A DNA stretch of 64,000 bases from the NCBI RefSeq assembly GCF_000025325.1, contig NC_013743.1, positions 3,224,001-3,288,000 of the forward strand. The letters are read 5' to 3'. Under the pieces are notes generated by a model. That model ran no database searches. It saw only the letters and a program-made list of their open reading frames with translations, and was not told the origin of the DNA. Both the position numbers and the translations under genes were made by a program. Of the stretch, positions 1 to 64,000 are shown one piece after another. The stretch is from Haloterrigena turkmenica DSM 5511 (GTDB taxonomy: Archaea > Halobacteriota > Halobacteria > Halobacteriales > Natrialbaceae). Numbering within the stretch: position 1 is the first letter of the stretch; the number at the start of each line of letters is the position of its first letter.

Positions 1-811
1 ACCCGAAACGCGGGGCGACGTCGTCGGAATCCTCGCGACCGGCGGCCTCGTGATCGGACTGGCCAACGCCCTCCTATTCGTCGGCCAGCAGTACGCGACC
101 AGCGCCGTCGGCGCGATCGTCTTCAGCCTCAACCCGATCCTGACGCCGGTGTTCGCGGCCGTCCTCCTCTCCGACGAACGGCTCTCGCGTCGCGGTGCGG
201 TCGGGATGGGGCTCGGCCTGCTCGGCGTCGCGCTCGTGGTCAGCCCCGATCCCGCGGCCCTGCTGGGCGGCGACGCGTTCGGTCGGGCGATCCTCTTCGC
301 CGGCGCGATCTGTGCCGCACTGGGCGCGGTCCTCATTCGCCGGGCCGGCTCGACGGCCACGCTCTCGAGTACGGTCCGGATCGCGTGGGGGCTCCCGATC
401 GCGGCGGCCCTCTGTCACGGCTTCGCCTACTCGACCGGCGAGTCGATGGCGTCGATCTCGTGGACGACCGACGCGCTCCTCGCGCTGGGCTACGTCAGCA
501 TCGTCGCCGGCGTCCTCGCGTACATCGCCTACTTCGGACTGCTCGAGGCGACCGAGGCGACGACGGCGAACCTGATCTTCTACGTCGTACCCGTCGTCTC
601 GACGCTGGGCGGCTGGGCGATCTTAGACGAGGCCGTCGCGACGTCGGCGGTCGTCGGCTTCCTGACGATCTTCGCCGGCTTCGCCGTCATCGGCAGCGAC
701 TCCGTCGATATCGACCTCCGCTCGCGGCTGCCCGGCCTGACGATCAATGGGCCGGTCCACGAGGAAGGCTCGTCCGTCACCGAGGAACCGTGCGGCTACC
801 GCTCGGACTGA
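1..811 (+). CDS. EamA/DMT-family transporter, 3' part
   Basis: C-terminal part (about 269 residues) of an EamA (DMT superfamily) integral membrane transporter. The frame is open to the first base of the window, so the true start lies outside. Around eight hydrophobic segments are visible, and the segment NPILTPVFA followed by a short hydrophilic DERLSRR stretch is typical of the end of the first EamA repeat; the second repeat starts near residue 95. An acidic hydrophilic tail of about 40 residues follows the last helix. These families export metabolites or amino acids; the substrate cannot be told from sequence. Stop TGA at 809-811. Confidence 0.85.
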   Translation, partial: PETRGDVVGILATGGLVIGLANALLFVGQQYATSAVGAIVFSLNPILTPVFAAVLLSDERLSRRGAVGMGLGLLGVALVVSPDPAALLGGDAFGRAILFAGAICAALGAVLIRRAGSTATLSSTVRIAWGLPIAAALCHGFAYSTGESMASISWTTDALLALGYVSIVAGVLAYIAYFGLLEATEATTANLIFYVVPVVSTLGGWAILDEAVATSAVVGFLTIFAGFAVIGSDSVDIDLRSRLPGLTINGPVHEEGSSVTEEPCGYRSD

Positions 812-1033
812 GCCGGCCGTACACAGCCGTCTTCTCGACCGAGACTGTTCGTTGAAACGTGGCGATGCCGAGATGAACCGAGCCGCTCGAGCGGCGCCGT
901 CCTCGAGACTCGAACGACTGATCTGCATGAGAACGCCGGCAGGTCGCTCAACCCCGCGGTTCTCGTAGCGTGGATACTCGCCGCCCCTGCGACCGCTCCC
1001 GGTTTCGCGTTCGGAGGCGTCGGCACCCTATCC

Positions 1034-2110
1034 ATGTCACTTGCATCCTACGAACTCCACGAACGGCTCGACCGACTCTCGTCTGCAAGCGCCGACCGCG
1101 ACATTCTCGTCAGTCTCGCCGTCCCGCCCGAGGAGACGATCGGCGAGGCCCGCCAACCCGTCGAGACCGACTACGCGGAGGCGAGCCAACTCGACGAGCA
1201 GTCGTTTCCGAAGCCGCTCACCGACGCGCTCGAGACCGTCCGGAGCGAACTGACCGAGTACGACGAGATCCCCGACAGCGGGCTGGCGATCTACGCCGGC
1301 GTTCCCGACGGCGACCTCGTGACGGTCGTCTTCGACGATCTACCGGTCCCCATCGACGACTCGATCTACCGCCACGCCAACGAGTTCGACCTCGAGCCAC
1401 TCGAGGACGTCACCGAGCCCGAGTCGACCCACGGCCTGCTGGTCGTCGAACGCGGCGGCGCCGCGCTGGGCGTGCTCGACGACGAGGGCGTCGAGCCCCT
1501 CGAGAGCTTCGAGAGCGAGGTTCCCGGGAAGTCGAGCGCCGGCGGCCAGTCCGCCGAGCGGTTCGAACGCGACCGCGAGCGCCAGAAGCGGGAGTTCTTC
1601 GACGAGGTCGCCGACCGTGCCGAACGGACGTTCCTCGGCGACGACGCCGTCGACAGCGTCCTGCTGGGCGGGACGACGGGCACCGTCGAGACGTTCCGAG
1701 ATGAGGCCGACCTCGACCACCGCCTCGAGGACCGTCTCGCCGGCGAGTTCGCCGTCGAGTACGCGACTCAGCAGGGCCTCGAACAACTCGCGGAGAAGGG
1801 TCAGGAAGCCCTCGAGGAACGCGACCGGGACGACGTTCGCGAGACACTCGGCGAGTTCCTCGATCGGGTCGGCGACGACGACCCCGTCGCCTACGGCCGC
1901 GAAGCGGTCGACGACGCCCTCGAGTTCGACGCGGTCGAGACGCTGCTGCTCTCGACGGGGCTGGAGGGCGAGGACCTGCAGGAACTCGGCGAACGGACTG
2001 AACAGCAGGGCGGCGAGACCGTCGTCGTTCCCGACGACTTCCCCGATGGCAACCGGTTCGCCGAAGCGTTCGACGGCGTCGGCGCGCTGTTGCGGTTCCC
2101 GATCGACTGA
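1034..2110 (+). CDS. Vms1/Ankzf1-like (VLRF1) eRF1-fold protein
   Basis: 358-residue acidic protein of the archaeal Vms1/Ankzf1-like class, relatives of release factor eRF1 that in eukaryotes release stalled nascent chains from peptidyl-tRNA. Residues 170-172 form GGQ within SSAGGQSAERFER, the catalytic loop expected of the VLRF1 domain, and the following helix (FFDEVADRAE) matches the aRF1 pattern. A later segment (DSVLLGGTTGTVETF, then ATQQGLEQLAEKGQEAL) resembles the eRF1 domain-3 fold. By family it acts on the ribosome in quality control; direct tRNA hydrolase activity here is inference. Single-gene unit, with an intergenic AT-rich promoter region for the next gene behind it. Confidence 0.8.
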   Translation: MSLASYELHERLDRLSSASADRDILVSLAVPPEETIGEARQPVETDYAEASQLDEQSFPKPLTDALETVRSELTEYDEIPDSGLAIYAGVPDGDLVTVVFDDLPVPIDDSIYRHANEFDLEPLEDVTEPESTHGLLVVERGGAALGVLDDEGVEPLESFESEVPGKSSAGGQSAERFERDRERQKREFFDEVADRAERTFLGDDAVDSVLLGGTTGTVETFRDEADLDHRLEDRLAGEFAVEYATQQGLEQLAEKGQEALEERDRDDVRETLGEFLDRVGDDDPVAYGREAVDDALEFDAVETLLLSTGLEGEDLQELGERTEQQGGETVVVPDDFPDGNRFAEAFDGVGALLRFPID

Positions 2111-2232
2111 CGATCCGCACCGAAAACGTGGCCGTAAATAAGTACATTACAGACACAGTCAGATAAAACATCATATCATATTCGGCGACGTAACTTTTAG
2201 ATATCGACGAACTATCCCTCCGGGAGACCAAA

Positions 2233-2240
2233 TTCTTAAA
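2233..2240 (+). promoter_or_regulatory. TATA box of the response-regulator gene
   Basis: TTCTTAAA centred near 2236, about 27-30 bases upstream of the ATG at 2266. This spacing fits a leaderless archaeal transcript starting at that ATG and is the reason for preferring it over the GTG at 2242. The 2111-2232 stretch upstream is markedly AT-rich for this genome. Confidence 0.55.
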
Positions 2241-2265
2241 TGTGGCAGTCGCGATTGAGTTGATA

Positions 2266-2682
2266 ATGGATGGGCCAAATTCCTTTGGGAAAATACTTTT
2301 AGTGGAGGACAATCCCGGGGACGTTCGACTGACGAAGGAGTTGTTGAAGGAGGCCGGGTTCGATCCGACCGTTCACGTCGTCTCCGACGGGCCCGATGCG
2401 CTGGACTTCCTCCACCAGCGCGGCGAGTACGCCGACGCTCCGCGACCGGACGCGATCCTCCTCGATCTGCATCTCCCGCGGATGAACGGAGAGGAGATCC
2501 TCGAGGAGATGGACGACGACAGCAGGGACGTTCCCATCATCGTCCTTTCGGGCACGCAGCAGGAACAGGTGTTCGAAGACGACGATATCGCGGCCGTCGT
2601 AGACGCTCGCGTGGAGAAGCCGCTCGATCCGGACGAGTTCGACGCGATCGTGCAGTCGCTGTCAGAACAGCCCGCCGAATGA
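2266..2682 (+). CDS. Stand-alone CheY/Rcp1-type response regulator
   Basis: 138-residue receiver domain with no output domain. The receiver signature is complete: acidic pair ED at residues 14-15 (LLVEDNPGD), phospho-acceptor Asp67 (LLDLHLPRMNG), Ser95 (IIVLSGT) and Lys118 (VEKPLDP). The NPGD and DLHLPRMNGEE patterns are those of the Rcp1-like subgroup that partners phytochrome-like or membrane histidine kinases in haloarchaea. No kinase is adjacent; the nearest in the window is the histidine kinase at 15062-16288, and pairing with it is only a guess. An in-frame GTG at 2242 would add eight residues. Confidence 0.88.
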   Translation: MDGPNSFGKILLVEDNPGDVRLTKELLKEAGFDPTVHVVSDGPDALDFLHQRGEYADAPRPDAILLDLHLPRMNGEEILEEMDDDSRDVPIIVLSGTQQEQVFEDDDIAAVVDARVEKPLDPDEFDAIVQSLSEQPAE

Positions 2683-2720
2683 CCGAGCACCGTCTCTCTT
2701 CTCGCTAAAACCCGCGGCGG

Positions 2721-2730
2721 TTGCAGGCAC
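2721..2730 (+). repeat. Duplicated upstream box, copy 1
   Basis: TTGCAGGCAC lies exactly 44 bases before the ATG at 2765. The same ten bases lie exactly 44 bases before the ATG of the neighbouring paralogue (3130-3139). Either a shared regulatory site or residue of the tandem duplication that made the two genes. Confidence 0.5.
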
Positions 2731-2764
2731 GACGCGCTTTACTCGCGAGCCGAGACCGTCCAGT

Positions 2765-3085
2765 ATGTGTGCGACATTCAGCGACGACGACGTCGGAAAA
2801 CCCGTCGAGCGAGCGGACGGGAAGGTGATCGGGACCGTCGACGCAATCGAGGGGGACCGAGCCCGAGTCGAGCCGGCTCCCGACGCGCTCGACTCGATCA
2901 TGGCCAGGTTCGGTTGGGGCGACAGCATCGATCCCTTCGTCCTCGAGGCCGACGCCGTCGACGCGGTCTCCGATACCCGAATCCATCTCGCGGAGGAGTT
3001 TGCGACCGAGGAGACGGAGACGACGGCCGCGGACGAACGATCCGAAGACCGCCGAGATAACCCGCAGAATCGACCGGATCAGTGA
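2765..3085 (+). CDS. PRC-barrel-like small protein, copy 1
   Basis: 106 residues. The first about 80 (MCATFSDDDVGKPV...GKVIGTV...RVEP...GWGDS...AVSDTRIHL) look like a PRC-barrel-type beta domain; the last 25 are a charged, disordered tail. It is a paralogue of the next gene (3174-3992) and more distantly of the gene at 41407-41652: all share the pattern of a start, V/L-G-K-x-V, G-x-x-x-G-x-V, a GW(G/E) in the middle and a closing DxxxRL/IHL. PRC-barrels are small protein- or RNA-binding modules; no function is assigned. Standalone, with a conserved upstream box. Confidence 0.7.
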   Translation: MCATFSDDDVGKPVERADGKVIGTVDAIEGDRARVEPAPDALDSIMARFGWGDSIDPFVLEADAVDAVSDTRIHLAEEFATEETETTAADERSEDRRDNPQNRPDQ

Positions 3086-3129
3086 GGGTGAGCGCGAGCG
3101 CGTTCCGGACGGACCGCGGGCCCTGACGA

Positions 3130-3139
3130 TTGCAGGCAC
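3130..3139 (+). repeat. Duplicated upstream box, copy 2
   Basis: Second copy of TTGCAGGCAC, again 44 bases before the start codon (ATG 3174). The copies lie 409 bases apart, as do the two start codons, so box and gene were duplicated as one block. Confidence 0.5.
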
Positions 3140-3173
3140 CACTGGCTTCCCGCGAGTAGTGGTAGCCTCGCGC

Positions 3174-3992
3174 ATGTGTGCAACGTTTTCGAACGATGAC
3201 GTCGGCAAGTCCGTCGTGAACGACAACGGCGAGGAGGTCGGCGTCGTCACGTCGGTCGAAGGGGACGTCGCCCACGTCAGACCCGAAACGGAGGCAGTCG
3301 ATTCGGTCAAATCCTCGATCGGCTGGGAGGGCGTCGCCAACGCCGCGCATCCGCTCGACACCGATTCCGTCCGCGAGATAACGGACCACGCCGTCCGTCT
3401 CGAGGGCGAGTTGCCGTCGGTCGAGGAGCGGGAACTCGAGGCGGCCGTCGATTCGAACACCGGCGACGAGGCGGACGGGGAGCGAACCGAACCCACCGGC
3501 GGCTCGGCCGGCACCGAGGAAACCGAGATCGCGGAGGACCTCCGCGACGAGACCGACGAGGAGACTCTCGAGGAGACGGACGCGATCGACGAGAGCGGGA
3601 CGGATACGGACGAAGGGAGAGAGTCCGATGTGAACGGCGACCGCGGAGCGACCGCACCCGACGACCCCGAAACGGGACGCGACCGGACGAGCGATCGCGG
3701 CCTCGAGGCCGATCCGACGGAACTGGCCAGACGGGAGCGCGAGGGCGGCACCCGCCCCGGAGCGTCGGTCGAGCCGACCGACGATTTCGAGTCCACCGAC
3801 GCTGCCGTCGATCCCAACGCGGAGACGGAGGCGACCGATGCGGCCGTCGATCGTGACGACGACTTCGAGACGACCGACGCCGCCGTCGACCGAACCGACG
3901 AACCGCGGCGGGACGATCTCGAGACGGAGCAGCTGAGCGATCGGACCGAGGACGGGGACGCCGACGGCGACGACGACCGGCGCGAAAACTGA
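3174..3992 (+). CDS. PRC-barrel-like protein with long acidic tail, copy 2
   Basis: 272 residues. Residues 1-80 (MCATFSNDDVGKSV...) are the same PRC-barrel-like domain as the preceding gene. The remaining 190 residues are low-complexity and very acidic (D, E, T, R), with repeated phrases such as DDFE(S/T)TDAAVD and ATDAAVD near residues 202-245. The ATG at 3174 is chosen because it aligns with the start of the paralogue and with the duplicated 5' box; the frame stays open further upstream but that part does not resemble coding sequence. The tail may be a disordered solubility or interaction segment; function is unknown. Confidence 0.7.
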   Translation: MCATFSNDDVGKSVVNDNGEEVGVVTSVEGDVAHVRPETEAVDSVKSSIGWEGVANAAHPLDTDSVREITDHAVRLEGELPSVEERELEAAVDSNTGDEADGERTEPTGGSAGTEETEIAEDLRDETDEETLEETDAIDESGTDTDEGRESDVNGDRGATAPDDPETGRDRTSDRGLEADPTELARREREGGTRPGASVEPTDDFESTDAAVDPNAETEATDAAVDRDDDFETTDAAVDRTDEPRRDDLETEQLSDRTEDGDADGDDDRREN

Positions 3993-4083
3993 CGCGGGCG
4001 CCGACCGATAGCGTCGGTTCGGCGCGACCGGAACGGACACGAGCGACCGAACGTTTTTCCGAGATCGGGCGGCCAACGCGGCT

Positions 4084-4464
4084 ATGAGTGAGCGTTGTCT
4101 GCACTGCGGGAAGCCCCTCGGCGGTCGGACGGCACTGTGCTACGGCTGCGAGTCCGACGGAATCGAGCCGGCGGACGTCGTCAACGTCGACGCCGAGATC
4201 ACCGAGCGGGTCGAGGAGTACGTCATCGTCTCGGCGACGAACTGCGCCGAGTGCGACGCGCTCCACGGGACTGTCACCGTTGACGGACACTCGTATACCG
4301 CCGCCGACTTCGGCCTCGAGTCGCTCGAGGACTGGCGCGAGGAACTGGACGAACGCGAGGCGTGGCTCCGAGCGCACGCCGACGCGGTCGAACGGGCGCT
4401 CGTGCTCCTCGAGGCCGAGTGGCCGGAGTCGGTGCAGGCGATTCGGGACCACGTGCTGTCCTGA
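4084..4464 (+). CDS. Small zinc-ribbon protein
   Basis: 126 residues. The N-terminus holds two CxxC knuckles (CLHCGKPLGG near 5-8, CYGC near 19-22) and a third CxxC (CAEC, near 57-60), so one or two zinc sites are likely. The C-terminal half is an acidic helix-rich segment (ESLEDWREELDEREAWLRAHADAVERAL). The protein is of a haloarchaeal hypothetical type; no enzymatic motif is visible. Start ATG at 4084. The hydrolase gene follows 58 bases downstream in the same direction. Confidence 0.72.
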   Translation: MSERCLHCGKPLGGRTALCYGCESDGIEPADVVNVDAEITERVEEYVIVSATNCAECDALHGTVTVDGHSYTAADFGLESLEDWREELDEREAWLRAHADAVERALVLLEAEWPESVQAIRDHVLS

Positions 4465-4513
4465 CCGGCTCGCCGTGGCTCGCCGGCCCGGACACTATGG
4501 ATCGCCGCCCGCT

Positions 4514-4519
4514 AGGAGG
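4514..4519 (+). promoter_or_regulatory. Shine-Dalgarno site of the hydrolase gene
   Basis: AGGAGG three bases before the ATG at 4523. A perfect SD is unusual in this mostly leaderless genome; it fixes the start codon and suggests the hydrolase is translated from a message begun upstream. Confidence 0.55.
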
Positions 4520-4522
4520 CCT

Positions 4523-5320
4523 ATGTTCGGTCGAGACAGCGAGCGCGGAACCGACGGTATCGACGTCGCCGGCGCGGGCAACGATCGGTCGATCGTGTTC
4601 GTCCACGGCGCGATGTTCACGCGGAAGATGTGGCTCCCCCAACAGCGGGCGCTGTCGTCGGAGTATCGCGTCGTCACGTTCGACCTGCCCGGTCACGGCA
4701 CCGATGGCGACGAGCAGTTCCGGATGGAGCCCGCGATCGATCGCCTCGAGCGCACCATCGAGGAGCACGCCGGCGGAACGGCGGTGGTGGTCGGGCTCTC
4801 ACTGGGTGGCTACGTCGCGACGGAGTACGCCGCTCGCCGCCCCGAGACCGTCGACGGGCTCGTGTTGTCGGGCTCGAGCGTGAACCCGGTCGGCGGGATG
4901 GAGACGCTCACGCGGGCGACCGGGGCCATCCATCGGCTCGCCACGAAGCCCGACATCGGCTGTCGAGCCGTCGAGAAACTCGGCTACCGCTGGGTTCGCA
5001 ACCGCGATCTCCCCGCGGACATCGAACGGGAGATCATCGACTCGGGCATCTACCCGCGGGAGTTCGGCAACGCGGGCCCGTTCATCGCGGGCGAGGACTT
5101 CCGGGGGAAGCTGTCGACCTATCCCGGCCCGACGCTCGTGCTCAACGGCGAGAACGATAAGCTCATGCGCCGCGGCGAGCGCAAACACGCAGCGGCGGCC
5201 CAGGACGGTCGCGTCGAAGTGCTCGCCGGCGTCGGCCACATCTGTAACCTCCACCGGCCGGAGACGTACACGTCGCGGGTTCGGAACTTCGTGCGACAGC
5301 GCGTCGCCCCGCGGCGCTGA
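4523..5320 (+). CDS. Alpha/beta-fold hydrolase
   Basis: 265 residues with a full alpha/beta-hydrolase signature: HGAMF oxyanion-loop motif near residue 28, nucleophile elbow GLSLGGY with Ser93, likely acid Asp212 (LNGENDKLM) and His239 (GVGHICNL) close to the C-terminus. The family includes esterases, lipases and C-C hydrolases; the substrate cannot be inferred. The start is set by the SD at 4514-4519; the upstream extension of this frame runs across the zinc-ribbon gene and is spurious. Likely co-transcribed with 4084-4464. Confidence 0.85.
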   Translation: MFGRDSERGTDGIDVAGAGNDRSIVFVHGAMFTRKMWLPQQRALSSEYRVVTFDLPGHGTDGDEQFRMEPAIDRLERTIEEHAGGTAVVVGLSLGGYVATEYAARRPETVDGLVLSGSSVNPVGGMETLTRATGAIHRLATKPDIGCRAVEKLGYRWVRNRDLPADIEREIIDSGIYPREFGNAGPFIAGEDFRGKLSTYPGPTLVLNGENDKLMRRGERKHAAAAQDGRVEVLAGVGHICNLHRPETYTSRVRNFVRQRVAPRR

Positions 5321-5407
5321 GGCGGCGGTGCCGGTCGGCACCGAAAAGGAAGACGGTGACGGGACGGAGTCGATCGGAAACGGGTCGGAGAGACGAAGCG
5401 GGGCCGA

Positions 5408-6724
5408 TCAGGAGCGACGTTCGCCGACCATATCGCGGACGCGGCCGGGGATGCCGAGGATGGAGATCCCGAAGCCGAACAGCACCATCAGCACGTAGAC
5501 CCCGAGCGTCGAGGTCCAGACGACGAGCATCGCGAGGATCGCCCAACCACCCTCGAGGAAGTAAAACGCCCCGACGGACATCGCCGTCCCGTAGAGTAAG
5601 ACGAGATACGGCCCCCAGTCGGTGGCGTGGCCTCGTCGCTGCTTTCGGCGGACGTAGCGCTTGAGCTCGCTCTCGAGGGACTCCTTTCTGACGGTGCGGC
5701 GTTCGACGTTGTCCTCGAACGAGTCGACTCGATCGCGCAGGCGTTCGATCTCCTCGCGAAGCGCTTCGGGATCCTCCGATCGATCCCGCGTGCGGGCGCT
5801 TCGACGGCGGCTCGATCCCGCCTCCGTCGATTCCGTAGCCGTCCCTGCGCGATCGTCCGTCGCCCCCTCGTCGGCACCCGTGGCGTCGTCGGTCATCGCT
5901 TCTGTCGAAAACTGTCGATGTCCGGGACTTTGTAGCTGCCGATCCACTTCACGGTCGGCGAGGACCGCGTTGAGGACGGCGCCGAAGACGAGGATAATCG
6001 ACCCGAGGTACAGCCAGGCGAGCACGAGAAAGACGGCCCCGAGCGCGCCGTAGACGACGTAATCGCCGGCGACCGTGGCGTAGAGGGAGAACGTCCGGCT
6101 CAGGGCGTACCAGCCGACGGCGGCGACGAGCGTCCCCGGAAGCGCCTCCCGGAGGTCGACGTCGGCGTCGGGGAAGACGACGTACAGCGGCAGGAAGGTC
6201 ACGGTCAGTCCGAGCAAGACGAAGATCGGGCCGATGATCGTCGCCCCCAGGAAGGGCACGTACCGGATCAGCAGTTCGAGGGCGGCGACGAGCGCGAGCC
6301 CGGCCGTGATCACGAGGAAGACGACCATCGCGTCCCAGGCGGTGTCGAGCAGCGACTTCGAGCCGGCGGTGCCGTACACCTGTGAGAAGGCCCGATCGAG
6401 GCCGCGGAGCACGCGACTCGAGCCCCACAGCAGGCCGAGCGCGCCGGCGACGGTCGCGCTCTGCCGGCCGGTGTCGTCCAGCACCGTCTCGGCGAGCAGT
6501 TCCCGGGCCGACTCCGTGAGGACGTCGGTGGCCGCGGCCGTCAGCCGTTCGGCCAGCGCCTCGCCGCCGATCGAAGCCGCGAGCCCCAAGGCGAGCAACA
6601 TCAGCGGCACGAGCGAGATGAATCCGTAGAAGGCGACGCCGGCCGCGAGCAGCGTCAACTGCTCGCTGCGAGCGAGGCGGAGAGCGTCACCCGCGAGTTC
6701 GAAGTCGAAGCCGTGGTCGGTCAC
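5408..6724 (-). CDS. YihY/BrkB-family membrane protein
   Basis: 438 residues. Residues 1-270 carry the YihY/virulence-factor-BrkB fold with about six membrane segments (LLAAGVAFYGFISLVPLML, VVFLVITAGLALVAALELL, AVFLVLAWLYLGSIILVFGAVLN). Then come a disordered acidic stretch, a coiled coil (EEIERLRDRVDSFEDNVERR) and two more C-terminal membrane helices ending near residue 425, an extension not part of the basic family. The family was once called RNase BN by mistake; its role in membranes is not established. Start is GTG at 6722-6724 with no better upstream ATG seen. Confidence 0.82.
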   Translation of the reverse strand: MTDHGFDFELAGDALRLARSEQLTLLAAGVAFYGFISLVPLMLLALGLAASIGGEALAERLTAAATDVLTESARELLAETVLDDTGRQSATVAGALGLLWGSSRVLRGLDRAFSQVYGTAGSKSLLDTAWDAMVVFLVITAGLALVAALELLIRYVPFLGATIIGPIFVLLGLTVTFLPLYVVFPDADVDLREALPGTLVAAVGWYALSRTFSLYATVAGDYVVYGALGAVFLVLAWLYLGSIILVFGAVLNAVLADREVDRQLQSPGHRQFSTEAMTDDATGADEGATDDRAGTATESTEAGSSRRRSARTRDRSEDPEALREEIERLRDRVDSFEDNVERRTVRKESLESELKRYVRRKQRRGHATDWGPYLVLLYGTAMSVGAFYFLEGGWAILAMLVVWTSTLGVYVLMVLFGFGISILGIPGRVRDMVGERRS

Positions 6725-7267
6725 GGATCGTAATTGGCTACGGCCAGCGGCATATGCGGTCGTGTGGCACAGGCTTGCACGAGACTTCTCGCCGGCGAGT
6801 GGTGCGCCGACGGAGCGAATCGCCCGTCGCGGAACCGGAACGGTGGCATACTAACGACAGCGGGCGGTCCCCCTATCAGTATTCGACGGATAGACGCGCG
6901 AGCGCATTCGTATCGGTCCCGTATTGTCGGGTTTCTCTCATCGATTGATCTATAGGACGCCGTTGCTCCGCCGTACGGGCTGCATATGCAGGCCCGATAG
7001 GCGTCGTCTTCGAAACGCAGCCGGAACGAGTCAGTGTTCGTGACTATTACCGTTCGAGACGCCAGCGACTCCGAAGGCAGTCGTCCGTCGCGACAACCCG
7101 CTTTCTGAGAAGTATTCTATACAGAAATAGAGTCAGAATCGAATTACCCGTTCAGACAGACTACTTTCCAATACAGAATTGCTTACGAACGTGAGCCAGA
7201 GCATTACAATAATTGACTATCTGTTCTCCCTGTCTGTAGCGAACGGCGACTACTCTACGCACGACTA
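6725..7267. other. 543-bp intergenic region between BrkB gene and multicopper oxidase
   Basis: Divergent upstream region with no convincing gene. The last 170 bases (about 7100-7215) are AT-rich for this genome and should contain the promoter of the 7268 gene; TTACAATAATTGAC at about 7203-7216 is a TATA-like stretch. A perfect 12-bp palindrome lies at 6980-6991. Confidence 0.6.
6976..6996. promoter_or_regulatory. Palindrome, possible operator or hairpin
   Basis: CTGCATATGCAG (6980-6991) is a perfect palindrome, extended by CGGGC on the left (6976-6980) and GCCCG on the right (6992-6996). It sits midway between two divergently oriented genes. It could be a dimeric regulator site; no other copy was noticed. 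Confidence 0.35.
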
Positions 7268-10200
7268 ATGTCTGACAAACCAGAATCACGACACGGTACG
7301 GGGAATCGACCGCAGAACGCCGCTGACGGAGCCTCTCGACGGACGTTTCTGAAGGGATCGGCAGTGTCGGCGGGGATGCTGGCCACGGCCGGGTGCTTCG
7401 GGGAACAGTCCGCCACCGGCGGGAACGGGGAGACGACCGAGATGGTCCCCGGTGACGGTGAGCCCGCACCGGGCGGACAGGTCCGACAGTTCACCGTCCA
7501 CGCGATCGAGGCCGACGTCGTCTACAACGCGTTCGGCCTCCACCAGCCCAAGGCCGCGCTCTATGTCCTCGAGGAGAACCTCGTGGAGGCGCTGGCCGCA
7601 TCGGGGGCACCCCCGACGACGCCTTCGCGGACCTGCCGGACGACGCACGCGATAAGAAACGCAAGAAGAAGGACGACCGCCGAGACGATCTCAATAAGAA
7701 GGAGAAGAAGAAGGCGGAGAAGAAACTCGAGACGGCAGACAAAGAGATCGAGGAGGCGAAGAAGCGCAAGGAGAAGGCGAAGAACGACACGGAGCGCAAG
7801 AAGGCGCGGAAGGCACTTCATCGCGCGCGCAAGAAGAAAGCGAAGGCCAAGCGGAAGTTAGGCGACGTCGACACGACGGTTCTCCAGCCGCTGACGATCC
7901 GCGCGAACGCGGGCGATGTGATCGAGATCGAGTTCGTCAATCACCTCGATCGCCACGCCTCGATGCACCAGACGGCACTGCCCTACCAGGTCACCGAGTC
8001 CGACGGCGCGAACGTCGGCTACAACCCGGACACGACCGCGGCACCCGGGGAGACGGTCGGCTACGAGTGGTACGCGACCCACGAGGGAACGCACTTCTTC
8101 CATGACCTCGCCAATCCGGCGTTCGACAGCGCCGACGAGCCGCCGGAGGAGGCCAACCTCGTCTCCCGCGGGCTGTTCGGTTCGATGGTCGTCGAACCGC
8201 CGGAGGCGACGTGGACGCATCCCGAAACGGGTGAGGAACACCGCAGCGGCGTCCGCGCGGACGTCCACATGCCCGGCGAGGACGAGCCGTCGCACCGCGA
8301 GTTCATCCTCCACTACCACACGCCGGAGGGAGTGTATCCGGCCAGCGGCCGGGAACTGACCTGGCCCGGCTCCGACGAACCCCAGACGGTCCACGCGATC
8401 AACTACCGGGCCGATCCGACCGGCATCAGGCTTGGCGAGGAGGGCCTCGAGTTCGTCAACGATCCCGATCCGGATCTCAACGAAATCGAGGAGTACTTCT
8501 ACAACTCCTGGCTGTTCGGCGATCCCGGTGGCGGCGACAACGTTTACCGGACGTATCAGGGCGATCCGGTGAAGATGGTCGCCGTTGGCGCCTCCCACGA
8601 GGAACGCCACTCCCACCACCTCCACGGCCACCGCTGGAAGGAGGTCCAGGAGCGCGAGAACGTCGACACCCTCGACGTGCAGAACCTCGGATTCGGCGGG
8701 ACTCACGAGACGAAACTGGTCACCGCCCACGATGGCGTCGGCTTCTTCGACGTCCGGCCGATCGGCTTCGGGCCCGGTGAAGTGCCCGACCGGCTCGAGG
8801 GCGGGCTGAACCTCGTCGACGACGAGTTAGACCTCAACGGCAATGACGACGACCTCGACGGGATCGCCGACCCGCTCACGACCGTCCGGCCGGAGATGAG
8901 CTGGGAGGAAGCCTTCGACGTCGGCGCCGGCGGCGCACACGGAAGCGCCGGCGATTTCCTGTTCCACTGCCACCTGTTCCCCCACTACGCCGAAGGGATG
9001 TGGGGCAGCATGCGCGTCTACGACAAGGTCCAAGAGGATCTCGAACTCCTCGACGACAACGAGCCGCCGCTGGATCTCGACGACGAGACGCCCGGGTTCC
9101 CGGACTTCATCCCCGGCGAGCAAGGCGAGGAACCGCCGAAACCGCCCTACGACTTCATCCGCGACCCGACGCCCGAAGAGGCCGCGGCGCTCGGGGACAT
9201 CATTCCCGGCGCACCATACACCGATCCTTGCGACCCCGAGATCGCCCCCGAAGAGTTCGGCGGCCCGACCGCCGGGGAGGAAGCGCCCGTGCGCGAGTAC
9301 GACATCGTCGCGCTCCCAGCCGAACTCGTCTACAACGACGCCGGCGATCACGACCCCGAGGGACAGGTGTACGTCCTCGAGGAGGACGTCGCGGACGTGC
9401 TGACGGGGAAGATGAACCCCGAGCCGCTGGTGATCCGCGCGAACGTCGGCGAGTGCGTCGAAATCACGCTGACGAACCTGATGCCCGACGGGCGCTCGAA
9501 CCACATCCACTTCGTCTCCTACGACGTGCTCGGCTCGGACTCGCTCGCCAACGGCTACAACTACGCTCAAGGGGCCGAGCCCGGCGGTCAGATGAGCTAC
9601 CGCTGGTACGCCGACGAGGAAGGGACGATCTTCTTCCACGACCACATTCAGGGGGTCGACGAGATTATGCACGGCCACTTCGCCACGCTGATCGTCGAAC
9701 CCGAGGACTCCGAGTGGCTCGATCCCCACACCGGCGACCCGATCGAGGCCGGCACGCAGGCGATCGTCACGCAGCAGGACGGCGAGGACTTCCGCGAGTT
9801 CGCGCTGCTGTACCACGACTTCGCGCCGCTGCGCAACCGGCGGGGCGAGTTCGTCAACGAACTCGAGGAGCACAATCAGAACGCGGGCGTGATGGCGATC
9901 AACTACCGGAACGCGCCCTACTACCGCCGCGGACCCGACCCCGACCCGGCGTACGTCCACAGCTCCTACGTCCACGGCGATCCGCCCACGCCGGTACTCG
10001 AGGCCTACGACAGCGACCCGGTGCGGATCCGCCTGGTCCACGCCGCCTACGAGGAGCAGCACAACTTCTTCATCGACGGCGTGCAGCCGAATCCCGCCGG
10101 CGTGAGACCAGAGGATACGGTCTCGCAGGCCGTCCACGTCGCCGAAGCGTTCACGTTCATGCTCGAGGCGGACGCCGACGAGCTGCCAAACCCGGACGGC

Positions 10201-12348
10201 CTCCCGGTCTACGATCACCTCTACGGCTCGGGGGTCGTCGACGACCTCTGGGACGGCATGTGGGGTGTCCACCGCGTCTTCGACGCGGCGGTCGACCACC
10301 TGCAGCCGCTGCCCGACCGCGGCACGCCCGACGGCGAAATCACCGAGGAGCAACTGCGCGAGATGGGTCACCCAGCGCCGTTCCTCGACTGGGAGGAGCT
10401 GGGCCGCAAAGCGTGGCTCACCTACCCCGAGGACGTCCAGCGGAAGTACGACCTCGGCAAGCACGCCCTCGACGAGCAGTGGCAGCGCGACCTGGTCGAG
10501 GCGTTCGAGAAAACCAAGCACGAGGGACTCCTCTCGAAGCTCCTTCGCGGCGACCTCCGGCTCGAGGATATCCTCGCGGCGCTCGGGTTCACGCGCAAGG
10601 AACTGAAACACGAGACGGATATCGATCCGAAGAAGCTGAAAAAGCGCCTCGAGCAGTTCGACGGCGTGGGACGGGTCGACAAGCCGCCGTTCCCGGCGGA
10701 CAAGCCTGCCCGTCAGAACCCCAACGTCGGGGAGATTCCGCCCGTGGCACCAGATCCGGGCGATCCGTGCCCCGACGATGCGATCGTCCGGGAGTACGAC
10801 GTGACCGTCTTCCAGACGGACATCGAGTTCAACGAGTACGGCGACCACGACCCACACGGGATCGTGTTCGCGCTCGACGAACACGTCGACGAGATCCGGG
10901 CCGGCGAGCGGCCACCGACGCCGTTGACGCTCCGCGCGAACGAGGGCGACTGCGTCCAGATCAACCTCACCAACGAGTTGCCGGTCGACTTCACCCCCGA
11001 GCACGCCCACCCGGAGATGCGGACCCGCGAGCAGGACCTGAACATCGAGTGGGAGGAGTCTAACCGGACCTCGCTCAGTCCCCAACGGCTCGAGATGGAC
11101 ATCCAGGGCTCGGGGGGCGTGACCGTCGGCTTCAACTTCGACCAGACGATCCCGCCGGGGGAGACGATCACGTATCGGTGGTTCGCCGACGAGCTAATCG
11201 GCACGTCCATCCTGTGGGACTTCGCCGATATCCGCGGCCACCGCCATCACGGTGCCTTCGGCCACCTGCACGTCGAGCCCGAGGGCTCGATCTGGCTCGA
11301 TCCCGCCACGGCCGAGCCGCTGGCCGACCACGGTGATCGGTTCGCGCCGTCGATGACGACCGAGAGCATCATCGTGCCCGACGACGGCCCGGCGTTCCGC
11401 GAGTTCCCGCTGTCGTTCAGCGACGGGCGGTACATCATCAACCGCAACGATCCAGACGACTGCGTCGTGCCGCCGGGACCAGACGACGAGGCAGACGCGC
11501 CGTGTAACCAGATCCCGGACGATCCGGAGGATCAGGGATACATGGCGATCAACAACCGCGCGGAGCCGTTCATCCGCCGGTTCCAGACCGGGCCTGACGC
11601 ACAGCACCTCGTCTTCGACTCCGACACCCACGGCGATCCGGCGACGCCCGTGGCGAACGCGTTCGTGGACGATCCGGTCCGCTTCCGCGTCAGCCACACC
11701 GCCGACAAGGCCCGCGGCCTCGACTTCCACCTCGCCGCCCACCAGTGGCTCCGCAACCAGGACATCCCCGAGTCCGAGATCATCAGCGTCAGCGATCAGT
11801 TCATGCCCGGCAAGGCGCGCGACGTCGATCCGCTTGGCGGTGCCGGCGGGCTGGTCGACAGCGTCGGTGACCACATCTACATGGAAACGAAGATGCGCCG
11901 GCGCCTCGAGGCCGGCGCCTGGGGCATCTTCCGCGTCGGCGAGGACGACGGCGACTTCGCCGAACCCGTCCAACCGCTGCCGGACCGCGTGAAGAAGAAG
12001 CGCCTCGACCCGCGGGACCGACAGGGCTGGACCGTCGCCTCCGGCGACTGCAACGGCAACGGCGAGACGGACGTCCTGATCGGCGTCCCCGACAGTCGCG
12101 TCGGCGGCATCGACGCTGGGGCCGCGTACCTGTTCTACGGCCCGGTCGACGAGACGGCGATCACCGATCTGGCCGACGCCGACGTCCAGTTCGTCGGCAA
12201 GCCGGGCAAGCGCGTCGGGACCGACGTCCACATCGGCGATAAGTCGATCTACCTCGACACGAAGGGGAAGAAGGCCCGGTACGTCTTCGACGGGACGAAG
12301 ACGCTCCGGGGTTCGATCAGCGTCGACGACGCCGACCGAAAGAACTGA
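7268..12348 (+). CDS. Giant multicopper oxidase lipoprotein (three cupredoxin units), frameshifted
   Basis: Tat lipoprotein start: RRTFLKG at residues 24-30 and lipobox ATAGC with Cys43, so it is exported and lipid-anchored. The frame breaks at 7603-7607: a G5 run that would need six Gs to join residues 1-113 to the rest (about 1,690 residues in all). Three homologous units, each beginning with a phrase like REYD(I/V)...(V/I)(Y/E)N(D/E)..GDHDP, start near 7484, 9292 and 10792. Unit 1 keeps the copper motifs: HFFHD (8092-8106), HSHHLHGH (8608-8631) and HCHLFPHYAEGM (8964-9000). Unit 2 keeps HIHF and HDH but lost the HCH motif; unit 3 has lost most. A Lys-rich coiled segment interrupts unit 1 (7648-7860). 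The C-terminus (about 12030-12345) has one FG-GAP-like repeat (GDCNGNGETDVLIGVPD). Six cupredoxin domains recall MnxG or ceruloplasmin-like oxidases; metal or phenol oxidation is inference. Confidence 0.82.
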
Positions 12349-12413
12349 TCGGTCGCGCGACCGTCGACACGCCCGTCCGAAGTTATTTTTCGCTGTTACG
12401 TCGATATCTCTGC

Positions 12414-12614
12414 ATGGAACAACGACGGTGTCCCGACTGTGGCGTGACGATGGAACCTGTTCCCGTTCGCGACGGTGAGAGCATGGGGCTCTCGATTGCG
12501 ACCGGCGAGCGAGAGGGGCTACTGGGCAAACTCGGGTTCAAGAACAGGGCGAAACTGCAGGGCGTCTGCTGCCCCGAGTGTCAGCTCGTTCGGTTGTACG
12601 CCGAGGAGGAGTGA
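12414..12614 (+). CDS. Small zinc-ribbon protein
   Basis: 66 residues with two CxxC knuckles, CPDCG at residues 6-10 and CCPEC near residues 51-55, separated by a loop rich in Gly, Lys and Glu (GLLGKLGFKN). This is a one-zinc ribbon, common among short haloarchaeal proteins of unknown role. A T-rich stretch (AGTTATTTTT, 12381-12390) between the oxidase stop and this gene could end the upstream transcript or form part of this promoter. The gene converges with trm1, whose stop is 38 bases away. Confidence 0.75.
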   Translation: MEQRRCPDCGVTMEPVPVRDGESMGLSIATGEREGLLGKLGFKNRAKLQGVCCPECQLVRLYAEEE

Positions 12615-12651
12615 CGCCCTCGAGTCGACGGGTCTGGGACTCGAGTCAGAA

Positions 12652-13773
12652 CTACTCGAGGCTGCCTTCGGTCGCCGCTCGGATCTCGCCGACGCTCGCG
12701 TCGGTCTTGAACGTCGTCCCGCCGTAGTGTGCCGGCGAGGCCGCGTGGCCTGCATCCCGAAGATCGGCCAGGAAGTCGTCCATCGCGTTCGCGGGCAGCC
12801 CCCAGTTCTTGCAGAGCTTGTGCTGGTCGTAGTGCGTGGGTTCGTCGAGCTCCGCCTCGAGGGTTTCGCAGAGCTCTCGCGACTTCTCGGCGGTGCCGAA
12901 CGAGTCGGGAACCGCCGCGCGGACGTCAGCGACGAACTCGGTGTCCTGAACCGGACCGAGCCAGACCGGGCCGGCGGTGAGCAGGCGCTCGCCGCCACAG
13001 TGGGGACAGCGCTCGAGCGGGTCGGCGACCTGTCCGTGTTCGGTCTCGCGGTAGAGGCAGTCCTCGCAGTGGTAGACGTGCCCGAGGTGCTCGAGGGCGG
13101 CGTCGGCCGCGCTCGCCTTCCGGTCGAGTTCGAGGTAGGTCCGGACGTAGTGGCTGGTCGCGTGGGTCAGGATCGGCTCGACGCCGACGTCGAAGCGGGC
13201 CCCGCTGCGGGCGAGCGCGGAGATGAGAATTCGGACGCCCATCTCGGGATGATAGTCGGTGTTCTGGGGCACCGCGCTGTAGGAACGGACGCCGCTATTG
13301 AAGTGAGCGCCACACAGCGGCGCGGTGTCGGTCGCCGTCACGCAGAGGAGGTCTCGACAGCGGGCGAAGGCCGCGTCGGCGAAGGGCATCGGCGTCCCGT
13401 AGGGATCAAGGTCGATCACGTCGAACAGCTCGTCGTGCATAAGCGCGTTGACGTTGCGGTGCTCGACGCGCGCCTCGTCCGCGAGGTCGTTTCGCTCGAG
13501 GTTCTCCCGCGCGAGATCGACGGCGTCTTCCTCGAGATCGCAGCAGGTGACGTCCCAGCCGTCGGCGGCCGCGCGGATCCCGCGGACCCCGCTGGCGGTC
13601 ATCGCGTCCAGGTAGCTCTCGGCGCGCTCCTCGCGCTCGCGAAAGGTCCGCAGCGTCGCGATCGTCAGGTCCCGGTTCAGCTCCTGTCTGGGGTTGTAGA
13701 ACACCGACTCCTCGACGCCCTCGGTCTGTTCGCCGGGGACCTCGAGATCGATCCCGCCCTCGGTGACGCGCAT
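12652..13773 (-). CDS. trm1: tRNA (guanine(26)-N2)-dimethyltransferase
   Basis: 373 residues, full family length. Makes N2,N2-dimethylguanosine at position 26 of tRNA using S-adenosylmethionine. Seen: N-terminal EGGIDLE...[12 protein letters not shown], the SAM-binding [14 protein letters not shown], the catalytic-type motif DLDPYGTP, and a C-terminal zinc-binding segment (CEDC, CPHCGG) typical of archaeal Trm1. Start ATG at 13773. Monocistronic, with a 357-bp gap upstream. Confidence 0.95.
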
Positions 13774-14130
13774 ACCCCCTGTCGACGGGCGACCGCGAAA
13801 AACGCCGTGGTCTGTACCGGGGCCGCCGATCCCTGAAACGAAACTCGAGACGAATATCCACTCTCGGCAGTAATCGCTGCTTACCGGGCGTCACCGCTGT
13901 TTTGCGGGTTTTCTCGAGACGCTCATTCGAGATACGCCCGTCCACCAACCCCCGATATAACCGCGTAATCGTCGCTGAAAGCGGCGCTTTCGTTACCGAC
14001 TCAGTGGAAAACGTTTTGTACCCGACGATGCTGTCGTTGCAATAACGATGTCTTGGGATAGCGTACCACAAAGTGATGTGCGATCGCGCACCGACGCGAC
14101 CACGAGGAGTCGAACGGAGCGGATCCGTCC
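13774..14130. other. 357-bp intergenic region upstream of trm1 and amidotransferase
   Basis: Divergent promoter region. A 28-codon reading frame (ATG 14048, stop 14132-14134) ends in a GTGA overlap with the amidotransferase start and is described among the findings. Otherwise no gene, repeat or RNA was recognised. Confidence 0.5.
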
Positions 14131-14967
14131 GTGATCGACCCGTCGGCCGACGATCGGCTCCGGATCGCCCTGCTGAACGCGGCGCACAAACGCGAGAGCA
14201 CGCGACGGAACTTCGAGCGGGAACTCGACGCGGAGCTCGTCGAGTTTCACTGTCCCTCCGGCGAACTCCCCGACACGTTCGACTTCGACGCCTGCGTCGT
14301 CACCGGCTCGAGCGCCTCCGTCTACTGGGATCGGCCGTGGATCGGCGCGTTAAAGGAGTGGGTCGGCGAGGCCGTCGCGGCCGGACTGCCGTTTCTGGGC
14401 GTCTGTTACGGCCACCAACTGCTCGCGGACGTCCTCGGCGGCCGCGTCGAGGACATGGGCGAGTACGAGATCGGCTACCGGGCCGTCGAACACGACGGAG
14501 CGAACCGGCTGCTGACCGGCGTCGGCGAGGAGTTCACCGTCTTCACCACCCACTCCGACCGCGTGGCCGCGGCGCCGCCGGACGCGACGGTGTTCGCCAG
14601 AAACGAGTACGGCATCCACGGCTTCCGGCGAGACCGCGTCTTCGGCGTCCAGTTCCACCCCGAGTACGACATGACGACGGCCGAGCGCGTGACCGCCGGG
14701 AAAGACGGCGACCTCGAGCCCGAGCGGATTCAGTCCGTCCTCGAGGGTATCGACGCCGAGCGCTACGAGACCGCCTGCGAGGCCAAACGGCTGTTCGACA
14801 ACTTCGTCGGGTTCGTCCGCGAACAGCGGTCCGTCGAGTGCGGCGCCGACGTCGCCGGTACGGATGCCGCCGCGACCGTCGGCGAGGCGTTCGTCGACGC
14901 CGACGCTACTGGCGCTACGGCCGAATCGCCTCTGGAATCGTCGGTCGACTCGAGCCGGTCGTCCTGA
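14131..14967 (+). CDS. Class-I glutamine amidotransferase domain protein
   Basis: 278 residues starting at GTG 14131. A GATase1 fold with nucleophile Cys in GVCYGHQ (about residue 91) and His-Glu in QFHPEYD (about residue 177), so the triad is complete. It resembles stand-alone GMP-synthase-like amidotransferases that hydrolyse glutamine or gamma-glutamyl compounds; the partner or substrate is unknown. The C-terminal 60 residues are acidic and Ala/Ser-rich without clear fold. The start is supported by homology-like onset (LRIALLNAAHKRE) and by its GTGA overlap with a short upstream frame; no in-frame ATG exists nearby. Confidence 0.85.
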   Translation: MIDPSADDRLRIALLNAAHKRESTRRNFERELDAELVEFHCPSGELPDTFDFDACVVTGSSASVYWDRPWIGALKEWVGEAVAAGLPFLGVCYGHQLLADVLGGRVEDMGEYEIGYRAVEHDGANRLLTGVGEEFTVFTTHSDRVAAAPPDATVFARNEYGIHGFRRDRVFGVQFHPEYDMTTAERVTAGKDGDLEPERIQSVLEGIDAERYETACEAKRLFDNFVGFVREQRSVECGADVAGTDAAATVGEAFVDADATGATAESPLESSVDSSRSS

Positions 14968-15061
14968 GCCCTCGCCTCGAGCCAAGGCACGGCCGCGGTC
15001 CGAGTCACCGTGCGGGCCGTTCGAAGCGGTCGAAAGCGGCTCGAGCCGGCGTCAGCGCGGC

Positions 15062-16288
15062 TCACTCGTCGCGGTCGGTGGCCGCCGGCAGCGTCACCGA
15101 GAACGTCGACCCCTCGCCGGGTTCGGAGTCGACCCAGATCTCCCCGCCGTGGCGCTCGACGATGCGCTCACAGAGCGCGAGTCCGAGTCCGGTCCCGTCG
15201 TACTCCTCGCGGCCGTGGAGCCGCTGGAAGAGGTCAAAGACGCGGTCGGCGTCGGCCGGGTCGATACCGATGCCGTCGTCGGCGACCGAGATCGTCCACT
15301 CCGAGTCGATCTGCTCCGGATTGGCCCGCTCCGCGGCGGCTCGCTCCGCGATAACGCGGACCCGCGGCGGCTCGTCACCGCTGTACTCGAGCGCGTTGGA
15401 CACCAGGTTCTGGAAGAGCTGGCGCAACTGATGGACGTCGCCCTCGACGCGGGGCATCTCCCCGACGTCGACCGTCGCGTCGGTCTCGGCGATCTGCACT
15501 TCGAGATCCGTCAGCACGTCCTCGAACACCGCCTCGAGATCGACGGGTTCGAACGGATCGCCCTGCGTCTCGACCCGCGAGTACGCGAGCAGGGCGTCGA
15601 TCATCTCGCGCATCCGCTCGGCGCCGTCGACCGCGTAGGCGATGAACTCCTCGCCGTCCTCGTCGAGGTCGTCGCCGTACCGGCGCTCGACGAGTGAGAG
15701 ATAGCTCGTAATCATCCGCAGGGGCTCCTGTAAGTCGTGACTGGCGGCGTAGGCGAACTGCTCGAGCCGTTCGTTCGACGCCTCGAACTCGCGGTTGGCC
15801 GTCTCGAGTTGTTCGACCGTTTCGTCAAGTTCCGCCTTGATTCGTCGCAGTTCCCTGTTGCGGCGTCGAATCTCGAACGCGCGGGTTTTGGCCAGTGCGT
15901 CGTGGATCCCGACGCCGAAGCCGGCGACGCTGCCGAACGCCGTGAGGACCAGCGCCGCTCGGAACGGTTCGCTGACGCTCTCGGCTGGCTCGAGCTGATA
16001 GAGCACGAGGATGCCGAGCAGCAGTCCGGCCCCGCCGATCGCCCAGCGGCCGATCGTGGGGTAGTACTCGGGACGGATGTCGGTCCGCGGCAACCGATAG
16101 CCGGCGTAGAGCAACACCAGCCCGGGGACGCCGATGAAGCTGGCGACGAGCGCGACGTTCGACGTCGAGCCGCCGTCGGTCAGTCGCTGGGCCGCCCACG
16201 CGACCGCGAAGGTGACGTACAGCGCGCCGAGGAGTGTGATCGTCACTCGACCACCGAGTGCGGACGGAACTCTAGTCCGACTGCCCAT
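15062..16288 (-). CDS. Membrane sensor histidine kinase
   Basis: 408 residues. Four hydrophobic helices (about 14-35, 45-66, 82-100, 110-130) with no extracellular or PAS domain, then a coiled coil (RRIKAELDETVEQLETANRE), a HisKA domain with phospho-acceptor His184 in YAASHDLQEPL, and a HATPase_c domain with N box, DDGIGIDP (G1) and DGTGLGLAL (G2). The short membrane sensor suggests it senses a membrane state or a partner protein. No response regulator is adjacent. The promoter region is shared with the divergent SWIM gene (start 16384). Confidence 0.92.
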   Translation of the reverse strand: MGSRTRVPSALGGRVTITLLGALYVTFAVAWAAQRLTDGGSTSNVALVASFIGVPGLVLLYAGYRLPRTDIRPEYYPTIGRWAIGGAGLLLGILVLYQLEPAESVSEPFRAALVLTAFGSVAGFGVGIHDALAKTRAFEIRRRNRELRRIKAELDETVEQLETANREFEASNERLEQFAYAASHDLQEPLRMITSYLSLVERRYGDDLDEDGEEFIAYAVDGAERMREMIDALLAYSRVETQGDPFEPVDLEAVFEDVLTDLEVQIAETDATVDVGEMPRVEGDVHQLRQLFQNLVSNALEYSGDEPPRVRVIAERAAAERANPEQIDSEWTISVADDGIGIDPADADRVFDLFQRLHGREEYDGTGLGLALCERIVERHGGEIWVDSEPGEGSTFSVTLPAATDRDE

Positions 16289-16383
16289 TGGTGCTACTGG
16301 GGTCGGACGCTATTTTTGGCTTGCGACGAGGCCCTCGGCGCGACAACCAAACCGATTTTACAGTTCGGCGCACAGTTGCGGTC

Positions 16384-16740
16384 GTGCCGAAGGCCAACCC
16401 AGTCGAGCGATGGCAGGCGGATCTCGAGGAGGCCGGCGAACTCACGCCCGAGATCGTCGATCGGATCTCGAGGGTCCACGGCGACCGCGGGGTCCGCGCG
16501 ATCGAGGCGGTCGGCGAGAACCGGGTGAAGGCCTACCGCGATTTCACGATCGTCGTCGGCTACGACGACGAGTACATCGTCGAGGACGGCGGCTGTACCT
16601 GCAAGGACAGCGAGTACAACCTCGACGACGACGATCCGACCGAGCAGTGCTGGCACGCCTTGGCCGTCGCCATCGCCCGCCGAGTTGGCCACGTCGACTA
16701 CCACGACATGTGGTACTCGGAGGTTCGCGAACTGCTCTGA
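16384..16740 (+). CDS. SWIM zinc-finger protein
   Basis: 118 residues beginning at GTG 16384 (VPKANPVERWQ). The SWIM pattern CxC...CxH is present as CTCKDSEYN...QCWH near residues 77-98. SWIM fingers bind zinc and act in protein or DNA contacts; in archaea such short SWIM proteins are often linked to RecA-family or DNA-repair contexts, but nothing adjacent supports that here. The frame is open further upstream to 16288 but that extension overlaps the histidine-kinase promoter and lacks acidic coding character. Confidence 0.8.
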   Translation: MPKANPVERWQADLEEAGELTPEIVDRISRVHGDRGVRAIEAVGENRVKAYRDFTIVVGYDDEYIVEDGGCTCKDSEYNLDDDDPTEQCWHALAVAIARRVGHVDYHDMWYSEVRELL

Positions 16741-16803
16741 AACTCGTGCCAAGTTAGTCTTCTCTCAGAGCACCCTGTCAGACGCCCACTATCGCCTCGG
16801 GTT

Positions 16804-16991
16804 TACTACCGTGCGGTGGCGCGCGCTGAACTGCGTCGAACGAAGAGTGAGACGCAGTTCGAAGCCGTGCGAGGTCTTCGCGAACCTGTGAGTGAAGGTC
16901 TGGAAGTCGCGAAGCGCCTTCCTCTGGATGAGCGAGCGTAGCGAGCGAATCGGTTGGGGAGGAAGTGGCAATCCCCGTTGCCACGGTAGTA
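16804..16991. mobile_element. 188-bp hairpin-rich element with terminal inverted repeats (MITE-like)
   Basis: Bounded by TACTACCGTG (16804-16813) and its exact reverse complement CACGGTAGTA (16982-16991). Inside are four consecutive stem-loops: GAACTGCGTC/GACGCAGTTC (16828-16837 and 16851-16860), CTTCGCGA/TCGCGAAG (16876-16883 and 16907-16914), CTTCCTC/GAGGAAG (16918-16924 and 16959-16965) and GGCAA/TTGCC (16967-16971 and 16978-16982). No convincing protein is encoded. Terminal repeats plus small size fit a miniature inverted-repeat element; a structured RNA is the alternative. No clear target-site duplication was seen. It fills most of the 338-bp gap between the SWIM gene and orc1. Confidence 0.55.
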
Positions 16992-17078
16992 GAACAATTC
17001 TCGAGTCATCCTCCGTTCGCCTCGAGTCTCGTTCGATAGGTTTTCGTTCGCCTCGAGACGTACCGCCGAAAATCGCTG

Positions 17079-18278
17079 CTAGTCGGACTCGTTACAGGCG
17101 GCGATGATGACCTCGGGATCGTCGATCAACCGGTTTTCCATGTAGTTGCCCTTCCCCTTCCCGGCCCACTTGCGCTCCTGGTCGATGATCGAGAGGAACT
17201 CGAGCTCCGAGAGGATGTCCCGAATCCGGCGCAGCTTCAGGTGTTCGGAACCGTCGCGGTCGCAGAGGCGCTTGTAGAGATCGTAGACCTCGTTGGTCGT
17301 CACGGGCGCGTCGTCGCCCTCCTTCTGCTGGGTCAGCAGCGCCATCGCCTCGAGGACGAGTTTCGCGTGGCTGGGGCTCTTGGAGATGAGTTCGGCCAGC
17401 CGGCTGGTCTCCTCGCGCTCGTGGGCCTGATCGACGCAGGACTCCGTGACGGTCTCGAGGGCGTTCTCCTCGGCGATCTCGCCGGCGAACCGGAGGATGT
17501 CGATCGCCTTCCGCGCGTCGCCGTGTTCGCGGGCCGCGAGCGCGGCTACACGTGGGATGACGCCGTCCTCGAGGACGCCCTCGTGGAACGCGTCCGACCG
17601 GGAGCGGAGGATCTCGCGAATCTGGGTCGCATCGTAGGGTGAGAAAACGTACTCGCGTTCACAGAGGCTGGACTTGATCCGCTCGTCCAGCGAGTCCTTG
17701 TAGCGGACCTTGTTCGAGATGCCGATGACGCCGACCGTGCTCTCGGTGAGTTTGCCGGATTCGACGGCTCTCGAGAGTTGCATCAGGATGTCGTCGTCCT
17801 CGATCTTGTCGACCTCGTCTAAGATGATCAGGGCGACGTCGTAGCGGGTGTCGACGATGTGCCACAGGCGACGGTAGTACTCGGCCGTGCTCAGCCCCGA
17901 GTGGGGGATCGAGACGTCGGTCTCGGCGTGGTCGTTGAGCTGATGGCCGGCCGACTGGACGGCCTGGGTCTCCGTCGATTCCTGCAGGCAGTCGACGTAC
18001 GCGACGCCGATCGAGACGTCGTTGTCCTCCGCGCGTTCGATCGCCTGATTCGTGATGAATTTCGAACAGAGGGATTTCCCGGTTCCCGTCTTTCCGTAGA
18101 CGAGCACGTTGTTCGGCGTGTTCCCCCGCGTGGCCGGTTTGATCGCGTTCGCGAGGTTCGTTAGTTCGTCCTCGCGGCCGATGATCCGATCGCCGTCCGG
18201 GAGGTGCGAGACCTGCAGGAGCTCCTTGTTCCGGAAGATCTCGTTCTCGCTGCCGAAGTAATCCATCGAATCCGACAT
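17079..18278 (-). CDS. orc1: Orc1/Cdc6-type replication initiator
   Basis: 399 residues. AAA+ ATPase with Walker A GKTGTGKS (residues 62-69), Walker B LIILDEVD, sensor-1 GISNKVRYKDSLDERIKSSL and arginine-containing sensor-2 region (GDARKAIDILRFAGEIA), then a C-terminal winged helix (about 290-395). It binds origin boxes and loads MCM. The gene reads away from the repeat-rich region 18279-19592, the usual initiator-origin arrangement. A TATA-like TTTAAG (minus strand, about 18309-18315) is 30-37 bases upstream of the start, and the first box (18330-18341) lies just behind it, so autoregulation is plausible. Confidence 0.95.
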   Translation of the reverse strand: MSDSMDYFGSENEIFRNKELLQVSHLPDGDRIIGREDELTNLANAIKPATRGNTPNNVLVYGKTGTGKSLCSKFITNQAIERAEDNDVSIGVAYVDCLQESTETQAVQSAGHQLNDHAETDVSIPHSGLSTAEYYRRLWHIVDTRYDVALIILDEVDKIEDDDILMQLSRAVESGKLTESTVGVIGISNKVRYKDSLDERIKSSLCEREYVFSPYDATQIREILRSRSDAFHEGVLEDGVIPRVAALAAREHGDARKAIDILRFAGEIAEENALETVTESCVDQAHEREETSRLAELISKSPSHAKLVLEAMALLTQQKEGDDAPVTTNEVYDLYKRLCDRDGSEHLKLRRIRDILSELEFLSIIDQERKWAGKGKGNYMENRLIDDPEVIIAACNESD

Positions 18279-18329
18279 TCAGGTACTAGGGACAGTACGC
18301 CGTAGCACCTTAAACGCTCGGAACCGAAG

Positions 18330-18811
18330 TGCCGCTGTATAGACGAGATTTCCTCGAGAGAGATCCCGAACGGTGATAATCACACCCCGGAGTGCCGCTG
18401 TATAGTCGGTGACGCATCGCTCGGTTCCGCTGTATCGATTTCGGAACGACCCGTGGCGACCGGCGGGAGAGCGACTGCGGAGGCGACCCCGGAGTGCCGC
18501 TGTATAACTGCGGCCACACCCCGCGGTTCCGCTGTATAGCGACGCCGAATTACCGCGATATCCGTCGGGGGACCCCGGAGTGCCGCTGTATGCCGGTGGG
18601 TCACACGCGACGGCCGGCGCCCGCTCGACCGCAACAGAGAGGGAGCCACGCGGCCGTCACCGGGGGTATCGGAACCGAACCGATGAACGGGGCGGATACC
18701 GTAGTTCCGCTGTATCGGATAAAAAGAGTTTCTATCGGAACTGCACCGTTCGGTTTCCACACCGCGGTGCCGCTGTATGCGGAGACACACACCCCGCGGT
18801 GCCGCTGTAAC
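18330..18811 (+). repeat. Nine direct origin-box repeats
   Basis: Core T(G/T)CCGCTGTAT, all on the plus strand, at 18330-18341, 18393-18404, 18425-18435, 18495-18506, 18527-18538, 18581-18592, 18705-18716, 18768-18779 and 18800-18811 (last one ends TGTAA). Most are preceded by CACACCCCG or GACCCCGGAG, giving an extended consensus of about 20 bases. Next to an initiator gene these are best read as origin recognition boxes. Confidence 0.85.
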
Positions 18812-18850
18812 GGTGTGACGGTGGGTGTCGACTCGAAGCGAGGGTGAGGC

Positions 18851-18889
18851 GGGGTGGATGGGGTAGAGTCGGGCAGGGTCGGGTGGGGG
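18851..18889 (+). repeat. G-run tract, possible G-quadruplex
   Basis: Six runs of three or more Gs within 39 bases: 18851-18854, 18860-18863, 18871-18873, 18876-18878, 18881-18883 and 18885-18889. The last four are separated by loops of only two, two and one base. It lies 40 bases past the last direct box. Confidence 0.55.
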
Positions 18890-19135
18890 CACTCATGGAG
18901 CCACGGCGGTGTGGAAACCAGTCAATAGCGCTCGGCGAACGTACCGAGACGGACGGTGACAGCAACCGCGGTCAGCTCGATAGCGTCAGCTCCAGGAGAA
19001 TCATCGACGGAGCTGCTGGTTGAAGCGCCGTGACGAACTCGGCGATTGAAGCAGTAACCGAAACACCGAGAGAATCGGCGATTCCGACCGTCGATCCAGA
19101 ACGAAGGGTGGAGTTCGCCTCGAGCGGCGAGTCCT

Positions 19136-19183
19136 CGTCCAATACCGATTGGACGGCAAATCGTCCAATACACTCAATGGACG
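19136..19183. repeat. Two adjacent small hairpins in the origin region
   Basis: CGTCCAAT (19136-19143) pairs with ATTGGACG (19148-19155) around a 4-base loop; a second CGTCCAAT at 19162-19169 is followed by TGGACG (19178-19183), giving a 6-bp stem. The left arm is thus a direct repeat as well. Confidence 0.45.
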
Positions 19184-19310
19184 CTAACACAGAACTAGTA
19201 TTTAGTAGTGGTGATTAGTCATGGATTCAAACAGGCGACTGAAAGCGGTCCAGCAGTCGTTCACAGCCGATTCCGGCGTTTTCTCGAGCGACGCGGGATC
19301 TCTCGGACCT

Positions 19311-19322
19311 ATACAGCGGCAA
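19311..19322 (-). repeat. Inverted origin box
   Basis: TATACAGCGGCA, the reverse complement of TGCCGCTGTATA. The extended match (ACACCCC before the core on the minus strand) also agrees with the direct copies. It faces the direct array from about 500 bp away, as expected for boxes flanking an unwinding element. Confidence 0.75.
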
Positions 19323-19592
19323 CGAGGGGTGTGTCTCTCGAGTCTACCCACTACTCTCGCGTAGATAATGTCGAAATAGCGAACACATCCTCGAGACGCT
19401 TTCGAAGATCGAGCACTGAACGACAGTCGAACGTCCGCGAACGTCGACCGAACAACGACGAACGGCAATCGAACAGTCAGACGGCAAGCAGAATCGAACA
19501 GCCGAACAACGAGCAGCCAACCGAGCGATGATTGTCCGAGAGAACTCGAGCAGTCGAGTCGCGATTACTCTTCGGTGCAAACCGCGACAGGA

Positions 19593-20255
19593 TCACTCGT
19601 CGGCGCAGATCTCGACGAAGTTCCGCAGGATCTGCAGCCCCGTCTCCCCGCTCTTTTCGGGGTGGAACTGCGTGCCGAAGACGGTCCCCTCCTCGTTGGC
19701 GACGATCGAGGGGAACTCGCGCTCGTAGTCGGTCATCGCGACCGCCGCGTTCTCGTCGTCAGGGACGGCGTAATAGGAGTGAACGAAGTAGGCGTACTGG
19801 CCGTCGACACCCTGTACGAGCGGGTGGTCGCGCTGAACGTCCAGTTCGTTCCAGCCCATGTGGGGCACCTTCTGGCCCTCCGCAAAGCGGACGTTGGTGC
19901 CCGGGATCAGATCCAGTCCCTGGACGGCCGACTCGCCGTCGTTCTCGCCCTCCTCGCTGGTCGTCAGCAGCATCTGCATGCCGAGGCAGATCCCGAACAG
20001 CGGGGTGCCGCTCTCGGCGACCTCGAGGAGGTCCTCGCGGAGCGGATCGGCGTTCTCGACGCCCTCGCGGAACGCGCCGACGCCGGGGAGGACGACGCCG
20101 TCCGCGTCGGCGAAGGCGTCCGGATCGTCGGTGATCTCGACATCGGCGCCCGCGCGCTCGAGACCGCGAGTGACGCTCCGGAGGTTCCCCAGACCGTAGT
20201 CGACGACGACGACCGAGGCGAGGGACTGCTCGCTGGAAGTCGAAAGCGTGCTCAT
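19593..20255 (-). CDS. hisH: Imidazole glycerol phosphate synthase, glutaminase subunit
   Basis: 220 residues. HisH hydrolyses glutamine and feeds ammonia to HisF in histidine synthesis. Seen: VVVDYGLGNLRSV start, oxyanion-strand motif LPGVGAF, nucleophile Cys90 in FGICLGMQ and His-Glu in QFHPEKSG. Start ATG at 20255. No other his gene is adjacent, as is common for scattered his genes in haloarchaea. Confidence 0.95.
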   Translation of the reverse strand: MSTLSTSSEQSLASVVVVDYGLGNLRSVTRGLERAGADVEITDDPDAFADADGVVLPGVGAFREGVENADPLREDLLEVAESGTPLFGICLGMQMLLTTSEEGENDGESAVQGLDLIPGTNVRFAEGQKVPHMGWNELDVQRDHPLVQGVDGQYAYFVHSYYAVPDDENAAVAMTDYEREFPSIVANEEGTVFGTQFHPEKSGETGLQILRNFVEICADE

Positions 20256-20366
20256 ACCGGTACTCGGTGCGGCGCGTTGAAGTCAATTACTGTTCGCGCA
20301 GTCTCGAGCACGAGTGCGTAGTCTCGAGCGCTGGCGTGCTGCTCTGATCGGTCGGAAACACAACGC

Positions 20367-20972
20367 TCAGAACCCGTCGAGTCGCGTCTGTCCGCTGTCG
20401 CCGTCGCCGACATCCGCCAGCTCCGCCGCCCGCTCGAGCGCGTTCTCGAAGGTCTCCTCCTGGCTGCGGTCGTACAGCGTCGCCGCCGGGTGGACACAGA
20501 GGAGGACTCGCTGTGGCATCCCGTTGATTCGGACCTCCTCGAGCGAGCCGGCCTCCTTGGTCACGGCCACCGAGCGCTCGAGCAGGTGCTCGCTGGGGAC
20601 TTTCCCCAGCGTGACGATCACGTCCGGATCGAGGCGTTCGATCTCCGTCTCGAGGTAGCTCCGACAGTTCGCGAGTTCGTCTTTCGTGGGGTCGCGGTTC
20701 TCCGGCGGCCGACAGCGTACGCAGTTGGTGATGCGGACGTCCGTCCGATCCAGCCCGACCGTTCGCAGGCCGTCGTCGAGGACGGTGCCGCTGCGTCCGA
20801 CGAAGGGTTCGCCCTGTTCGTCCTCGTTGGCCCCGGGTCCCTCGCCGACGAACAGCAGGTCGGCGTCCTCGGGCCCGACGCCGTTGACGATCCGACTCCG
20901 GGAGTCCACGAGTTTCGGACAGCGCGTACACTCGGTCACGCAGAGGCCGTCCATCGCTTCCGACTCGTCCAT
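20367..20972 (-). CDS. Family-4-like uracil-DNA glycosylase
   Basis: 201 residues from ATG 20972. Iron-sulfur-type UDG: Cys pairs CTRC near the N-terminus and CVRC about 75 residues later, motif A GEGPGANEDEQG and motif B around CVHPAATL. The enzyme removes uracil from DNA in base-excision repair, important for deaminated cytosine in a GC-rich genome. The frame continues 15 codons upstream, but that part is Arg-rich and unlike the family start. hisH lies downstream in the same direction, 111 bases away. Confidence 0.88.
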   Translation of the reverse strand: MDESEAMDGLCVTECTRCPKLVDSRSRIVNGVGPEDADLLFVGEGPGANEDEQGEPFVGRSGTVLDDGLRTVGLDRTDVRITNCVRCRPPENRDPTKDELANCRSYLETEIERLDPDVIVTLGKVPSEHLLERSVAVTKEAGSLEEVRINGMPQRVLLCVHPAATLYDRSQEETFENALERAAELADVGDGDSGQTRLDGF

Positions 20973-21161
20973 ACGGTCCGAGACAGGCGGTCGCCTCCTA
21001 CGTCTTTCGGGATACACCTCGTACTCGAAGCTATCGGCTCGTTCACTCGCGTGGGGTCCGTCATCGCAGAATTCGTGACCGCAAACGTGGTGAAAGCCCC
21101 TTTCAGTCCCACCCAGCGGTGAATCGTCTGGACTGCTATCGCGTATCCAATTCCAGTCGGG

Positions 21162-21749
21162 TTACGTCGGATCCTCTTCGTCAGTCTCGAGCGATCCGAC
21201 GAACGAATCGCCCGCTCGAGCGGCCGCCCTCGCGACTCGGATCGGCTCCGGACGACCGCCGTCGGGCGTGAACGCGCGCACGACCGCGGCCGCCTCGTCG
21301 CGATCGCAGCCGCAGTGGCGCACGTAGACGGTCTCGCCGTTGACCGACAGTTCGCGACGGTCCGGAAGCGAGCGGTAGGTCTCGAGGCGCTCCTCGAGTT
21401 CCCGTCCGGAGAAGGCGTCTCGGAGGCCGGCCTCGAGGCCGTCGCTCGCCTCGAAGGTGACGGCGATCACCGGCCGATCGGCAGCCTCCTGGACGCGAGA
21501 CGGGTCGAGAAAATTGTACCACGCGGGTGCGACGGCGCCGAGCAGGACGTACCGGACGTCGGGGCGACCCAACTCGGCGACCAGTTCCACAGCGGCCTCG
21601 GTCGCGTCGGTGCCGCCGACGGTACACCGACGATAGGCCAGTCCGTCGAGGACGCGGTCGGCACGGACGACGGCACCAGCGAGCGTGCTTCGGTCCGCGT
21701 CGCGACGAAACGACTCGGCGATGCCCAGCGCCCGCACCCCGGGCTTCAT
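21162..21749 (-). CDS. DUF99 family protein
   Basis: 195 residues. Matches the archaeal DUF99 (UPF0215) pattern: MKPGVRALGIAES start, GTDAT, YVLLGAVAPAWYNFLD, and VIAVTFE. The family is structurally related to endonuclease V, but the activity is not known. The start overlaps by one base the stop of the upstream gene (TGATG at 21747-21751), so translation is probably coupled. Confidence 0.85.
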   Translation of the reverse strand: MKPGVRALGIAESFRRDADRSTLAGAVVRADRVLDGLAYRRCTVGGTDATEAAVELVAELGRPDVRYVLLGAVAPAWYNFLDPSRVQEAADRPVIAVTFEASDGLEAGLRDAFSGRELEERLETYRSLPDRRELSVNGETVYVRHCGCDRDEAAAVVRAFTPDGGRPEPIRVARAAARAGDSFVGSLETDEEDPT

Positions 21750-21922
21750 CAGGTCTCGTCTTTGATTTCTTTGAGCCGATCGAGCAGTTCGTCGCTGGAC
21801 GCACCGTTTTCGAACTCGATCGTTCCTTCGTGGCTGTTCTCGTCGGATTTCACCGCGTCGTCGTCGTCAAAATCAGCGTCGACTTCCTGTTGCTCGGATT
21901 CGTCGTAGCTCCCGAATCCCAT
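21749..21922 (-). CDS. Small acidic protein, DUF5786-like
   Basis: 57 residues, beginning MGFGSYDESEQQE and ending DELLDRLKEIKDET, with an Asp-rich middle. This start and end match from memory the haloarchaeal DUF5786 family of about 60 residues; function unknown. It overlaps the DUF99 start by one base and is therefore the first gene of a two-gene unit. Codon usage is GC3-rich and acidic as for real genes here. Confidence 0.78.
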   Translation of the reverse strand: MGFGSYDESEQQEVDADFDDDDAVKSDENSHEGTIEFENGASSDELLDRLKEIKDET

Positions 21923-22110
21923 ACAGTGATCTCTTCGGGCTTACGATTGAAAAATTTCGTGGTTACCTGTTTATCTGCGGTTATGTTATCGCTAGAACAC
22001 GCTGCGGTCGTTGGCCGACACCCGACGGCCCGCGAGCGACCTGCGACAGCAGACAACAGCGAGCGACCGCGACGCAACCGTTTTTGAGGCCGGCCCTCGA
22101 GCCATCCCGT

Positions 22111-22728
22111 ATGGAGGTCCATCACGTCACCGAGGACGCGGAGACGTTCACCTGCAACGCATTCCTCACGGTCGGTGAGGACGGAACGGCGACGCTGGTC
22201 GACGCCGGCGCGTGGGACGGCGTCGTCGACGAGATCCGGAGCCACGTCGACGACGTCGAGAGCGTCGTCATGACCCACCAACACGGCGATCACGTCGAGC
22301 GACTCGAGGCCGTCGTCGACGCCTTCGATCCCGACGTCTACGCCTACGACGACCACCCGACCCGCACCGACGCGATCGAGGACGGCGACACCGTTACCAT
22401 CGGCGACGAGGCGTTCGACGTGGTCTACACGCCCGGACACGCGGATGACCACGTCTCCTTCGTCTCCGAGTCGTCGCTGTTCTCGGGCGACGTGGTCGTC
22501 CACGACGACGGCGCCTTCGACTACGGCAGCTTCGGCCGCACCGACATGGCCGGCCAGTCCCGCGAACGGCTCATCGAGAGCATCGAAGACCTCCTCGAGC
22601 GGATGCCCGAAGACGTCGAACATATGTACGCCGGCCACGGCGGCGTCTTCCACGGGGACGTCCGGGACGTCGTGGCGACGGCGCTCGAGCGAGCGGAGAA
22701 GCGCGAACCGAAGTATCCCGACGAGTGA
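22111..22728 (+). CDS. Metallo-beta-lactamase-fold hydrolase
   Basis: 205 residues from ATG 22111. Zinc motif THQHGDHVE (HxHxDH) near residue 57, followed by TPGHADDH, LFSGD and a C-terminal GHGG, the complete set of metal ligands for a two-zinc MBL hydrolase. It is of glyoxalase-II-like size, but the true substrate is open. A shorter start than the open frame is used because the nine codons before the ATG are non-acidic and the initiation at MEVHHV fits the family. Confidence 0.88.
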   Translation: MEVHHVTEDAETFTCNAFLTVGEDGTATLVDAGAWDGVVDEIRSHVDDVESVVMTHQHGDHVERLEAVVDAFDPDVYAYDDHPTRTDAIEDGDTVTIGDEAFDVVYTPGHADDHVSFVSESSLFSGDVVVHDDGAFDYGSFGRTDMAGQSRERLIESIEDLLERMPEDVEHMYAGHGGVFHGDVRDVVATALERAEKREPKYPDE

Positions 22729-22865
22729 GCGTACCGGAGACGCCCGTTTCGCGCACCCGTGATTTCGACGGCGCGGTTGCACTCGAAGCGTAGTCGCCAT
22801 TCAAAGGGGCGCACAGTCGCCACTCGAGGAGCGCGTGTTGAGAGAACGAAAACGGAGAGTCCGCG

Positions 22866-23015
22866 TTATGCTGCGCGGGGTTCCTTCGCCTTGGGGCGGA
22901 GGTTCTTGTAGCCGCACTTGCGACAGCGGTCAGCTCCCGGGGAGTTGCGGGCGTTACAGCGCATGCAGATCATCTTCTCGAGCGTCCGTTTCTCGGCGGC
23001 GTCGAAACTTGGCAT
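22866..23015 (-). CDS. rpl40e: Ribosomal protein L40e
   Basis: 49 residues, full length for archaeal L40e: [10 protein letters not shown] start, zinc ribbon CMRC ... CRKCG, and a basic tail (KNLRPKAKE). Part of the large ribosomal subunit. On the minus strand 52 bases beyond the end of the TnpB gene. In haloarchaea this gene is, as far as I recall, usually next to the tsr3-type gene; here the TnpB element lies between them. Confidence 0.93.
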
Positions 23016-23066
23016 ACCGGCCCGTTAGCCAGTGGTGCATATAATCGCTGTGATTGTATGGCTTCG

Positions 23067-24368
23067 TCAGCTACCCACCGCTGAAGCGGTGGGCTTGTCA
23101 GTGGACTCCCGTTCTGCCGACACGTAGGTGTCGGACGCCACATCGCTGGCGTTCACGGTCATTGTCCCTGACTTCAGGGCGTACTGACAGAACGCCCCTC
23201 CAGTGGGGGACTTCTGCCCCCGCTGGAGCTTGAGCGCGAGCTTCCGTGCTACGTTCTTCGCTGCATTGTAATCCGAATTCGCCGTATAGGAGCAGTCAAG
23301 ACACTCGAAGTGTTGGCCATCGCGGTTCTCCTCAAGCGTACAGCCACACTTCGAGCATTGCTGGCTCGTGTACTGCGGGTTCACCGTCTTCACGACGATA
23401 CCATACTCTTCGGCCTTGTACGCAACCTGCGTCTGGACGGCGTTGAACGCCCACTGCTGGAACTTCTTGCTGTCGCTGATGTGCTCTCGAATCCGTTCCA
23501 AGTTCTCGAATGCGATGTGCGTGCAGTCGTGGCGGCAGGCTTCTTGAACGATTTCTTTGGATACGCGATGGAGGGAGTCACGGCTCCACCGTCCGAACCG
23601 ATCACCGATACGCTGGTAGGTCAGATGGGCACTACGCGTACCCATTTGCTGGAGGCTAGCACGCCGTTTCTCGAACTCACGACGCTGGTGGTTAAGGTAG
23701 TCCGCATTACCGACGAACTTGCCCGTTGAAGTAACGGCGATGTGGTCGTCGACGTTACAGTCCACGCCGAGGACTTTCGAATCCTCGGCTTTCTCAGGAC
23801 TCTCAACGTCGAATTCCTGCTTCATCACCGCATTAAGGTAGAACTCGTCGGCTTCGCTATCGTAGTGGACGGTGCTCGTACTGAACGAGTAATCCTCGTT
23901 GAGCAGGTACTCGCCGTGAGGGGTGCCTTCAGGGTTCTCCGGGAGGTCGTACTCGCATTCGACACGGCCGTTGGGCGTGGCGAGACTGACATGGTCGCGG
24001 TGGTACGTGGCGGCACGCTTGTCGTAGACGAGACTGAACGTCGTGTACTCGGGTTGGCTGACGTTTTCCGCGTCTGCAAGCCTGTCTACCGCGTTGTCGA
24101 TGTCTTTGATGGCGCGTTTGATGGCCTTCTGGACGAGGTTGGCGTGGAGATAGTCGGTTTCCTCGCGGAGGTCTTCGTAGAGGGCGTCTTCGGCTTTTGA
24201 CTTGCTCGTGATGCAGTCCTCGTCTGGGTAGCGCCACGCCCACTCGCTGGTGCGGTTTGCGCAGTAGTGGAAGCGGTCGTTAGTGGCGTGGAGGTCGCTC
24301 TTGCGGTCGTCGGGCACCTCGAGTCGGACTCGGACAGTGCGTGTGACCTTCCACGCCATATACGTCAC
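23067..24368 (-). CDS. tnpB: TnpB, RNA-guided endonuclease of an IS200/IS605-type element
   Basis: 433 residues. RuvC-type catalytic residues are all present: Asp203 (LGVDCNVDD), Glu288 (IAFENLERI) and Asp366 (NSDYNAAKN). Zinc finger Cys338, Cys341, Cys356, Cys359 lies between the last two. An intact TnpB cuts DNA using a guide RNA made from the element's 3' end. No TnpA transposase is present, so the element is of the IS1341 type and depends on TnpA in trans. A hairpin (23074-23093) sits inside the last codons, just before the stop at 23067-23069, where the omega RNA is expected. The first codons (MTYMAWKVTRTVRVRLEVPDD) leave a second ATG at codon 4. Confidence 0.95.
   Translation of the reverse strand: MTYMAWKVTRTVRVRLEVPDDRKSDLHATNDRFHYCANRTSEWAWRYPDEDCITSKSKAEDALYEDLREETDYLHANLVQKAIKRAIKDIDNAVDRLADAENVSQPEYTTFSLVYDKRAATYHRDHVSLATPNGRVECEYDLPENPEGTPHGEYLLNEDYSFSTSTVHYDSEADEFYLNAVMKQEFDVESPEKAEDSKVLGVDCNVDDHIAVTSTGKFVGNADYLNHQRREFEKRRASLQQMGTRSAHLTYQRIGDRFGRWSRDSLHRVSKEIVQEACRHDCTHIAFENLERIREHISDSKKFQQWAFNAVQTQVAYKAEEYGIVVKTVNPQYTSQQCSKCGCTLEENRDGQHFECLDCSYTANSDYNAAKNVARKLALKLQRGQKSPTGGAFCQYALKSGTMTVNASDVASDTYVSAERESTDKPTASAVGS
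23074..23093 (-). repeat. Right-end hairpin of the TnpB element
   Basis: CCCACCGCT, loop GA, AGCGGTGGG. Located within the final codons of tnpB, so protein and RNA structure are encoded together. Confidence 0.8.
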
Positions 24369-24461
24369 ATTGTGACGATTTTCTTTATTAATAGTTTTGA
24401 CTATGTTCGGGAGTCAGTCGTGGCTAGAAGCGTGGTTGTACTCACAAGTGACGCGCTTCCT

Positions 24462-24481
24462 CCCACGGCTAAAGCCGTGGG
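24462..24481 (-). repeat. Left-end hairpin of the TnpB element
   Basis: CCCACGGCT, loop AA, AGCCGTGGG, 93 bases upstream of the tnpB start. An AT-rich stretch at about 24375-24400 between hairpin and gene probably holds the tnpB promoter. Confidence 0.8.
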
Positions 24482-24599
24482 ATTCCGCGCTGCTACCGCT
24501 GTGACGGCACTTCGGCGTCCGCGCCTATCACGGGCGAAGCCATCTGCCGGCCACAGCGAATCCCTCCGGAGACCGTCGGGCCACGTAGCGCGCCGCCGA

Positions 24600-25103
24600 T
24601 CACTCCTCGTCGGCCAGATACTCCTCCTGGACCGCGACGACCTCGCTCGAGTCGGCGCACTCGCTGTACCGACGGAGGGGTTCCTCGTTGAGCGTCAGAA
24701 ACGTCTCCCCCCAGCGAAACGGCTCGAGGAGTTCCTCGGCCCGCTCTCGGTCGCCGAAGATACAACAGGCGGCAGCCAGCGCCTCGACGGTCGTCAGTCG
24801 GAACGGCCGGCCGTAGTTGACCGGATTCGCGGCGACGAGGAAGGGCAGCGCCCGATGGACGCCGCGCATTTTGAACGACGCCGCCTCGGCGGACTCCCAC
24901 GAGCAGTCCAGCGCGACCAGCGTCCCCAGCCCCTCCTCGGCGTCGGCCGGCGACAGCGCCCGCTCGGCGTGGGGGTTGAGGACGACGCCGTAGGGCACCT
25001 GCCCCATCGACCGGTAGAGGGTCGCCTCGTCGAACTTCTCGAGGCGCTTCGCGGTGCACTTCTTCGGGTCGTCGTCGCCCTCGTAGTAGACGTGACACTC
25101 CAC
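24600..25103 (-). CDS. tsr3: 16S rRNA aminocarboxypropyltransferase-like (Tsr3, DUF367)
   Basis: 167 residues from GTG 25103. Matches Tsr3: [19 protein letters not shown] start, the conserved [39 protein letters not shown] and EALAAAC motifs. The enzyme transfers the aminocarboxypropyl group of SAM to a small-subunit rRNA pseudouridine; the DDDPKKCT phrase is typical of archaeal members. The open frame begins at an ATG at 25136, but its 11 extra codons contain no family sequence. Downstream in the same direction lies the TnpB element, then rpl40e. Confidence 0.88.
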
Positions 25104-25214
25104 GCCGGGAGGTTGGACGCAGCGGGAGAAAAACACCGCGGAACGCGGGCCACGAACCGCGGAGCGAGTCGGTCCTCGAGCCAGCGGTGTCCGGCCGCAG
25201 GTTCGAGACGAGCG

Positions 25215-25967
25215 TCACGACGGTCCGTCGCGCCGGAGCGCGTCGAGCGTCTTCGAGCCGATCCCGCCGCGCGAGAACACGGTGACGATGTCGTCGGCTC
25301 TGATCGTCGTATCGCCGTGTGGCGTCAGGACGGTGTCGCCCCGCTCGATCGCGATCACGAGGCTCTCCTCGGGGAGGATCTCCTGTCGAACCGCGTGCTC
25401 GAGGGTCAGATCGGCGATGGGCGCCTCGGCGTCGACGGTGACCTCGGCAACTTCGGCGTCGCCCGACAGGCTGACGAAGTCCGTGATCCGCTCGCGATTC
25501 GTCCCCTCGTCGGGACCGAACGGTGCGTACGGCTGCCACATTTCGTTCTGAACGAGGACTTCGTCTTCGATCTCGAGGCCCAGGTCCGAGAGCGACCGCG
25601 CGATGCGTCGCAGGTCGTCCGTGTCCGCGCCGACCGCGAGCACGTGCAGGTTTCGTCGCCCGGTCATCAGTTCGCGGACGTTGACGACGCCGGCGACGAT
25701 CCGCGCCTGTTGGGCGATCGTTTCCCGCTCGGAAACCGGTGCGTTGCACATGAACAGGTTCGCCAGGCGACCGTCGGCTCGCTCGAAATCGACGGTGGCG
25801 TGATAGCCGGTGATAATGCCGTTGGCCTCGAGCTTCGAGATTCGATTCCGAATCGTGCCCGGAGAGACGTTCACCTCGTCGGCGATCGTCGGCGCCGAGA
25901 CGTTCCGGGAGTCCGACATCAACTCGTGGATGATCCGCCGGTCGATTTCGTCGAGACGGTAATCCAT
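25215..25967 (-). CDS. Lrp/AsnC-type regulator fused to a TrkA-C (RCK-C) domain
   Basis: 250 residues from ATG 25967. N-terminus: Lrp-type winged helix (LDEIDRRIIHEL...SPGTIRNRISKLEANGIITGY, 1-65), then a ligand-type region (about 70-145). C-terminus (about 165-245): TrkA-C-like domain, with EESLVIAIERGDTVLTP and DDIVTVFSRGG being typical of RCK-C domains that bind ions or nucleotides. Such fusions in haloarchaea are thought to couple potassium or nucleotide signals to transcription. The small gene 26110-26306 is divergent to it, so it may be the target. Confidence 0.85.
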   Translation of the reverse strand: MDYRLDEIDRRIIHELMSDSRNVSAPTIADEVNVSPGTIRNRISKLEANGIITGYHATVDFERADGRLANLFMCNAPVSERETIAQQARIVAGVVNVRELMTGRRNLHVLAVGADTDDLRRIARSLSDLGLEIEDEVLVQNEMWQPYAPFGPDEGTNRERITDFVSLSGDAEVAEVTVDAEAPIADLTLEHAVRQEILPEESLVIAIERGDTVLTPHGDTTIRADDIVTVFSRGGIGSKTLDALRRDGPS

Positions 25968-26109
25968 GTCCTGCGTTCCGCGCCGCCGTTCATACAGTGT
26001 TCCGATTCGGTACGCGGTTGTGGCGCCGACTTCGATTCCGGCGGGGCATACGTAACCGCACAATTCCGGCACCGACCTTGATCGATCAGTAACGATCGAT
26101 CGCGAGACG

Positions 26110-26306
26110 ATGTACGGCTTCGGGGAGTACGTCAACCGAGTGGTCGGCGTCCCGACGCTCGCGTTCGGTCCGGTGACGGTGACGGCCGTCCTCGGGTGAT
26201 GGTGACGGCCGTCCTCGATGACGTCGAGCGTTCGGTACTCCTCGCGGAGACGGCTCGGAAGCGGAGCATGCGCGAACGGCTGCTGGGTACCGAGGAAGGG
26301 GACTGA
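26110..26306 (+). pseudogene. Small gene broken by a 23-bp tandem duplication
   Basis: Without one repeat copy the sequence reads as a 57-residue protein beginning MYGFGEYVNRVVGVP and ending RERLLGTEEGD, with GC-rich third positions throughout. The 23-bp block at 26172-26194 is repeated at 26195-26217 (one mismatch). As 23 is not a multiple of three, the frame stops at 26199 region (GGG TGA) after 29 codons. A second short frame (ATG at 26199-26201) continues the C-terminal part for 35 codons. Product unknown; divergent to the Lrp-RCK gene. Confidence 0.5.
26172..26217 (+). repeat. 23-bp tandem duplication
   Basis: Two adjacent 23-base units (26172-26194 and 26195-26217), identical except C at 26177 versus T at 26200. 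Core GGTGACGGCCGTCCTCG. It shifts the frame of the surrounding small gene. Confidence 0.9.
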
Positions 26307-26362
26307 CTAGAGTCCGAGCGGGAACGTCGAGTTCTTTTGACGGTGGCGCCGAACGGTTCGGT

Positions 26363-26734
26363 ATGGACACGGAGCCGAATCCGGTCGACGATCCGGACGC
26401 CGCGTCGCTCGTCCGCCGCTACTACGACGCCCTCGACGACCACGACTACGCCGCTCTCGAGGACCTCATCGCGCCCGATTTCGTCCAACGCCGGCCGGAC
26501 CGGACGTTCGAGGACCGGGCGGCGTTCGTCCGCTTCATGCGCGACGCTCGGCCCAACCCCGACACCAGCCACGACCTCGAGGCCGTCGTCGCCGACGCCG
26601 AGGGCGGCGACGACCGCGTCGCGGTCCACGGCCGCGTCCTCGACGCCGACGGGGAGCGGGCGCTGTTCGAGTTCGCTGATTTCTTCGAGTTCGCGGACGA
26701 TCGGATCGAGCGACTCGAGACGTACTCGCGGTAA
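26363..26734 (+). CDS. SnoaL/NTF2-like domain protein
   Basis: 123 residues. Single SnoaL-like cone-shaped domain: LVRRYYDALDDHDYAALEDLIAPDFVQRRP at the N-terminus and a closing LFEFADFFEFADDRIERLETYSR, typical of NTF2-like proteins that are isomerases, cyclases or ligand binders. No catalytic assignment is possible. Monocistronic; a TATA-like stretch (GTTCTTTTGAC, about 26331-26341) precedes it. Confidence 0.82.
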   Translation: MDTEPNPVDDPDAASLVRRYYDALDDHDYAALEDLIAPDFVQRRPDRTFEDRAAFVRFMRDARPNPDTSHDLEAVVADAEGGDDRVAVHGRVLDADGERALFEFADFFEFADDRIERLETYSR

Positions 26735-26792
26735 CGCGGGAGGGCCTCGGACCGTCACGTCTCGTGAGTCGGTAGCCGCCGAATCGGCCGCG

Positions 26793-26966
26793 CTAGCAGA
26801 AGTACACCCAGTACGAGTGGCCGTTCGCACATGTTACCTTCGTGTGGTCGCCGAACGCCTTTCGAGAGCGGCTGGGTTTCAGTTCGACCCCGTCGCGGGG
26901 GACCGAAATGGTCGTTCGCTTCGTACACTCCGGACATTCAACTTCTCGGATCGCTGTGACCTGCAT
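26793..26966 (-). CDS. Tiny zinc-ribbon protein
   Basis: 57 residues: MQVTAIREVE start, CPEC at 11-14, a basic loop (LKPSRSRKAF), then CANGH at 46-50 and a terminal FC (Cys57). The Cys/His arrangement CxxC...CxxxH...C fits a one-zinc ribbon. A TATATAA (minus strand, 27000-27006) lies about 34 bases upstream of the start codon, giving independent support for expression. It is unusual here in being basic rather than acidic. Function unknown; it resembles the many micro zinc-finger proteins of haloarchaea. Confidence 0.7.
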   Translation of the reverse strand: MQVTAIREVECPECTKRTTISVPRDGVELKPSRSRKAFGDHTKVTCANGHSYWVYFC

Positions 26967-26999
26967 TACTCTTCACCGTGTTATCGTATGCCACGTGAG

Positions 27000-27006
27000 T
27001 ATATAA
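27000..27006 (-). promoter_or_regulatory. TATA box of the tiny zinc-ribbon gene
   Basis: TATATAA (reads TTATATA on the minus strand) about 34-40 bases upstream of the ATG at 26966; predicted transcript leader of about 10 bases. Confidence 0.6.
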
Positions 27007-27169
27007 CGAATTCTCAGAGAAATTGGACGGTACGATCGGTGATCGGCGTGATCGAGCGGTCGGCGATCCGAGAGGCCTCGAGGCGCTCGAGTCGAATCGG
27101 CGACGAGCGGAACCCTCGGGTTCGAGGACGACGGACCGACGGCGCTCGAGTCGCCGCTCGGAGCGGTAC

Positions 27170-28435
27170 TCAGGCCGAACAGTTGTTCGGCCCCAACTCG
27201 AGTTCCGTGCGATCCTCGGGCGGTCGCTCCTCGCGGCCGCGGTTCAGGTCGATGATCGCCTCGTAGTTCGCCGGCTTCTCGCCGACGTCGGCCATGCGCT
27301 CGACGAATGCCTCCTCCTCAAGGTCGAGCAGATCAATTCCGGTACGCGCCTCGCGGACGGTCGTCGCGACCGGTTCGCCCGGCCGGCTGTGTTCGAACTC
27401 ACCACTGGCGGTGACGGTGACGTGGCCCGGCAGGATGACGACGTCCTCGGGTTCGGCCAGGAGCGTCCGGTGGAGCGTCTCGTAGAGCATCTCGGCACCT
27501 TCCGCCCCCTCGTGGCTCGCGGTTTCACCGTCGTCTCGCGGCATCGCCGCGTGACTGTCCGCGGAACTTCGTTCCGCGCTACTCGCTGCTTCCGAGGCGC
27601 TACCCGCCTCGCTCTCACTAAACTCGAGTTCGGTCCGCCCGACCGAGTCGACGTGGAGCGTGTCGGCGGTCAGCAACGCCGCGCCGTCGACGAGCAGAGT
27701 GATCATCTCGCTGGTGTGGCCTGGCGCGGAGAGCGCCTTGATTTCGAGGTCGCCGACGTCGAGGACCTCGTTTCGCTCGAGCGGCGTGAACTCGTAGTCG
27801 ACGCCGCGGTCGGCCGCTCGCGCGCCGAGATAATAGGGGACCGCGAGACTGTCGGCTAACTCCCGACCGCCGGAGACGTGGTCGGCGTGGACGTGGGTGT
27901 CGACGACGCCGGCGATCGTCAGGTCGGCCTCTTCCGCGGCGACCTCGTACTCGTCGATATCGTCCGTCGGGTCGACGACGATCGCCTCGCCCGTCGCCGG
28001 ACAGCCGACGACGTAGCCCAGACAGCCCTTCGCCCGCCGCTGGAGTTGGACGATCGTCGGGGCGTCCGTCGCGGCTCCGGAACCGTCACCGCCGACGTCG
28101 ATCTCGACGTGCTCGTAGACGCCGCTCCAGCCCGTCATCCCGCCGTCGACCGTCGCCACGTCGTACGCGTCGGTGGCCGACTCGAGTCGGGCCGCCAGGT
28201 TGCCAGACGAGATTCCCTTCGCGCAGATCGTGATCACGCGATCGACGTCGCCGACGGCGTCTTCGAACGCCTCGAGGCGGTCGTCCAGTTCCTCCTCTGG
28301 GCCGAAAGGGAAGTGCACCGCGCCCGGAACGTGCCAGGACTCGTAGCTGTCCTCGGGCCGGGTGTCGACGAGGGCGAACGCGTCGTCCCCGTCGACGAGT
28401 TCGGCGAGTCGGTCGGCCGAGAGCGTGGTGACCAT
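27170..28435 (-). CDS. Rhodanese-persulfide-dioxygenase-like MBL fusion
   Basis: 421 residues. N-terminal rhodanese domain (about 1-105) with active-site loop TICAKGISS containing the catalytic Cys, then an MBL-fold domain with metal motif THVHADHVSGG, the SAPGHTSEM ligand and a TADTLHVD aspartate. This order is that of rhodanese-PDO enzymes that oxidise glutathione-like persulfides and handle sulfane sulfur. Residues about 285-325 are a Ser/Ala/Glu-rich, non-family insert. Start ATG 28435; the frame upstream to 28579 is Arg-rich and unlikely coding. Cytoplasmic. Divergent from the SpoIIM-like gene. Confidence 0.85.
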   Translation of the reverse strand: MVTTLSADRLAELVDGDDAFALVDTRPEDSYESWHVPGAVHFPFGPEEELDDRLEAFEDAVGDVDRVITICAKGISSGNLAARLESATDAYDVATVDGGMTGWSGVYEHVEIDVGGDGSGAATDAPTIVQLQRRAKGCLGYVVGCPATGEAIVVDPTDDIDEYEVAAEEADLTIAGVVDTHVHADHVSGGRELADSLAVPYYLGARAADRGVDYEFTPLERNEVLDVGDLEIKALSAPGHTSEMITLLVDGAALLTADTLHVDSVGRTELEFSESEAGSASEAASSAERSSADSHAAMPRDDGETASHEGAEGAEMLYETLHRTLLAEPEDVVILPGHVTVTASGEFEHSRPGEPVATTVREARTGIDLLDLEEEAFVERMADVGEKPANYEAIIDLNRGREERPPEDRTELELGPNNCSA

Positions 28436-28594
28436 ACGCGTCCTACGAGAGCCCGCGACGTAAGTCTCGCCGCGCAGGTGCCGCCGCGGAATCTGCGGCC
28501 GCTCACCGCGCGGCCGACCCGACGGCGTCGAACTCGCCCAACTGTCGTTCCGGAAGAGAGGTCCATTTAACTGACACACCGACGAACGATCGGT

Positions 28595-30124
28595 ATGTCC
28601 CTCTCAGAGGCCGTCGGCGCGGCCGTCAACGCAGTTCGTCGCCGACCGGGCGATCTCCTCCCCTGGTACGTTCTCGGTGCCGCAGTCCCCGCGATCGCTC
28701 GCGTCGTCCCGTTTCTCGCGATGGCGATCGCCTACGTCTACCTCGCGACGACCGACCGACTCGCGACGATCGTCGCGGAGCTACGGAACCTGAACACCGA
28801 GCCGCCGGATCCGAACGCCGACCCCGAGGCGTTCGAAGCGTGGGCCAGCCAGTTCGACACGCTCGTCGACCAGCTGTTCACGCCGACGCTGATTCTGCTG
28901 GCCGTCGTGACGTTCGGCGTGGCGCTCATCGTGTGGATCGTCCTGTACGCGGCCGTTGCCGCCGGACAGCTGACGGCCTGCTCCGCGCGGCTTCGCGGGA
29001 ACCGAGGGGTGGCGGCCGGGTTCGCGGGTTCGCGCCGCTACTGGCTGCGGTTCCTCGGACTCTATCTCCTCGAGTTGCTGGCGTGGCTCGCCGTCCTGCT
29101 GACGATCGGGCTGGGCGTGGGGATCGTCGCCGGCATCGTCGTGCTGTCGACCGGCTCGGGCGGGCCCGCGTTCCTCGTCGGCGCCGTCGCCGGGCTCGTG
29201 GTCCTCGCCGCGCTGCTTTCGGTCCGCGCGGTATTCGCGTTCGCGTCGGTCGCCGTCGTCGTCGACGACACGACCGTGGCCGACGCGGTGACGAACGCCG
29301 TCGGATTCATCCGATCGCAGCCCCTCGAGGCGGGCGTCTACTACGCCGTCGCGCTCGGGACGACGATCGCGCTCGCGGTGTTCTCGGCGGTTATCACGTT
29401 CGTCGACGTCGCCACCCTGCTGTCGCTGGTGACGCCGCTGGTCGTGTTCCCGGCGCTCGACCTCCTGAAGACGGCCGTCTACAACGACTACCGACGGCGC
29501 CTCGAGCCGCCGACCGCGCCGGTGCGGTCCCTCGGCGGACAGCTGCGAGACGGCGTTCGGTACGGCTGGTCCGAGATGGTCGCGTTCGTCCGCGAGACCC
29601 CCGGAACACACGCCCTCGTGGTTGCGCTCGCCCTCGGCGGCTTCTGGGCCGGCTGGGCGGCCGCGGCGCCGGTCGAGGGCACCGTCGAGACGTCGATCTC
29701 GGCTCGTCTGATCGATCACAACCCGCTCGCGGCGACCCTCGAGTTCTTCGCCAACAACTGGCTGGTCGCGCTCACGACGGCGTTATCCGGCGTCGTGCTG
29801 GTGATACCCGCGGTCGCCTCGCTGCTGTTCAACGGGCTCGCGATGGGCGTCTTCGCGCGAACCGAGGTCGAGCCGATGGAACTGCTCGCGTTCGTCGTCC
29901 CCCACGGGATCTTCGAGATTCCGGCGATCTTCATCGCCTCGGCGCTGGGGATCCGGCTCGGGCTGACCGGCTGGCGAACCCTTCGCAGGGACGCGAGCCG
30001 AACGGACCTCGCCGACGCACTCGAGTGGGCGTTCTGGGTGCTGGTCGGCGTCGGCGTCCTGCTGGCGGTCGCGGCGGTCATCGAGGGTTTCGTGAGCCCG
30101 TACTACTACGACCTGCTGCTCTAA
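28595..30124 (+). CDS. Membrane protein with C-terminal SpoIIM (stage II sporulation M) domain
   Basis: 509 residues, polytopic. The N-terminal half (about 1-290) has roughly six hydrophobic segments of a haloarchaeal DUF7847-like type (LPWYVLGAAVPAIARVVPFLAMAI). The C-terminal half (about 320-509) has the SpoIIM pattern: a charged stretch, HNPLAATLEFFANNWLVAL, then NGLAMGVFARTEVEP and VVPHGIFEIPAIFIASALG. SpoIIM-like proteins in archaea are membrane proteins of unclear role, often near RDD or ATPase genes, none of which is adjacent here. TATA-like CATTTAAC lies about 30 bases before the ATG. Confidence 0.82.
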   Translation: MSLSEAVGAAVNAVRRRPGDLLPWYVLGAAVPAIARVVPFLAMAIAYVYLATTDRLATIVAELRNLNTEPPDPNADPEAFEAWASQFDTLVDQLFTPTLILLAVVTFGVALIVWIVLYAAVAAGQLTACSARLRGNRGVAAGFAGSRRYWLRFLGLYLLELLAWLAVLLTIGLGVGIVAGIVVLSTGSGGPAFLVGAVAGLVVLAALLSVRAVFAFASVAVVVDDTTVADAVTNAVGFIRSQPLEAGVYYAVALGTTIALAVFSAVITFVDVATLLSLVTPLVVFPALDLLKTAVYNDYRRRLEPPTAPVRSLGGQLRDGVRYGWSEMVAFVRETPGTHALVVALALGGFWAGWAAAAPVEGTVETSISARLIDHNPLAATLEFFANNWLVALTTALSGVVLVIPAVASLLFNGLAMGVFARTEVEPMELLAFVVPHGIFEIPAIFIASALGIRLGLTGWRTLRRDASRTDLADALEWAFWVLVGVGVLLAVAAVIEGFVSPYYYDLLL

Positions 30125-30203
30125 CGCCCGCTGGCCGCCCCCTACGTCCCCTGCGATCTAGCACGTCTCGAGCCTCGGGCGCTTCAGTAACGGAGCGTCT
30201 CGA

Positions 30204-31592
30204 TCAGGCGTAGGCCTCGAACTCCTCGCCGAACAGGAGGAAGTAGGCGGTGCCGATCAGTCCGACGACGGTCGCGATCGAGAAGGCGAGCGTCGGCGAA
30301 CCGGCGAACAGTTCCCGGCCGGAGAGCGGGTTCGAGAACCCGCCCCAGAGCAGGCCGCCCAGCGCGGCGCTGGGGATGACGATCAGGTTCCGCAGGAGGT
30401 AGTAGGTGCCCGTGACGCGTCCGCCGGCACCCTGTTCGGCCGGACCGACGATCAGCGCCTTGTGGGCGGGAAGGCCCGCGAAGCGCAGCCCGGAGAAGGC
30501 GAAGAGCACGGCGAGGGTGAGGGCGCCCGCGCTCTCCGTCGGCGCGTTGATCAGCAGGATCGGGAAGATCGCGTAGACGAAAAAGCCCAGCGCGACGACC
30601 GGCTTCAGCCCGATCCGCTCGGCGGCTTTCGCGACCGGGATCATCGTCAGCAGGGCCACGAGCATCTCGATCCCGAGCAGGACGCCGAAGTACGACTGAG
30701 GTGAGAGCTCGAGGATGCCTGCCGCGGGCAGTGAGAGGGTGAGCCCGACCTCGAGAAACCGGGTGACGACGATGACGAAGAAGACGTAGACCATCCCGTT
30801 GGCGAAGCGGACGAGGGTGTCGCCGACCAGCAGCGGTCGGAGTTCGTCGGGCATCGCCCGCAGATCGGCGGCGACCTGCGAAAGGCCCTCGAACTCCGTT
30901 CCGATGCTGTCCTCCTCGGCCTCGTAGAGGACGTGCTGGACGATCGTGCCGACGACGCCGAAGATGACGGCGACGAGCAAGATCAGCTGGAAGGCGACCC
31001 GCACGTCGGCGTCGCTCGAGCCGAACGGGTAGAACAGCGCGGCGGCGAGCAGCGGACCGACCAGAAAGGCGGTGCGACGGAACGTCTCGGTGCTCGCGAA
31101 GCCGGCGGCCAGTTGGGACGGCGGGACCGCCTGCTTGACGATGGCGAACGTCGCGCCCAGCCCGAACGACTTCCAGGCCTGGGAGAAGAACAGGCCGACG
31201 AAGATCGCGACGACCGCGAGCGACGTGGCGCCGACGGAAACGTCGGCGAACAGGGGGACGGCCAGCCAGATTCCGAAGCCGATCGTCGAACACAGGCCGA
31301 AGGCGGTCAGCGCGTACCGCGAGCCGATGCGATCGGAGATCGCCCCGCCCGGATAGGGGTAGACGGCGCTGATGACGTTTCCGACCGTCCCGAACAGGCC
31401 GACGACGAACGCCGACGCCCCCAGCGCGTACATGTATTCGGCCATGTAGCGGCTGGTCATCTGGAAGCCGAGGCTGAACGCGAACATCGCCGCCGAGAGG
31501 ACCAGCACGTCGCGCTCGAGCGCGAAGAACTGCCGGTAGGCGTCCAGCGGATCGGCCTTCTCGGTCTCGGGAGCGTCCCGCTCGAGACTCAT
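30204..31592 (-). CDS. MFS transporter
   Basis: 462 residues from ATG 31592. About twelve hydrophobic segments with the MFS loop signature GGAISDRIGSRY after helix 2 and KAAERIGLKPV after helix 8. A longer central hydrophilic loop (about residues 205-240) separates the halves. Substrate unknown. The frame runs 44 codons upstream, but this part is Arg-rich and overlaps the divergent promoter with the AstE-like gene. Confidence 0.88.
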   Translation of the reverse strand: MSLERDAPETEKADPLDAYRQFFALERDVLVLSAAMFAFSLGFQMTSRYMAEYMYALGASAFVVGLFGTVGNVISAVYPYPGGAISDRIGSRYALTAFGLCSTIGFGIWLAVPLFADVSVGATSLAVVAIFVGLFFSQAWKSFGLGATFAIVKQAVPPSQLAAGFASTETFRRTAFLVGPLLAAALFYPFGSSDADVRVAFQLILLVAVIFGVVGTIVQHVLYEAEEDSIGTEFEGLSQVAADLRAMPDELRPLLVGDTLVRFANGMVYVFFVIVVTRFLEVGLTLSLPAAGILELSPQSYFGVLLGIEMLVALLTMIPVAKAAERIGLKPVVALGFFVYAIFPILLINAPTESAGALTLAVLFAFSGLRFAGLPAHKALIVGPAEQGAGGRVTGTYYLLRNLIVIPSAALGGLLWGGFSNPLSGRELFAGSPTLAFSIATVVGLIGTAYFLLFGEEFEAYA

Positions 31593-31753
31593 AGTTTGGC
31601 GTGAGCGTCCGAGCAACTTCGTTGTTTTCCACCGCTGACGGGCCGTTGTTTTCTGCGGTCGACGGGGCGCCACGTCGAAGCGATACCGTCGGAACTGCCC
31701 GCTCGCTGGCGAACACCGAACCAATAAAGGCGAACGGGTCCGTCCACAGGGAC

Positions 31754-32713
31754 ATGACGACGACGCTCGGAACGGCGAGTGCGGCCCCCGGCGAGATGGA
31801 CACGGGCCGTCTCGAGGTCGGCGAAACCCGGGACGGGAGCTCGTTCGGGTTACCGGTCGCCGTGATCAACGGCGCCCGTGCGGGAAAGACGCTCTATCTG
31901 CAGGCGGCGAGCGACGGCGACGAACTCAACGGCGTCGGCGTTCTCCAGCGCGTCGTCCCGCAGCTCGATCCCGCCGAAATCACCGGGACGATCCTGATCG
32001 TCGGGATCGTCAACTATCACGCGTTCCAGGTCGCCGAACACCGGAATCCGATCGACGACACGAAGATGAACCGCGCCTACCCCGGCAACGAGGCCGGCAC
32101 CTCGAGCGAGCGGATCGCGGCCGCGACGTTCGAGGTCGCGACGCAGGCCGATCTGATCCTCGACCTCCATCAGGGCTCGACCAGCCGGATGATCGACGAG
32201 GTCCGGGTGCGCTGTGGGAAGCGCCACCGCCTTCATGACGACTGTCTCAAACTCGCGAAGGTCTTCGGTTGTGGCTACATCCTCGACCAGAAGGGGCCCG
32301 ACGGCCAGCTGGCCCGCGCCGCGCCCGACGAGGGGATCCCGACCGTCGATCCCGAACTCGGCGGGGCCGTCGGCTGGGACGAGGAGAGCATCCGCAAGGG
32401 CGTCGAGGGCGTGTTCAACGTCCTGAACTACTACGGCTTTCTCGAGGGAGAGACGACAGTCGAGACCCAGACCCGGGCCAACGGGTTCGAACAGTACGGC
32501 GCGCCCGGCGGCGGCTTGATCTCCTTCGAGCGGGACCTGGGCGAACGCGTCCGCCGCGGCGATCTGCTGTTCGAACTGACGACGCCCTTCGGCGAACGGA
32601 AGGCCGAGGTGACCGCCGATAGCGACGGGATCCTCTGGCGGACTCGGCGGCTGCCCCAGGTCGCAAGCGGCGAGTACGTCTGCTCGGTCGCCACCGATAT
32701 CGACGACTACTGA
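31754..32713 (+). CDS. Succinylglutamate desuccinylase/aspartoacylase-family protein
   Basis: 319 residues. Zinc carboxypeptidase-like deacylase: N-terminal strand with DGDELNG in the place of the usual HGDE zinc motif, NRAYPGN, second zinc ligand His in LDLHQGST, active-site Glu in TVDPELGG, and a C-terminal beta-barrel (ISFERDLGERVRRGDLLFELTTP...GEYVCSVA). The first zinc His is replaced by Asp, which may still bind metal. It is followed after one base by the threonine-synthase-like gene. TATA-like CCAATAAAGG is 30 bases upstream of the start. Substrate not assigned. Confidence 0.85.
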   Translation: MTTTLGTASAAPGEMDTGRLEVGETRDGSSFGLPVAVINGARAGKTLYLQAASDGDELNGVGVLQRVVPQLDPAEITGTILIVGIVNYHAFQVAEHRNPIDDTKMNRAYPGNEAGTSSERIAAATFEVATQADLILDLHQGSTSRMIDEVRVRCGKRHRLHDDCLKLAKVFGCGYILDQKGPDGQLARAAPDEGIPTVDPELGGAVGWDEESIRKGVEGVFNVLNYYGFLEGETTVETQTRANGFEQYGAPGGGLISFERDLGERVRRGDLLFELTTPFGERKAEVTADSDGILWRTRRLPQVASGEYVCSVATDIDDY

Positions 32714-32714
32714 C

Positions 32715-33875
32715 ATGGCGTCCGATCTCATCTGTCCGAACTGCGAGACCGTCTACGAGGCCGGCCCGACCGAACCGTGGCGCTGTGCCTGCGGCCACGC
32801 CCTCGAGTTCACCGAACGGCCGCACCCGCAGGGCGATCCCCTGCCGCTGCAGCGCCTCGATACGACCGAGGGCCTCTGGACGTTCTTCGAGTTCCTGCCC
32901 ATCGAGAAGCACGTGACCTTCCACGAGGGGTTTACCCCTCTCGTTGACGCGCCCGACTGGGACGCCCAGTTCAAACTCGAGTACGTGTTCCCGACGGGCT
33001 CCTTTAAGGATCGAGGCGCGACGACGACGCTCTCGCGGGCGGTCGAACTCGGCGTCGAGCGGGTCATCGAGGACTCCTCGGGCAACGCCGGCGCCGCGAT
33101 CGCGACCTACGCGGCCCGCGCCGGCCTCGAGGCGGACATCTACGTGCCGGCGGACGTCAAACAGTCGAAACTGATGGCCATCCAGCGGGCCGACGCCCGG
33201 CCGGTCAGAGTCGAGGGGAGCCGACAGGACGTCACGGACGCCTGCATCGACGCCGTCGAGGGCGAGGCACGAAGCGCCTCGGACGAACAGAGCGGGGACA
33301 CCCCGCGACAAACAGGAGCGGGCTGGTACGCCAGCCACGCCTGGAACCCGGCGTTCTACGCGGGGACGATGACTATCGCCTTCGAGATCGCCGCCCAGCA
33401 GGGGTGGACCGTTCCCGACGCCGTGGTGCTTCCGATCGGTCACGGGACGCTGTTCCTGGGCGCCTACCGCGGCTTTTCCCTGCTCAACGAGGCCGGAATC
33501 GTCGACGGGATGCCCCGGTTGCTGGGCGCCCAAGCGACGGGCTACGCGCCGATCGTCGACGAACTCGGCGGACGGCGGACCGAGGAGGACGAAGATACCG
33601 ACGGCGCCGACATCGCCGACGGAATCAGGATCGCCGAACCGGCCCGGAAGGACGAGATCCTCCGGGCCATCGAGGAGACCGGCGGCGACGCCATCGCCCT
33701 CGGCGCGGACCCGATCGAAACCGCGCTCGACCGCCTCCACCGCGGCGGCTTCTACGTCGAACCGACCTGCGCGGTCGCCCCCGCGGCGCTCGAGCAGTAC
33801 CGCGACGACGATGTCCTCGACGCCGACGCCGACGTCGTCGTCCCGCTGACCGGCAGCGGACTGAAAACGCTTTGA
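32715..33875 (+). CDS. PLP-dependent threonine-synthase-like enzyme
   Basis: 386 residues. N-terminal zinc-ribbon (CPNCETVYE, CACGH) and fold-type II PLP enzyme: Schiff-base Lys in GSFKDRGAT, NAGAAIATYAARAG, and the phosphate-binding GHGTLFLGAYRG, SGLKTL at the end. Archaeal threonine synthases have this layout and convert O-phosphohomoserine to threonine, so that is the likely reaction, but haloarchaea carry several paralogues. The ATG follows the previous stop after one base, so the two genes form an operon. A 19-residue acidic insert lies near residue 195. Confidence 0.85.
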   Translation: MASDLICPNCETVYEAGPTEPWRCACGHALEFTERPHPQGDPLPLQRLDTTEGLWTFFEFLPIEKHVTFHEGFTPLVDAPDWDAQFKLEYVFPTGSFKDRGATTTLSRAVELGVERVIEDSSGNAGAAIATYAARAGLEADIYVPADVKQSKLMAIQRADARPVRVEGSRQDVTDACIDAVEGEARSASDEQSGDTPRQTGAGWYASHAWNPAFYAGTMTIAFEIAAQQGWTVPDAVVLPIGHGTLFLGAYRGFSLLNEAGIVDGMPRLLGAQATGYAPIVDELGGRRTEEDEDTDGADIADGIRIAEPARKDEILRAIEETGGDAIALGADPIETALDRLHRGGFYVEPTCAVAPAALEQYRDDDVLDADADVVVPLTGSGLKTL

Positions 33876-33900
33876 GGGTCCAGTCCCGAAACCCGAACAG

Positions 33901-34437
33901 ATGGTCAGCCGACCGCCGACGTTCTGTCCCGACTGCGGTACCCGTCTCGAGCCGGCCACCGTCGACGGCCGCGAGCGCGAGCGCTGTCCGGCCTGCGGAG
34001 ACGTGGTCTGGCACAATCCGGTCCCCTGTGCGAGCGTCGCGATCGTCGATCGCTCGCGGGCGGACGCGAGGGTGCTCTGCGTCGAACGCGGGGTCCCGCC
34101 GGGCGTCGGCGAGTGGACCCTCCCCGGCGGCCACATCGAGATCGGCGAGGAGCCCGCGGCGGCCGCCGCGCGCGAACTCGAGGAGGAGACCGGCGTCAGC
34201 GTCGACCCCGGCGCGCTCGAGATCCTGAGCGCGTCCGCGATGGCGCCTCGGGATGGCAAACACGTGATGACGGTCCACTACGTCACCGACCGGGCCGACG
34301 CCGACGGGGAGCCGCTCGCGGGCAGCGACGCGAGCGCGGCCCGGTTCTGGTCGCCGAGCGAGTTCGACGCCTCCGGCGAGACGTTTCGGCCGGTCCACGA
34401 GGAGCGGTTCCGGGAGGCCGCGGCGTACTTCGACTAG
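33901..34437 (+). CDS. Nudix hydrolase with N-terminal zinc ribbon
   Basis: 178 residues. Residues 1-40 are a zinc ribbon (CPDCG ... CPACG), followed by a Nudix domain whose Nudix box runs from GGHIEIG at about 77 to EEETGV (REL then EE). Domain order is that of NADH-pyrophosphatase-type or ADP-ribose-type Nudix hydrolases; the exact nucleotide substrate is not predictable. Same strand as the threonine-synthase-like gene, 25 bases apart; argS follows 58 bases later. Confidence 0.88.
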   Translation: MVSRPPTFCPDCGTRLEPATVDGRERERCPACGDVVWHNPVPCASVAIVDRSRADARVLCVERGVPPGVGEWTLPGGHIEIGEEPAAAAARELEEETGVSVDPGALEILSASAMAPRDGKHVMTVHYVTDRADADGEPLAGSDASAARFWSPSEFDASGETFRPVHEERFREAAAYFD

Positions 34438-34495
34438 TCGCCCTCGTGCGGGCGAACCCGACATTCCTTTACTTCGGCCCTGAATACGGGCGGGT

Positions 34496-36283
34496 ATGTT
34501 CCTTGCCTTACGCGCGGAGGTCGAGGACGCCCTCGAGCGGGCGCTCTCCGAACTCGACTTCCCGACCGACGACCTCGGGATCGAAGAACCGCCGGAAGAC
34601 GTCGACAGCGTCCTCGCCTCGAGCGTGGCCTTCCGACTCGCCGGCGAGGCCGGCGCGCCGCCGCCGCAGGTCGCGGGCCAGCTCGCCGACGAACTCGACG
34701 CCGACGAGCTGACCTACGTCTCTGAGGTACAGACACAGGGCCCCTATCTCAACTTCCTGCCGAGCGACGCCTACCTCGCCGAGACCCTCGAGACGGCGAC
34801 CGCGGAAACCTACGGCGCTCTCGAGGACCGCGACACCTCGGTCGTCGTCGAGCATACGAGCGCGAACCCGACGGGTCCAGTCCACGTCGGCCGCGCCCGC
34901 AATCCGATCATCGGCGACGCCGTCGCGAACCTGCTCGACTACGCCGGCTACGACGTCGATCGCCACTACTACGTCAACGACGCCGGCCGGCAGATGGCCG
35001 TCTTCACGTGGTCCTACGAGACCTTCGACGAGGCGGAGTTAGAGAGCGAGCCGGAACGCGACCGGAAAGAGTACGACCTCGTGCGCTACTACCGGAAAGG
35101 CAACGCCTTCCTCGAGAACGGGCCCGAAGACGAAGTCGAGGAGGCCGAGGCCGAGATCGAGTCGATCATGCAGGGCCTCGAGGCGGGCGACGACGAGGCC
35201 TACGAGCGAGTCAGCGAAGTCGTCGATCAGGTGCTCGGTGGAATGACGGAGTGTCTCGAGCGACTCCCCGCGGAGTTCGACGAGTTCGTCAAGGAAACCC
35301 GGTTCATGCGCAACGGCGACACCGACGACCTCGTCGCTCGGCTGAAGGAACTCGACGAGGCCGTCTACGAGGAGGATGCCTGGCAGCTCGAGCTCGAAGA
35401 CCACGGGATCGACAAGAATCTCGTCTTCCTGCGCTCGGACGGCACCTCGCTGTACGCCACGCGGGACCTGGCCCACCACGAGTGGAAGTTCGACGAGTAC
35501 GACCGCGCGGTGACGGTGCTCGGCGAGGACCACAAGCTGCAGGCCAGACAGCTGCGGACGACCCTCGAGCTGCTCGGCAACGACACCGACGGGCTCCGAC
35601 AGGTGCTCTACTCCTACGTCAACCTCCCCGAGGGGAAGATGTCGACGCGCCGCGGCACGGGCGTCGACTTAGACGACCTGCTCGACGAGGCGATCGACCG
35701 CGCCCGCGAGGAGGTCGAGGACCGCCTGGACGACCGCATCCGCGACGACGACCTGAACGAGGACGATATCGAGCGCATCGCCCACCAGGTCGGCATCGGC
35801 GCCGTCCGGTACGACATCGTCTCTAAACAGCCGACGAAGGCGATCACCTTCGAGTGGGACCAGGCGCTGGACTTCGAGGCCCAGTCAGCGCCGTACGTCC
35901 AGTACGTCCACGCGCGCTGCTGTGGGATCCTGGAAGAGGCCGGCCTCGACCCCGAAACCGCCCTCGCGGCCCAGGACGTCGAACTCGAGGCCCTCGAGGC
36001 CGACCTCCTCGAGACCGACGCCGAACACGACCTCCTCGAGACGATCGCGCGGTTCCCGGCGGTCGTCGACGAGGCAGCCGATGACTTAGAGCCCCACCAG
36101 ATCGCGACCTACACGCGCGAGTTCGCCGACCGGTTCAACGCCTTCTACCGGGAGTGTCCGGTGCTCTCCGACGACGTCGACCCGGACGTCAGGGAGGCCC
36201 GACTCGCGCTCGTTGCCGCGTCGAAACACACGGTCGCCAACGCGCTGTCGATCCTCGGCGTCGAAGCGCCGCGCTCGATGTGA
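34496..36283 (+). CDS. argS: Arginyl-tRNA synthetase
   Basis: 595 residues, full length for class I ArgRS. N-terminal tRNA-contact domain (1-105), HIGH-type motif HVGRARN preceded by SANPTGP, KMSTRRG as the KMSKS-type motif (about 381-387), and a C-terminal anticodon-binding helical domain ([19 protein letters not shown]...). It charges tRNA-Arg. Start ATG 34496 with TATA-like CTTTAC about 30 bases upstream. Confidence 0.97.
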
Positions 36284-36386
36284 CGGCGGTCGGATCGCTC
36301 GCGACTATCAACAGGCGCCGCTGACGGCGGTCGACGGCGTCAAAAAGACCGGTTGCGTCGAATCGTCGATCGGTCGCTGGAACGGC

Positions 36387-36974
36387 TCACTCGGCCGTCG
36401 TCTTCACGTTCTCGAGGAACGCGTTCGCCGAGAGGTCGCCGTTCCGGTAGTCGGCGAGCCAGTCGGTCTTCACGGAGAACGAAATCACCTTCTTGGCGTC
36501 GTGGTCGACGACCCAGTCGACGGCGTCGATCGCGTCCGCGAACGCCTCGACATCGACGATCGCGTTCTCGTGTGCGTCGGCCAGCGTCTCGAGTTCCGCG
36601 TACAGTTTCTGGAGGTCGGTTACTTCGCTCGTCGCGACGACCTCGACCGTCCTGTTCGCTCGCTCGACGGACGTGATCGACACCGCATCGCTCTCGAGGG
36701 AGAGCTTCGAACCGTCGAACCCGGGGATGTCGGCGTCGCTGGTCTCGCCGGTTCCGTCGGACTCCTCGGAGTCACTCTCGTTGCCGTTCTCGGACTCCTC
36801 GTTCTCCGTCTCTTCGTTCTCGGAGTTCTCGTTCTCGGAGTCGTCGTCGGTGATCGACTCGGTCTTGTCGTCGTCGTCCGGATCGTCGTCGTCGTTACCG
36901 CCGCTGCCAGTACAGCCCGCGAGTGCGGTTGTGAGCGCTGCGCCACTGCCAAGGAGGATCTTTCGTCGCTCCAT
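36387..36974 (-). CDS. Predicted Tat lipoprotein, function unknown
   Basis: 195 residues. Twin-arginine start MERRKILLGS and lipobox ALAGC with Cys21, so exported and lipid-anchored. Residues 23-85 are a very acidic, Asn/Glu/Ser-rich linker with repeats of (S/T)EN(E/S)EE; the rest (86-195) looks like a small alpha/beta domain (VSITSVERANRTVEVVATSEV...LYAELETLADAHENAIVDVEAF). Typical of haloarchaeal surface proteins with a salt-adapted spacer. No family assigned. Confidence 0.7.
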   Translation of the reverse strand: MERRKILLGSGAALTTALAGCTGSGGNDDDDPDDDDKTESITDDDSENENSENEETENEESENGNESDSEESDGTGETSDADIPGFDGSKLSLESDAVSITSVERANRTVEVVATSEVTDLQKLYAELETLADAHENAIVDVEAFADAIDAVDWVVDHDAKKVISFSVKTDWLADYRNGDLSANAFLENVKTTAE

Positions 36975-37300
36975 AGGCGACCGATCGCTATGGGATTTGA
37001 TTAGTAATTAGTTCGTTACCGTCACTGCAAAGAGTACGTCGGAAATGTTACCGAAAAATTAGTGTTCACTCTCGAAACCGGTTGTTGGCGCCCGAGCGGC
37101 TCGCTATCGACGAGACGCTCGATAGTATGTACTGTATGAACGACAATATTGACTGATTATCACGATCTCGTGAACGACATCGGAGCTGACGCGAATTGGC
37201 GGACGTAAGTGCGAATCAAGCGGTTCAGGCACCGCCTACCGGCCCAGAGCGGGCGAGACGAGCGCCGTCGCTCGCCGACTCGAGCACTGAGAATCGCCGA
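36975..37300. other. 326-bp intergenic region between lipoprotein and MinD-like gene
   Basis: Promoter side of the lipoprotein gene (AT-rich around 36995-37065 and 37135-37165). No gene, repeat or RNA recognised; the part near 37200-37300 is GC-rich. Confidence 0.5.
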
Positions 37301-38164
37301 TCAGGTGTCGGATTCGGCTTCCGTGATCGCACTCGAGACGTCGTCGTGGGCGGCCTCCCGCTCGGTGGACTCCTCATCGGTAGGATCGTCGGACGAGTCG
37401 GCGGAGTCGGCCGCGGCGGACTCGGATTCGGCGTCTACCGCCGTGTCGGCGACCTCGATGCCGGCCAGATCGGCCGCGAGTTGGCGGTAGGCGCCGGCGG
37501 CGGGGCCGTCGGGTTCGTAGACGACCAGCGGCGTCCCGGCGTAGACGCTCTCGCGGGCCGCGGGATCGTCCGGGATCGTCGCCAGCAGCGGCGTCTCGAG
37601 GCGCGCGGCGATCTCCTCGTAGGAGACGTCGCTGTCGGGCCGGGTTCGCGTGACGACGAGTCCCGAGACCTCGCCGCCGGCGCGTTCGGTCAACTCAAGT
37701 GTTTTCTTCGAGTCGTGGACCGCCGCGGGTTCGGGCGTGGAGACGAGGACGACGGCGTCGGCCAGCCCGAGCGGGAGCACGGTTTCGTGGCTGACGCCGG
37801 CGCCGACGTCGAGAAACACGTAGTCGAACCGCTCGCGGAGGTCCTCGACGACCTCGCGCAGGCCCTCGGGGGAGGTGTCGGCGTACTCGTCGAGGCTGGT
37901 TCCGCTCGGGACCGCGACGATGTTATCGGTGATTCGGTAGGTGGCGTCGTCGACCGACGCGTCGCCGGACAGCACATCGTGCAGCGTCGTCGAATCGGGG
38001 GTGAGGCTGACGAACCCGGCGAGGTTCGCCATCCCGAGGTCGGCGTCGACGATGGCGACGCGCTCGCCGGCCTGGGCCAGCGCCGTGCCGAGGTTCACCG
38101 TCGTCGTCGTCTTCCCGACGCCGCCCTTCCCGCTCGCGATAGCATAGACCGTCTCGTGAGACAT
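37301..38164 (-). CDS. minD: MinD/ParA-like P-loop ATPase
   Basis: 287 residues. Deviant Walker A GKGGVGKTTT at residues 12-21, VDADLGMANLA and YVFLDVGAGVS as switch and Walker B regions. N-terminal ATPase domain of about 230 residues and an acidic disordered tail (SESAAADSADSSDDP...). Haloarchaea carry several MinD paralogues with roles in positioning of motility structures or cell division-like processes; this one is not in such an operon. A 14-bp palindrome (38172-38185) lies just before the start and a TATA-like CCTTAAAAC (38198-38206) behind it. Confidence 0.85.
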   Translation of the reverse strand: MSHETVYAIASGKGGVGKTTTTVNLGTALAQAGERVAIVDADLGMANLAGFVSLTPDSTTLHDVLSGDASVDDATYRITDNIVAVPSGTSLDEYADTSPEGLREVVEDLRERFDYVFLDVGAGVSHETVLPLGLADAVVLVSTPEPAAVHDSKKTLELTERAGGEVSGLVVTRTRPDSDVSYEEIAARLETPLLATIPDDPAARESVYAGTPLVVYEPDGPAAGAYRQLAADLAGIEVADTAVDAESESAAADSADSSDDPTDEESTEREAAHDDVSSAITEAESDT

Positions 38165-38171
38165 ACTGGAT

Positions 38172-38185
38172 ACTGTCCGGACAGT
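38172..38185. promoter_or_regulatory. 14-bp palindrome at the minD-like promoter
   Basis: ACTGTCCGGACAGT, a perfect palindrome between the TATA-like site (38198-38206, minus strand) and the start codon at 38164, so it would lie at or near the transcription start. A possible operator. Confidence 0.45.
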
Positions 38186-38346
38186 GGAACGGGAGGACCT
38201 TAAAACGTGACCTCGGCACGCGACTCGACACTGACTCGCAAACACCGAGCGGTCGACCGCGGACGCGACGGGGAGTCGCCCGTGAACCTCCCGTCGACAT
38301 CGCCGTCTCAAAGAATACTTACCCACAGGACCGTTTCCTAGGGACA

Positions 38347-39606
38347 ATGAGCCAGGAGGGCGAACAGGAGCAATCCGACCGGAAGAAATACGAGTTCCGG
38401 AAGGTCATCGAGGATCTCAAGGATTTCGACGGGTCCGGGACACAGCTTGTAACGATCTACGTTCCCGACGATAGACAGGTCAGTGACGTCGTTCAACACG
38501 TTACACAGGAACACAGCGAAGCGGCCAACATCAAGTCCAAACAGACGCGGACGGCCGTCCAGGACGCGCTGACGAGCATCAAGGACCGACTTCGGTACTA
38601 CGACACCTATCCGCCGGAGAACGGACTCGTGCTATTCTCGGGTGCCGTCGACAGCAGCGGTGGTCGGACCGAGATGGTCACCCGAGTGCTCGAGAGCCCG
38701 CCCCAGCCAGTCGAATCCTTCCGCTATCACTGCGACTCGGACTTTCTGACCGAACCCCTCGAGGAGATGCTGGCGGACAAGGGCCTCTACGGCCTGATCG
38801 TCCTCGACCGACGCGAGGCCAACGTCGGTTGGCTGAAGGGCAAACGCATCGAGCCCGTCAAGTCCGCCTCCTCGCTGGTTCCCGGCAAACAGCGCAAAGG
38901 TGGCCAGTCCGCCCAGCGATTCGCCCGCCTGCGCCTCGAGGCCATCGACAACTTCTATCAGGAGGTCGCGGGGATGGCGAACGATCTGTTCGTCCCCCGG
39001 CGCCACGAACTCGACGGGATCCTCGTCGGCGGTCCCTCGCCGACCAAAGACGAGTTCTTAGACGGCGACTACCTTCACCACGAGATTCAGGATAACGTCA
39101 TCGGCAAGTTCGACGTCGCCTACACCGACGAATCCGGCCTGAAGGACCTCGTCGACAACGCCGAAGAGGCGCTGGCCGACGCCGAGGTGATGAAGGACAA
39201 GAAGGAGATGGAGGAGTTCTTCGAGGAACTCAACGCGGGCGATCTGGCCACCTACGGCTTCGAACAGACCCGCCGGAACCTCATGATGGGCGCGGTCGAC
39301 CGACTGCTCATCAGCGAGGATCTTCGCAAGGACGTCGTCACCTACGACTGTCCGGAGTGTGGCAACACCGACCGCGAGGTCATCGACCGCCGCAAGTCCA
39401 CGCCCGACCACACCTGCAGCGACTGCGGGACCGAGGTCGAGGCGACCGACGAGGACCGCGAGGACGCGATCGACCACCTCATCGAGATCGCCGAACAGCG
39501 GGGGACCGAGACCAAGTTCATCTCGACGGACTTCGAGAAGGGCGAACAGCTCTACAACGCCTTCGGCGGCTTCGCCGGGCTCCTGCGGTACTCCACGGGC
39601 GTCTAA
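38347..39606 (+). CDS. prf1: Peptide chain release factor aRF1
   Basis: 419 residues. NIKS at 61-64 in the stop-codon-decoding domain, GGQ at 185-187 (KQRKGGQSAQRFARL) in the peptidyl-tRNA hydrolysis domain, and a C-terminal domain with zinc motif CPECG ... CSDCG. Terminates translation at all three stop codons. TATA-like AATACTTA (38313-38320) is about 30 bases upstream of the ATG. Divergent from minD. Confidence 0.97.
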   Translation: MSQEGEQEQSDRKKYEFRKVIEDLKDFDGSGTQLVTIYVPDDRQVSDVVQHVTQEHSEAANIKSKQTRTAVQDALTSIKDRLRYYDTYPPENGLVLFSGAVDSSGGRTEMVTRVLESPPQPVESFRYHCDSDFLTEPLEEMLADKGLYGLIVLDRREANVGWLKGKRIEPVKSASSLVPGKQRKGGQSAQRFARLRLEAIDNFYQEVAGMANDLFVPRRHELDGILVGGPSPTKDEFLDGDYLHHEIQDNVIGKFDVAYTDESGLKDLVDNAEEALADAEVMKDKKEMEEFFEELNAGDLATYGFEQTRRNLMMGAVDRLLISEDLRKDVVTYDCPECGNTDREVIDRRKSTPDHTCSDCGTEVEATDEDREDAIDHLIEIAEQRGTETKFISTDFEKGEQLYNAFGGFAGLLRYSTGV

Positions 39607-39827
39607 GCTCCGTACGCTCCGTTCGCCCGTCCGATCGTCGGCGCTCTCCTCTCTCGGCTTCGGACAGAACGTTCACCGTCGGCCACCGCTCGAGCGAACG
39701 CGTTCCCCGTACGGGGCCGTTACCAGTAAGTTGTAATCTCTCCAGTATCGGGAGAAGGGGTGCATTCGCCGATTAGCGGATGTAACGAACCCTATCCTTT
39801 TCGATCGATCGCTGACGTCGCTCAAAT

Positions 39828-41243
39828 ATGTGGCAGACATCGACGCGCCGAGGGGTACTCGAGGGTGTCGCGGTCGGGGGACTCGTTCCCGTCGCCGCTA
39901 CAGGGACCGCCGCGGCGCGGACGGCGAGTCAGGACGGATCGATCGACGTAACGATTCAGGGGACGAACAGTCCGGTCGAGACTGGGGCCGTTCTCGAGGT
40001 GACCGCGACGGTCGAAAACGGCGGCAGCGGGTCCGTATCGACCGACGCCGTGCTCGTCGTCGGCCACGATCCGACGGTCGTCGACACGCAACCGATACAG
40101 GTGGGAGCCGGCGCCACGGAGACCGTCGAACTCACGTTCGAGACGGCGATCGTCAACAACGATCAGGAGTTTCCCGTCTGGGTCGTCGTCGACGACGCGA
40201 CCGATCAAACGAACGTCCTCGTCTACGCGGACGCGCCGCCGGTCACGATCGATATCGTTCGCACGAACGATCCCCTCGCGACCGGTGAGGTCCTCGAGGT
40301 GGTCGCACAGCTCGAGACCGAGGGCGACGTGTCGGCAACGGAAACAGTTGAGTTGGTCGTCGGCCACAATCCGACGACCGTCGATTCGGCGACCGTCTCG
40401 GTGCCGTCCACCGGCGGCCGATGGGTGACCCTGGAGTTCGAGACGGCGCTCGTCGACAACACCCAGGAGTTCCCGGTCCGAGTGGTCGGCTCGTCCGATT
40501 CGGCCGAACGGACCGTCCGCGTGATCGGGAGGAACGACGACCCCGTCGAGACGGACGTGACCTTCACCTCGTGTACGCGGGCGGAGGTCTCGGGCACGTT
40601 CGGCGACGGCGACAGCGTGGCGGCGAGCACCGGCTTCTACGACGATGCCGGAGGCGAACCGCTCTACGGGAACACGATCATCGAGGACTGGATCGAGATC
40701 GGCAGCCACGTCGACGCACCGTTCTCGGGGACGATCGTCTTCGAGATCGGCGACGAACGCGACGTCTCCGCCACGCCCGACGGCGCTCGCGTGGAGATCC
40801 CGGATTACGGCGAGCTCGGGACGGTGCTGACCGGGATCACGCTGCCGCCGGACTACCCGACCGCGACGATCTCCCGCTCGAACCCGCAGGCGCAATCCTG
40901 TCTCGAGGAGATCGAGAGCGGAGCCGGGGGCGGTGAAGGGACGCTCTCGGTCTCGATTACCGGGACGAACACGCCCGTTAACGCCGGCGACTACCTCGAG
41001 GTGACGGCGGTCGTCGAGAACACCGGCGGCGGATCGGCCTCCGGCACTGTCGCGCTCGTCGTCGGTCACGATCCCCAACAGGTCGACTCGACGACCGTCT
41101 CCCTCGAGTCGGGCGCGAGCGAGACCGTGTCGCTGGGCTATACGACCTATCCAGCGGCGCAGACGACCGAGTTCCCGGTTCGGATCGAGAGCGCGGACGA
41201 CTCTGCCGTCCGGTCGGTCACCGTCTACGGCACCGAGAGCTAG
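39828..41243 (+). CDS. Tat-exported protein with CARDB-like repeats
   Basis: 471 residues. Start MWQTSTRRGVLEGVAVGGLVPVAATGTAAA is a Tat signal (RR at 7-8, cleavage after AAA likely). Three beta-repeats with the same phrases: G(T)N(S/T)P(V)...GxxLEVTA(T/V)VENGG...VVGHDP..VD at about residues 38-135, 136-235 and 365-470. These resemble CARDB or NEW3 extracellular beta-sandwich repeats. Between repeat 2 and 3 lies a different domain (about 240-360) with conserved Cys pair. Function unknown; likely cell-surface or secreted. Confidence 0.8.
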   Translation: MWQTSTRRGVLEGVAVGGLVPVAATGTAAARTASQDGSIDVTIQGTNSPVETGAVLEVTATVENGGSGSVSTDAVLVVGHDPTVVDTQPIQVGAGATETVELTFETAIVNNDQEFPVWVVVDDATDQTNVLVYADAPPVTIDIVRTNDPLATGEVLEVVAQLETEGDVSATETVELVVGHNPTTVDSATVSVPSTGGRWVTLEFETALVDNTQEFPVRVVGSSDSAERTVRVIGRNDDPVETDVTFTSCTRAEVSGTFGDGDSVAASTGFYDDAGGEPLYGNTIIEDWIEIGSHVDAPFSGTIVFEIGDERDVSATPDGARVEIPDYGELGTVLTGITLPPDYPTATISRSNPQAQSCLEEIESGAGGGEGTLSVSITGTNTPVNAGDYLEVTAVVENTGGGSASGTVALVVGHDPQQVDSTTVSLESGASETVSLGYTTYPAAQTTEFPVRIESADDSAVRSVTVYGTES

Positions 41244-41406
41244 GATCGCGAGTCGCGAGGGCGGTCACGCCTGCCGAAGAGCGCTCATCGAAGCCTGAAA
41301 ACGGCGACGGCATCGACTCGAGGCGCCGAGGTAGCGATGCGACCGCCCCAAGCGGAACGGACCAACGCGCTCGGAAACGGGAAGCCGAACTCGCGGGCGG
41401 GTGAGA

Positions 41407-41652
41407 TTAGAGCGTTCCGCGGAGGCGGACCGCGTCGTCGGTGATCTCCGCGATGCTTCCCTCGTCGAGCGGGTGGGCCTCCTCGCTTCTGGATCCCCAG
41501 CCGAGTTTCGCCGCGATCGTGTCCGTCAAACTCGGATTCGGTTCGACGTAGCCGCGACCGTCGTGGACGTCGACCAGTCGGCCGATTTCGGTCCCGTCGG
41601 TGTTCAGGACCCGTTTCCCCTCGTCCGCCTCAGTGAGTATCCTCTCGCTCAT
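41407..41652 (-). CDS. PRC-barrel-like small protein, third paralogue
   Basis: 81 residues with no acidic tail. Pattern MSERILTEADEGKRV...GTEIGRLVDVHDGRGYVEP...GWGSRSEE...EITDDAVRL is the same as in the two copies at 2765-3992, including the central GWG. Unlike those it lacks the duplicated 5' box. Function unknown. Confidence 0.72.
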   Translation of the reverse strand: MSERILTEADEGKRVLNTDGTEIGRLVDVHDGRGYVEPNPSLTDTIAAKLGWGSRSEEAHPLDEGSIAEITDDAVRLRGTL

Positions 41653-41894
41653 GCTCGTTCGACACTGGTTCGCGCGTCGCGTGCGATCCGGCGGTCGGAC
41701 CGGCTAGCCGACGCCAAGCAGACGCGAGCAATAAATCGCCGAAATCGTTCCGCGGGTCACCGGTCCGTTATCGGACTCGCGTGCGCTATCGCTCGAGTAG
41801 GCACCGGTTACGCCGCGATATCAGCGTTCGGCGCCCCTCGAAGCGGTGCACAACAGAAGGGTTATGCCGGTAGTCGCGTATTACCAGTCGATCA

Positions 41895-42644
41895 ATGGAC
41901 GAATCCCCTCCCTTCGCCGCGTCGTTCGACGACCCCCGGATCACGCCCCAGTTCTGCCGCCGGGTGCCCGGGTCGTCCGGCGACTGTATTCTTCTCGGCG
42001 TCGTCCACGACCACCCCGCAAGCATCGCGCGCGTCGAGCGTATCCTCGAGTCGGTCGACCCCGAGACGGTCGCCCTCGAGTTGCCGTCGGCGGCCCTTCC
42101 GCTGTACCGCGCCTACGCCCGCGACGGCTCCGCGTCGTCCCCGCCCCGCTTCGGCGGCGAGATGAGCGCCGCGATCCACGCGGCACCCGAGGCCGACGTC
42201 GTCGGCATCGACGCGCCGAACTGGTCGTTCGTCCGGCGACTCGTGACGCGGCTGATCGCCGACCGCGTCTCGCCGTCGACGGCCCGCCGCGTCCTCTCGG
42301 GACTGGGCGGGGCGACACGGGAAGCGTTGACCTGCCGCGTCGCGGCGACGCTGACCCACGCGACGTCGATGACCATCGCCTGCGACGATCCGATCGAGTA
42401 CGACTGCGACCACGACGACACGCCGGAGCGCCAGGCCGCCCACGAGCGCTCCCACGTCGCCAGCGTCCAGGCGCTGCTGGGCAGCGTTGCGACCGAGGGC
42501 AGCGCGCTCACCTACCGCGACGACACCCGCGAGCGCTGTATGATCGATCGGCTCGAGGCCAAGCGAACCGAGACCGAGGGCGACATCGTCGCCGTCGTCG
42601 GCGTCGATCACCTCGAGACGCTGGCGGACGCGCTGTCGCCGTAG
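41895..42644 (+). CDS. TraB-like domain protein
   Basis: 249 residues. The pattern ILLGVVHDHPAS, ESVDPETVALELPSAALPLY, a middle region and VAVVGVDHLETL near the end is that of the TraB/GumN-like family, whose members are proposed metal-dependent hydrolases. TATA-like GTATTACC (about 41878-41885) precedes the ATG. No partner gene adjacent. Confidence 0.75.
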   Translation: MDESPPFAASFDDPRITPQFCRRVPGSSGDCILLGVVHDHPASIARVERILESVDPETVALELPSAALPLYRAYARDGSASSPPRFGGEMSAAIHAAPEADVVGIDAPNWSFVRRLVTRLIADRVSPSTARRVLSGLGGATREALTCRVAATLTHATSMTIACDDPIEYDCDHDDTPERQAAHERSHVASVQALLGSVATEGSALTYRDDTRERCMIDRLEAKRTETEGDIVAVVGVDHLETLADALSP

Positions 42645-42787
42645 AACCGCCGAGTCGCTTTTCGCGGCCGTAGCCGTCGCATCGGCAGCGGGAACGCCGA
42701 ACGAGACGAGTTTCGAGCCGTGTCGTCACTGCGTAGGCGACGGAGCCGACGACCGACGAAAAGTGGCGAGAAGCGGCGAGGAGCAGG

Positions 42788-43108
42788 TTATCGCCGCGCG
42801 GGCGGTTCGATCAGGATTTCGCCGTCGCTCGAGACCGTCACGTAGTGGTCGCGAACGGTGAAGTCGAGCGAGCCGCCGCTTCGCTGGCGGCCGTCGTGGC
42901 GCGGGCGGAAGAGCCTGTCCAGGGCTTCGGGATCGATGGCGTCGTACAGCGAGACGTAGCCGTCGGTGACGTCCGTTCCCATGCAGTCGGCTAACGCGTG
43001 GCTCACGGTCGTACTGAGCCTGGCCGAACTGTCCGGGTCGTGCGTTGCGCGGTAGACCGATGGAGAGCGAGACTGCGAAGCGGGGGAGTGAGTAGGGTTT
43101 CCGTGCAT
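42788..43108 (-). CDS. HalOD1-type output domain protein
   Basis: 106 residues from ATG 43108. The C-terminal half (VTDGYVSLYDAIDPEALDRLF...SLDFTVRDHYVTVSSDGEILIEPP) has the pattern of the haloarchaeal HalOD1 output domain, usually attached to receiver domains; here it stands alone. An in-frame ATG at 43165 would add 19 residues; the shorter start is chosen because the extra part is Arg-rich and a GGAGG stands about 15 bases before 43108. Role presumably regulatory, by analogy. Confidence 0.65.
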   Translation of the reverse strand: MHGNPTHSPASQSRSPSVYRATHDPDSSARLSTTVSHALADCMGTDVTDGYVSLYDAIDPEALDRLFRPRHDGRQRSGGSLDFTVRDHYVTVSSDGEILIEPPARR

Positions 43109-43342
43109 GACTGTTCGTCGTCTCCTCCCACTCTGTGTTTGAAGACCAAAAGCGTAATTGTTCATTACTCGGCTACTTTGCCAGGCATATCGGATATTAG
43201 TCGGGCAATGTGATAGTCAGAATTTCGCGAATGGCGGATCGAACGGCGCAAGGTCGGCTCGAGGAACGGTTCCGAACTGACTGCCTCGAGACGGCTTCCG
43301 ATCGTCGAAGCGGCAACCCGAATCGAGCCCGACGGGACGGAC

Positions 43343-43672
43343 TCACCGGCGGAGCGTCGAGATACAGTTCCAGCAGTACGTAAAGGTCTGATCGGCTTCG
43401 TTCCGAACGCCGCAGTGGGGACAGCGGATCGTCTCGCCATCGAACTCGAGGTCGTAGTCGCCCTCGGGGTCCTCGGGGTCGCCGAGGTCGTCGACCGCGC
43501 GCGGATACCGGTCCGGCCCCGGCGGAGTTCGGGAGCTCGCGCGGTCGGGATCGGCGAACGAGGGAGAACCCGTACTGTCGCCGTCGTCTCCCCGGACATA
43601 GACGTAGTACAGTACCAAGTGGAGGAGGGCGAACAACACCACGTAGCCGATGAGCCAGCCCCAGAGCTCCAT
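43343..43672 (-). CDS. Membrane-anchored zinc-ribbon protein (DUF7577-like)
   Basis: 109 residues from ATG 43672. One N-terminal membrane helix (LWGWLIGYVVLFALLHLVLYYVYV), an acidic linker, then a zinc ribbon CPHCG ... CWNC at the C-terminus. The ribbon resembles double-zinc-ribbon-type domains of small haloarchaeal membrane proteins. Function unknown. A TTG seven codons upstream is a possible alternative start. Confidence 0.72.
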   Translation of the reverse strand: MELWGWLIGYVVLFALLHLVLYYVYVRGDDGDSTGSPSFADPDRASSRTPPGPDRYPRAVDDLGDPEDPEGDYDLEFDGETIRCPHCGVRNEADQTFTYCWNCISTLRR

Positions 43673-43765
43673 CAGTATGCGATAGGTTCTCAAGGCACTT
43701 GGATATTCCCCGCCTCAGGGATCGCTGAGAGTCAGAATGGAGCGACTAACAGGCTCGACGACCGG

Positions 43766-44656
43766 TCAGCTGAGGTCGCGTTGGAACTCGTCGAAGACCT
43801 CGAGGTCGTCGGGGAGGTCGTACTCGATGCGGCGCTGCTCCTGGCGGTTGACGCCGGCCTCGTCGGTCGGGGTGGCGGCGTCCTCCCAGCCGGGCTTGAT
43901 CTTGACGCTCTTGGCGGGCGTGCCGATGGCGATGTGGTGGGCAGGAACGTCGTGCTGGACGATGCCGCGCGCGCCGACGATAGCGTTCTCGCCGACCTTA
44001 CAGCCCGCGCGAACCATCGCGTCGTAGGTGAGGCGGACGTCGTCCTCGACGATCGTGTGGTAGTTGCGGACCTCGGTCTGATCGACGACGTCGTGGTCGT
44101 GGCTGTAGATGTGGACGCCGTCGGAGACCGAGACGCGGTCGCCGATGGTCAGTTTCCCGCGGTCGTCTAAGTGGACATCGTCGTGGACGACGGTGTTGTC
44201 TCCGATCGTGATGTTGTGGCCGTAGGTGAACGTGATCCCCTTGAAGAAACGACAGCCGTCGCCGCACTCCTCGAAGAGGTGGTCGGCGAGCATTCGGCGA
44301 AACCGCAGCGCGAACTCGACGTTGTCCGCGATCGGCAGACTGTCGAACTGTCGCCACAGCCACTGGAGGTGCTTCGAGCGGCGGAACCGCTCCTCGTCCT
44401 TCTCGGCGTAGTACTCGCTCTCGAGGGTCGTGTTACAGGGGTCGTAGCTCTGTAACCGAACGCGCTCGGCCGTCGAGACCGGCTCACCGTCCTGCCAGCG
44501 CTCGTAAGCCTCGCGGTCGCCCGAGAGATCGATCAGGACATCCTCGACGACCGAGCAGGTGTCCTCGTCGCTCGAGAGCCGCCGGTCGACTTCGTCGATG
44601 AACTCGCGCATCCCCGCCTCCGCCTCCCCTGGGAGCGAGACGTACCGCTTTGTCAT
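43766..44656 (-). CDS. Left-handed beta-helix (hexapeptide) acyltransferase
   Basis: 296 residues. The C-terminal part (about 150-270) consists of hexapeptide turns (ITIGDNTVVHDDVHLDDRG, LTIGDRVSVSDGVHIYSHD, IVEDDVRLTYDAMVRAG, VGENAIVGARGIVQ, IAIGTPAKSVKIKPG), the LbH fold of acetyl- or acyl-CoA-dependent O-acyltransferases; the HDHD-type histidine (HIYSHDHD) is the likely catalytic base. An N-terminal region of 150 residues is acidic and helical, unlike plain maltose-type acetyltransferases. Substrate unknown; often found near cell-surface glycan genes, not here. Confidence 0.85.
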   Translation of the reverse strand: MTKRYVSLPGEAEAGMREFIDEVDRRLSSDEDTCSVVEDVLIDLSGDREAYERWQDGEPVSTAERVRLQSYDPCNTTLESEYYAEKDEERFRRSKHLQWLWRQFDSLPIADNVEFALRFRRMLADHLFEECGDGCRFFKGITFTYGHNITIGDNTVVHDDVHLDDRGKLTIGDRVSVSDGVHIYSHDHDVVDQTEVRNYHTIVEDDVRLTYDAMVRAGCKVGENAIVGARGIVQHDVPAHHIAIGTPAKSVKIKPGWEDAATPTDEAGVNRQEQRRIEYDLPDDLEVFDEFQRDLS

Positions 44657-44842
44657 AGTCCGAGGTATTGCCCGCCGTGTTCATAGGGGATTCGATTGGG
44701 CAATCGTCTTGCCGGGTTGATGGAACGACGGGCCGACCGGTCGTTCGACCGTGACAGTCACTGTAACCGGGGAAAACCCTCAATTCCGTGTCAATCGTAC
44801 TCCCGATACGCGCGCCCCCGTTCGTCGGCGCACGGGTATCCA

Positions 44843-46528
44843 ATGAGTGAACAACGGCAACGAGAACCGAAGGGTATCGATCCGGAGTACGACCACCTCC
44901 GGGAGGACGGCGTCGACGAGGAGCGCCTCGAGTCGCTGCTCTCGGAGTACGCGCTCCGCCGGGACGAACACGAGAACGCGCCTGGATTCGTGATCCGTCC
45001 AGACGACGTCCAGGAGGTGCTGGCGCTGTTGCGCGACGAAGCCGGCTTCGACCACCTCTCGTGTCTCACGCCCCAGGAGTACGAGGACCGCTACGAGTCG
45101 ATCCTCCACCTCACGAAGTACGAGAACCGTACCCACGAGGTGACGCTGGTGGTCCAGCTCCCAAAGCACGAGCCCGTCTGTCAGACCGCCGAGCCGGTGT
45201 TTCGGACCGCCGACTGGCACGAGCGGGAGGCCTTCGACCTCGTCGGCATCGAGTACGAGGGCCACCCCGACCCGCGGCGCATCCTCCTGCCCGAGTCGTG
45301 GCAGGGCCACCCGCTCGCGCTGGACTACGACCAAGAGAAGCCCCAGGTGGTCAGCTACACCGAACACGCCAATCCGATCCAGCCGGACCACCGCGAGGCC
45401 GAGACCGACACGATGTTCCTCAACATCGGTCCCCACCACCCGGCGACCCACGGCGTTCTCCACCTCGAGACGGTGTTAGACGGCGAGACGGTCGTCGACG
45501 TCGACCCCGACATCGGTTACCTCCACCGCTGCGAGGAGCAGATGTGCCAGAACGGGACCTATCGCCACCAGATCATCCCCTACGCGGACCGCTGGGACTA
45601 CACCGCGAACCTCCCCAACGAGTGGGCGGTCGCCCGCGCCATCGAGGACATCGCCGACATCGAGGTCCCCGAGTACGCCCAGGTCCTGCGGACCATGTCC
45701 GTCGAGTTCGGGCGAATGCTCGGTCACTTCCTCGCGGTCTCGACGTTCGCGCTCGACGTCTACGGCGACTTCACCGCCATCTTCCAGTACGGGATGCGCG
45801 ACCGCGAAGTCGTCCAGGACATCCTCGAGGACCTCACCGGCCAGCGGATGATGTTCTACTTCTTCCGGCTGGGTGGGGTCGCCTGGGACCTCCCCGAACC
45901 CCGCGAGGAGTGGATCGAGAAGTGTCGGGACTTCCTCGACGAACTCCCCGCCAAGGTCGACGAGTACAACCGGCTGCTGACCGGCAACGAGATCTTTCAG
46001 GTTCGGACGATGAACACCGGGGTTCTCGAGCCCGAGGTCGCCAAATCCTACGGCTGTACGGGTCCCGTCGCCCGCGGCTCTGGCATCGACTACGACGTCC
46101 GCCGGGACGATCCCTACGGCTACTACGAGAACCTCGAGTGGGACGTCGTCACCGAGCCGGGCTGTGACAACCACGCGCGGGTCCTCGTGCGCCTTCGGGA
46201 GGTCGAGGAGTCCGCGAAGATCATCGAGCAGTGTCTCGATCTCATCGAGAACTGGCCCGAAGACGAACGGATCGTCCAGAGCAACGTCCCCCGAACCCTC
46301 AAGCCGGACCCGGGCACCGAGACCTACCGCGCCGTCGAGATCGCCAAGGGCGAACTCGGGGTCTACATCCGCGCGGACGGCTCGAACTCGCCCGCCCGGT
46401 TCAAGATCCGCAGCCCGTGTTTCCACAACCTCTCCGCGCTGCCGGAGATGGCCGAAGGCGAGTACGTCGCCGACCTGATCGCCTCGCTGGGGAGTCTGGA
46501 TATCGTCCTCGGGAGCGTCGACCGCTGA
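44843..46528 (+). CDS. nuoCD: Fused NuoC/NuoD-type subunit of NADH dehydrogenase-like complex I
   Basis: 561 residues from ATG 44843. Residues about 1-180 are a NuoC (30-kDa) domain; from about 190 the NuoD (49-kDa) domain begins with FLNIGPHHPATHGVLHLE, the conserved loop near the quinone site. Later motifs (YLHRCEEQMCQN, EFGRMLGHFLAV, RGSGIDYDVRRDDPYGYYE) are characteristic. The protein is full length. No other nuo gene is in the window, so this is either a separated copy or a duplicate of the nuo-operon gene. It carries the quinone-proximal subunits of a membrane complex. Confidence 0.92.
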   Translation: MSEQRQREPKGIDPEYDHLREDGVDEERLESLLSEYALRRDEHENAPGFVIRPDDVQEVLALLRDEAGFDHLSCLTPQEYEDRYESILHLTKYENRTHEVTLVVQLPKHEPVCQTAEPVFRTADWHEREAFDLVGIEYEGHPDPRRILLPESWQGHPLALDYDQEKPQVVSYTEHANPIQPDHREAETDTMFLNIGPHHPATHGVLHLETVLDGETVVDVDPDIGYLHRCEEQMCQNGTYRHQIIPYADRWDYTANLPNEWAVARAIEDIADIEVPEYAQVLRTMSVEFGRMLGHFLAVSTFALDVYGDFTAIFQYGMRDREVVQDILEDLTGQRMMFYFFRLGGVAWDLPEPREEWIEKCRDFLDELPAKVDEYNRLLTGNEIFQVRTMNTGVLEPEVAKSYGCTGPVARGSGIDYDVRRDDPYGYYENLEWDVVTEPGCDNHARVLVRLREVEESAKIIEQCLDLIENWPEDERIVQSNVPRTLKPDPGTETYRAVEIAKGELGVYIRADGSNSPARFKIRSPCFHNLSALPEMAEGEYVADLIASLGSLDIVLGSVDR

Positions 46529-46915
46529 GATCGACAGCTCCCGACCACCTCACTCGTTTCTCGGCCGTTCGTCGTCGCTCAGACGTCGGTCGAGAGAGCG
46601 AGTGCGGCGGTGATCTCGCCCGAATCGGACGCCGCTCCCGATCGAGCCGGCGAAACGCGTCGACGATATCCGTTCGGCGGATCGGGCGTCGCAGCGCGAA
46701 GAAATACGTGGCGTTCCCGGCGACGGAATCGAGAACAGTTAACTGCGGTCGTCACCCGAGCACGGGACACATGTCGATCGATGGCTGGCGGCCGACTGCC
46801 GGCGCCGTGACGGATCGCCGGAGGGACCTCGAGCGCGACTGGCGGCGCGTCCTCGCCGGCGCGGCGATCGTCGCACCGATGAGCGCGTTCGAACCGCAGA
46901 GCCCCCGGTGACGCG
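46529..46915. other. 387-bp intergenic region upstream of the YeiH gene
   Basis: No convincing gene. A 46-codon frame (46771-46911) ending 4 bases before the YeiH start was considered and not accepted. The AT-richer stretch at 46698-46705 (GAAGAAATAC) may be a promoter. Confidence 0.5.
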
Positions 46916-47899
46916 ATGAACGGCCGTCGGCTGCTACCGGGACTGCTGGCCCTCTGTTTCGGCGCGGTGCTCGCCCGAGCGCTCGCCGTCTCGCTCGGAT
47001 TCAATCGGCTCCTGCTCGCGATCGCGCTCGGGTTCGTCGCGACGAACACCGTCGGTATTCCCGACCGCCTCGAGCCCGGGATCGCGACGCACAACCTGTG
47101 GCTGGCTGGGGGGATCGTGCTCATGGGCGCGTCGATCTCGCTCGAGACCGTCCTCGAGGTCGGCGGACTCGTCCTGCTGATCGTGATCGTCGTGACAGCG
47201 ACGACGCTGCTCGCCGTCGAATTCCTCGCGCGCAACGTGTTCGGGCTGGCCGATCGGATGGGGTCGCTGCTCGCGGCCGGCGCCAGCATCTGCGGCGTCT
47301 CGGCGGTCGTCGCGGTCGCGGGTGCCGTCAGCGCCCGCGAGGAACAGATCGCCTACGCGGCCGCGACGGTCCTGCTGTTCGACGCGATCACCATCGCCGT
47401 CTACCCGATCGTCGGCGACCTGTTGAACCTCTCCGGGATGGTGTTCGGCACGTGGGCCGGCGTCAGTATGTTCTCGACGGGCCCCGTGGTCGCCGTCGGT
47501 TTCGCTCACTCCGACGTCGCCGGTCAGTGGGCGACGATGACGAAGTTAGCGCGAAACGCCCTGATCGGCGTCGTCGTCCTCGCCTACGCGAGTTACTACG
47601 CCCACACGGGTGGCGGTGGTCGCCCCTCCGTCCGGACGCTCTGGAACGAGTTCCCGACGTTCGTGCTGGGCTTTCTCGCGCTCGCCGTCGTCTCGAGCGC
47701 GGGCGTCCTCTCTTCGGCCCAGGTGACCTCGATCGAGAACGCTTACGACTGGCTGTTCGTGCTCGCGTTCGTCGGCCTCGGGACCGAGATCCGACTCGCC
47801 GATCTCCGGGCCACCGGGCCGATGCCCGCCGTCGTCGTGCTACTGGCGTTGCTCCTCAGCAGCGGGCTCTCGCTCGCGGCGCTACTGGTGCTGTTTTGA
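46916..47899 (+). CDS. YeiH-family putative sulfate exporter (UPF0324)
   Basis: 327 residues with about ten membrane segments. Family patterns: LALSLGFNRLLLAIALGF near the start, IATHNLWLAGGIVLMGASISLETVL, LLAAGASICGVSAVVAVAGAV, and TKLARNALIGVVVLAYA. These are typical of YeiH/UPF0324 proteins, proposed exporters of sulfate or sulfonates. Monocistronic; trpB is 167 bases downstream. Confidence 0.85.
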   Translation: MNGRRLLPGLLALCFGAVLARALAVSLGFNRLLLAIALGFVATNTVGIPDRLEPGIATHNLWLAGGIVLMGASISLETVLEVGGLVLLIVIVVTATTLLAVEFLARNVFGLADRMGSLLAAGASICGVSAVVAVAGAVSAREEQIAYAAATVLLFDAITIAVYPIVGDLLNLSGMVFGTWAGVSMFSTGPVVAVGFAHSDVAGQWATMTKLARNALIGVVVLAYASYYAHTGGGGRPSVRTLWNEFPTFVLGFLALAVVSSAGVLSSAQVTSIENAYDWLFVLAFVGLGTEIRLADLRATGPMPAVVVLLALLLSSGLSLAALLVLF

Positions 47900-48066
47900 C
47901 CGGCGCGTCGAAGTAGCTGCATTTTCACATCACGCGTGTGCGAAGGAACCAGCGGCTGGGCGACCACCCGAATCAGCCGGCTGGCTCCCCCGGCCGCGAG
48001 CAAAGTGCGATCGAATCGGGGCTCGCGCACGGAATCTATTTGCCGTCGGCGCGTCACTGCGAACGT

Positions 48067-49218
<1,152 letters not shown>

Positions 49219-49244
49219 GCGCCCGACAGCGCTCAACCTGGCGC

Positions 49245-49655
49245 TTACAGCACCTCCCTGACGCGATCCGTCAGCGTCGCGGCCGTCTCGGGATCGAGTC
49301 GGTCCCGCGTCAGCGACACCGAGACGCCGTCCTCGGCCGTTCGCGGGAGCAGGTGCACGTGGGCGTGCTCGACGGATCCGACCAGCGGCCCGCTGGTGTG
49401 AAAGACGCTGAAGCCCTCGGGGTCGAGCGTCTCCTCGATCGCGTTGGCGACCCTCTGGACTGTCTCGAAGACGGCCGACGACACCGCCTCGTCGGTCGTC
49501 AGCAACTCTTCCGTGTGCTCTCTCGGGACGACGGGCGCGTGGCCCGTGACGGCGGGGTTCTCGTCGAGAAACGCGACGGTTCGATCGGTCTCGGCGAGCA
49601 CGTGGGCCGACCGCTCGCCGGCGGCGATCCGGCAGAACTCGCAGTCGTCGGTCAT
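49245..49655 (-). CDS. HIT family protein
   Basis: 136 residues from ATG 49655. Histidine triad HAHVHLLPR (HxHxHxx) near residue 97, preceded by CEFCRIAAGE, the zinc-type CxxC start of Hint/HinT-like members, and VVPREHTEEL. HIT proteins hydrolyse or transfer nucleoside monophosphates. Convergent with trpB. Confidence 0.92.
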   Translation of the reverse strand: MTDDCEFCRIAAGERSAHVLAETDRTVAFLDENPAVTGHAPVVPREHTEELLTTDEAVSSAVFETVQRVANAIEETLDPEGFSVFHTSGPLVGSVEHAHVHLLPRTAEDGVSVSLTRDRLDPETAATLTDRVREVL

Positions 49656-49734
49656 AGTCGAACACTCGAGCGAGCGAACATATAGGTATCCCAACCGAAA
49701 CGATCGACCGATCGTCGCGACCGACGGCGACGGC

Positions 49735-50796
49735 CTATAACAGGCCGTACTCCGCCTGGAGCGTCCGGTACTGCTCGAGGTATCGCTCGGCGACCGCCGA
49801 CCGATCGTAGTCGGCGAACCGGTCGTCGAACGTCCGGTGTTCGAGGTCGCCGGCTGCGAGAATAGCGTCGGCGAGCTCGTCCTCGCTGGTCGTCCGGAAC
49901 CCCCGATCCCAGCCCTCGACGAGTTCGTGGGCGCTCGAGTCGACGTGGTACTCGACGATGCCGACGCAGCCGGCGGCCAGCGCCCACAGCATCTCCGTGG
50001 GGAACACGCAGTGTTCGGCCGTCTGCGCGAAGACGTGTGCCCCGCGGTAGGCCGCGATCCGCTCCTCGAGCGAGCAGTCGCCGACGAAGGAGAGCCGGTC
50101 CTCGATTCGGAGGTCCCTCGCGAGTCGCTCGTAGGCCTCGCGCTCGGGCCCGTCGCCGATCACGGTCGCCGTCCAGTCGCGACCGCGGAGTTCCGCCAGC
50201 CCGAGCAGGAGACTCTCTAAGTTCGCCCCCTCGTCGAGCCGCCGGGCGTAGACCACGTCGACGCGGTCGTCGGGCGTCACCTCCTGAACGCGCTCGAGGT
50301 CGATCGAGTTGGGAACCGTCTCGACGCGGTCGCCGTCGGCACCGCGTTCGCGGACCCACGTGGCGACGAGCTCCGAGGGCGCGACGATCCGATCGCCTCG
50401 CTTCGCCGCTCGTCTGGTCCACCGGTCGTCGGCGACGCCACCGTCGCCGTACCACTCGGCGACCAGCGGCGCCCGCGCGAGCCGCGCCCCCCAGCCGGCC
50501 GCCAGCAGCGCGGTCGACGGGTGCGCGTTCGCGTGGACGATATCCGGCCCGGCCGCCGCGAGGTCGAACGGGAGCCGCAGGCAAAACGAGCGCCGTGCGT
50601 CGGGGTCGTCCGTGACGGCCCGGTAGGTGACGTCGTCGCGCTCGAGCGTCGGCGAGTCGTCGTCCCAGAACCGGGCACAGAACAGGTGGATGTCGTGGCC
50701 CGCGTCGCGGAGGAGCTCGAGGGTCGACTGGAGGCGCCGGTTCGTCTCGGTATCGCGGTGGTGTACCGTTTCGAGCGAGACGAACGCGATTCGCAT
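49735..50796 (-). CDS. GT4-like glycosyltransferase
   Basis: 353 residues. GT-B fold of family GT4: N-terminal MRIAFVSLETVHHRDTE, ANAHPSTALLAAGWGARLARAP for the acceptor domain, and C-terminal VVYARRLDEGANLESLLLGL, YRGAHVFAQTAEHCVFPTEMLWALAAGCVGIVEYH with the acidic residue of the E-x7-E motif. Adds sugar from a nucleotide-sugar donor to an unknown acceptor. TATA box at 50821-50830 is about 30 bases upstream, so the message is near leaderless. Confidence 0.85.
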   Translation of the reverse strand: MRIAFVSLETVHHRDTETNRRLQSTLELLRDAGHDIHLFCARFWDDDSPTLERDDVTYRAVTDDPDARRSFCLRLPFDLAAAGPDIVHANAHPSTALLAAGWGARLARAPLVAEWYGDGGVADDRWTRRAAKRGDRIVAPSELVATWVRERGADGDRVETVPNSIDLERVQEVTPDDRVDVVYARRLDEGANLESLLLGLAELRGRDWTATVIGDGPEREAYERLARDLRIEDRLSFVGDCSLEERIAAYRGAHVFAQTAEHCVFPTEMLWALAAGCVGIVEYHVDSSAHELVEGWDRGFRTTSEDELADAILAAGDLEHRTFDDRFADYDRSAVAERYLEQYRTLQAEYGLL

Positions 50797-51119
50797 ACTC
50801 GGTCGCCACGTACCCCCAGGCTATAAAATCACTTTTTTCGTTGCGTTCGACGGCCCATCGCGCTCGTCGCGCCGGCGATTTCGGCACGTATCGACGTGAC
50901 TCGAGCGGGTCTGCTATCTGGTCGACGTGAACGGACGCGAGAAATTAGTCGTCGGGTCGCGGTTCGTGATCGCTCCGATCAGTTGTCGCTGCCGTTTTCG
51001 ACTTCGTTCTCGGCGTCCTGTCGATTCGTAGGAACAGTGTCGACCAGACGACGCTGGCCGGCTCGGCGAGCACGAATCGGTTCGGACGCTAGCAGCGGTC
51101 TGGGACCGGTTCGAACCCC
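50797..51119. other. 323-bp intergenic region
   Basis: Holds the TATA box of the glycosyltransferase (50821-50830) and, on the minus strand, an in-frame extension (51119-50980) beyond the stop of the 51120-51722 gene, noted in the findings. No RNA gene was recognised; a T-arm-like GGTTCGAACCC at 51107-51117 is not part of a tRNA. Confidence 0.5.
50821..50830 (-). promoter_or_regulatory. TATA box of the glycosyltransferase gene
   Basis: CTATAAAATC, reading GATTTTATAG on the minus strand, centred about 30 bases upstream of the ATG at 50796. Confidence 0.6.
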
Positions 51120-51722
51120 TCATTCGTCGTCAACGACCGGGAGCATATCGCTAAAGAAGCCGGTGATTCGGTCGACGATCGAATTCCCGTCGTCACCGTC
51201 GCGTTCTGACGGGGCCGTCGTGTCTCCCGTACTGTCGTTGGCTTCGTCTCCCTCGGATTCACCGGCCGCGTCGGATTCGTTATCAGTACCTTCAGATTCG
51301 CCGGTTTCGGAGTCCTCGCCCGACTCGTTACTGTCCGTGTTGTTGGTCTCGTCACTGTCCGTCTCGCTAGTTTCATCGTCCGAATCGTTCCCCTCATCTG
51401 TACCGTCCTCACCGGAACCGTCTCCGTCCGAATCGTTTTCATCTCCGTCGCCTCGATCCGGTGAGTCGTCGGCTGCATCGCCCTCGTCGTCGGTTTCGTT
51501 GGCCGCAGTCGTGTCGTTCTCGGCCGCGGCCCCGTCGTCCTCGAGGTCGTCGATATCGACCGACTCCTCGCTGTCGGTGGTCTCCGACTCGCCCGTCGAA
51601 AACCCGACGCCGATCGCGGCGATCGTCAGCCCGAACGCAACGAGCACGACGACTACCATCGCGAGGACCGCGCCGGTCGAGACGCGCTCGCCGGCGTCGG
51701 GTTCGCCCCCAGTATCTTGCAT
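51120..51722 (-). CDS. Acidic membrane-anchored protein, hypothetical
   Basis: 200 residues. One membrane helix near the N-terminus (VLAMVVVVLVAFGLTIAAIGVGF, about 19-41) with a positively-negatively mixed start and no signal peptidase site, then about 150 residues very rich in Asp, Glu, Ser, Asn and Thr (about one quarter Asn/Ser/Thr with several N-x-S/T sequons), and a short amphipathic end (ITGFFSDMLPVVDD). It resembles haloarchaeal membrane-tethered, disordered proteins; an N-glycosylated surface anchor is plausible. Family unknown. Confidence 0.6.
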   Translation of the reverse strand: MQDTGGEPDAGERVSTGAVLAMVVVVLVAFGLTIAAIGVGFSTGESETTDSEESVDIDDLEDDGAAAENDTTAANETDDEGDAADDSPDRGDGDENDSDGDGSGEDGTDEGNDSDDETSETDSDETNNTDSNESGEDSETGESEGTDNESDAAGESEGDEANDSTGDTTAPSERDGDDGNSIVDRITGFFSDMLPVVDDE

Positions 51723-52038
51723 CGTATCGCAGGCTTTCGGCTCGAGGCAGTTTGTTACGCGTTGCGATCAGGCGACGAGTCGTCGAGTTGAACGGCGATC
51801 TGCGCGGGCGTGCGCGTCGCAGACACCGGAATCGTTCGTTTCGTCCGCGGGACTCGATCGCCCGCCGCTGTAAGATCACCCTAGCCGCGCTACGATGCCG
51901 AACCGATTTCGGACAACACGGTTCGGCGCGCGATCCCTCTCGACTGCGACCGGCGGTGAACGGTCGGGACCCGTCGATCCCCGGTAACGACGTCGCCTCA
52001 ACCCAAACCACTACCCACTCGAGGCGTCATCCCCGTGT
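51723..52038. other. 316-bp intergenic region before the S9 peptidase
   Basis: No gene, repeat or RNA recognised. The TATA of the peptidase gene is not obvious. Confidence 0.5.
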
Positions 52039-53877
52039 ATGGGCAGCTACGAGATCGAACGCTACCTCAATATTCGAAGCGCCTACGGAACCTCCTTCGG
52101 TCCCGACGGCGAGCGCCTCTCCTTCCTGATGAACACGACCGGGACCCCGCAGGTCTGGACGCTCGAGGAGCCGCGCGCGTGGCCCGAACAGCGGACCTTC
52201 TACGACGAGCGGGTGACCTTCGCCTCGTGGTCGCCGGAGCGGCCGGAACTGATCTTCGGGATGGACGAGGGGGGCAACGAGCGCGCCCAGTTATTCACAC
52301 TCGACGCCGAGACGGGCGAGATCGAGAACGTAACGGCGATGCCCGAGGCCAAGCACCGATGGGGCGGCTGGAGCCACGACGGCGAGCGGTTCGCCTTCGC
52401 CTCCAACCGCCGCGACGAGTCCGTTTTCGACATCTACGTACAGGATCGGGACGAAACGGGCGACGACGCCGACCTCGTCTACGAGGGCGACGGTTGGCTC
52501 TCGCTGTCGGGGTGGAGTCCCGACGACTCCCGGCTGCTGGTCTCGCAGGCGTACTCCAACTTCGACCAGGACCTCTACGTGCTCGACCTCGAGGACGACG
52601 AGCCCGGCCTCGAGCACCTCACTCCCCACGAAGGCGACGTCCGCTATCAGAGCGCCAGCTGGGCCCCGGACGGCGAGGGAATCTATCTCGTCACGGACGA
52701 GGGCGACGCCGACACGCTCTATCTCGCGTATCTCGACCTCGAGACGAAAGCGCTCGAAACCGTCGCCGACGGCGACGGATGGAACGTCGGCGGCATCGCG
52801 CTGGACGACGAGACCGGCCGGTTCGTTTACTCCCGGAACGTGGAGGGCTACACAGATCTCACCGTGGGTAAATTCGACGAGAGCGATCCCACCGAGTTCG
52901 AGACGTTTCCCGAACCCGATCTGCCGGGCGGGATCTCCGGCGGCGTGAGCTTCGATCCCGACGCCGAGCGCTTCGCGCTGTCGACGACCGGCGACACGGT
53001 CAACACGAACGTTTTCGTGGTCGACGTCGAGAGCGGCGAGACCGAGCAGTGGACGCACGCACCGACGGCGGGCATCCCCTCTGAATCGTTCGACGAGTCC
53101 GACCTCGTCCACGTCGAAAGCTTCGACGGGCTGGAAGTGCCGGGCTTTCTCACGCTCCCTGACGACTACGAGGAAGGGGATGCAAACGACGGCGACGGCG
53201 TCCCCGTCATCGTCGACATCCACGGCGGCCCCGAGAGCCAGCGCCGCCCCTCCTTTTCCTCCGTCAAGCAATATTTCCTCGACCGAGGGTACGCCTACTT
53301 CGAGCCGAACGTCCGCGGCTCCGCGGGCTACGGCGCCAACTACGCCGCGCTGGACGACGTCGAGAAGCGGATGGATTCGGTCGCCGACATCGCGACCTGC
53401 GTCGAGTGGCTGCAGGACCACCCCGCCGTCGACCCCGATCGGATCGCCGCCAAGGGCGGCTCCTACGGCGGCTTCATGGTGCTGGCCGCGCTGACCGAGT
53501 ACCCCGACCTCTGGGCGGCCGGCGTCGACGTCGTCGGTATCGCCAACTTCGTCACCTTCCTCGAAAATACGGGCGACTGGCGCCGCGAACTCCGCGAGGC
53601 CGAGTACGGCTCGCTGGCGGAGGACCGCGAGTTCTTAGAGGAGATCTCGCCGACGAACAACATCGAGAACATCGAGGCGCCGCTGTTCGTCCTCCACGGC
53701 GCGAACGACCCGCGCGTCCCCGTCGGCGAGGCCGAACAGATCGCCGAGAAGGCCGAGCAACAGGGCGTCCCCGTCCGAAAGCTGATCTTCGAGGACGAAG
53801 GCCACGGCTTCTCGAAACTCGAGAACCGCATCGAGGCCTACTCTGCGATCGCAGACTTCCTCGACGAGCACGTCTGA
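52039..53877 (+). CDS. S9 family serine peptidase (prolyl-oligopeptidase type)
   Basis: 612 residues. N-terminal beta-propeller (about 1-350, with repeated FASWSPERPELIF-type blades) and C-terminal alpha/beta-hydrolase peptidase domain. Catalytic triad is visible: Ser475 in GGSYGGF, Asp557 in HGANDPRVPV, His589 in DEGHGF. Of acylaminoacyl-peptidase/dipeptidyl-peptidase layout; it should cleave short peptides in the cytoplasm. No signal peptide. Confidence 0.92.
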   Translation: MGSYEIERYLNIRSAYGTSFGPDGERLSFLMNTTGTPQVWTLEEPRAWPEQRTFYDERVTFASWSPERPELIFGMDEGGNERAQLFTLDAETGEIENVTAMPEAKHRWGGWSHDGERFAFASNRRDESVFDIYVQDRDETGDDADLVYEGDGWLSLSGWSPDDSRLLVSQAYSNFDQDLYVLDLEDDEPGLEHLTPHEGDVRYQSASWAPDGEGIYLVTDEGDADTLYLAYLDLETKALETVADGDGWNVGGIALDDETGRFVYSRNVEGYTDLTVGKFDESDPTEFETFPEPDLPGGISGGVSFDPDAERFALSTTGDTVNTNVFVVDVESGETEQWTHAPTAGIPSESFDESDLVHVESFDGLEVPGFLTLPDDYEEGDANDGDGVPVIVDIHGGPESQRRPSFSSVKQYFLDRGYAYFEPNVRGSAGYGANYAALDDVEKRMDSVADIATCVEWLQDHPAVDPDRIAAKGGSYGGFMVLAALTEYPDLWAAGVDVVGIANFVTFLENTGDWRRELREAEYGSLAEDREFLEEISPTNNIENIEAPLFVLHGANDPRVPVGEAEQIAEKAEQQGVPVRKLIFEDEGHGFSKLENRIEAYSAIADFLDEHV

Positions 53878-53985
53878 TCGACTCGAGACGGATTCGGGCC
53901 GCCGGTTTTGTTAGTCCGTGTCGGACGTTAATCGTTCCCCATTACCTTAGCAAGACTTACAGTTCAGTGGTCTGGAGATACATGT

Positions 53986-54936
53986 ATGCCCGCTATCAAA
54001 ACGACCGCCCTGACCAAACGGTACGGCGGGGACGTCCTCGCGGTCGACGGCCTCGACCTGACCGTCGAAGAAGGCGAAGTCTTCGGCTTTCTCGGACCCA
54101 ACGGCGCCGGGAAGTCGACGACGATCAACATGCTGCTCGACTTCGTGCGCCCCTCCGAGGGGACCGCGACGGTGCTCGGCCTCGACGCGCAGGCCGACAC
54201 CGACGAGATCCGCCACCGGATCGGCGTCCTCCCCGAGGGTGCGAGCGTCTACGACCGACTCACCGCGCGCGAACACCTCCAGTGGGTCATCGACACTAAG
54301 GGAACCGACGACGACCCGGACGCCCTCCTCGAACGGGTCGGACTCACCAGCGAGGACGGCGATCGAGCCGCCGGCGGCTATTCGAAGGGGATGACCCAGC
54401 GACTGGGCTTCGGCATGGCGCTGGTCGGCGACCCCGACCTCCTCATCCTCGACGAACCCTCTTCGGGACTCGACCCCACGGGAATGCAGGAGATGCGCGA
54501 GATCATCCAGCAGGAGGCCGAACGGGGGACTACGGTCTTCTTCTCGAGTCACATCCTCGGCGAGGTCGAGGCCGTCTGTGATCGAATCGGGATCATGAAC
54601 GAGGGGAACCTCGTCGCGACCGGCACGCTCGACGACCTGCAGGGCGACCTCGACCTCGGCGCGCCGATCTCGCTCGAGGTCGCCGCCGTTCCCGATTCGC
54701 TCGCCCTCGACTCGCTCGAGGGCGTCCGCTCGGTCAGCGTCGAGGGGACGACGATCACGGCGACCTGCGCCGACCCCTCGGCCAAGGTCGACGTCGTCGA
54801 GCGCGTCGCGCAGGCGACGACCGTCGAGGACATCATCTCCGAGGACACCTCCCTCGAGCAGCTTTTCAACAGCTACACGAACGGCGAACGCGCGACCGAA
54901 GACGAAGCGGTTCCCGCGCCGGAGGTGTCGGCATGA
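53986..54936 (+). CDS. ABC transporter ATP-binding protein (ABC-2 exporter)
   Basis: 316 residues. Walker A GPNGAGKST (about 39-47), ABC signature variant YSKGMTQR, Walker B LLILDEPSSGLDP and switch His (SSHILGEVE). C-terminal 90 residues are an acidic domain typical of this exporter group. It overlaps the permease start by ATGA (54933-54936), so the two form an operon. Substrate may be an antimicrobial, lipid or copper-related compound; undetermined. Confidence 0.93.
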   Translation: MPAIKTTALTKRYGGDVLAVDGLDLTVEEGEVFGFLGPNGAGKSTTINMLLDFVRPSEGTATVLGLDAQADTDEIRHRIGVLPEGASVYDRLTAREHLQWVIDTKGTDDDPDALLERVGLTSEDGDRAAGGYSKGMTQRLGFGMALVGDPDLLILDEPSSGLDPTGMQEMREIIQQEAERGTTVFFSSHILGEVEAVCDRIGIMNEGNLVATGTLDDLQGDLDLGAPISLEVAAVPDSLALDSLEGVRSVSVEGTTITATCADPSAKVDVVERVAQATTVEDIISEDTSLEQLFNSYTNGERATEDEAVPAPEVSA

Positions 54937-55754
54937 GCACGTTAGCCGTCGCGAAGAAGGACTTCCTCGACGTTCGGCGAGCCAAGATCGTCTGGTTCGT
55001 CTCGAGCCTCTACGTGCTCATCGCGGTGTTGATGTTCTACTTCGGTCAGAACAACGCCGACGATCCCGAGTTCTACTACGCGTTGACCGGACTGACCGGC
55101 AACGGAGCGATGATCCTCACCCTCGTCGCGCTCGTGACCGCCTACCTGGCCATCGCCGGCGAACGCGAGTCCGGGAGCATCAAGTACATGCTCTCGATCC
55201 CGAACAGTCGCCGCGACGTCGTCCTCGGGAAGTTTCTCACCCGCTCGGCCGTCGTCGTGGGATCGATCCTCGTCGGATTCGGGATCGGCGCCGTTCTCGG
55301 GGTCCTCTGGTATCCGTCGATCGACGTCGAAATGTTCCTCGGAGCGCTCGCGTTGACGATCCTGTTCACCCTGACGTACGTCTCGGTCGCGGTCGGTATC
55401 TCCGCCGCGACGGCCTCGCGATCGCGGGCGATGGGCGGGACGATCGGCTTTTTCTTCGTGACGACCGTCCTCGCCCTGTTCAGAATGGTGAGCTTCGCGC
55501 TCGACTGGATCCTCAACGATATCTTCAGCCTCGAGCTCTCCCGGAACGCCCTCACCTTCATCGAAGCGGTCATGAGTCCGCTGATGGCGTTTTTCGGCGC
55601 GATGGATCTCGTCTTTCCGTCCCAAGCCAGCCGAACGGCGCCGGACAGTCCGTGGTACCTCGAGGGCGAAGTGATGATCGTCATCCTGCTCGCCTGGCTG
55701 GTCGTCCCGCTCGTGCTCGGCATCTGGCGGTTCGAGCGCGCCGATCTGGGCTGA
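54933..55754 (+). CDS. ABC-2 type permease
   Basis: 273 residues with about six membrane segments (VWFVSSLYVLIAVLMFYF, MILTLVALVTAYLAIA, VVVGSILVGFGIGAVLG, LAWLVVPLVLGIW). Loop ERESGSIKYMLSIPNSRRDVVLGKF is the coupling motif of NosY/ABC-2 permeases of the membrane protein YhaP or CcmB group. Partner of 53986-54936. Confidence 0.88.
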   Translation: MSTLAVAKKDFLDVRRAKIVWFVSSLYVLIAVLMFYFGQNNADDPEFYYALTGLTGNGAMILTLVALVTAYLAIAGERESGSIKYMLSIPNSRRDVVLGKFLTRSAVVVGSILVGFGIGAVLGVLWYPSIDVEMFLGALALTILFTLTYVSVAVGISAATASRSRAMGGTIGFFFVTTVLALFRMVSFALDWILNDIFSLELSRNALTFIEAVMSPLMAFFGAMDLVFPSQASRTAPDSPWYLEGEVMIVILLAWLVVPLVLGIWRFERADLG

Positions 55755-55818
55755 TCGCCGAATCCAACGTCCGACTGTCGCCCCTCGAGTGCCGCCCGTC
55801 GGCAGTTGAACTATCGCG

Positions 55819-56880
55819 TCAGTCGATGACGCCCGTTTTCGTCGCGACCTCGATCGCGGCCCGCTCGTTCATCCCGTCGCCTAAGATCGTGTAGCGGTCG
55901 CGGATCTCGTGGCAGGTCGTCAGGGCCTCGAGAACCGTCTCGTCGTTGATTCCGAGTTCGGCGGCGGTCGTCGGCGCGTCGATGCTCGAGAGGGCGTCCC
56001 GAATGTCCCGCCAGATGCCGTCCTCGCCGCCGTGTAAGTAGGCGGTCATGATCGAGCCGACACCGACCTGATGGCCGTGCAGCGCCGCATCGGGCGCTAG
56101 CCGATCCAACTGGTGCGAGAAGAGGTGTTCGGCGCCGCTGGCGGGCCGCGAGGAGTCGGCGATGCTCATCGCCACGCCCGAGGACATCAGCGCCTTGCTG
56201 ACGACCCAGGCCGACTCCTCGAGTCCCGGGCGGATGAGGTCGGCGTTGTCGACTAAGATCTCGGCAGTCATCTCCGAGAGCGCGGCGGCGTACTCGGAGT
56301 ATTCGACGTCCTTGAGCCGTTTGGCGAGTCGCCAGTCCATCACCGCGGTGTAGTTGGAGATGATGTCGGCACAGCCCGCGGTCGTCAGTTCCCACGGGGC
56401 CTGCGAGAGCACTTCGGTGTCGGCGACGACCGCCAGCGGCGGCTTGGCCGCGACGCTGTGGCGGGTGTTGCCGTCCGGGACGGAGCCTCGATTACTGATG
56501 ACGCCGTCGTGACTGGCCGCCGTCGGCACCGACAGAAAGCCCATCTCGAGGTGGTGGCTGGCCATCTTGGCGATGTCGATGGCCTTGCCGCCGCCGATGC
56601 CGATCAGGTAGGAGGCCTCGGCGGCTTCGGCGGTCTCGATCACGTTCTCGACGGCCTCGAAGGACGCCGTCTCGACGGTGACGACGGCGGGATCGATCCC
56701 GGCCGCCTCGAAATCGGCGGCGATCGGGTCCGCGGCGACGTCCTTCGGCGTCGGACTGGTCACGAACAGCGGCCGCCCCTGCAGGTGCAGATCGTCGACG
56801 ACATCGACGACTCGGTCGATGACGCCGTGCCCGACCACGACGTTGCGCGGCAGGCGAATCCACGTCGACTTCTCGAACAT
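55819..56880 (-). CDS. egsA: Glycerol-1-phosphate dehydrogenase [NAD(P)+]
   Basis: 353 residues, full length. Produces sn-glycerol-1-phosphate, the backbone of archaeal lipids. Dinucleotide-binding GIGGGKAIDIAKMAS, VPTAASHDGVIS, DIISNYTA, and zinc ligands including the His pair of HQLDRLAPDAALHGHQVGVG. ATG 56880 is used; a GTG two codons upstream is possible. An NAD-dependent epimerase lies just upstream in the same direction. Confidence 0.95.
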   Translation of the reverse strand: MFEKSTWIRLPRNVVVGHGVIDRVVDVVDDLHLQGRPLFVTSPTPKDVAADPIAADFEAAGIDPAVVTVETASFEAVENVIETAEAAEASYLIGIGGGKAIDIAKMASHHLEMGFLSVPTAASHDGVISNRGSVPDGNTRHSVAAKPPLAVVADTEVLSQAPWELTTAGCADIISNYTAVMDWRLAKRLKDVEYSEYAAALSEMTAEILVDNADLIRPGLEESAWVVSKALMSSGVAMSIADSSRPASGAEHLFSHQLDRLAPDAALHGHQVGVGSIMTAYLHGGEDGIWRDIRDALSSIDAPTTAAELGINDETVLEALTTCHEIRDRYTILGDGMNERAAIEVATKTGVID

Positions 56881-56965
56881 ACTCACCCAGACTCACCCGT
56901 GGGCCATGTGTTTTTCCTGTCGTATCCGTCGGGGCCCGACCCCGATCCACGCCGTCCGTTGGCCG

Positions 56966-57955
56966 TCAGACGGTGTCCAGAATCCCCAGCACGCGTTCCT
57001 CGGCGTCCCGATCGGGGCCGTGCTCGCTCCCGTCGCGGTCGCTCTCGAGGTGGGCGTCGACCGCCCGTTCCATCGCCTCGGCGGGCGGCGTCGCCTCCCA
57101 GCCCAGATCGGCGAGTTTCGCCGTCGAGAGGACGTGTGGGTAGTCCCGATAGAGCACGTAGTCGTCGAGTTCGATGTCGCCGGCGGCGAGTTCGCGCGGG
57201 CCGGCGGTGACGATTTCGATGTCGGTCGCGAGCCGGTCGGCGATCAGTTCGACCATCTCCGCGAGCGTCACGAGCCGTCGATCGCCGACGTTGTAGGCCT
57301 CGCCGGGCTCGCCGCGCTCGGCGACGATCCGGAGCGCGCTGGCGACGTCCTCGACGTACGCGCGGTGCCAGACGTTGGTGCCGTCGCCGGGGACGACGAC
57401 GCGGTCGAAGCGGTTCACGCGGTCGATCCACCAGTCGAGGCGCTCCGTGTAGTCGTGGGGACCGTAGACGACCGGCGGACGGACGCTCATCGCGTTCACC
57501 CCCTGCTCGGCGGCCGCGAAGACGGCCCGGTCGCCCTCGGCCTTCCGATTGCCGTAGCTCTCGCTCGAGTCGTCGGTCGCCTGATCGGGCGTACAGGGCT
57601 CGAGGGGCGTCTCGTCCTCTCGCTTGGGAATGTCCTCGCGGCCGTAGGCCGAGCCGCTGGAGACGTAGACGTAGGCCTCGCAGTCCTCGAAGATCCGCGT
57701 CGCCTCGCGGACGTCCCGGGGCTGGTAGGCCACGCAGTCGAAAACCGCGTCGGGGTCGATGGTCGTCGCGGCCGCCTCGAGGGCCGCTTCGTTCGCCCGG
57801 TCGCCCTCGACGCGGTCGACCCGGTCGTCGTCCACGAAGGGGTTCTCGTGGCTCCCTCGATTGAGGATCGTCACGTCGTAGTCGTGCTCGAGTAGCTCTT
57901 CGACGAGGTGGCGGCCGATAAAGCGCGTGCCGCCGATAACGAGTGCGTCGTCCAT
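56966..57955 (-). CDS. NAD-dependent epimerase/dehydratase (extended SDR)
   Basis: 329 residues. N-terminal Rossmann motif GGTRFIGRHL, and a YGNRKAEGD near residue 144 in place of the YxxxK active-site motif (Y and K both present). Downstream VVYGPHD and WHRAYVEDVASA are typical of extended SDR sugar or nucleotide-sugar epimerases. Substrate uncertain. Upstream of egsA, 85 bases apart, same strand. Confidence 0.88.
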   Translation of the reverse strand: MDDALVIGGTRFIGRHLVEELLEHDYDVTILNRGSHENPFVDDDRVDRVEGDRANEAALEAAATTIDPDAVFDCVAYQPRDVREATRIFEDCEAYVYVSSGSAYGREDIPKREDETPLEPCTPDQATDDSSESYGNRKAEGDRAVFAAAEQGVNAMSVRPPVVYGPHDYTERLDWWIDRVNRFDRVVVPGDGTNVWHRAYVEDVASALRIVAERGEPGEAYNVGDRRLVTLAEMVELIADRLATDIEIVTAGPRELAAGDIELDDYVLYRDYPHVLSTAKLADLGWEATPPAEAMERAVDAHLESDRDGSEHGPDRDAEERVLGILDTV

Positions 57956-58130
57956 ATCCGATCCTCGACGGTCGCGTGGAAAACGGTGGCGAACCGGACG
58001 GCGATCCGACCCGCCCGACGTCGGCGAGTCCGGCCGACCGCCGCGTCGGAAGTAACTATTCGACGCAGCCGAAAGTCACTCTCGGCACGAACTGGTTCTT
58101 TTTCCCCGTTCGTCGTAGCCGACGTTACCC

Positions 58131-59141
58131 ATGACATCACAACAGCGGCCGGAGCGCTCTCCCGAGTATCCCCTCGAGTGCGATCACTGCCACTATCCGA
58201 TCCCCAGCGAACCCGAGGAAACCGACGACGGGCAGTTCTGTTCGACGGCCTGTCTCGAGGCCAGCGAGGACGACGAGGACGAGATGCCCGATCCGAGCGC
58301 GTACAAGCGCATCGTCACGGGCGTCGAACCCCTCGATTCGCTGATTCCCAACGGCGTCCCCGCCGACTCGTTCGTCTGTCTCTCTGGCACGGCGGGGACC
58401 CGTCGGAGCGAACTGCTGACCGAACTCGTCTGGCGCGCCATCGAGCGCGGCGAGCCGGCCGTTCTCGTGACCGCGACCACGCCGCCGGCGGCGGTCCTCG
58501 AGCGCTTCTTCGAGAACGGCTGGAACGTCCTGCCGGCCCTCGAGGACGACCGCCTCCGGCTCGTCGACTGCTTCACCCACCGGCTCGCCGACCGCGACGC
58601 GTTCCGCGACCACCGGGGCGAGTGGATCGAGTTCGTCGGCGAGGCCGCCGCCGACTCGATCGTCCCGATCGAGGAGCCGACCGACGTCGAACCGATCCTG
58701 CGCGAATGCAACGCGGCGCTCGACGACCTCGAGATGACCGAGACCGGACTGGTCGCGATCGATTCGCTGAGCGAACTCGGCCGCGGCCTCGAGACGGACC
58801 ACGTCCACGAGTTCGTCACGGAGACGCGGGCGACGGTCTGCAAGGCGCGGTACGTCCCGATCTTCGGCGGCTGGACGGCCGGCGACGAGGGCGTCGCGAT
58901 GGACGAATCGATCTTCGACGGCGTCGTCGACCTTCGGCTGGCCGATCACCTCGAGCCCGACACGCGACTCCGGCAGCTGGGCGTCCGGAAGCTGACCGGC
59001 GCCCGCTACCTCCCCCAGTGGATCACCTACGAGTACGAACCGGTCCGAGGACTGGTCGCGTCCGTCGTGGAGTCCGCCGGACAGGCGACGCCCGGTGGGC
59101 CGCCGTCACGAGAGATGCAGGGCGTTCGGGAGCGGCGCTGA
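58131..59141 (+). CDS. RecA/KaiC-superfamily protein with N-terminal zinc knuckle, degenerate P-loop
   Basis: 336 residues. N-terminal zinc motif Cys17, Cys20, Cys37, Cys41, then a RecA-fold core of the kind called KaiC- or HTR-like in haloarchaea (VTGVEPLDSLIPNGVPADSFVCLSG at 62-86, RELLVDCF-type strand, TGLVAIDSLSELGRGL as Walker B-like at about 205). The P-loop reads SGTAGTRRSE: GxxGxGK(S/T) is lost, with Arg-Arg at the Lys position. Thus ATP binding by the usual lysine is doubtful, and it may be a pseudo-ATPase or bind nucleotide differently. The Q-rich repeat protein gene follows 175 bases on. Confidence 0.8.
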   Translation: MTSQQRPERSPEYPLECDHCHYPIPSEPEETDDGQFCSTACLEASEDDEDEMPDPSAYKRIVTGVEPLDSLIPNGVPADSFVCLSGTAGTRRSELLTELVWRAIERGEPAVLVTATTPPAAVLERFFENGWNVLPALEDDRLRLVDCFTHRLADRDAFRDHRGEWIEFVGEAAADSIVPIEEPTDVEPILRECNAALDDLEMTETGLVAIDSLSELGRGLETDHVHEFVTETRATVCKARYVPIFGGWTAGDEGVAMDESIFDGVVDLRLADHLEPDTRLRQLGVRKLTGARYLPQWITYEYEPVRGLVASVVESAGQATPGGPPSREMQGVRERR

Positions 59142-59173
59142 CACGTTCGGGCACGGACACGCTAGCGCGCGCT

Positions 59174-59184
59174 TTCCTTTTATC
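59174..59184 (+). promoter_or_regulatory. Possible TATA of the Gln-rich repeat protein gene
   Basis: TTCCTTTTATC about 135 bases before the ATG at 59317; the long leader would be unusual here. Alternatively the gene is read through from the KaiC-like gene. Confidence 0.3.
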
Positions 59185-59316
59185 CGCCCGGGCGGCCCAC
59201 CACACGGTGTCGACAGCACTGCGGTGCCGGCCCCGTCCACAATCCGCCGACACCGCACGGCCAGGCATCGAGACGAGTGATCACCGAGCGACCACAGCGT
59301 CACCACAGTCACAGCC

Positions 59317-61218
59317 ATGAACGATCGATACGACCGCGACCGACGAGACCGAGGCACCGACCGCTCGAGCGACGCCGAGCGAGACGATCGGTATCGCGAG
59401 TCCGAGGGGCGACAGCACCACGACGACCGCGGCTGGGTACACGGACTCTACAGCCGCGGCGGCAGCGAGGAAACGGGTGCGAACGGCCCGTCTCGAGGCG
59501 ATTCCGAGGAGGCTTCTCGAGGCCGATCTGAGGAGTGGCACAGTTCGGAGGAAGACGTCCGCGGGACCGCCGGCGAACCGGACTACGGCCGACGCTCCGC
59601 CGGCGGTGACCGCCAGCAGGGTCGCCGCGAGGAGGCCGGTCGCGGTGAGCGAACGCAGCGCGAACAGCAGGGCCGTGAGATGAGCGGCCAGCAGGGCCAG
59701 CGCGGACAGCCCCAGCGGAATCGGGGCGGCCGAGACCAGCAAAGCGGGTTCGAGACCGACGCGATCCGAGAGTCGAACCTTCAGTACGGCGGCGAGGCGC
59801 GCCACGAGCGCCAGCAGTCTCAGCCACAGGGCGGGCAGCGTCCCCAGCAGATGGGCGACCAACAGCGTCGGAGCGGTCAGCAGGGCCAGCCCCAACAGCG
59901 CGGCCAGCAGGGCCGCCAGCGAATGGGCGAACAGCAGCACGGGCAGCGTGGCCAGCAGAACCAACGGATGGGCGGTCGACAGCGCGGCCAACAGGGACAA
60001 CGCAGCCGGGAGGACCGTCAGGGAATGGGCGAGCGACAGCGCGGGCAACAGTCGCCACAGCGCGGGTCTCAGGAGTACGAACAGCGCGGTCAGCAGGGAC
60101 AGGCCCGCGAGCGAACCGGGCAGTACGAGCACCACGGCGGCTCCGAACAGTCCCGCCGCGAGCGACAGCGCCAGCCCGGGAGCCAGTTCGAACCCGACGT
60201 GAGCGACGACGCGGACCTCGAGTACGGCGGCGAAGCGCGTCGGCGACAGAGCGGCGCCCAGTCGCAGCCCCCCGGTGGCCGGCGGGAACAGCGCGGCCAA
60301 CAGCGCCAGCAACAGACCGGCGGTCAGCAGCGTCGGCAACAGACTGGCGGTCAGCGAGGTCACCAAGGGACGGGCGAGCAGCGCGGTCACCAAGGAATGA
60401 GCGGCCAGCAGAATCGCCAACAGACGGGCGGCCAACGCGGACGGCAGACGGGCGGTCAACAGCGCGGACGACAAGACCGCCAGCAGACGGGGCGGCAACA
60501 GGGCCAGCGCGGACAGCCCCAGCGGACTCGAGGCGGCCAATCCCAGCAGGGCCAGCAGAGCGGCTTCGAGACCGACGCGATTCGGGAGTCGAACCTCCAG
60601 TACGGCGGCGAAGCGCGCCACGAGCGCCAGCAGTCACAACCACAGGGCGGCCAGCAGCCCCAGCAGATGGGCGGCCAGCAGCCTCGACAGACGGGTGACC
60701 TGCAGCGTCGCCCCGACCAGCAGGGCGGGCGCGAACGCGGAATCAACGAACGAATGCCCCGCGGCGAGGCGGAGATGCAGGACCAACAGAACCAGCGGGA
60801 TCGCCGCGAGCGCGGCTATCGAGGCCAGCAGCAGGACCAGCGACGCCAGCGCGGCCAGCAAGGACGGGGGCAACAGTCCGATCGCGGTCAGAGCCAGTAC
60901 AACCAACAGAGCCAGGGCCAGCGCGGCCAGCAACACCAAGACCGACAGGGCCAGCCCCGCACTGGTCGCGAACAGCAGGGTGGCGGCCAACGGACCGGCG
61001 ACCGGAGCGATATCGGCTCCCCCGAGCAGTACCAGCCCGAGAATCGGTCCGGCGGCGGCCTCGAGCACCAGCCCCAGAGCCGGCGCTCCGAGCGGGGCGA
61101 CTGGACCGACGAACCGGAGTTCGACCGGGAGTACCGGAGCCCGAACGATCAGGAGTCCCGGCGCGCGGACGACCGCGGCGAGCAGGGCCACAACCGCGAC
61201 TGGAACCGCGACCGCTAA
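59317..61218 (+). CDS. Gln/Gly/Arg-rich intrinsically disordered repeat protein
   Basis: 633 residues, hardly any hydrophobic core. Residues 1-142 are Arg/Glu/Asp/Ser-rich with one GWVHGLYSRGG phrase; from 143 onward Gln, Gly and Arg dominate (QQGQRGQ, GGQQRRQQ). A head motif SGFETDAIRESNLQYGGEAR occurs at residue 143 and again at 415; a variant (SQFEPDVSDDADLEYGGEAR) is at 289. The C-terminus (580-633) is charged and Tyr/Asp-containing. Third positions are GC-rich and copies differ only synonymously, so the frame is truly coding. No known family; basic and neutral residues are odd in a haloarchaeon. It may scaffold or phase-separate. Confidence 0.75.
   Translation: MNDRYDRDRRDRGTDRSSDAERDDRYRESEGRQHHDDRGWVHGLYSRGGSEETGANGPSRGDSEEASRGRSEEWHSSEEDVRGTAGEPDYGRRSAGGDRQQGRREEAGRGERTQREQQGREMSGQQGQRGQPQRNRGGRDQQSGFETDAIRESNLQYGGEARHERQQSQPQGGQRPQQMGDQQRRSGQQGQPQQRGQQGRQRMGEQQHGQRGQQNQRMGGRQRGQQGQRSREDRQGMGERQRGQQSPQRGSQEYEQRGQQGQARERTGQYEHHGGSEQSRRERQRQPGSQFEPDVSDDADLEYGGEARRRQSGAQSQPPGGRREQRGQQRQQQTGGQQRRQQTGGQRGHQGTGEQRGHQGMSGQQNRQQTGGQRGRQTGGQQRGRQDRQQTGRQQGQRGQPQRTRGGQSQQGQQSGFETDAIRESNLQYGGEARHERQQSQPQGGQQPQQMGGQQPRQTGDLQRRPDQQGGRERGINERMPRGEAEMQDQQNQRDRRERGYRGQQQDQRRQRGQQGRGQQSDRGQSQYNQQSQGQRGQQHQDRQGQPRTGREQQGGGQRTGDRSDIGSPEQYQPENRSGGGLEHQPQSRRSERGDWTDEPEFDREYRSPNDQESRRADDRGEQGHNRDWNRDR
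59743..60678 (+). repeat. Three internal modules with conserved heads
   Basis: Heads begin at 59743, 60181 and 60559. The first and third are nearly identical over more than 90 bases, differing only at third codon positions; the middle one is diverged. Between heads run low-complexity Gln/Gly/Arg codons (CAG, GGC, CGC). Confidence 0.8.
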
Positions 61219-61312
61219 CGGCCGCGTCCGTCTCCGCCCGTCTCGAGTCGATCCGATCTACCCGCGTTTCGAACCGACCTCGTTTTTGTCGCGTCGCACC
61301 CGACGTTCGACC

Positions 61313-61738
61313 ATGAGCGAGAGCGGTACCTACGTGCTCGTCGTCGACGTCCCGCGAGCGACGACCCTCGAGGTCGGCGCGCTGGGCGAGCGCGAGTTCC
61401 CAGCCGGCGCTTACGCCTACGTCGGCAGCGCGTTCGGTCCCGGCGGCTTCGGCCGGATCGACCGCCACCGGGAACTCGCCCGCGGCGAGCGCGACACGCG
61501 ACACTGGCACATCGATTACCTGCTGGGCCACCCCGGGACGACTCTCGAGAGCGCGATCGCGTTCCCCGACGACGACCGGGAGTGCGAACTCGCGGCGTCG
61601 CTGCCGGGCGAGCAGGTCGACGGCTTCGGGGCCTCGGACTGCGACTGTTCGGGGCACCTGCTGACCCCTCCGAGCGCCGACGCTGCGGTCGTTCGCGAGG
61701 CAGCTCTCGCCGAAGGCGGTCGCCCCTACTTCGAGTAG
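61313..61738 (+). CDS. DUF123 (GIY-YIG-like) protein
   Basis: 141 residues from ATG 61313. Pattern SGTYVLVVDVPRATTLEVGALGEREFPAGAYAYVGSA is that of DUF123, a GIY-YIG-like nuclease-fold domain often fused to or near endonuclease III. Further motifs: RHWHIDYLLGH, CELAASL and GASDCDCSGHL with Cys pair. Function uncertain. Confidence 0.82.
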   Translation: MSESGTYVLVVDVPRATTLEVGALGEREFPAGAYAYVGSAFGPGGFGRIDRHRELARGERDTRHWHIDYLLGHPGTTLESAIAFPDDDRECELAASLPGEQVDGFGASDCDCSGHLLTPPSADAAVVREAALAEGGRPYFE

Positions 61739-61818
61739 TCCGCTGTCGCTCGCGGCGACCGAGACCGCGACTGCGAACCGCCACCGCGAGTTATGTGAAT
61801 TCGTGTTGAACGGTACCT

Positions 61819-62427
61819 ATGACCGAATCCGAGGCCGACGATGCGGTCGATCCGGAACTGCGCGACGACGCGATGAAACGGTTTCCGGTCCCCGACCTCG
61901 AGGACCTTCCCGAGGACCTCAGGGAACGCATCGCGGAAGAGACCGAGCGGGCCGGGTTCACGCCCAACGTTTTCGCGGCGATGGCGTACAAGCCCTCGCA
62001 GTTCCGCGCGTTCTTCGACTACCACGACGCGCTCGTCGAGGACACGGCCCTCGAGCGCGAGGAGATCGAGATGATCGTCGTCGCCGTCTCTGGCGTCAAC
62101 CACTGCTACTACTGCAACGTCGCTCACGGCGCGCTCGTACGGATCTACGCCGAGGACCCGCTCCTCGCGGACCAACTGGTCGCGAACTACCGGACCGCCG
62201 ATATCAACGACGCACACCGCACGATGCTCGACGTCGCCGTGAAACTCACCGAGCGGCCGACTGAGGTCGAGCCGGACGACCTCGAGGCGCTTCTCGAGGC
62301 CGGCTTCAGCGAGGAAGCGCTCTGGGACATCGCGTCCGTGACGGCGTTTTACAACCTGAGCAATCGGCTCGCGATGTTCGCCGATATGCGTCCCAACGAG
62401 GAGTTCCACACGCTCGGACGAGAGTGA
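61819..62427 (+). CDS. Peroxidase-related (AhpD/carboxymuconolactone decarboxylase-like) protein
   Basis: 202 residues. AhpD-like helical fold with redox CxxC: Cys96 and Cys99 in VNHCYYCNVAHG and His103. Hydrophobic helix pattern EEIEMIVVAVSGVN is typical. Family members are alkylhydroperoxidase- or decarboxylase-like and defend against oxidative stress. Divergent features with neighbours not evident. Confidence 0.85.
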   Translation: MTESEADDAVDPELRDDAMKRFPVPDLEDLPEDLRERIAEETERAGFTPNVFAAMAYKPSQFRAFFDYHDALVEDTALEREEIEMIVVAVSGVNHCYYCNVAHGALVRIYAEDPLLADQLVANYRTADINDAHRTMLDVAVKLTERPTEVEPDDLEALLEAGFSEEALWDIASVTAFYNLSNRLAMFADMRPNEEFHTLGRE

Positions 62428-62487
62428 CTGGTGGCTCGAGAACGGGGAGCTCAACCGAAAGAATGGAACGAACGGTCGGGTAGCCGA

Positions 62488-64000
<1,513 letters not shown>

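Follow-up and report, generated by a model that had tools for sequence, protein, structure and literature searches.

A disordered Gln/Gly/Arg-rich motif protein of haloarchaea with a possible linker or scaffold role

The window, i.e. the whole 64,000-nucleotide stretch of DNA that was analyzed, comes from the genome of Haloterrigena turkmenica DSM 5511 (5,440,782 bp in 7 contigs, with a main contig of 3,889,038 bp). It carries a gene for a protein rich in glutamine, glycine and arginine (hereafter the motif protein), located between the genes of a KaiC-like ATPase and a DUF123 protein. The features distinguished at this locus are listed below.

58131..59141, plus strand: KaiC/RecA-like ATPase, upstream neighbour (Pfam PF06745, E 4e-14; synteny)
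59156..59183, plus strand: putative promoter element, a degenerate TGCACGC[GT]AAC[GT]C[AG]CGCTC followed by a TATA-like box (conserved upstream of the gene)
59317..61218, plus strand: disordered Q/G/R-rich motif protein, 633 aa, ATG start (ORF and start conserved in congeners; dN/dS 0.16-0.37; AF2 pLDDT)
59422..59463, plus strand: N-terminal motif DDRGWVHGLYSRGG (family form DRGWLHGLFSRG), recognized by GW[LV]xG
59743..59835, plus strand: head 1, SGFETDAIRESNLQYGGEARHERQQSQPQGG, the first of two identical 31-aa heads
60181..60243, plus strand: head 2, diverged, SQFEPDVSDDADLEYGGEARR, between heads 1 and 3
60559..60651, plus strand: head 3, 31 aa identical to head 1
60742..60780, plus strand: INERMPRGEAEMQ motif, which some family members have as [RW]PRGExE (aligned congeners and relatives)
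60853..60858, plus strand: junction of an in-frame deletion of ~34 aa (six-congener alignment, motif table)
61045..61110, plus strand: C-terminal module RSGGGLEHQPQSRRSERGDWTD (A2 alignment; invariant G, G, L, R, E, W)
61207..61218, plus strand: tail-loss junction, 165 bp (55 codons) missing (DNA comparison with L031-L034)
61313..61738, plus strand: DUF123 (PF01986), syntenic downstream neighbour (Pfam, synteny)

The preliminary description of this DNA had claimed a 633-residue Q/G/R frame with three modules, and both the ORF and all three heads were found. The start codon is backed by conservation of MNDR in relatives, and the frame was confirmed as a genuine H. turkmenica gene. The opposite reading, a chance GC-rich open frame with repeats and no gene at all, could point to a 446-aa antisense frame over the same stretch, as is usual at 64% GC. 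However, the frame, start, motifs and promoter are conserved across many genera, and nucleotide changes fall mostly in third codon positions. A chance frame or junk repeat was rejected on the basis of dN/dS, synteny and the existence of homologues, and we leave it a vanishingly small probability.

Heads 1 and 3 are identical in 31/31 residues, although 8 codons differ, all of them synonymously; the earlier reading of the sequence had this pattern right and undercounted the silent codons (about seven). As 21 of the 93 sites are synonymous, a naive calculation gives a probability of 7e-6 that all eight changes would be silent. In a six-congener codon alignment dN/dS was 0.16-0.19 against three close congeners and 0.31-0.37 against two more distant ones. 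In every pair the heads evolve more slowly than the spacers, at 0.045-0.10 versus 0.15-0.22 for the close congeners; for L035, the most distant congener, the values come close to each other (0.28 and 0.34). Relative to L031, changes at the three codon positions number 16, 42 and 100, the third position having most. These comparisons support purifying selection on the protein sequence. The claim that a selected protein rather than junk repeat is encoded here thus holds with respect to dN/dS and to the homologues, which do exist and in which non-synonymous changes are not dominant, but it does not extend to the large Q/G/R region, which is not the selected core.

At the 3′ end of the gene (61042-61218, about residues 570-633), synonymous divergence from congeners is ~0.14-0.20 versus ~0.35 elsewhere in the gene. 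This might reflect constraint at the nucleotide level, but codon make-up is a confounder that may account for it (Asp, Arg and Ser codons at the 3′ end, Gln codons elsewhere).

The 633-aa protein contains 22.4% Q, 18.0% R, 17.7% G and 15% D+E, while lysine and cysteine are absent (0% each). With a pI of 10.8 and a GRAVY of -2.32 it stands among six neighbours of pI 4.3-4.6 and 0.7-2.7% Gln. The preliminary description called it Q-rich, basic and low in hydrophobic residues; the pI and the extreme hydrophilicity agree with this, but “basic” applies only mildly, as the net charge is no more than ~+19 with 33% charged residues. The protein is a charge-balanced polyampholyte and not strongly basic. 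Throughout the family arginine makes up 16-25%, lysine is almost absent (20 K in 13,161 residues), glycine ranges over 12-20% in all members with a GRAVY of ~-2.3, and the net charge of orthologues lies between +1 and +32. Two syntenic forms (L120 and L178) are short, rich in Asp/Glu and devoid of heads and tail, and judging by these the sign of the charge is not conserved in the family.

An arginine-rich, almost lysine-free protein of high pI amid acidic neighbours might bind RNA or DNA in the manner of low-complexity RG/RGG-box proteins, in which case the arginines of RG dipeptides would contact nucleic acid, the spacers would provide flexibility and the motifs would be accessory. RG dipeptides are indeed enriched in the window protein (32 vs 20.4 in shuffles, z 3.1; similarly in L031, L036 and L126), whereas RGG triplets are not (3 vs 3.6 expected). 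The low net charges and the Asp/Glu-rich forms, among which positive charge is not conserved, argue against such a role; moreover, weak electrostatic interactions are further screened in molar salt. We therefore consider nucleic-acid binding unlikely.

Comparison of 24 orthologues revealed a constant order of short motifs. From the N-terminus these are MNDRxDxDRR, DRGWLHGLFSRG, 0-3 heads of the form FxTDA..NLxYGGEAR, RxPRGExE, GRHQRSQGF (or GFQRGHERR), GGGLxYxxxxxRxExGxWTE and, at the C-terminus, DEDMSNRRHVHExDPT, the family tail being DEDMSNRRHVHE. Individual orthologues may miss some of the motifs, but the order is the same throughout the 24. The GW[LV]xG pattern occurs in 18/24 orthologues, where composition-preserving shuffles would give 0.05, and 23/24 orthologues have one head or more. 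Head motifs were counted 44 times across the set versus 0.32 in such shuffles, a descriptive figure and no independent test, since the patterns were chosen from the same sequences and all orthologues but the window copy had been selected in part for their RRHVH tail.

The Q/G/R-rich stretches between the motifs are free to vary in length. The length of orthologues at the locus runs from 86 aa, in a form without repeats, up to 759 aa, and recent tandem expansions are visible as a GQQGQPQQR-type array in L034 and an HQQGQQGQR array in L043. The shortest orthologue (L185, 86 aa) has no Q/G/R repeat and keeps only MNDRHDDRRDR, RDESGDWTE and SDEDVSNRRHVHHG. Considering this repeat-free form, the Asp/Glu-rich forms and the variable spacers, it is the set of short motifs that is conserved and not the bulk composition.

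A profile search with the C-terminal module detected the family in 53/125 Natrialbaceae genomes, representing 15/29 genera. Searching 61 genomes with the head gave matches in 15, all within the same family; the weakest of them (G019, E 0.09) is probably due to chance. The closest relative in one scan of the GTDB collection was Haloterrigena salina. At ~27 loci the gene order is conserved: egsA, epimerase, KaiC-like ATPase, motif-protein gene, DUF123, CMD and glutamate synthase (gltB). The window copy lies between the KaiC-like/epimerase genes and DUF123 as in the rest of the family, and it possesses both the FxTDA..NLxYGGEAR heads and the GGGLxY..WTE module.

The KaiC-like gene is missing at four loci (L038, L041, L126 and L120) where the motif-protein gene is still present; the two therefore do not form an obligate pair, and functional coupling between them was rejected as weak. 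The window ATPase (58131-59141) has an N-terminal cysteine-rich, treble-clef-like stretch (CDHCHYP..FCSTAC) followed by a degenerate KaiC domain. On the downstream side, syntenic DUF123 matches are partial or in two pieces in seven genomes (G002, G029, G069, G103, G106, G114 and G129), which suggests repeated decay of this gene in several relatives. The motif-protein gene itself was not found in 72/125 genomes of the Natrialbaceae, and closed-up sites are seen in which either the KaiC-like gene (L187, L191) or the epimerase gene (L186, L188) adjoins DUF123. The lack of the gene in over half of the genomes, together with these closed-up sites, indicates that the gene is evolutionarily dispensable. 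In L183 (5342-5620) there is a remnant of the gene with the promoter element and an unclear start, apparently a decaying copy.

The gene carries its own conserved putative promoter element. Its family form is a 19-bp element, a few bases and then TTTTATCCGC; the window version is degenerate, and its TATA-like box, TTTTAT, is located 139 bp ahead of the ATG, at 59178-59183. The element precedes the gene in 23/25 gene-bearing loci (it is weak in L121 and missing in L176) and is also present in 4/4 short or remnant forms, while none of 14 gene-less loci, five of which are without synteny and less informative, has the element with a TATA-like box. It has the look of a site for a dedicated activator or of a special promoter. 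A regulon sharing the element was considered and rejected: the strict pattern has a single match genome-wide, and the relaxed pattern gave 27 matches, scarcely above the control (18), with the best match inside an ABC permease gene.

Two in-frame losses distinguish the window copy. At 60853..60858, five of five congeners carry SQQGFQRGHERRNEAR-type sequence and other genera carry GRHQRSQGF. At the 3′ end, the 165-bp gap lies between CGCGAnCGC micro-repeats seen in relatives, and the missing 55 codons, present in all five congeners, include the DEDMSNRRHVHENDP tail. The window copy thus lacks the C-terminal DEDMSNRRHVHE tail, the most strongly conserved part of the family, and its orthology rests on synteny and on up to 90% identity. 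Both losses may be genuine in this strain or may have arisen from misassembly at repeats. As the tail is missing, the H. turkmenica copy is probably altered or weakened in the role that the tail plays.

These losses, the span of 86-759 aa at a single locus, the tandem arrays and the absence of the gene from many genomes might all be expected if slippery Q/G/R repeats of little function had been added to a small ancestor that bore motifs at its N- and C-termini, leaving a largely inert low-complexity expansion. The spacers, however, still show dN/dS of 0.15-0.22 with close congeners, and the heads lying inside the repeats are identical despite 8 silent changes and are retained in nearly every orthologue. 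We regard an inert expansion as rather improbable.

Structural and database comparisons were also made for the 633-aa protein. Prediction of disorder had been proposed in the preliminary description, and two approaches gave the same answer. AlphaFold2, run with a 21-sequence alignment, returned a mean pLDDT of 41.8 and a pTM of 0.20, with no residue at or above 70, and in a charge-hydropathy plot 24/24 orthologues fell deep in the disordered field; the protein is accordingly predicted to be fully disordered. It matched no Pfam, NCBIfam, PHROG or PADLOC model and no PDB sequence. A phage or plasmid origin was rejected, as there was no match among phage and plasmid records and no PHROG, and so was membership of a defence system, for which PADLOC gave no match. 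Searching the literature for Q-rich or disordered haloarchaeal proteins yielded nothing about the motif-protein family.

Disorder, a promoter of its own, 12-20% glycine and a GRAVY of ~-2.3 would also suit a hydrophilin or LEA-like protectant, a hydrophilic Gly-rich disordered chain that would shield proteins or the cytoplasm when cells dry out or meet osmotic shock. Hydrophilins are defined by composition, namely high glycine and high hydrophilicity (PMC4190154), and the window copy falls within this definition. On the other hand, motifs that are invariant and stand in a set order, NRRHVH and GGGLxY..WTE among them, are not required of a bulk protectant, nor would the 86-aa form without Gly/Gln repeats then be retained at the locus. 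A protectant role consequently seems doubtful to us.

The head profile also matches Q-rich proteins in f17 g45, which belongs to another family of the order and is probably Haloarcula judging by genome type, and in f4 g57. Like the motif protein, the Haloarcula-type (L115, L117, L119, L161-L167) and f4 (L116, L118, L168) proteins are Q/R/G-rich and have an LxYGG[ED][AS]R[HR] core, and the N-terminus of the Haloarcula-type proteins, M[SN][ND]xxYR, resembles that of the family. They differ in having other neighbours, no NRRHVH tail and motifs of their own (SPEQVExEVKxRMQGGE, PSPQQSHQQ and ETYSQQVEN). Comparison of the Natrialbaceae and Haloarcula-type head profiles gave a probability of 95% and E 4e-8 over 14 columns. 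By this likeness the proteins are probable distant relatives, although short biased sequences could also converge. Upstream of the Haloarcula-type genes in L117 and L161-L167 there is an extremely conserved leader, CTAGCCAGCAC[CG]GATAAG..CTCGC, ~50 nt before the ATG, which is unlike the Natrialbaceae element.

Fixed short peptides within a very soluble disordered chain of free length fit a linker or scaffold. The motif proteins constitute a genuine, selected and hitherto undescribed haloarchaeal family, predicted to be disordered. We hypothesize that they work as a multivalent, motif-bearing linker or scaffold, a tentative proposal that we hold at somewhat less than even chances and rank first; a nucleic-acid binder of RG type, a hydrophilin-like protectant and a largely inert expansion each receive about half its weight. 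The preliminary description had named a scaffold or condensate-former, a suggestion that is still speculative. Every short motif (head, GGGLxY..ExGxWTE module or DEDMSNRRHVHE tail) would act as a grip on either a folded partner or another motif. The charge-balanced Q/G/R spacers would maintain the solubility and flexibility of the chain in molar KCl and determine how many grips there are and how far apart they lie. Several grips acting together might then gather partners into an assembly or condensate; motif binding, the joint action of grips and assembly or condensate formation are what we infer from the arrangement of the chain. Counted in favour of the linker reading are the constant motif order, the slower evolution of the heads, their 0-3 copies, the disorder, the own promoter, the synteny, the presence in 53/125 Natrialbaceae genomes and the LxYGGEAR core kept by a probable relative in another haloarchaeal family. 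Counted against it are that no partner can be inferred from the neighbours, the KaiC-like gene being missing at some loci, that the gene is dispensable and that the type strain is without the tail. With L176 and L185 among the orthologues that have at most a single head, multivalency of the heads cannot be the whole function.

If the distant relatives are taken together with the Natrialbaceae proteins, a broader class might be envisaged: lysine-free, charge-balanced Q/G/R scaffolds of condensates or assemblies for molar KCl, with conserved sticker peptides and a docking tail, in at least two haloarchaeal families. We consider this broader proposal unlikely at present. The usual haloarchaeal protein is acidic, folded and adapted to salt, and the family is a contrasting case of selected, disordered and Arg/Gln-rich proteins with conserved, presumably docking, peptides. 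It may serve as a test case for how disordered scaffolds could function at molar salt, which screens interactions between charges. An elastic low-complexity body is clearly set apart from fixed motifs, down to a minimal form of 86 aa that occurs in nature, and the functional parts can thereby be tested directly.

Several known groups of disordered proteins can be compared with the family. Prion-like Q/N-rich proteins have few charged residues, and the 633-aa protein, with 2.2% N and a third of its residues charged, is not of this type. FUS/hnRNP-type RG/RGG-box proteins are likewise rich in Arg, Gly and Gln, disordered and RG-enriched; the motif proteins differ from them in having no folded RNA-binding domain, no RGG enrichment, high Asp/Glu and discrete conserved motifs. 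With hydrophilins and group 2 LEA proteins they share high glycine, extreme hydrophilicity and disorder, but they are Arg-rich, Lys-free and strongly conserved in their motifs, and match no family model. EPYC1 and CsoS2 are organelle linkers that carry short binding motifs in a disordered basic chain and a conserved C-terminal peptide. Unlike these, the family has no Rubisco or shell neighbour, but it resembles them in its disordered chain with repeated short motifs and in the conserved peptide at its C-terminus.
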